From a virus, in the IMG/VR virus record IMGVR_UViG_3300044527_000986, positions 1-21,614 of that record: 21,614 nucleotides of DNA, one strand, 5' to 3'. The notes below the pieces were generated by a model. That model did no database searches and was not told where the DNA came from. It saw nothing but the letters and a program-made list of their open reading frames with translations. A program made the translations under genes and the position numbers. Positions 1 to 21,614 of the stretch are shown here, piece by piece; the stretch's first letter is position 1; every line of letters starts with the position of its first letter.

Positions 1-2
1 GC

Positions 3-167
3 AGCCACCTCTCGAACCAGCGGACCCTGACCCTACGACCAGCAGCTGAAGACACGACGGTGACTATTGACGGTAGCGCATCGGCATCGATGGACCGCTC
101 CTACGACGGCATCACCGTCCACTGCATTGACCGAGAGTGGTACATCACCCAACGCAAGAGCAAATGA
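3..167 (+). CDS. C-terminal end of a virion protein (partial, fibre-like cap)
   Basis: An open frame enters from the left edge and ends at a TGA that overlaps the next start codon (ATGA at 164-167). Only about 54 residues are visible. They end in an alternating beta-strand pattern (TVTIDGSAS... ITVHCIDREWYIT) of the kind that closes many phage fibre, decoration and tail proteins. A similar ending occurs in the tail fibre at 6768-8720 (QITIAGAS... SVIALKRVAENVWTLT). Its position before the major tail protein, on the head-tail side, suggests a head fibre, head decoration or head-tail protein. The family cannot be decided from this fragment. The frame is confident; the role is inference. Confidence 0.6.
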   Translation, partial: SHLSNQRTLTLRPAAEDTTVTIDGSASASMDRSYDGITVHCIDREWYITQRKSK

Positions 168-877
168 AGATTGCCGTCCACTTCCCGGTCTATAAGCGGC
201 CGCGCATCCGCAACATTGCCATGGACGCGCTCGACCGCGTACGCGGCCAGTTCCTCGAGCATGGCATCGAGATGGAGGTATGCGTCATCGGCGACGACCC
301 CGGCCTTGCGGCGGTATGCAAGAAGCGCAACTACATCCACTACGAGGTAGGCAACCACCCCGTCGGGCGCAAGTTCGAGATGGGCCTGCGCTACATGCTG
401 CGGCATATGCAGTTCGACTACCTCATGGAGTACTGCTCGGACAACATCCTGCGGAACGACTGGGCAGAGAAGATGGCCAAGGAGCTGAAGGCCGGGCGAG
501 CGTGGGTAGCACACGCCGCCTTCTACATCGTGGACAGCAAGACCGGACAGACACACCTCTTCAGCGGGCGCGGCCAGTCGAACGTCGGACGCTGTACCTC
601 GCGCAAGCTGGTGGAAGCCTGCCAAAAGCACCGGGGCCACTGCTACGAGTACGAGCTGATGAGCGGTCTCGACGCGTGCTTCCGTACCAACATCAGCCGC
701 TGCACCGACCATCTCACCTTCCTGCTCAAGAGCGAGACCCCTATGATTGTGGACATCAAGAGCGAGGTCAACATCAACACCTTCCGCGGCTTCGCCAACA
801 AGCCCGACCGCTTCCCTCCCACGGAGGTAGTCGGCGACTTTCCCGAACTTTCCCAACTGAAACCCTTTAACTTTTAA
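164..877 (+). CDS. GT-A fold glycosyltransferase (family 2-like)
   Basis: The 237-residue protein starts MKIAVHFPVYKR, the first beta strand of a GT-A nucleotide-sugar transferase. GDD follows at residues 43-45, and MEYCSDN at about 88-94 occupies the place of the metal-binding DxD motif. The ATG at 164 overlaps the upstream stop and is preferred over an in-frame GTG at 137, which would lie inside the previous gene. The gene sits between a virion protein and the major tail protein, so it should be expressed late with structural genes. Sugar transfer to a virion protein or a host surface component is possible. The acceptor and sugar cannot be read from sequence. The metal motif is SDN rather than a classical DxD, so activity is likely but not proven. 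Confidence 0.72.
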   Translation: MKIAVHFPVYKRPRIRNIAMDALDRVRGQFLEHGIEMEVCVIGDDPGLAAVCKKRNYIHYEVGNHPVGRKFEMGLRYMLRHMQFDYLMEYCSDNILRNDWAEKMAKELKAGRAWVAHAAFYIVDSKTGQTHLFSGRGQSNVGRCTSRKLVEACQKHRGHCYEYELMSGLDACFRTNISRCTDHLTFLLKSETPMIVDIKSEVNINTFRGFANKPDRFPPTEVVGDFPELSQLKPFNF

Positions 878-880
878 GAC

Positions 881-1399
881 ATGCCAACCTCCGGTAAAAT
901 CCGCTCCAACGCGATCGGTATCTTCATCTCCAACGAAAGCGCCAACAGCGGCACCTTCAGCGGCAACACCTACGGCGACAACACCTCCGAGAATGACACC
1001 TGGGAGATTGTTGCCTGCGCCACCTCCGGCACCTTCAGCGGTTCCATGGAGGTCATCGACGCCACGACCAAAGACAACGACGGCGAGCGCGAAATCCTGA
1101 CCTCTTCGCTGTCGTGGACTATGACCGCCGACGGCCTCGTGGAGTACGGCTTGAGCAGCTCTGTCCGCAGCGCGGCCGACCTCTTCACCCTGTGGAAAGC
1201 CAAGACCAAGGTGAAGGTGGCATGGACCACCGGTCTCGACGGCGACCTTATGTACTGGGGCAAGGCGTACATCACCAGCTACGAAGAAACGGCTGGGTTG
1301 AACGAAGTGGCCTCTTTCTCTGTTAACTTTGAAGGCGACGGCACAATCTACAAGGCTGTCCTCGACACTTCGAAGGCTGTATTTAACCTGAACACGTAA
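881..1399 (+). CDS. major tail (tail tube) protein
   Basis: This 172-residue protein has the size and character of siphovirus tail tube proteins of the TP901-1/phage tail 2 type. It has a short N-terminus with SNAIGIFISNE, a beta-rich body rich in Thr, Ser and Gly, and the segment LTSSLSWTMTADGLVEYGL. The C-terminus reads EVASFSVNFEGDGTIYKAV, the typical late strand of this family. It forms the stacked rings of the non-contractile tail tube. Context strongly supports the call, because the tail assembly chaperone with its frameshift and the tape measure follow directly. It starts 3 nt after the previous stop, behind the A/T-rich leader ttaacttttaagac with no Shine-Dalgarno match. Its stop overlaps the next ATG (TAATG). 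Confidence 0.85.
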   Translation: MPTSGKIRSNAIGIFISNESANSGTFSGNTYGDNTSENDTWEIVACATSGTFSGSMEVIDATTKDNDGEREILTSSLSWTMTADGLVEYGLSSSVRSAADLFTLWKAKTKVKVAWTTGLDGDLMYWGKAYITSYEETAGLNEVASFSVNFEGDGTIYKAVLDTSKAVFNLNT

Positions 1400-1722
1400 T
1401 GGCCAATAAGCTCCAAGGCAAGTTCTCCCTGCAACTGACGGACGACCTGACGGTGGACGTCTGTCTCAACCTCTACGCACTCAACCTCTTCCTCGAAGAG
1501 GAAGGCGCACAGTTGGACCAGTTGCAGGAACTCTTGGAGCAGAAAGCCCTGGCAAACCTCCCGAAGCTGGTTTGGGCGGGAGTCAGGACACAGGCCATCC
1601 TTTCCGACCGAGAGCTGCCGCTGAACTTCCCCAAGTTCGCGGCGCTCTTCGGTTCGGTCAGCTGGGACGAAGTGAGCAAAGACGTGCTCACCGCCCTGCA
1701 GCTGGACACAAAAAAAAAGTAA
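1399..1722 (+). CDS. tail assembly chaperone, short form (gpG-like)
   Basis: The 107-residue protein (MANKLQGKFSLQLTDDLTVD...) lies exactly between tail tube and tape measure, where siphoviruses encode the G chaperone that coats the tape measure protein during tail assembly. The frame ends in ACA AAA AAA AAG TAA, so the last codons before the stop form a classical slippery heptamer A AAA AAG at 1713-1719. The -1 frame is open across this point and runs to 2066, giving a longer G-T-like fusion. The start overlaps the tail tube stop (TAATG). Family assignment rests on position, size and the frameshift, since these chaperones diverge fast in sequence. Confidence 0.8.
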   Translation: MANKLQGKFSLQLTDDLTVDVCLNLYALNLFLEEEGAQLDQLQELLEQKALANLPKLVWAGVRTQAILSDRELPLNFPKFAALFGSVSWDEVSKDVLTALQLDTKKK

Positions 1723-1750
1723 GCGGAGAGAGCGGCAAGGGTGAGCCGTT
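1710..1750 (+). promoter_or_regulatory. programmed -1 ribosomal frameshift site
   Basis: A run of nine A residues (1710-1718) followed by G places the heptamer A AAA AAG at 1713-1719 in the phase needed for tandem tRNA slippage, immediately before the zero-frame TAA. Eleven nt downstream, AGCGGC (1731-1736) can pair with GCCGTT (1745-1750) around an 8-nt loop, a modest stimulatory hairpin including one G-U pair. The A9 tract could also cause RNA polymerase slippage. Either route would make a fraction of product with the T extension. The slippery motif is directly visible; the hairpin's role is inference. Confidence 0.75.
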
Positions 1751-2066
1751 CGACATGAGGTCGTTGTACGTCGCTTGGCTTGAGCGCGGCAAGGACCCGT
1801 CTATTTTCTGGAGCAGTACCTTCGGAGAGGTAATGATACTTCTGCGCTCCTATGAATTTAGAGATGAGCTCCAGTGGATGCACACCAGCGCCGTCATGGC
1901 AATGCTGGCGAATATCCACCGAGCAAAGAATTCACGCGCATACGAGTGGACGGACTTCAATCCTTACTCATCGTCTCGCAAGAAGTCAGCCGCGCCCAAG
2001 ATCACGGCCAAGCACACCCAGCTCTTCGACAAGATGAGCCAAGCACTGAACAGGAAAGATGGCTAA
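1719..2066 (+). CDS. tail assembly chaperone, -1 frameshift extension (T domain)
   Basis: After a -1 slip on A AAA AAG the ribosome would read GTA at 1719-1721 and continue for 115 codons to the stop at 2064-2066. The full G-T fusion would be about 222 residues (107 + 115). The extension contains DMRSLYVAWLERGKDPSIFW, the aromatic segment YEFRDELQWMHTS and a basic tail. In lambda-like tails the T domain recruits tape measure to tail tube protein. An alternative is independent initiation at ATG 1755 (MRSLYVAWLERG), giving a 103-residue protein. The frame stays open across the overlap with the short form and ends 8 nt inside the tape measure gene, which favours the fusion. See the separate entry for the slippery site. 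Confidence 0.75.
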   Translation, partial: VSGESGKGEPFDMRSLYVAWLERGKDPSIFWSSTFGEVMILLRSYEFRDELQWMHTSAVMAMLANIHRAKNSRAYEWTDFNPYSSSRKKSAAPKITAKHTQLFDKMSQALNRKDG

Positions 2067-4272
2067 AGACGCAATCCTCAATATCATATTTGGCGCCAAC
2101 ACGAAAGAGCTGGACAAAGCTCTTGACGGCGCCACGAAGCGGCTGCGCGACACGGCGGGCAAGATGAACGACTTGGGCAAGTCCTTGTCCATCGGCCTTA
2201 CCGCACCCATCGCCGCCTTCGGAGCTATCGCCACAAAGAACGCGGTGGACAGCGCCAAGGCCATCGCCCAGGTAGAGGCCGCGGTACAGTCGACCGGAGG
2301 CGCGGCCGGCCGGAGCGTGGCACAGCTGGAGGAGATGGCCGCGGGCCTGCAGCGCATCAGCCTGTACGACGACGACCAAATCCTCAAGGAGGTCACGGCC
2401 AACCTGCTGACCTTCACCAACGTCACCGGCACGCAGTTCGACAAGGCGCAGGTAGCCATCCTGAACCTGTCGACCCGTTTGGGCACGGACCTGACGAGCG
2501 CGTCGGTGCAGGTAGGCAAGGCGCTGAACGACCCTATCAAAGGTGTCACGGCCCTCGGCCGCGCCGGGGTGCAGTTCACCGCGCAGCAGAAGGAACTCAT
2601 TACCACGCTTGCGGAAAGCGGCGACGTGGCCGGGGCGCAGTCCATCATCCTCGGCGAGCTGGAGACCCAGTTCGGGGGAGCGGCGGAGGCAGCGGCCAAC
2701 GTCGACCCCTACACGCAGCTTGCCAACGAGGTAGGCAACCTGTCGGAGGACTTTGGTGTCATCATTAACGAGGCCATCAGGCCGCTTGTTGCGTATGTAC
2801 GTCAAGCTGTCGACGCCATCAAGGGCTGGAGCGATGAGACAAAGACGACGGTGTTGGTCATCGGCGGCCTGCTCGCCGTCATCGGCCCCGTGCTCATCGC
2901 GGTTAGCTCGCTCATTACGGCCTACACCACCATCAAGGGCGCGTTAATAGCAGCTCGAGCAGCGCAGATAGGCCTGAACTTGGCGACACTTGCCAACCCC
3001 TACGTGCTCGCGGCGGCAGCCGTTGCCACCCTCGGCGTGGCTATATATAACATGAACCGGCGAGCTACAGATGCGGCCACGCAGGTCAACAAGTTGGCCG
3101 AAGCGGTGGACCAATTAAGTGCTACCGAAGCCATCGCCGAAGTCAACCGAGCCATCCTCGAACAGACCACCAAAGTCCGAAAGCTCCAGGAAACCTACGA
3201 CACGCTACAAAAACAGCGCGAGACGGGAGACCAATTTGATAAGCGTATCGCCAGCCAGCGAAAACAACAGGTGCGCGACGAGCTGGCCAACGCACAAAAG
3301 ACGTTACAAGGCTACACCGACCTGCTAACGGCAAAAAGAAAAGACCTTGAAGCGGAGAAGCAGGCGGCTAAAGCAGTCCAACAAACGCAACAAGCGCAGG
3401 CCGATTTGGTGGTAGAAATCCCAAAGTTGGAGGCGGTCAAAGAGGACTACAACCAAACACTCAAAGACAGCCTTGATGACTTATATGCAGAGTATCAAAT
3501 CACCGGCGATCTCAACAAGCGCATCGACCAAACGGCCGAAGCATACAAACGTGCAGCCATAGCCGCCCAACGGCTCGGCGATGTAGAGCGCGCGGAGGAA
3601 CTCAAGGCGCTCATGCAAGGGCAGGGCGGAGTGGCTGGGCTGACCCCTATCGCACCAGGACAAATCGCCAACCCTGCCCTGCAAGGACGCGGCCTTATGA
3701 CCAACCCGGCCGATGCCGCGAGGACTGCGGAGGCCGCTGAGTATGCCGAGCAGCTGGCCGCCATCGACGAGATTGTCGTCAACCTCGGGCAAAATATGCA
3801 GGCGGTGGGCGCGCAGTTTGGCGAAAGCCTCGGCATGCTCATCACAGGCGCCGAAGGTGCGGAGGAAGCCTTGAAGGCCACCGCCCGTGCAGCCATTGAC
3901 GCAGCGTTCAACGCCGCCACGGCCCTCGCCATTCAAGCGGCAGGGCAGACCGCCGTAGGTTCCGGACCGGCGGCGGCTATTATCCTGCCTGCCCTCATTA
4001 CGGCAGGTATGGGCCTCATCAAATCCGTCTTCACCAACCTCGTGGGACTGGCGACGGGCGGTCTCACCACCGGTCCGATGCTGGCCATGATTGGGGACAA
4101 CCCGTCCGGCAAGGAGGCCGTCATCCCGTTCGAGCGCATGGGCGAGTTTTTGCAGATGGCAGGCGTAGGTGCAGGCGGCGGCAACGTCACCGTCACTGGG
4201 AGATTGCAGGGGCGCGACCTCGTCATCAGCAATGAGCGCACCACGTTTAACCGTAACCGCACCAAATACTAA
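2059..4272 (+). CDS. tail tape measure protein
   Basis: At 737 residues this is the longest helix-rich gene in the tail module, and it lies directly after the tail chaperone. It begins MAKDAILNIIFGANTKELD with alternating Ala-rich helices, then has hydrophobic segments around residues 262-290 and 305-333. A Gln/Lys/Glu-rich coiled-coil region follows at about 345-460. The C-terminus carries the family signature GGLTTGPMLAMIGDNPSGKE followed by AVIPF near residues 668-690. Tape measure proteins set tail length and are ejected into the cell. At roughly 0.15 nm per residue the tail would be about 110 nm. It overlaps the chaperone extension by 8 nt and the next gene by one base (TAATG). Confidence 0.93.
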   Translation: MAKDAILNIIFGANTKELDKALDGATKRLRDTAGKMNDLGKSLSIGLTAPIAAFGAIATKNAVDSAKAIAQVEAAVQSTGGAAGRSVAQLEEMAAGLQRISLYDDDQILKEVTANLLTFTNVTGTQFDKAQVAILNLSTRLGTDLTSASVQVGKALNDPIKGVTALGRAGVQFTAQQKELITTLAESGDVAGAQSIILGELETQFGGAAEAAANVDPYTQLANEVGNLSEDFGVIINEAIRPLVAYVRQAVDAIKGWSDETKTTVLVIGGLLAVIGPVLIAVSSLITAYTTIKGALIAARAAQIGLNLATLANPYVLAAAAVATLGVAIYNMNRRATDAATQVNKLAEAVDQLSATEAIAEVNRAILEQTTKVRKLQETYDTLQKQRETGDQFDKRIASQRKQQVRDELANAQKTLQGYTDLLTAKRKDLEAEKQAAKAVQQTQQAQADLVVEIPKLEAVKEDYNQTLKDSLDDLYAEYQITGDLNKRIDQTAEAYKRAAIAAQRLGDVERAEELKALMQGQGGVAGLTPIAPGQIANPALQGRGLMTNPADAARTAEAAEYAEQLAAIDEIVVNLGQNMQAVGAQFGESLGMLITGAEGAEEALKATARAAIDAAFNAATALAIQAAGQTAVGSGPAAAIILPALITAGMGLIKSVFTNLVGLATGGLTTGPMLAMIGDNPSGKEAVIPFERMGEFLQMAGVGAGGGNVTVTGRLQGRDLVISNERTTFNRNRTKY

Positions 4273-6767
4273 TGGCAATACGTCTGCAGTCCGAATTCAG
4301 CGACAACCTCGGACTGACCTACCAGGTCAACATCCACGACGACACCTATACGGGGGCCATCATTCCCTTCACTATAGGTGGCGACGGCTTTGTTCTAAAC
4401 TATGAAGGAAACGTCGAGACCAGGTACGAGCCTATCATCGGCAGCTTCCTTGAGTTCACGCTAATCGAGCAGAACAGTGACCACAGCGACTTTCTTTCCG
4501 ATTTAATTCTTGCACCTGAAGGACGCTATCTCGTAAGCGTACGACTTGACCCTGACGGGGTGGATACGTTGTATTGGGGCGGCGTCATACTTGCCGAGCA
4601 GCTTTTGCTTGCAGACCAGGCATTTCCTATAGAAAACCGCATCCGAGCGACGGACGACTTGGCAAACCTCAAGGACATCCTCTACAACGACAACGGCTCG
4701 CCGTACACCAACGCTGGTTTCGGTTACACCTTTATTAAGCACCTGACCCTGGCGTTGTCCAAGCTGCGTACCACTTCGCTGTGGGCTAATGACACGCCAT
4801 TCCTTCGGGCTGTGGCAAGCTACACGCCTGGCAACATCACAACGGGGGACTACTACAGCAACTTGCGTGTGACGCATGCAACCTTCTACAATTACGAGGA
4901 GGATACGGACCAGAAAAACTACTATGATGCTGCCTTTGTCCTGGCACAGTTTGCTATCAGCCTGGGGGCGCGCATCTATCAGGCGAACGGCACATTCTGG
5001 TTTACGCCTGTGGGCAAGCAGGTGGCAAGTGCTACGCTTTCCGCGTTGGCATACGACAAGCAGGGCGACTATTTGAGTGCTTCAAACGTCAGCACGAACA
5101 TCGACATCGGCGTCGGTATCAAAAAGCTACGCGGCTGGCAGTACGGGTACCAGCTGCCGCTGAAGAAAGTGCGGCGGCTATTTGAGCATAACAACGCAGG
5201 GCCGGCGTTCGTTGCCAGCTATGCACCAGCCGACCACGGCACGACGACCGTAGTGCTCAATGAATTCGACTATGCCAACGGCCAAGTATTTCGGCTGCTG
5301 CTGCATAACGTGTGGAATCAAGTGCCGGACTATCCTGGCGAAAACAGCTACCATTTCCAACGCCGCATCAAGCTCAAAGTCAAATGTGGCAACCGGTATT
5401 TGAAAAACACGGTTACAAATACAGCGGCTACCGCCTACCTCCCAATATTCTGGGCGGCAATTCCTTACACGTACCCATCTCCGCAAACTGCGTCTTGGAC
5501 CACCAACGCTGCCGACAGGTTTACGATTAGCGGTGCGCCACAGAACGTGCATACCGACAACATAGGCGACGCGCAATTCTTCCAGCTCGACCTTCCGCCG
5601 CTGCCTGCCGACCTTTCCGGCCTTGAGGTTACCGTGTATTTTGATGTGCTGGAACTTGACGCCGGGGTGAATACTGACCAAACCAACGCAGCTCAACCCA
5701 CCACCTACGTCATCCTACAGTACGGCGGAGAAGCAGAGGACGCCGTGGCATATAGCGCGACCAGCTCAAATGCCAACACTGCCGTACTGGAGCAGGAGCG
5801 CGTCATCCTTGGGGACGCATTTGAAACCATTGCAATAGGACGTATCGAGGTCAAGACAGACAGTACCACATGGGACGATCCGACGACATGGACCAGCTCC
5901 GTCGTCACCACAGGCACGCAGGATTTGCACGAGTTAGGGGTGCGCGAAATTCTTTTCGGGCAAAATACCCCACGCCTTCGGCAGAGCGGACAAGCGTATC
6001 TGCCGGTCGAGCTAACGGTGCCACAGATGTACAGCACCTTCACCTACGACGGCCGCAGGTATGCGCCGTACACACTGAACTACTACGCGAAGGAGCGACT
6101 GCAAGACCTTGAGCTTTACGAGCTGCACGCGGCGGACGGCAGCATCACTGTCGCGGTAGATGAGCGCATCCGTAAAGGTCCAAGGTTTGAAAACCTCACC
6201 AGCGACGGTGGCGGCAAATCACTGCAGGCGCAAATCAGCAGCAACGTGCAGGGCGCATCATTGAGTGCTGATATATTAGATCTGTCTTTAGACCTGCAGG
6301 ACGTCGACAGCCTGGTGACGAAACTGTACAATACGTTTCAGCCGGTAGGCGACGACTACGGCAGCACCAAGATTACCTACGAAGAGAGCAAGCTGGACGG
6401 CATGAGCGTGGAGCTGACCTCCAGCTCTATCCTGCTCGCTTCGGCTTCCGGCAACAGCACGGTGACGCTGTCCGAGAACAGCCCCGGCATCTTCGAGGTT
6501 TACCTCCAAGACAACGAAACACCAGGCGCGCCGCAGCTGGTCATGCACGCCACCGCCGACAAAAACAAAGCCGGTATGGTAGGCATCAATACCGCCGCAC
6601 CGGACAGCGCACTCCACGTCATCGGACAGGCCAAGGTGCAGGGCAACATCGTAGTCACCGGCACCGTCGACGGCGTAGACGTCAGCGCATTGAAGACCAC
6701 CGTGGACGGCCTGTCCGTGGGGACCGGCGACACTTCCAACTTCTGGGCTTTCTATCTTGCAGATTAA
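4272..6767 (+). CDS. large tail-tip / minor tail protein
   Basis: This 831-residue protein directly follows the tape measure, where siphoviruses encode distal tail, tail-associated and baseplate proteins. I see no recognisable enzymatic motif. The N-terminal third (MAIRLQSEFSDNLGLTYQVN, then YEGNVETRYEPIIGSFLEF) looks like a beta-rich distal-tail or hub domain. The middle is long and beta-rich. The last about 65 residues contain VGINTAAPDSALHV (770-783) followed by TGTVDGVDVSALKTTVDGL, a motif typical of tail fibre or adhesin ends in phages of this kind. It probably forms the tail tip hub and contributes to host contact. No separate Dit and Tal genes are present, so both roles may be merged here; that is inference. 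Confidence 0.7.
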   Translation: MAIRLQSEFSDNLGLTYQVNIHDDTYTGAIIPFTIGGDGFVLNYEGNVETRYEPIIGSFLEFTLIEQNSDHSDFLSDLILAPEGRYLVSVRLDPDGVDTLYWGGVILAEQLLLADQAFPIENRIRATDDLANLKDILYNDNGSPYTNAGFGYTFIKHLTLALSKLRTTSLWANDTPFLRAVASYTPGNITTGDYYSNLRVTHATFYNYEEDTDQKNYYDAAFVLAQFAISLGARIYQANGTFWFTPVGKQVASATLSALAYDKQGDYLSASNVSTNIDIGVGIKKLRGWQYGYQLPLKKVRRLFEHNNAGPAFVASYAPADHGTTTVVLNEFDYANGQVFRLLLHNVWNQVPDYPGENSYHFQRRIKLKVKCGNRYLKNTVTNTAATAYLPIFWAAIPYTYPSPQTASWTTNAADRFTISGAPQNVHTDNIGDAQFFQLDLPPLPADLSGLEVTVYFDVLELDAGVNTDQTNAAQPTTYVILQYGGEAEDAVAYSATSSNANTAVLEQERVILGDAFETIAIGRIEVKTDSTTWDDPTTWTSSVVTTGTQDLHELGVREILFGQNTPRLRQSGQAYLPVELTVPQMYSTFTYDGRRYAPYTLNYYAKERLQDLELYELHAADGSITVAVDERIRKGPRFENLTSDGGGKSLQAQISSNVQGASLSADILDLSLDLQDVDSLVTKLYNTFQPVGDDYGSTKITYEESKLDGMSVELTSSSILLASASGNSTVTLSENSPGIFEVYLQDNETPGAPQLVMHATADKNKAGMVGINTAAPDSALHVIGQAKVQGNIVVTGTVDGVDVSALKTTVDGLSVGTGDTSNFWAFYLAD

Positions 6768-8720
6768 ATGGCTATCAACTACAAGCTCGTCACCGCTACC
6801 AGTGACGCCTCCTCGCCGGACACCGTCTTCACAGCTACGGCGGTGGCTACGCACGTCAAGTCCATCCGGATCGCGAACGAAAGCGGCGGAACACTCACCT
6901 ACCACCTCGCCGTCTACGACCACAGCACATCCACGGAGGTGCTGCTCACCGTGCCCGCGACCAGCCTGCCGGACGATGACGTCGACTTGATGGTGGAACC
7001 CATCAACCTACAGAACAACGACTACATCAAGCTGTACAGCTCCGGCGCAGGGGTGAAGGTGGCGCTGACGCTGGCAGAGAACACGGACACGGCCGGAGCC
7101 ACGACGTCGGATGATCTCGCCCAAGGCACGACCAACCTGTACCTGACCAGCGCGGAGCGCACAAAGCTCACCGGCATCGCTACGGGAGCAGAGGTGAATC
7201 AGAACGCATTTAGCAACATCGCCGTCAGCGGACAGACGACGGTCGCAGCTGATGCCAAAACAGACACTTTTACCCTCGTTGCAGGAACGGGAGTAACGCT
7301 TACCACTGACGCGGGGGCGGACAGCATCACAATCGCGGCATCGGGCTCGTCCTCCAACAGCTTCGAGACCATCGCCGTCGCAGGACAGAGCAGCGTGGTG
7401 GCTGACAGCGCGACCGACACGCTGACGCTGGTGGCTGGCACGGGCATCACCATCACCACCGACGCCGGTGCCGACAGCGTGACCATCACCAACAGCGCGA
7501 CGGGCGCCAACGCCTTCGGCAACGTAGCGGTCAGCGGACAGACGACGGTGGCGGCAGACAGTACGAACGACACGCTGACGTTGGCCGCAGCCAACAGCAA
7601 CGTCGTCCTGACCACCGACGCAACCACCGACACAGTGACCGTTGGGCTCGGGACCGATTTGGTGGTGGGTTCTGTAACCGCTACCACCGGCAACTTAACG
7701 ACCTTGGCTAACGTCTCATGCGTAGACGTTATCTCCAGCGGCTCAGCCAACCTGACCAACGCCGTCATCAGCACCTCGCTAACTGTCACGAGCATTAGCT
7801 TTACCGGCGGCGGCACCACTACACTGGGGCCAAACAACACCCTGCCCACCGACCCCAGCGACTTCCTCATCCGCTCCAACGGGAACGTGGACATTGTGCT
7901 CGACTACGACGACGACGAAAGCTCGCAGGCTTTCCGCGTCAAGGACGGCGACAATAACACTATGTTCAGCGTGGACGAGGACGGTATCAGCGTGGCCAAC
8001 GGCACGTCATCGACCGGCGCTGTCATCCGCCTGGGAGAAGCCACCGCCAACGGGACCAACTACGTTGGCATCCAGGCACCCGCCTCCCTCGCCGCAAATA
8101 CCACTTGGATACTTCCATCCGCCGACGGCACGAGCGCACAGGTGCTGCAGACCAACGGCTCCGGCACGCTGTCATTCGTTTCGCTTCTTACCACCGCAGC
8201 GACCACCACCGCCGGGGCTATACTTGAGCTGCGCGAAGGGACCAACAACGGGACCAACTACGTGCGCATTCAGGCGCCCGCTTCGTTGGCCGCGGACGTC
8301 ACCTACACCCTGCCCACCGCGGACGGAACAAGCGGGCAGGTGCTCACTACGAATGGATCGGGCACGCTCTCCTGGGCAACGGATGCCACGGGCGGAAGTG
8401 GCAGCAGTTACAGCGCGGTGCGCACCCAGTCCGGCACCACGTACACCCTCGTTCTCGGAGATGCCGGCGACTACATCCAAACCACCAGCACGACGGCGGT
8501 GACTATCACCGTGCCCACTCAAGCTTCGGTCACGTGGGCAGCAGACACGGAGATTTACTTCGAGCAGAACAACACCGGCCAAATTACCATAGCAGGTGCC
8601 AGCGGTGTCACCGTAAACAGCAGCGAGACCCTCAAGAGTTTCGCCCGCTATTCGGTCATAGCTCTCAAGCGGGTGGCCGAGAACGTCTGGACCTTAACCG
8701 GAGAACGCGCACTGGTATGA
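6768..8720 (+). CDS. tail fibre protein with tandem beta repeats
   Basis: The 650-residue protein is Thr/Ser/Ala/Gly rich. Around residues 113-145 it has DDLAQGTTNLYLTSAERTKL and GIATGAEVN, a segment common at the head of phage fibre repeats. Three 51-residue repeats follow (consensus N-F-I-AV-GQ-V-AD-TDTLTLVAGTG-TTDAGADS-TI). Two copies of a segment with NGTNYV, IQAPASLAA, LP-ADGTS and TNGSGTLS come next, 66 residues apart. The C-terminal about 90 residues form a beta cap ending ENVWTLTGERALV. Such fibres bind host surface carbohydrate or protein. The gene begins directly after the previous TAA without a gap and ends in an ATGA overlap with the lectin-like gene. Confidence 0.8.
   Translation: MAINYKLVTATSDASSPDTVFTATAVATHVKSIRIANESGGTLTYHLAVYDHSTSTEVLLTVPATSLPDDDVDLMVEPINLQNNDYIKLYSSGAGVKVALTLAENTDTAGATTSDDLAQGTTNLYLTSAERTKLTGIATGAEVNQNAFSNIAVSGQTTVAADAKTDTFTLVAGTGVTLTTDAGADSITIAASGSSSNSFETIAVAGQSSVVADSATDTLTLVAGTGITITTDAGADSVTITNSATGANAFGNVAVSGQTTVAADSTNDTLTLAAANSNVVLTTDATTDTVTVGLGTDLVVGSVTATTGNLTTLANVSCVDVISSGSANLTNAVISTSLTVTSISFTGGGTTTLGPNNTLPTDPSDFLIRSNGNVDIVLDYDDDESSQAFRVKDGDNNTMFSVDEDGISVANGTSSTGAVIRLGEATANGTNYVGIQAPASLAANTTWILPSADGTSAQVLQTNGSGTLSFVSLLTTAATTTAGAILELREGTNNGTNYVRIQAPASLAADVTYTLPTADGTSGQVLTTNGSGTLSWATDATGGSGSSYSAVRTQSGTTYTLVLGDAGDYIQTTSTTAVTITVPTQASVTWAADTEIYFEQNNTGQITIAGASGVTVNSSETLKSFARYSVIALKRVAENVWTLTGERALV
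7203..7661 (+). repeat. three tandem 153-bp (51-residue) fibre repeats
   Basis: Units begin at 7203, 7356 and 7509, exactly 153 bp apart and in frame. They start NAFSNIAVSGQ, NSFETIAVAGQ and NAFGNVAVSGQ. The first two are nearly identical through TLVAGTG and TTDAGADS; the third is more diverged. They are probably stacked beta segments of a trimeric fibre. Confidence 0.85.
8019..8381 (+). repeat. two tandem fibre repeats of 198-bp period
   Basis: Copies start at 8019 (AVIRLGEATANGTNYVGIQ) and 8217 (AILELREGTNNGTNYVRIQ), 66 codons apart. They share APASLAA, LP-ADGTS, QVL-TNGSGTLS and a final SF/SW. They lie within the tail fibre gene, between the 51-residue repeats and the C-terminal cap. Confidence 0.8.
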
Positions 8721-9496
8721 TGTTTCTCAAGGCAGTAAGCGCCGCACGGCGCGTCTATCCCGTTATTACCGACGGCCTGAAGTTGTACCTCGACGCGTAC
8801 AACCTCGACAGCTATTCAGGAAGCGGGAGTACTTGGACTGACCTCTCAAATAGCGGTTACAACTTCACGAATTACGGCGCCACGTGGACCACGTCAGGCA
8901 GCTTACGTTACTGGGAATTGGACGGGGTCAACGACAGGATAGAAGGGACCAATACGACCACCCTGTATGACATTACGAGCAGTGGTTATAGCTGGTCTGT
9001 TTGGGTAAATCACGTAAGTACTCCGGCGGCGTTCGATGTAATCATTAACGCGGAATACGGTACATCTGGGAAAATTACCTATTTTATCGATAACCGGAAC
9101 GGCGGTAACTCAAACGGTAACGGCTGGTTGACGGGATCGTACACGGACACTGGTGGACAGCAGCAAACTATCCAATACAACCAAACAATAACTACCAATG
9201 TGTGGCGCCACGTATGCGTGACATTCACCTATTCCACCACCACCACAGGTACGTTAACTTTTTATATAAATGGAGCACAAGAGCAAACCGGCAGCAAGAC
9301 AGTGACCGGCGGCCTGACGTGGGCCAGCTTTAACAATTCCCTCCGGCCCATTATCGGAGCGCTGAAGGACGTAGCGGGAACCTACAGCCGATTCAACAAC
9401 ATCAAGGTCGGTGAGGTATTGAACTACAACCGACCGTTGACAGCAACGGAGGTGTCAAACAATTACAACAGCACGAAATCAAATTACGGGCTATGA
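8717..9496 (+). CDS. LamG / concanavalin A-like lectin-domain tail protein
   Basis: The 259-residue protein carries the pattern of the Laminin-G-3/concanavalin-like fold: GLKLYLDAYN, then SYSGSGSTWTDLSNSG, then YWELDGVNDRIEG near residues 20-80. Later come WSVWVNH, NVWRHVCVTF, LTFYINGAQEQTG and VGEVLNYNRPLTATEV. These beta-sandwich domains usually bind glycans and serve as receptor-binding or accessory fibre modules. The ATG at 8717 overlaps the fibre stop (ATGA) and is preferred over an in-frame ATG at 8534, which lies deep inside the fibre gene. The sequence is less G+C rich than its neighbours, with many AAT/TAT codons, which fits the frequent exchange of receptor-binding modules. Confidence 0.85.
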   Translation: MMFLKAVSAARRVYPVITDGLKLYLDAYNLDSYSGSGSTWTDLSNSGYNFTNYGATWTTSGSLRYWELDGVNDRIEGTNTTTLYDITSSGYSWSVWVNHVSTPAAFDVIINAEYGTSGKITYFIDNRNGGNSNGNGWLTGSYTDTGGQQQTIQYNQTITTNVWRHVCVTFTYSTTTTGTLTFYINGAQEQTGSKTVTGGLTWASFNNSLRPIIGALKDVAGTYSRFNNIKVGEVLNYNRPLTATEVSNNYNSTKSNYGL

Positions 9497-9723
9497 AATA
9501 TTACCGCATTTATCTAAAGGAACAACTGCCTGATGTGCCGTGGCATCTGTTTGTACAGAGCGTCCGCTGGAACCTGGCATGCACAGAGTTCATCCTTGAG
9601 TACAACCTGGAACCTGAAGATAAAACCGGCGTGCTGACCCGCGACGAAGCGGCGGCCTACACAAAAACAAGCGACTGGGACAACGGCGAGCCGTGGGCAT
9701 CTTTGTACAATGGCCAAGGCTAA
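9493..9723 (+). CDS. hypothetical protein after the tail fibre genes
   Basis: The 76-residue acidic, Trp/Tyr-rich protein begins MKYYRIYLKEQLPDVPWHLF. I do not recognise the family. The start overlaps the LamG gene stop (ATGA), which supports translation. Position at the end of the tail operon suggests a small virion accessory or fibre-assembly protein, but nothing in the sequence proves it. Confidence 0.6.
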   Translation: MKYYRIYLKEQLPDVPWHLFVQSVRWNLACTEFILEYNLEPEDKTGVLTRDEAAAYTKTSDWDNGEPWASLYNGQG

Positions 9724-9850
9724 AGCACAGGCACAGCCCGTACGCATCGAGCGGCAGGTGAGCAGGCCAGGCGTCCACGCCAAGACAAAGCAGGGCACGC
9801 ACAAGCGCGGGAAGAACTGGCGCAAGCCATACCGCGGCCAAGGCAGGTAA
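9710..9850 (+). CDS. small highly basic protein (46 aa)
   Basis: It is 46 residues, ATG at 9710, overlapping the end of the previous gene by 14 nt. It is extremely basic and ends RPGVHAKTKQGTHKRG then KNWRKPYRGQGR. The pattern of a VHAK-type start, Lys/Arg-rich middle and a YRGQGR ending recalls tiny basic proteins found near the late or lysis genes of other environmental phages. That resemblance is from memory and unchecked. Nucleic-acid or virion binding is possible from charge alone; the function is unknown. Confidence 0.6.
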   Translation: MAKAKAQAQPVRIERQVSRPGVHAKTKQGTHKRGKNWRKPYRGQGR

Positions 9851-9861
9851 TTCTGCTGCAG

Positions 9862-9874
9862 TATATTCGCCGCC
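9862..9874 (+). promoter_or_regulatory. possible Bacteroidota-type -7 box TATATTCG just before a start
   Basis: TATATTCG (9862-9869) differs at one position from the Bacteroidota -7 consensus TAnnTTTG. It ends exactly 5 nt before the ATG at 9875. The same arrangement, TACCTTCG plus 5 nt plus ATG, precedes the portal gene. No convincing -33 TTG element was found, so confidence is low. Confidence 0.3.
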
Positions 9875-10090
9875 ATGGGCATCGATACTGTCATCTCACT
9901 ATTCGCGGCCCTCGGCGCCGTGGCCGGCATCTACGTCAAGATGAGCAACGACGTCGCACGGCTGAAGTCCCGCGTGATCCAGCTGGAGCTGAATGACAAC
10001 GACACACGCAAGCAGCTCCGGGAGATAGTTGACAGCATCCACAAAATTGAGCTCACGCTCGCGCAGCTGTTGGCTCGCCTCGAGCGTTGA
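9875..10090 (+). CDS. small membrane-anchored coiled-coil protein (lysis cassette)
   Basis: The 71-residue protein has an N-terminal hydrophobic segment (ISLFAALGAVAGIYV, residues about 7-21) followed by a charged helix with heptad-like Leu/Ile spacing (ARLKSRVIQLELND ... IVDSIHKIELTLAQLLARLE). One membrane span plus a coiled coil is the architecture of XhlA-like and other lysis-associated phage proteins. It lies directly upstream of the endolysin. It could be a holin partner, spanin-like protein or anchor; the sequence does not decide. It follows a 24-nt gap, one of the few in the late region, that carries the possible promoter box described separately. Confidence 0.65.
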   Translation: MGIDTVISLFAALGAVAGIYVKMSNDVARLKSRVIQLELNDNDTRKQLREIVDSIHKIELTLAQLLARLER

Positions 10091-10107
10091 ACTGGTACAC
10101 CCACCGC

Positions 10108-10476
10108 ATGAGATACTTCAAGCTGACCGAGTTCGACAGCCCCGACGCGCCCGGCTCCGGCGCGAAGATGGACAAGGAGTTCCTGGCTATGATTGACGAG
10201 GCCCGCCACCTCGCCGGGGTGCCCTTCAAGATTAACAGCGGCTACCGCACGCAGGCCCACCACAACAGCCTCGCCAAGAAGGGCTACAAGACCGCCAAGA
10301 ACAGCGCGCACCTGCGAGGCTTTGCAGCGGACATCCACTGCCCCGACAGCTCCACACGCTTCGCTATCTTCTCCGCTCTGCTCAAGGCTGGGTTCAATCG
10401 CATAGGAATCGCCAACACCTTTATCCATGTCGACAATGACCCCAGCCTCCCTGAAGACGTCGTCTGGACATACTAA
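10108..10476 (+). CDS. M15-family peptidase endolysin
   Basis: The 122-residue protein matches the compact peptidase M15 (D-Ala-D-Ala carboxypeptidase/L-alanoyl-D-glutamate endopeptidase) domain. It begins MRYFKLTEFDSP and has INSGYRT at 42-48 (Arg near the substrate site). SAHLRGFAADIH at 66-77 supplies the zinc ligands His68 and Asp75, and FIHVDND at 106-112 supplies His108. These cleave peptide bonds in peptidoglycan and release progeny virions. There is no signal peptide, so export would need a holin. The ATG at 10108 is preferred to an in-frame TTG at 10087, because homologous domains begin at this point. It lies 17 nt after the membrane-coiled-coil gene and overlaps the phosphoesterase start. 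Confidence 0.88.
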   Translation: MRYFKLTEFDSPDAPGSGAKMDKEFLAMIDEARHLAGVPFKINSGYRTQAHHNSLAKKGYKTAKNSAHLRGFAADIHCPDSSTRFAIFSALLKAGFNRIGIANTFIHVDNDPSLPEDVVWTY

Positions 10477-11332
10477 ACTCAAGCAGCACGGACCGACCAC
10501 GTGGTCTGCGGCCTACACCCGCACCGCCACGGACGGGCCGGCCAAGTTCCTCCTGCTGTCCGACGTCCACTTCGACTCCGTCAAGTGCGACAGAGACCGG
10601 CTCAAGCGGCACCTCGACGAGGCCGTGGCGAAAGACGCCGCGGTCTTTTGTTTTGGGGACTGGTTTGACCTGATGCAGGGCATGTACGATCCACGGCGCA
10701 GCTACGCCGGACTGCGACCGGAGTACAAGTCCATCACCTACCTTGACGACGTCATCAACGACAGCATCGAGTTCCTCCAGCCCTACGCCGACCGGTGGCT
10801 GTTCATGGGGCGGGGCAACCACGAGACCAACATCGAGAAGCGGCTGTCCACCTCACCCATCGACCGCCTGTGCCAGGGCATGGGCGGCATCGTTTCGCCA
10901 GGCAGTTACAGCGGGTGGATTAAAATACAGATAACGAGGTACGAGAGCGCCAGCATGATTCCTATGCTGATGCACTTTCATCACGGGTACGGAGGCAACG
11001 CGCCACGCTCCAAGGGCGTCCTCAACGTCGACCTCGACCAGAAGGAATGGCCGGATGCCGACGTCATCGTGAGCGGACACACCCACCAAAAGTGGCACGT
11101 GCCTATGACGGTAGAGCGCATCGGGCAGCACATGGCGCTGCGCGAGGAGACCGTCCACCACGTGAAGCTGGGCAGCTACAAGATGCTGGACCGCTTCGCC
11201 GGGTGGGAGGTGGAGAAGGGCTTTGCACAGCCACGCCTCGGCGGGTGGTGGATGGACGTGCACCTGAACCGCATCAGGACGGACGGCAAGGAGAAAATCA
11301 ACCACCGCACTACCTTCACCGAAGCACACTAA
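10427..11332 (+). CDS. calcineurin-like metallophosphoesterase
   Basis: The 301-residue protein has the full set of metallophosphoesterase motifs in order: LLSDVHFD (D46, H48), FGDWFD (about 76-81), GRGNHE (128-133), MHFHHG (182-187) and SGHTHQKWH (216-224). These coordinate two metal ions and cleave phosphomono- or diesters in proteins, nucleotides or nucleic acids; the substrate is unknown. The start overlaps the endolysin by 50 nt (ATG 10427) or 41 nt (ATG 10436). No later in-frame ATG precedes the first metal motif. Encoded within the lysis cassette and presumably expressed late, which is an unusual place for a nucleic-acid-repair enzyme. Confidence 0.87.
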   Translation: MSTMTPASLKTSSGHTKLKQHGPTTWSAAYTRTATDGPAKFLLLSDVHFDSVKCDRDRLKRHLDEAVAKDAAVFCFGDWFDLMQGMYDPRRSYAGLRPEYKSITYLDDVINDSIEFLQPYADRWLFMGRGNHETNIEKRLSTSPIDRLCQGMGGIVSPGSYSGWIKIQITRYESASMIPMLMHFHHGYGGNAPRSKGVLNVDLDQKEWPDADVIVSGHTHQKWHVPMTVERIGQHMALREETVHHVKLGSYKMLDRFAGWEVEKGFAQPRLGGWWMDVHLNRIRTDGKEKINHRTTFTEAH

Positions 11333-11345
11333 CCAACACCATACC

Positions 11346-11507
11346 ATGTGGGACTTCATTATCGAAAACTGGGCGGAGCTCACGCTGGCCCTGCTCTCTC
11401 TGCTGGGAACCTTGACAGCTCTGACGGAGAGCCAAGCGGACGACACTTACGTAGACGTCGTGAAGCGCGTCGTCAACGCAATCGTGCTGGGCAAGCCGAA
11501 GAAGTGA
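11346..11507 (+). CDS. small single-span membrane protein (holin candidate)
   Basis: The 53-residue protein begins MWDFIIENWAELTLALLSLL, one strongly hydrophobic segment (about residues 3-27), followed by a short acidic stretch and a basic end (VVNAIVLGKPKK). The leader aaccaacaccatacc is A/C rich with no Shine-Dalgarno. The stop overlaps a GTG start of the next small gene (GTGA). Small membrane proteins in this position, after endolysin and phosphoesterase, are common in related phages and may be holins or antiholins. Only the membrane segment and gene order support that. Confidence 0.65.
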   Translation: MWDFIIENWAELTLALLSLLGTLTALTESQADDTYVDVVKRVVNAIVLGKPKK

Positions 11508-11725
11508 AGCCCACCTTCGATTTGGCTTCCATCCTTGGGCGCCTGGACATCACCGAAATCTTCAAGACCAAGGGCGACCTGAAGCGGTGGTCGGCCAAGC
11601 GGACGGTGGGCGGCGTCATCGCGCTGACGGCCTGCAGCGACATCATGGCCCACGGCATCACGTGGCCGGCCGTTGCGCTTTGCGCAGTGGCTGTTACACC
11701 GTTGTGCCTATCTTTCGCGGAGTAG
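11504..11725 (+). CDS. small membrane protein, second holin candidate
   Basis: It is 73 residues from a GTG at 11504 that overlaps the previous stop. The N-terminal half is amphipathic (DLASILGRLDITEIF ... GDLKRWSAKRTVGG). The C-terminal half holds two hydrophobic stretches (GGVIALTACSDIMAHGI and WPAVALCAVAVTPLCLSF) and it ends in FAE. Two possible spans and a position at the very end of the lysis cassette, just before a strong terminator, fit a class II-like holin. A longer in-frame ORF begins upstream at 11348, but that part is an out-of-frame shadow of the previous gene. Function inferred from context. Confidence 0.65.
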   Translation: MKPTFDLASILGRLDITEIFKTKGDLKRWSAKRTVGGVIALTACSDIMAHGITWPAVALCAVAVTPLCLSFAE

Positions 11726-11765
11726 TACGCACACTACGCATTGTGAATTTTGTTTGATTTGGTTG

Positions 11766-11797
11766 GCCCTGCCCCTAACGTGGGGCGGGGCTTTCTT
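11766..11797 (+). terminator. intrinsic terminator of the late operon
   Basis: GCCCTGCCCC (11766-11775) pairs completely, with one G-U, with GGGGCGGGGC (11782-11791) around the 6-nt loop TAACGT. The T-rich tail TTTCTTGTT follows at once. It is the strongest hairpin in the window and lies 40 nt after the last lysis gene. Confidence 0.9.
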
Positions 11798-11835
11798 GTT
11801 CACATAGGTATGTGGGAAAGAAATTTGCCAAAAAG

Positions 11836-11893
11836 TTAGCGCAGGTGGGAGAGGTAATGTATCATTGCCGAGTCAACCAATCAAACAATTGAC
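11836..11893 (+). promoter_or_regulatory. candidate early promoter and operator region
   Basis: The gap 11726-11895 holds the terminator and then no gene. TTAG (11836-11839), 20 nt, and TATCATTG (11860-11867) resemble a degenerate TTTG / TAnnTTTG Bacteroidota promoter. An inverted repeat GTCAA (11872-11876) / TTGAC (11889-11893) lies between this and the ATG at 11896 and could bind a regulator or fold in the leader. A promoter is needed here because the upstream terminator isolates the early genes. The exact boxes are uncertain. Confidence 0.35.
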
Positions 11894-11895
11894 GC

Positions 11896-12135
11896 ATGAA
11901 AGATTACTTAGAACTCCCAATCGCGGAGATGGAGGTGGAAGACGCCACCTTTGAAGTTGAGTTTGAAGCGTGGACCGACACCAGCGGACCTGGACCGGAC
12001 GAGAGCCACATCGACATCCTGAAGGTCACCTTGCGGTGTGGAAAGTGGAACATCGACGTGACCGAGGTGATGCAGTGCAGCGACGATCTGCGCGGCCAAA
12101 TTGAGGCTTACCTCGACTTTACCAGCGGGTACTGA
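11896..12135 (+). CDS. hypothetical acidic protein, first early gene
   Basis: The 79-residue, strongly acidic protein (MKDYLELPIAEMEVEDATFE...) has a single CGKWNIDVTEVM segment and no recognised domain. It is the first gene after the late terminator, so it should be among the earliest expressed. It has an A/C-rich leader without a Shine-Dalgarno match. The acidic, compact nature would suit a protein that binds a basic partner or mimics DNA, but this is speculation. The stop overlaps the next ATG. Confidence 0.6.
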   Translation: MKDYLELPIAEMEVEDATFEVEFEAWTDTSGPGPDESHIDILKVTLRCGKWNIDVTEVMQCSDDLRGQIEAYLDFTSGY

Positions 12136-12290
12136 TGGACTACCGAGCACTCGAGCAGGACTACATGAACCTGCGCAAGATGTACGCCATCGCCCACAGC
12201 TTCATCGTGGAGGTGGAGTCAGGCAGCATCGACTACCTCGTCGTGCAGAAGGCCAAACAAGTATTAAACGACCTAAAAGACCTTGACTGA
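12135..12290 (+). CDS. hypothetical small early protein (51 aa)
   Basis: It is 51 residues, MDYRALEQDYMNLRKMYAIA ... ending QVLNDLKDLD, predicted largely helical. The ATG at 12135 overlaps the preceding TGA (TGATG) and its own TGA overlaps the next ATG. No family recognised. Support comes from the continuous chain of stop/start overlaps and normal codon use. Confidence 0.55.
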   Translation: MDYRALEQDYMNLRKMYAIAHSFIVEVESGSIDYLVVQKAKQVLNDLKDLD

Positions 12291-12421
12291 TGCCACGCCA
12301 TTACACACAGGAAGCCTATGAAGAGGCACTCCGCTACGAGCAGCGCTTTACCGAACTGGTGCAGGAGCTGAAGGAACGCATCGAAGCCAAACACCCCGGC
12401 AAATTCAATTTCAACAAGTGA
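12290..12421 (+). CDS. hypothetical small early protein (43 aa)
   Basis: It is 43 residues, MPRHYTQEAYEEALRYEQRF then a charged helix ending KHPGKFNFNK. It is probably one long amphipathic helix. It begins on the overlapping TGATG at 12288-12292 and ends on TGATG at 12419-12423. Function unknown; context supports real translation. Confidence 0.5.
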   Translation: MPRHYTQEAYEEALRYEQRFTELVQELKERIEAKHPGKFNFNK

Positions 12422-12657
12422 TGGCACGCAACCACTACACCACCAACGGCCCGCGCATCGCATCCACGTCGATGCCGGAGCGGGCGCCTGAGAGCTTCAA
12501 CGCCTGGCAGGAGGAGCTGCAATGGGAGCGCGACCTCGAGCGCATCCTCGAGGACTTCAAGTACCAGCTGCGCGAGAAGCTGCGCACGGCGTACTACAAC
12601 AACACGAGGTCACAATCTGTGATGTCAAGTGACCACCAGCGTATCCAACAGTCATGA
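12421..12657 (+). CDS. hypothetical early protein (78 aa)
   Basis: It is 78 residues, MARNHYTTNGPRIASTSMPE with a charged, Trp/Glu/Arg-rich helical middle (FNAWQEELQWERDLERILED). The ATG at 12421 overlaps the previous TGA and is preferred over the GTG just before it. Its stop overlaps the next start (ATGA). No domain recognised. Confidence 0.55.
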   Translation: MARNHYTTNGPRIASTSMPERAPESFNAWQEELQWERDLERILEDFKYQLREKLRTAYYNNTRSQSVMSSDHQRIQQS

Positions 12658-12833
12658 GCAAGTTCAAATACGGCGAGCGGGTGGAAGTGCGGGACGACGA
12701 TGACCAAGATTGGGTAGAAGCCACCTTTGTACAGAAGGTTGTAGACATCACGTACTGGACACAGGAGCCGGACAGCCCGGCGTGTGGCTGGGAGCAAATA
12801 CGCAAGATTGACCCGGACAAAAAGGACGAATGA
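12654..12833 (+). CDS. hypothetical small protein with SH3-like start (59 aa)
   Basis: It is 59 residues, MSKFKYGERVEVRDDDDQDW then VEATFVQKVVD. The KYGERVEVRD... opening with following short strands resembles small SH3-like beta barrels found in many phages. The C-terminus WEQIRKIDPDKKDE matters for the neighbourhood: its codons for IDPDKK recur as a non-coding fossil after the next gene (12971-12988). Overlaps both neighbours by ATGA. Confidence 0.55.
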   Translation: MSKFKYGERVEVRDDDDQDWVEATFVQKVVDITYWTQEPDSPACGWEQIRKIDPDKKDE

Positions 12834-12985
12834 AACGCAGGACACAAACAATCGAAAGTTGCACGCATTGCGGAAAGGTGTTTCAAGATGGTGAGGATTA
12901 TTGGGATGCTGACCGTGGAGATTGCTACTGTGACGAGAATAAATGCGGCTGGGAAGAAGAGTACTATAAGGATTGACCCGGACAA
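12806..12985 (+). repeat. 15-bp direct repeat flanking the zinc-ribbon gene
   Basis: GATTGACCCGGACAA occurs at 12806-12820 and again at 12971-12985, 165 bp apart, bracketing the gene at 12830-12976. In the first copy it encodes part of KIDPDKK at the end of the upstream gene. In the second copy the same frame reads IDPDKK then TGA, directly overlapping the ATG of the following gene. Confidence 0.8.
12830..12976 (+). CDS. small zinc-ribbon-like protein (48 aa)
   Basis: It is 48 residues with CTHC near the N-terminus and CYCDENKC near the C-terminus, four or five cysteines arranged like a zinc ribbon or treble clef. The rest is acidic (DGEDYWDADRGD, EEEYYKD). Such tiny zinc proteins often bind nucleic acid or a host protein; the target is unknown. 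It overlaps the previous gene by ATGA. It is flanked by a direct repeat that duplicates the upstream gene's end, and is less G+C rich than its neighbours, so it looks like a recent insertion. Confidence 0.6.
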   Translation: MKRRTQTIESCTHCGKVFQDGEDYWDADRGDCYCDENKCGWEEEYYKD

Positions 12986-12988
12986 GAA

Positions 12989-13426
12989 ATGAGAACAGCA
13001 CTACAGGTGCTTATCGACTACATCAGCGACGAGCTGGAGCACAACCGCAAGCTGCTCGAGGAGTTCCCACACGTCGCCAACGTGCTCCTGCGTGCCGAAG
13101 AGCTGCTGCCGTACGAGCAGCGACAGCTGGCGGCAAATCCCATCACTAACACCCAAATCCAACCCACAATGTCGGATATCGACTTCACAACCTGGAAGCA
13201 CTGGAAAGAGTTGCCTACACAGGAAACCTGGTGTCTCATCGCTTACCGCTGGAAAGCCATCGGAGACCCTTCGCGCATCAGGTACCAGGTAGATCGCACC
13301 ATCCAAGGTGAGGCCCGCTGGTGGGGCACTGACCCGCTCCGCGGACCCTTCGAGATACTTGGATGGAAACCTTTTGACCCCATCTCCGTACAGGAGGCCA
13401 TCAACCTTGAAACCATCAAGCAATGA
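12989..13426 (+). CDS. hypothetical protein, possibly a fusion of two small genes
   Basis: It is 145 residues. Residues 1-50 are helical and charged (MRTALQVLIDYISDELEHNR...). Residues 61-145 form a different, Trp-rich part with WCLIAYRWKAIGDPSRI, WWGTDPLRGPFEILGWKPF and an ending ETIKQ. Between them lies NPITNTQIQPTM, encoded by an A/C-rich stretch (about 13137-13168) that looks like the leaders seen before other genes, followed by ATG 13169. Either a natural two-domain protein, or two genes joined after loss of a stop, or internal initiation at 13169. No enzymatic motif seen. Confidence 0.55.
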   Translation: MRTALQVLIDYISDELEHNRKLLEEFPHVANVLLRAEELLPYEQRQLAANPITNTQIQPTMSDIDFTTWKHWKELPTQETWCLIAYRWKAIGDPSRIRYQVDRTIQGEARWWGTDPLRGPFEILGWKPFDPISVQEAINLETIKQ

Positions 13427-13575
13427 CACCGGAAACAATCCAAGCCATGCGCGATCTCCGCGCAGAACTGCAAGGCGTAGACAACGCCATCAAAGCCCTC
13501 AACCCGCAGCTGTCCCTTGGCATCGCCATGGCACTCACCCTCATCGACCGACGTATCCATGGGCCAGCCAGTTGA
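13423..13575 (+). CDS. hypothetical small protein (50 aa)
   Basis: It is 50 residues, MTPETIQAMRDLRAELQGVD then a hydrophobic helical end (LSLGIAMALTLIDRRIHG). The ATG overlaps the previous stop (ATGA). It overlaps the following gene start by 17 nt. Function unknown. Confidence 0.5.
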   Translation: MTPETIQAMRDLRAELQGVDNAIKALNPQLSLGIAMALTLIDRRIHGPAS

Positions 13576-13945
13576 GGAGTTCCGGAAGCTGGCAGCGGCG
13601 TACAACATGGCGCCGCACCACTTCCACAAGGACAAGCGTGGCTTCATCATCGTGACCCGGCAGGGCATCGACTACCTCCAGGCGCACCTCGGCATCGTGG
13701 TGACCTTCGAGACGGTGCTCCAGTGGTCCGACCCGGAGGCCGGCCGGTACGTCATCAAGGCCACCGGCACGATGCCGCGCAAGGACGGCAGCCCGCACGT
13801 CATCTCCAGCTTTGGGGAGACGAGCAAGGCCAACAACACCAACCCCTACCCCGTCGCCATGTGCGAAAAGCGCGCGCTGTCGCGGGTGGTGCTCAAGCTG
13901 GTGGGCATGTACGAACTGGGCGCGGTAGGTGAGGACGAATTGTGA
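13559..13945 (+). CDS. hypothetical protein, possible recombination/annealing family
   Basis: It is 128 residues from ATG 13559; an earlier in-frame ATG at 13517 lies inside the previous gene and is less likely. It contains RGFIIVTRQGIDYL, ATGTMPRKDG and a C-terminal region AMCEKRALSRVVLKLVGMY. A conserved Lys-Arg-Ala-x-x-Arg helix near the end recalls phage proteins sometimes grouped with ssDNA-annealing (ERF/Sak-like) recombinases. I cannot confirm this by eye. Its position upstream of SSB-like, initiator and NinG genes is compatible with DNA metabolism. Confidence 0.5.
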   Translation: MGQPVEEFRKLAAAYNMAPHHFHKDKRGFIIVTRQGIDYLQAHLGIVVTFETVLQWSDPEAGRYVIKATGTMPRKDGSPHVISSFGETSKANNTNPYPVAMCEKRALSRVVLKLVGMYELGAVGEDEL

Positions 13946-13976
13946 CAAATCAAACAAACCCTTTAATCCCTCTTTT

Positions 13977-14801
13977 ATGAAAACTTTCTTTGATTACGGC
14001 GCGTCCTCATTTGGAGCGCAGAAGTTGCAGCCGAATGTGATTCATTCGACAAAGCACTACCACTGGTTTAACTATGCCAATGGCAACCGAGACATAAACC
14101 CAAGCGAATACCAAAAACTAAAAAAGAACATATCTGAAAGCGGCCAGCTCCAGCCAATTATGGTAAATGAGCGCGGCGAGGTTATTGACGGACAGCACCG
14201 TCTCGCGGTTTGCAAGGAGTTAGGAATGCCAATCAGCTTTGTTGTTATTCCGGGCACAACAATTCAGACCGCTGTGCATTTGAACACAGCTGGTCATCGC
14301 TGGTCAACACTTGATTGGATTAACTATTACGCAAAACAAGGGAATGATGATTACAAAGAGCTTTTGCAATTTGTAAAAAACAGTCCTTTTAACGTGCGTT
14401 TAAGCGTAATGATTGCCCAAGGCACTTTAACAACAGCTACAACCGACAGAGATACGGCAATGAATATAAAGGCTGGAACTTGGATTTGCAGAAACTGGGA
14501 TATGGCACACGAACGAATGATGCAAATGTCAAATGTGGCTCCCATAATAAAGAACAGTTTTGACCTATATGCAAACGCCCTAATTAAATACAATAACCTG
14601 AAGCAATTTGATTGGAGTCGATTTGTAAGGCAACTAAAAACACACCCTGAAGTATTGCAGAAAGTAGCTGACGGACGACAGGCACTTGAGTTAATAGACA
14701 AGCTCTACAATTACAGAAAAACAAGTAAAGCCGTTCCAATATTGCATCTGTACATGTTGTCTAATACTGGCTGGGCTAAAAAGAACGCTAAAGCCAAATG
14801 A
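13977..14801 (+). CDS. ParB-like N-terminal domain protein, AT-rich moron gene
   Basis: It is 274 residues. Residues 40-95 carry the ParB/Srx-like fold: a PSEYQKLKKNISESGQLQPI helix-strand, then VNERGEVIDGQHRLAVCKEL (the G-x-x-x-D-G-x-H-R signature) and GMPISFVVIPG. The C-terminal two thirds are helical and Trp/Tyr rich without a recognised HTH, so centromere-type partition is unlikely. Phage ParB-domain proteins can be nucleases, nucleotide hydrolases or regulators. The gene has clearly lower G+C (roughly 40% in sampled lines) than neighbours (60-70%) and AT-rich codons (AAA, ATT, TTT), indicating acquisition from elsewhere. Start chosen at ATG 13977, after an AT-rich 31-nt leader; an in-frame GTG at 13929 is less likely. 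Confidence 0.75.
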   Translation: MKTFFDYGASSFGAQKLQPNVIHSTKHYHWFNYANGNRDINPSEYQKLKKNISESGQLQPIMVNERGEVIDGQHRLAVCKELGMPISFVVIPGTTIQTAVHLNTAGHRWSTLDWINYYAKQGNDDYKELLQFVKNSPFNVRLSVMIAQGTLTTATTDRDTAMNIKAGTWICRNWDMAHERMMQMSNVAPIIKNSFDLYANALIKYNNLKQFDWSRFVRQLKTHPEVLQKVADGRQALELIDKLYNYRKTSKAVPILHLYMLSNTGWAKKNAKAK

Positions 14802-14998
14802 TTGAGGAGCAGCTCGGCGTGTGGCTGTGGATCGCAGGCATCCTCGTGCTCGGTTATTTGTTAGTTAACAACATCGATTTGCGCTGGAGATTAGCAAAGG
14901 CAAACGCACGCATCCGCGTCCTCGAGCGCAAGCTGTGGACCAGCGACGTCGACGCCATTCTTGACGAAATCTTAGGCGACCCACATGAGCGAGCTTGA
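14798..14998 (+). CDS. small membrane protein with C-terminal helix (66 aa)
   Basis: It has one hydrophobic segment WLWIAGILVLGYLLV (about residues 9-23) and a basic then acidic helical region (LAKANARIRVLERKLW ... DAILDEILGD). It starts on an ATGA overlap with the ParB-like gene and returns to the G+C-rich codon style of the phage. The location among early genes argues against a lysis role. Membrane anchoring of an early function or superinfection control is conceivable but unproven. Confidence 0.55.
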   Translation: MIEEQLGVWLWIAGILVLGYLLVNNIDLRWRLAKANARIRVLERKLWTSDVDAILDEILGDPHERA

Positions 14999-15266
14999 CG
15001 ACTTCTTCGACGAGGCAGCCCTGGACAGCACCACGCTCATCGAGGTGCGACGTGTTCGCCTCGAGTCACTTATGCAGTGCACTGTCCTGTGGGACGACGA
15101 GGCAACCCTCGACGCCATCATGTACGGGCCGATGGATGACCAGACCTACCACCACCTCAACCTGCGCCTCATAGCGCACCTCGACCGGCCCGATTCACGA
15201 GGCCGATGGACACAGACACAGATGGCAAAGTTTATCAAATCTTTTACTAATGAAAATCACGATTAA
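14985..15266 (+). CDS. hypothetical protein (93 aa)
   Basis: It is 93 residues, very acidic N-terminus (MSELDDFFDEAALDSTTLIE), then LMQCTVLWDDEATLDAIMYG and a more basic C-terminus (RWTQTQMAKFIKSF). It overlaps the previous gene by 14 nt and the next by 17 nt. No family recognised. Placement immediately before the SSB-like gene suggests an early or replication-associated role. Confidence 0.5.
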   Translation: MSELDDFFDEAALDSTTLIEVRRVRLESLMQCTVLWDDEATLDAIMYGPMDDQTYHHLNLRLIAHLDRPDSRGRWTQTQMAKFIKSFTNENHD

Positions 15267-15600
15267 CGGCACCGTGAAGGCGGTGCAAGAGCCCAAGACC
15301 TTCGCCTCCGGATTCACAGTATGCGACGTGCTCATCGAGGCAGGCAGCAACATCTACCCCGTCACGTTCAAGAAGGACGACGTGGATGAAGCCCTGGCAC
15401 TGGTGGCCGAGCATCCGATCACGCTCGAGTGCTGGCTGAACAGCCGGGAGTGGAACGGCCGATACTTCGTGGAGCTCAAGTACGCAGGCAAGCCGGAAGA
15501 GGCACCTGCTCCAGCTCCGGCCAAGAAGCCGCTCGCAGGACGCACCACCAACCGCATGGCACCACCGTCAACCCCAGCGCCCAATGACCTGCCCTTCTGA
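15250..15600 (+). CDS. DUF3127-type OB-fold, SSB-like protein
   Basis: It is 116 residues. It has the DUF3127 layout: an N-terminal OB fold with TFASGFT (17-23), a central strand pattern NIYPVTF, the motif SREWNGRYFVEL (65-76), then a Pro/Ala-rich linker and the tip NDLPF. The acidic-hydrophobic tip resembles the C-terminal peptide with which single-stranded DNA-binding proteins recruit partners. The likely role is ssDNA binding during phage replication and recombination. The next genes (HTH, initiator, NinG) agree with this. Family recognised by motif only. Confidence 0.72.
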   Translation: MKITINGTVKAVQEPKTFASGFTVCDVLIEAGSNIYPVTFKKDDVDEALALVAEHPITLECWLNSREWNGRYFVELKYAGKPEEAPAPAPAKKPLAGRTTNRMAPPSTPAPNDLPF

Positions 15601-15610
15601 CGAAAACTAC

Positions 15611-15844
15611 ATGATAGTCACCAGCATGGAAGCCTTCCTCATCAAAAACTACGGCAGCCTGACTATGGCAGCTGGCAACCTGAAGGTCAGCCCGCAGACC
15701 ATCAATAACTGGCTGAAGCGCAACCCGCGCGGGCTGCTGAAGCACATGCCGACCATGGTGCAGCAGTGCAACGTCACCGAGACCCAAATCATGGGCGAGG
15801 TGCTTTACCACGAGGAGTACCTGCAGAGCGTGGGACAACGGTGA
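15611..15844 (+). CDS. small helix-turn-helix DNA-binding protein
   Basis: It is 77 residues from ATG 15611, or 86 from ATG 15584, which overlaps the SSB-like gene by 17 nt. The segment YGSLTMAAGNLKVSPQTINN followed by WLKRNPRGL is a Cro/phage-type HTH: helix, Gly/Asn turn and recognition helix SPQTINNWLK. It ends directly against the initiator start (GTGA at 15841-15844). In this place it may control early/replication gene expression or assist origin binding. No lysogeny genes are visible, so a repressor role is not supported further. Confidence 0.65.
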   Translation: MIVTSMEAFLIKNYGSLTMAAGNLKVSPQTINNWLKRNPRGLLKHMPTMVQQCNVTETQIMGEVLYHEEYLQSVGQR

Positions 15845-16605
15845 ATAACTACCTCCAGCTACCGACAGAGGCTGCCGCGCACCTGCGGCGGCTCTCTGCG
15901 GTGCAGCTGTACATATGGGCCGATGCGTGGACCTTCCAGCAGAACGGGCAGCAGGCCTACCGCTCCAACGCAAAGCTGGCGCAGATGCTCGACATCTCAC
16001 CGCGCAGCGTGTCACGCGCCATCCAAGGCCTGCACGAGGCCGGCATGTTGTCGGTACGCATCCAGCAGGAAGGCGAGACCATCAAGCGGTACGTCACGGC
16101 GACCCTACCGACACGAACGTCACCCCCCGACACGAACGTCGTGGGGGTACCGACACCAACGTCGGGGGGGTACCGACACGAACGTCATGGGGGTACCGAC
16201 ACGAACGTCCACATAATAGATAAGAAGAATAGAGAAGTTAATAGAGAAGTTAAAAGAGAAACGCGCACGCGCGAGGTTGTTTGGCCTTTCAATTCTGACC
16301 AGTTCATGAATGCCTGGAAGGAGTGGGAGGCCGATCGCCGCGAGCGACGCGTCAAGCCATACACCACCCGCGGCCTCCAAACCGCACTACACCGCCTCCA
16401 ACAAATCAGCGAGTACAATGAAGGAATCGCAATCCGAATTATCTCCCAGTCCATCGCCAACGGATGGCAAGGGCTCTTTCCTCTTAACAACAAGCGGGGA
16501 AATCATCAGCATGACAGACCACGAGGTAAGGACATCACTGCGGACGACCTTGCGCGCCTTGTGGCAAAGCGATACGGGCCTCGCTTTCCCCCAGCCCACA
16601 AGTGA
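15841..16605 (+). CDS. replication initiator (lambda O-like, winged-helix) with internal origin
   Basis: It is 254 residues from GTG 15841, overlapping the previous TGA; a longer frame from 15766 is a shadow of the HTH gene. Residues 1-75 form a winged-helix/HTH-36-like domain (LSAVQLYIWADAW, then NAKLAQMLDISPRSVSRAIQ and GLHEAGMLSV). Residues about 88-142 are a linker whose DNA carries five iterons and an AT-rich tract. From about 143 there is a second domain (FNSDQFMNAWKEWEADRRER ... ALHRLQQIS ... SIANGWQGLFPL) like the C-terminal half of replisome organisers that bind the helicase or its loader. Function: binds its own iterons, opens the adjacent AT-rich DNA and loads the replisome. No polymerase or helicase gene is seen in the window, so host enzymes are probably used. 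Confidence 0.8.
   Translation: MNNYLQLPTEAAAHLRRLSAVQLYIWADAWTFQQNGQQAYRSNAKLAQMLDISPRSVSRAIQGLHEAGMLSVRIQQEGETIKRYVTATLPTRTSPPDTNVVGVPTPTSGGYRHERHGGTDTNVHIIDKKNREVNREVKRETRTREVVWPFNSDQFMNAWKEWEADRRERRVKPYTTRGLQTALHRLQQISEYNEGIAIRIISQSIANGWQGLFPLNNKRGNHQHDRPRGKDITADDLARLVAKRYGPRFPPAHK
16108..16209 (+). repeat. iteron array, 5 copies
   Basis: Direct repeats of a 14-bp core with 5-9 bp between them (four gaps: 5, 9, 9, 9). The 23-bp period is not a multiple of three, so successive copies are read in different frames (PTRTS, DTNV, PTPTS, YRHER, DTNV). Confidence 0.9.
16229..16252 (+). repeat. tandem 12-bp AT-rich repeats in the origin
   Basis: ATAGAGAAGTTA is present twice head to tail (16229-16240, 16241-16252) and a decayed third unit, AAAGAGAAAC, follows. 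These read NREV NREV KRET in the initiator. They resemble 12/13-mer unwinding repeats of other origins in position and composition. Confidence 0.7.
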
Positions 16606-16609
16606 CGAC

Positions 16610-17179
16610 ATGACCATCCGCAAAGCCCTCGAGCTGGGGCCGGAAGACACCAACGCCGCCATCCTCTACACCCTCAAGGAGCTGGTCAACGCGCTCGAGT
16701 GCAAGGTGACCATGCGAACCGCCGCCGACTTCGACGATGCCATGACCGTCATCACCGAGAACTATGGCTGGACCCTCGACGAGCTGCGCCACTGCTTCGC
16801 CATGATACGGACCGGACGCCTCGGGCCGGAGAACCTGTACGAGCGCTTCAAAGCCCGTGAGCTGTACGCCTGCATGCGACAGTATGCCGACGAGCGGGCA
16901 CGCCACCGCATGCGACATGCAGCCAAGTACGACCCCGATGTGCAGGACGTCAAGCCCGCAACCGAGCGCACCGCCCAGTCCCTCACCGCCATAGCCGACG
17001 TGCTCGACCTGCCCGCCTACAAGCCCAAAGCCGGTATCTTGGCTACCGATGGCGAGAGACACCAAAGCGAGCAGGCAGCTCAACACCAAACCCAAAGCCA
17101 AGCCCAAGGGCAGGAAGCTCACCCACGCGCAGGCAGTCAAGAAGGTCGACCTGTGGTTCAGCAAGCTCGTACGCTATGA
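16610..17179 (+). CDS. putative replication accessory protein
   Basis: It is 189 residues from ATG 16610, 4 nt after the initiator stop; ATG 16511 would add 33 residues but overlap the initiator by 95 nt. The core reads LGPEDTNAAILYTLKELVNA, then DDAMTVITENYGWTLDELRH and CFAMIRTGRLG-ENLYERF. This 'Y-WTLDEL-x-CF-x-x-x-x-x-G-x-x-G-x-LYER' pattern occurs in proteins near replication genes of other Bacteroidota phages, from memory, with unknown biochemistry. The last about 43 residues are Gln-rich and low complexity because they overlap NinG's basic N-terminus by 131 nt. A helicase-loader-like role is only a suggestion. Confidence 0.55.
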   Translation: MTIRKALELGPEDTNAAILYTLKELVNALECKVTMRTAADFDDAMTVITENYGWTLDELRHCFAMIRTGRLGPENLYERFKARELYACMRQYADERARHRMRHAAKYDPDVQDVKPATERTAQSLTAIADVLDLPAYKPKAGILATDGERHQSEQAAQHQTQSQAQGQEAHPRAGSQEGRPVVQQARTL

Positions 17180-17558
17180 AGCAGCAGACAGATACGGCAA
17201 CGCCCGCTGCTTCACATGCGGCAAAGAAGACCATGTCAGCAACCTGCAAGCCGGACATTTCGCCTCTCGCCGCTTTTGGGCTACACGATGGGATCAGGAT
17301 AACGTCCGCACACAGTGCGTTTCCTGCAACATTTACCGAGCAGGAGAACAATGGCTTTTTGGATGCGCTCTCGAACGTGAGCAGCCAGGAAGAGCTCATC
17401 AGGTTATGCAACGAGCGCAGCAGCACCGAGCGTACAAGGTGGCAGAGCTGGTGGAGCTTGCATCGCTCTACAAAAAAGCTGCTCTACTTCACGCCAGTAT
17501 CAAGCGAGTGGTACATCAGGCCGGAGGACGAGATGCAGCTCCAGGAGTTGAGGAGTGA
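17049..17558 (+). CDS. ninG: NinG-like (Rap) recombination endonuclease
   Basis: The 169-residue protein matches the NinG core: KKVDLWFSKLVRYEAADRYG, CFTC (54-57), LQAGHFASRRFWATRWDQDN (67-86 approx.), then CVSCNIYRAGEQ (90-101) and a helical tail. Four Cys form a zinc site and the GHF-SR...R-D-N core is the HNH-like region. Lambda NinG/Rap resolves recombination intermediates (Holliday-like junctions) in the phage recombination pathway. The basic N-terminus (MARDTKASRQLNTKPKAKPK) precedes the core and supports the ATG at 17049, despite the long overlap with the previous gene. Confidence 0.82.
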   Translation: MARDTKASRQLNTKPKAKPKGRKLTHAQAVKKVDLWFSKLVRYEAADRYGNARCFTCGKEDHVSNLQAGHFASRRFWATRWDQDNVRTQCVSCNIYRAGEQWLFGCALEREQPGRAHQVMQRAQQHRAYKVAELVELASLYKKAALLHASIKRVVHQAGGRDAAPGVEE

Positions 17559-17697
17559 ACGGCTGCGCATCCTGCACTGGTTGGCGGACAACAAAGCCTG
17601 CGGCAACACGTGGGAGTGGGCAGCGAACGTCAACCGCCTCGACCGCATCAAAGCCAAGCTCTACCAAATGACCGGTCACCCACCATTCAGAACATAA
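17533..17697 (+). CDS. hypothetical small protein (54 aa)
   Basis: It is 54 residues from ATG 17533: MQLQELRSERLRILHWLADN, then WEWAANVNRLDRIKAKLYQM ending GHPPFRT. It is mostly helical and basic. The frame is open much further upstream (to 17176), but that part mirrors NinG in another frame and looks unnatural, so the shorter form is preferred. Function unknown; it overlaps NinG by 26 nt. Confidence 0.5.
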   Translation: MQLQELRSERLRILHWLADNKACGNTWEWAANVNRLDRIKAKLYQMTGHPPFRT

Positions 17698-17699
17698 CC

Positions 17700-17735
17700 A
17701 TGCTCGACATCCCCTCCTACTTCATCCAGCTATGA
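17700..17735 (+). CDS. possible 11-residue leader ORF before the second glycosyltransferase
   Basis: MLDIPSYFIQL begins 2 nt after the preceding stop and its TGA overlaps the ATG of the glycosyltransferase (ATGA), continuing the pattern of coupled starts in this genome. It could be a translated coupling peptide, or a remnant of a lost gene. Length alone gives little evidence. Confidence 0.25.
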   Translation: MLDIPSYFIQL

Positions 17736-18439
17736 ACCACAACGGCCACCACTTCGAGCACCCCAAAGACAGAGATAGGCCGCAAGCGCGCACCACCGTC
17801 ATCTATACCAACTGGAGGCGGTCGTCGCAGCTGCAGAAGATTACTGAGGACTGCTCACGCCAAAGCGCCAACCCCGACATCCTCGTGGTCGACAACGCCT
17901 CCGACAGCCGACACCGCTACGAAGGCATAGCACACCGCATCGTGCGCTACACCAACGAGCGCAAGTGCTGGCAGCGGTGGATGGAAATCCACTACACCAA
18001 CACCGAGTACATCCTCATCATGGACGATGACCTGACGTTCGTAGACCAGGACGTCATCGCCGACTGCGAGCAGTACATGGACGAGAACCCTGGCGTGCAG
18101 GCTATCGGCATCAACGGCGTCAACCTGCTGCCTGGCCGATCGTACTGGCGCAGCATGCACCACCCAGCCAGCCACACAGACACCAAGACCGACATAATCA
18201 AAGGCCGCTTCTTCTTCCTGCGACCCGAGCACATCAGCCTCATGCCACGTGCCCTGGACGATTACAACGACACCTGCGACGACATATGCGTCAGCGCCAT
18301 GCTCGAGAACAAGGTGATACCTGCCATGCTCATGAGCCGCATCACCAACCTCAAGGAAGGACTCGAAGCCCTGCACGCCTCGCAAGACCAACGGCGCAAG
18401 CGCGACGCAGCCGCGGCCCACTACTTCTCCCATGCCTAA
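17732..18439 (+). CDS. second glycosyltransferase (GT-A, family 2-like)
   Basis: It is 235 residues with the GT2 layout: TTVIYTNWRRSSQL, VVDNASDSR (52-60), VRYTNERKCWQRW and the metal-binding YILIMDDDLTF (93-103; DDD at 98-100). Later, GRFFFLRPEHISLMPRALDD and DDICVSAML contain the acceptor-side acidic pair. It should be a metal-dependent nucleotide-sugar transferase. Unlike the first transferase (164-877), it lies in the early/replication region next to HNH and terminase genes. Its acceptor may be DNA, a host surface component or a phage protein; the sequence does not decide. It overlaps the HNH gene by 8 nt. Confidence 0.78.
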   Translation: MNHNGHHFEHPKDRDRPQARTTVIYTNWRRSSQLQKITEDCSRQSANPDILVVDNASDSRHRYEGIAHRIVRYTNERKCWQRWMEIHYTNTEYILIMDDDLTFVDQDVIADCEQYMDENPGVQAIGINGVNLLPGRSYWRSMHHPASHTDTKTDIIKGRFFFLRPEHISLMPRALDDYNDTCDDICVSAMLENKVIPAMLMSRITNLKEGLEALHASQDQRRKRDAAAAHYFSHA

Positions 18440-18710
18440 CGTCCCCGACGGCAAGCCACCCAAGTGGCACGCCAAGATACCCGGCGCCGAGCACGTCGAG
18501 TGGCAGTACAAGACCTGGAAGTGGGTGAAGTACCGCTTGTGGTTCCTCAAGATGAACCCGCTGTGTGCTGTGTGCGAGCGGCCGGCCACAGTCGTCGACC
18601 ACATCATCCCGGCCAAGTCAAAGCCCCAGTGGTTCTGGCGTGTTTCCAATCACCAGCCGCTGTGCGAGGTGTGCCACAACAAGAAGCGCGCAACGAGCGA
18701 CAAGGAATAA
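18432..18710 (+). CDS. HNH endonuclease adjacent to terminase
   Basis: It is 92 residues. CAVC (45-48), VVDHIIP (54-60), NHQPLCEVCHNKK (73-85) make a complete HNH zinc-finger nuclease of the terminase-associated type. In HK97-like cos phages the HNH protein next to TerS/TerL is needed for cleavage of genomic concatemers at cos. Its location just before a 177-bp non-coding gap and TerS matches that set-up. A Trp/Lys-rich N-terminal region (WQYKTWKWVKYRLW) may contact DNA. A homing endonuclease is the alternative, less likely given the position and small size. Confidence 0.87.
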   Translation: MPNVPDGKPPKWHAKIPGAEHVEWQYKTWKWVKYRLWFLKMNPLCAVCERPATVVDHIIPAKSKPQWFWRVSNHQPLCEVCHNKKRATSDKE

Positions 18711-18776
18711 TACTACTGAACACTTCTAATTAAATGCAAGTACTAAAGGCCTTCCAATATAGGTTTTTTCAGGGGG

Positions 18777-18819
18777 TAGGGGGGTCCCCTAGTGTTTACG
18801 CGCTTCTACTTTGAGCGCG
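18777..18819 (+). other. inverted repeats in the pre-terminase gap, candidate cos region
   Basis: The gap 18711-18887 holds no gene. A T6 and G5 run (TTTTTTCAGGGGG, 18764-18776) leads into TAGGGG (18777-18782) / CCCCTA (18786-18791) with a 3-nt loop. A second perfect repeat, CGCGCT (18799-18804) / AGCGCG (18814-18819), follows with a 9-nt loop. A G-rich, palindromic gap between HNH and TerS is where cos sites are expected in HNH-dependent phages. Terminator or operator functions are alternatives. Confidence 0.4.
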
Positions 18820-18822
18820 CAG

Positions 18823-18856
18823 TTGATTGTGCTTCGATGGTATTGATAACCTTTTG
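18823..18856 (+). promoter_or_regulatory. candidate promoter for the packaging/late operon
   Basis: TTG (18823-18825... GTTG from 18822), a 21-nt spacer, and TA-ACC-TTTTG (18847-18856) resemble TTTG / TAnnTTTG with one extra base in the -7 box. It lies 31 nt before the TerS start, followed by an A-rich leader. Evidence is weak but the position is right. Confidence 0.3.
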
Positions 18857-18887
18857 GGATAAATAGAAAACATCAAGAAATAAAGTA

Positions 18888-19214
18888 ATGGAAATGCACC
18901 CCGACATCCGCGAGCGTTACGACCAGTTGTGTGCTGACTATCAGCGCCGCGGCATCATCACGCCAGGCATCCGCTCGCTCATCTACACGCTCGCCTGCGT
19001 GGAGGTGGAGGAGGAGATGCTCCAGTCGTTCATCAGCAAGTACGGCACCACCTACACCGTGACCGGCAAGAGCGGCGACCAGTACATGAGGAGCAGGCCG
19101 GAGTGGCAGCAGCTGCGCGACAACCGTCAGCGGAAGACCTCCATCGTGCGGTCGTTAGAAGGCAGCATGAACCAGGAGATGGAAGAGGATGAGCTCGACA
19201 AGTTCCTCAGCTGA
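18888..19214 (+). CDS. terminase small subunit (P27-like)
   Basis: It is 108 residues, MEMHPDIRERYDQLCADYQR followed by RSLIYTLACVEVEEEMLQSF, YTVTGKSGDQYMRSRPEWQQ and LRDNRQRKTSIVRSLEG. This is the P27/Terminase-4 pattern: two helices, a short basic region with GD-x-x-x-RP, then a charged tail (MEEDELDKFLS). Small terminase proteins recognise the packaging site and stimulate the large subunit. Leader is A-rich (aagaaataaagta) with no Shine-Dalgarno. It overlaps TerL by 26 nt. Confidence 0.88.
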   Translation: MEMHPDIRERYDQLCADYQRRGIITPGIRSLIYTLACVEVEEEMLQSFISKYGTTYTVTGKSGDQYMRSRPEWQQLRDNRQRKTSIVRSLEGSMNQEMEEDELDKFLS

Positions 19215-20748
19215 CCCCGGCTACTGGTACGACGCCGAGGCGGCCGACCGGGTGGTGAACTTCATCGAGCAGTTCTGCTCGCACGTGAAGGGCCACCAGG
19301 GGCCGTTCCTGCTCGAGGACTGGCAGAAGGACGACATCATCCGTCCGCTGTTCGGGTGGAAGCGTGCCGACGGCATGCGCAAGTACCGCACCTGCTACAT
19401 CGAGATCCCGCGGAAGAACGGCAAGTCGAACCTGACCGCCGCCATCGCCCTCTACCTGCTGGTGGCGGAGCAGGAGGCCGGGGCCGAAATCATCAGCGCG
19501 GCCGGCGACCGCAACCAGGCGCGCATCGTCTTCGACATCGCCGCGGCCATGGTCGGGCAAAACAAGAGCCTCGCTTCACGCTGCAAGACGCTGCAGCACG
19601 CCATCTACTACAAGAACTCGTTCTACAAATCCATCAGCGCCGAGGCCCGGACGAAGCACGGCTTCAACTGTTCGGCCGTCCTCTTCGACGAGCTGCACAC
19701 GCAGAAGGACCGTGAGCTATACGACGTCCTCACCACGTCGGTGGCAGCACGCCAGCAGCCGCTCATCATCATGCTCACAACGGCAGGCTACGACACCAAC
19801 TCCATCTGTTACGAGGTGCACGACTACGCCGAGCGCGTCCTCAACGGCGAGGTAGACGACCCGACGTTCCTGCCGGTGCTGTACCGCGCCGCCAAGGAGG
19901 ACGACTGGACCCAGGAGGCGACGTGGAAGAAGGCCAACCCCGGCTACGGCGCCATCTGCCGGAAGGAGTATTTCGAGCAGGAGGTCGCCAAGTGCAAGGC
20001 AAACCCCGCGGTGCTTAACACGTTCCTGCGCCTGCACCTCAACATCTGGACCGGCAGCGACGTCGCGTGGATCACGGACCACGAGTTCATGCGCGGAGCG
20101 CGGCCCCTGCCGGACGACAACTACCTCAAGAAGCTGCCCTGCTGGGGCGGGCTCGACCTGGCCTCCACCCGCGACCTCACCGCGTTTGCTCTGCTCTTTT
20201 GGGACGAGGTGGTGCAGGTGCACTACCTCAAGGTGCACCAGTTCGTCAACGAGGAGCGCACCAAGATGCGCAAGAGCGAAGGCGTGGACTACCTGCGCTT
20301 CCAGCGCGACGGCGACCTGTCCATCACACCCGGAAACGTCACCGACTTCCGCACCGTTCGCGACCACATCATCCGGGCGGCGGAGACCTACAACATCACA
20401 GCCGTCGCGTACGACCGCCGCTTCTCCACGTACATCGTGCCGGAGCTAATCGACGCGGGCATCGACATGCAGCCAATGGGCCAGGGCTTCCTCGACATCA
20501 GCATGCCCACCAAGATGTTCGAGATGGAGGTGGTGAAGGGCACAGTCATTCACGGGGGCAACGCCTGCCTGCGCTGGCAGATGGGCTGCGTGAAGCTGGA
20601 CCGCGACGCCGCCGACAACATCAAGGTCACCAAAGGGCGCACCAAATACGGGCAGATGGTCGACGGGGTGGTAGCTTCCATCATGGCCTTTGGCTGCAAG
20701 CTCAACAGCGACGACGATGACGTCATCTACGAGGTGGTGACGCTGTAG
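19189..20748 (+). CDS. terminase large subunit
   Basis: It is 519 residues, the HK97/Terminase-1 type. Walker A is IPRKNGKSNL (about 73-82) and Walker B is VLFDELH (164-170), with the coupling motif MLTTAG (195-200). The nuclease domain shows GLDLASTRDLTAF (first Asp323), AVAYDRRF (second acid near 407) and MVDGVVASIM (third acid near 494). It is the ATP motor and endonuclease that fills the capsid. The length fits the family. The only long region of coding on its other frames is shadow. Confidence 0.96.
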   Translation: MSSTSSSADPGYWYDAEAADRVVNFIEQFCSHVKGHQGPFLLEDWQKDDIIRPLFGWKRADGMRKYRTCYIEIPRKNGKSNLTAAIALYLLVAEQEAGAEIISAAGDRNQARIVFDIAAAMVGQNKSLASRCKTLQHAIYYKNSFYKSISAEARTKHGFNCSAVLFDELHTQKDRELYDVLTTSVAARQQPLIIMLTTAGYDTNSICYEVHDYAERVLNGEVDDPTFLPVLYRAAKEDDWTQEATWKKANPGYGAICRKEYFEQEVAKCKANPAVLNTFLRLHLNIWTGSDVAWITDHEFMRGARPLPDDNYLKKLPCWGGLDLASTRDLTAFALLFWDEVVQVHYLKVHQFVNEERTKMRKSEGVDYLRFQRDGDLSITPGNVTDFRTVRDHIIRAAETYNITAVAYDRRFSTYIVPELIDAGIDMQPMGQGFLDISMPTKMFEMEVVKGTVIHGGNACLRWQMGCVKLDRDAADNIKVTKGRTKYGQMVDGVVASIMAFGCKLNSDDDDVIYEVVTL

Positions 20749-20766
20749 GGAATTTTTCCTATAGCG

Positions 20767-20779
20767 TACCTTCGGCGCA
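20767..20779 (+). promoter_or_regulatory. possible -7 box TACCTTCG just before portal start
   Basis: TACCTTCG (20767-20774) ends 5 nt before ATG 20780, the same spacing and box type as TATATTCG before the gene at 9875. Upstream lies a near-palindrome GGGAATTTTTCCT. A -33 element is not evident. Confidence 0.3.
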
Positions 20780-21614
20780 ATGTTCGAGAGAATCCTATCC
20801 CTCTTCCAGCGGCGTGCTCGCGTTGCCTACACCGGCAACAACGAGTTTTGGAACTCTACGGCCTACACCATGCGCACCCGCTCGGGCGCTATGGTAGGGA
20901 AAGAGAACGCCATGACGGTCGCCACCGTGTACGCTTGCGTCCGCGCTATCTCGCAGACGCTGGGCTACATGAACCTCAACGTGCTCGAGCGGATTGACAC
21001 CGGCCGGCGGTTGGCGTACAACCACCCGGCCCACCAGCTGTGCGCCGTACGGCCGAACGACTACCAGACGCCCTACGAGTTCTGGGAGAGCATCACCGCG
21101 ATGGCCATGGTCTACGGCCGGGCCTTCGCGCACATCAAGCGCAACACCTTCGACGGCCGGCCGACCGACTTGCACATCCTGCACACGAACGACTGCACCC
21201 TGATGAACATGAACGGCATGCTGTTCGTGCGTCACGCGGAGCTGGGCGACCTGCGCTACGAGGACGTGCTGGCCGTGAGCTGCCTCAACGGCAAGTCCCC
21301 CATCGAGCTGCACCAGGAGAATATCGGCATCGCCAAGGCGGCCGAGAACTACGGCGCCGACTTCTTTGGCTCCGATGGCTCCATGCTTGGCATCCTGTCC
21401 ACCGACAACCCCATCAAGAACGAGCAGATGGACGCGGTGCGGCGGTCGTGGCAGACCGGCGGCATCGGCGTCAAGGTGCTGCCGTTTGGCTTCAAGTACC
21501 AGCAAATCTCACTGCCTCCCGAGCAGGCGCAGTTCCTACAGACCCGGCGCTACAGCGACGAGACCATTTGCACGATCATGGGCGTCCCGCCGTATATCGT
21601 AGGAGTTGCCACGC
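20780..21614 (+). CDS. portal protein, HK97-like (N-terminal part)
   Basis: The frame is open from ATG 20780 to the window edge (278 codons, no stop). It begins MFERILSLFQRRARVAYTG, then AMTVATVYACVRAISQTLG, the typical early helix of HK97-type portals. YEFWESITAMAMVYGRAF and SPIELHQENIGIAKAAENYG follow, then RRYSDETICTIMGVPPYIVG near the edge. The portal ring is the DNA gate and the terminase docking site. It follows TerL after a 31-nt gap. Full proteins are usually about 380-420 residues, so roughly a third is missing. Confidence 0.93.
   Translation, partial: MFERILSLFQRRARVAYTGNNEFWNSTAYTMRTRSGAMVGKENAMTVATVYACVRAISQTLGYMNLNVLERIDTGRRLAYNHPAHQLCAVRPNDYQTPYEFWESITAMAMVYGRAFAHIKRNTFDGRPTDLHILHTNDCTLMNMNGMLFVRHAELGDLRYEDVLAVSCLNGKSPIELHQENIGIAKAAENYGADFFGSDGSMLGILSTDNPIKNEQMDAVRRSWQTGGIGVKVLPFGFKYQQISLPPEQAQFLQTRRYSDETICTIMGVPPYIVGVAT

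Follow-up and report, generated by a model that had tools for sequence, protein, structure and literature searches.

The 274-aa ParB-like gene found in the window (the whole stretch of DNA analysed, 21,614 nucleotides, positions 1 to 21,614 of the virus record IMGVR_UViG_3300044527_000986) is exchangeable cargo in a fixed slot. At this junction, all 14 close relatives have different content or an empty slot, which bears out the accessory nature of the gene proposed in the original prediction. The gene is read here as an exchangeable single-gene operon cassette that encodes an NTP-binding, DNA-associated ParB-fold protein for early phage-DNA protection or modification handling, and we regard this reading as plausible, if short of probable. 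It would belong to an early operon for recombination and replication in a tailed phage. The coordinates of the cassette and of its surroundings are listed in Table 1.

Table 1. The ParB-like cassette, its parts and the surrounding early genes (positions in the window; residue numbers of the 274-aa protein).
Feature	Position	Strand	Evidence
Left border: conserved 127-aa early gene	13562..13945	+	Protein identity 95–99% with the 14 close relatives, 36% with lillamy gp40
AT-rich leader of the cassette, 31 bases	13946..13976	+	GC 0.32
ParB/Srx-fold phage protein of the phrog_12305 family, 274 aa (cassette cargo)	13977..14801	+	Profile, model, alignment
ParB/Srx core, about residues 18–108	14028..14300	+	N37 R38, G56–I61 (GQLQPI), D71–R75 (DGQHR), N103
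C-terminal all-helical domain, about residues 109–274	14301..14798	+	Alignment; no convincing fold match
Right border: conserved 66-aa gene, ATGA overlap with the cargo	14798..14998	+	Sister-phage DNA similarity back at 14798–14828
DUF3127 / phage ssDNA-binding protein, same early module	15250..15600	+	Profile match
Replication-initiation protein, same module	15841..16605	+	phrog_678, E 4e-17

The close relatives were retrieved with the 127-aa gene of the left border (protein 95–99% identical). Over approximately 0.8 kb of the left flank, they were 92–96% identical to the window and 91–100% identical to each other. Two pairs (L013 and L016, L014 and L015) were the same in the flank compared (100%), leaving 12 distinct records of the 14. 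In all 14, similarity to the window ran to positions 13938–13945 and resumed from 14798–14828, and the slot junctions coincided with gene edges. The slot was empty in L013, L014, L015, L016, and L018 (five records, three distinct). A hydrophobic peptide of 47–48 aa, which judged by eye is presumably membrane-bound, occupied it in L011 (together with a second small ORF), L019, L020, L021, and L023. The slot contained a C5-cytosine methyltransferase in L010, L012, and L017 (PF00145, E 3e-45 or better) and an N4/N6 methyltransferase in L022 (PF01555, E 3e-27; GC 0.42). The stop of the left gene sat within ATGA in 14/14 relatives, at the point where the window has the 31-base leader. When 15 records (4–26 kb, partial) were searched with profiles, the ParB-like family was found in the window only, PF00145 in three records and PF01555 in two, and none of these partial records held two of the three families. 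No other viral contig with the window gene at the slot junction was found in a search that may omit near-identical records. When the DUF3127 and NinG genes were used for scans, with part of the short loci inspected, no new close contig covering the slot was recognised. An assembly error behind the window arrangement is unlikely.

Related insertions were observed at corresponding and neighbouring places. An HNH gene (GC 0.44) lay at the place corresponding to the slot in L024, in L029 the 127-aa gene was immediately preceded by an N4/N6 methyltransferase gene, and a methyltransferase was found one gene past the slot in L020. In L013 (position 7224) and L016 (position 1823), an HNH gene with 39% identity to the L024 cargo was located between the DUF3127 and HTH genes; with this insertion, the operon has a further cargo slot behind the SSB gene. 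The C5 methyltransferases of L012 (6381–7613, 411 aa) and L010 (6381–7271, 297 aa) were alike at their ends and different in the middle, and the middles are perhaps exchanged target-recognition regions. Elsewhere in the window, positions 12604–13127 were also variable, with an unbroken match in only two (L014, L015) of the 14 relatives, and a small cysteine-rich ORF was noted by eye near 12829. The first half of the replication-initiation gene (15842–16226) had no DNA similarity in L012, L013, L016, L021, and L023, and the rest of it was 87–91% identical at the protein level, so that the DNA-binding half of Rep appears to have been swapped in those five relatives.

The cargo starts with ATG, and its stop overlaps the start of the next gene (ATGA at 14798). 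Two small genes separate it from the SSB gene. The 127-aa gene on its left matched phrog_22961 at E 0.002 only, and a Pfam search to E 1 gave no family; an 'ERF-like' label for this gene was dropped, as the family searches (Pfam, phrog) give it no support. The gene had been called a moron. In the strict sense, with its own promoter and terminator, this name is unsupported: neither signal was found, in consensus scans that are weak evidence. These gave 0 sigma-70-like and 0 terminator-like sites in 13700–15050, where the promoter types of the phage may differ from the consensus, and 0 Bacteroidota-type promoter motifs in the whole window. Searches for junction repeats, RNA elements, and tRNA gave no Rfam match, no tRNA, and short imperfect repeats inside the gene only.

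The G+C content of the gene and of its AT-rich leader was indeed markedly lower than that of the neighbours (0.42 and 0.32 vs 0.55–0.65 in the neighbouring genes), the 3 kb of flanks having a GC of 0.58. Along the sequence, GC was 0.635 at 13746–13945, 0.323 in the leader (13946–13976), 0.445, 0.440, 0.405, and 0.389 in the segments of the gene, 0.550 at 14798–14997, and 0.615 at 14998–15197; both boundaries were sharp, the left one more than the right. The GC3 of the gene was 0.45, and that of other window genes 0.59–0.92, a range that leaves out one out-of-frame entry (g8717?, 10 stops, GC3 0.48). When the protein was recoded with the codon usage of the window, GC reached 0.541: of the deficit of 0.17 relative to other window genes, approximately 0.05 came from amino acids and the remainder from synonymous codon choice. 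The composition and codon-use profile suggested as a check thus confirmed the deficit as a mostly synonymous one.

The claim that the composition boundary marks recent transfer was unsupported as argued. In 40 of 44 dereplicated loci (taken from the best 80 of at least 443 viral-contig members), the GC of the homologue was below that of its flanks, with a mean difference of −0.054 (n = 44) vs +0.015 for control genes of 150–500 aa in the same loci (n = 232). In 30 of the 44 (from the same best 80 of at least 443), no other gene of the locus had a relative GC as low as the family gene, and the window gene was only 1.2 SD below the family GC trend. Annotated phage and plasmid records supplied six homologues, of which five had a GC below their flanks and one (Schiekvirus EFP01) above. 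Five loci in phages of approximately 50% GC (L116, L184, L186, L187, and L188) had deficits of −0.16 to −0.20, at least as large as that of the window gene. Low GC is a trait of the phrog_12305 family, and composition alone is therefore no proof of recent transfer. A recent transfer from an AT-rich donor, argued from composition alone, was rejected as proof for the same reason, and it is the slot comparison, not composition, that shows recent gain or loss.

A homologue in the same position in a distant relative, with the same composition, had been named as evidence against transfer, and Flavobacterium phage lillamy largely provides it. The gene order there is a homologue of the 127-aa gene (36% identical), the ParB-like gene, and a DUF3127 SSB gene (25%), and the ParB-like homologue has a GC a little below that of its flanks (−0.035). 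A close donor did not emerge: among matches covering at least 80% of the protein, the best were only 25–34% identical, and the query P0001 alone gave no match in viral contigs or genome contigs. A tree placed the window protein in no supported group and indicated no donor; the nearest among the members taken was L111 (34%).

The window gene does not stand alone; its product is a near-full-length member of the phage family phrog_12305. Residues 17–253 of the protein matched positions 5–241 of the 271 in the family profile (E 2.4e-35), and the same profile matched 45/45 members of the alignment (A2). Homologues were found in Flavobacterium phages, Streptococcus phages, Enterococcus Schiekvirus, a 735-kb uncultured phage, and two plasmids with phage genes. 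The architecture of phrog_12305 proteins such as lillamy gp41 is two-part, like that of the window protein, and in lillamy the neighbours on both sides are homologous; however, these relatives are only 24–35% identical to the window protein, and the window copy is in a polymorphic slot. In an alignment-based scan, at least 443 relatives were confirmed among the 599 pattern matches listed for viral contigs and at least 25 among the 585 listed for genome contigs, which may include prophages. A profile scan of 198 Bacteroidota genomes gave two matches, a marginal one and one in the centre genome, itself picked as a carrier. The family sample consisted of the best 80 of the at least 443 viral-contig members, dereplicated at 75% identity to 44. 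F31, N37, R38, I70–R75, N103, W109, Y126, G167, Y244, and N245 were invariant in the 45 aligned members, the invariance of I70–R75 (DGQHR) in L111–L190 being partly built in, since the motif was the search pattern. DGQHR was also present in 8/8 members of a second alignment (A1), composed of the window protein and seven proteins found with it by tblastn, where no pattern was used. In the open-access PMC literature, no paper was found on the function of the phrog_12305 family or on its alternation with methyltransferases.

The predicted N-terminal ParB-like domain was confirmed by the family profile (E 2e-35) and by structural comparison. The AlphaFold2 model, made from the 45-row alignment, had a pLDDT of 88 and a pTM of 0.81, and it matched CDP-bound ParB (7bnk_B) with a VIA Z of 11.2 and 1.9 Å over 86 residues (21–108). 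The top 25 Foldseek matches were ParB, Noc, KorB, PadC, pNOB8 ParB, or sulfiredoxin (E 7e-4 to 1). Pfam ParB_N (PF02195) and TIGR00180 were below their cut-offs (15.0 vs 26.3 bits and 19.5 vs 58.45 bits, respectively). In the profile alignment with ParB 4umk, DGQHR fell on AGERR and N103 on the Asn of ENIQR; the ENxQR stretch of ParB is what we take to be box III. The nucleotide-pocket positions were kept, namely DGQHR, the box III asparagine, and P60–I61 of box I, and from these conserved motif positions NTP binding by the window protein is predicted. Canonical ParB, Noc, and KorB share the N-terminal fold and the positions of box II GxxR and box III Asn with the window protein, but it is below the family cut-offs and ParA, a ParA-binding motif, an HTH, and a dimer domain were unrecognised. 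The GxxR arginine motif is described as box II, mutation of its arginine as abolishing NTP binding, and the ParB fold as able to bind CTP, ATP, or GTP (PMC12704722).

Outside its own family, the closest profile was that of phrog_498, a DNA methyltransferase (E 7e-11, residues 33–103), which represents phage ParB-MTase fusions; the window protein, in contrast, is stand-alone and without a methyltransferase domain. The PADLOC MTase_II profile was matched at E 5e-7. In local hhalign comparisons of the core only, DndB (prob 94.8) scored above ParB (86.8) and GmrSD (76.7), the groups comprising 9/13 DndB, 10/16 ParB, and 11/13 GmrSD loci. DndB/DGQHR proteins share the DGQHR motif with residues 71–75, but the core alone aligns, and the window protein had no Pfam DndB match at E up to 1; nine of the 45 family members (drawn from the best 80 of at least 443) matched this profile at E up to 0.1. 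GmrS of type IV restriction (GmrSD_N, PF03235) has a DGQQR-like motif and gave a weak core match in 36 of the 45 members, but the window protein had no HNH (GmrD) domain and no GmrSD_N match at E up to 1. DpdB is described as a ParB-like ATPase of DNA-modification systems (PMC12839542).

The C-terminal domain was, as predicted, unrecognised: no convincing match was obtained in Pfam or PDB, and the domain is common to the phage family, with W109, Y126, G167, Y244, and N245 invariant in the 45 aligned members. Its structure was predicted as suggested (residues 104–274 alone, pLDDT 89), and among the PDB chains compared no match exceeded Z 3.8. The best VIA match was human MTERF4 (Z 3.8), BrxU reached 2.9, and the central domain of Noc (7nfu_B) gave Z 3.2 and 4.2 Å over 74 residues, inside noise. 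The family profile match to ParB 4umk extended to profile position 162 (E 1.6e-4). Weak matches to HTH_17 and HTH_54 were obtained in one of 45 members each and none in the window protein, and a canonical HTH in this domain had no PDB-sequence or hhalign support. From the model, a degenerate ParB HTH is possible. Another reading is that the protein senses nucleotides and regulates transcription of the early operon, in the manner of DndB and KorB, both of which control genes in an NTP-dependent way (PMC12704722). DndB was the best of the three local profile matches, but no HTH was recognised in the C-terminal domain, and the operon exists in sister phages without the gene and so does not need it as a regulator; we consider this role highly unlikely.

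The gene neighbourhood was examined within two genes of the 44 members; proteins of less than 80 aa were dropped, 135 neighbours were kept, and the 25 commonest families per library were considered. The 135 neighbours (of members from the best 80 of at least 443) included Erf (11), replication-initiation (9), DUF3127 (7), primase/helicase (6), exonuclease (4), and C5 methyltransferase (3). Most were not methyltransferases (PF00145 in 3/135), and no methyltransferase family besides PF00145 was present among the 25 that were listed of the 38 Pfam families of the neighbours. By tblastn with three methyltransferase queries, a methyltransferase-like gene was found in 21 of the 80 family loci (best 80 of at least 443; approximately 2–11 kb each; no control set). 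The neighbours in Schiekvirus were nucleotide-metabolism genes. In L112, L119, L120, and L148, whose upstream gene was 50–54% identical to that of the window, the ParB-like gene lay between the HTH and rep genes, and in L113 it lay before rep. The position of the ParB-like gene in operons of this kind has therefore varied.

The prominence of Erf, SSB, Rep, helicase, and exonuclease genes among the recognised family neighbours agrees with a replication or recombination accessory factor, in which an NTP-gated ParB-like clamp or organiser would operate alongside the annealing protein, SSB, and Rep and have no link to restriction. ParB, Noc, and KorB, which are CTP-dependent DNA clamps (PMC12704722), were also among the best fold matches. 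Clamping, however, needs DNA-binding and dimer domains, none of which was recognised in the window protein, and sister phages have the same module without the gene, which is dispensable there. We hold the accessory role to be a possible but somewhat unlikely one. As for a ParABS-type partition protein of a plasmid-like prophage, relatives are annotated as 'ParB-like partition protein', but the original observation that no partner ParA is seen was upheld by a profile search (PF13614) of the window record, and ParA was likewise absent from 44 of the 45 family records searched, many of them fragments. A ParA-binding motif was not found in the protein, nor was a parS-like site detected by consensus in the window, whose record may be incomplete. 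With neither ParA, ParA-binding motif, nor parS-like site in these partly fragmentary records, partition was rejected as a function, its probability being close to negligible. Two family-2-like glycosyltransferase genes were also observed in the window (17732–18436 and 137–874; PF00535, E 6e-8 and a sub-threshold E 4e-4, respectively), and their products could act on DNA bases or surface sugars.

In the preferred reading, the ParB-fold protein would bind NTP and DNA and work early in infection on phage DNA during replication and recombination; its most likely task would be to shield that DNA from host restriction or to deal with its modification state. The cassette itself would probably be exchanged when sister phages recombine at the conserved flanks. 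Protection from restriction or a modification role is suggested by the DNA methyltransferases that can occupy this slot in sister phages and by the recurrence of the ParB fold with methyltransferases and in modification and restriction systems (ParB-MTase fusions, DndB, DpdB, GmrS). Phage ParB-fold proteins fused to N6_N4 methyltransferases are reported as frequent (PMC12704722), ParB-like domains also occur in the Dnd, Dpd, and GmrSD systems (PMC12839542, PMC4619093), and in plasmid leading regions ParB homologues are described, together with SSBs and methyltransferases, as anti-defence genes (PMC7736820). The slot can contain a hydrophobic peptide as well and is frequently unoccupied, and the same location is therefore no proof of the same function; we infer both DNA binding and a counter-restriction role of the window protein. 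More specifically, the protein may counter restriction without methylation and so stand in for the swapped-out methyltransferases, e.g., by NTP-dependent DNA coating or as a GmrS/DndB-like decoy poisoning type IV enzymes. We think this version decidedly unlikely; if true, it would represent the reverse strategy to that of phages that carry a methyltransferase.

Of the host-takeover, nuclease, or defence role considered in the original prediction, the part related to defence or nuclease activity is possible; no nuclease domain was recognised with Pfam. A ParB-like nuclease or nickase attacking host DNA or competing phages would be in line with reported ParB-fold DNases (Osa, GmrS, Bce_0392; PMC5512222) and with the HNH genes in the corresponding and neighbouring slots of relatives. 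The lack of a Pfam-recognised nuclease domain and the nucleotide-pocket motifs retained in the core argue against it, and we judge it unlikely.

The exchange of methyltransferases and endonucleases in near-identical phages is already published: in cryoconite phages, methyltransferases and homing endonucleases were gained, lost, or varied at fixed places (PMC7468147). For these flexible-gene islands, a map legend includes a ParB gene, which the passages on the exchange do not name as swapped cargo (PMC7468147), and a ParB-like protein in such a slot adds modestly to this picture. Phages repeatedly carry orphan ParB-fold proteins, and no role was found assigned to the phrog_12305 family. A slot in which a ParB-like gene alternates with DNA methyltransferases in close sister phages is a natural experiment; it points to a testable function, restriction evasion, and the sister phages form a matched comparison set. 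These slot contents suggest that the window gene is an interchangeable early gene that may help the phage to cope with host restriction.
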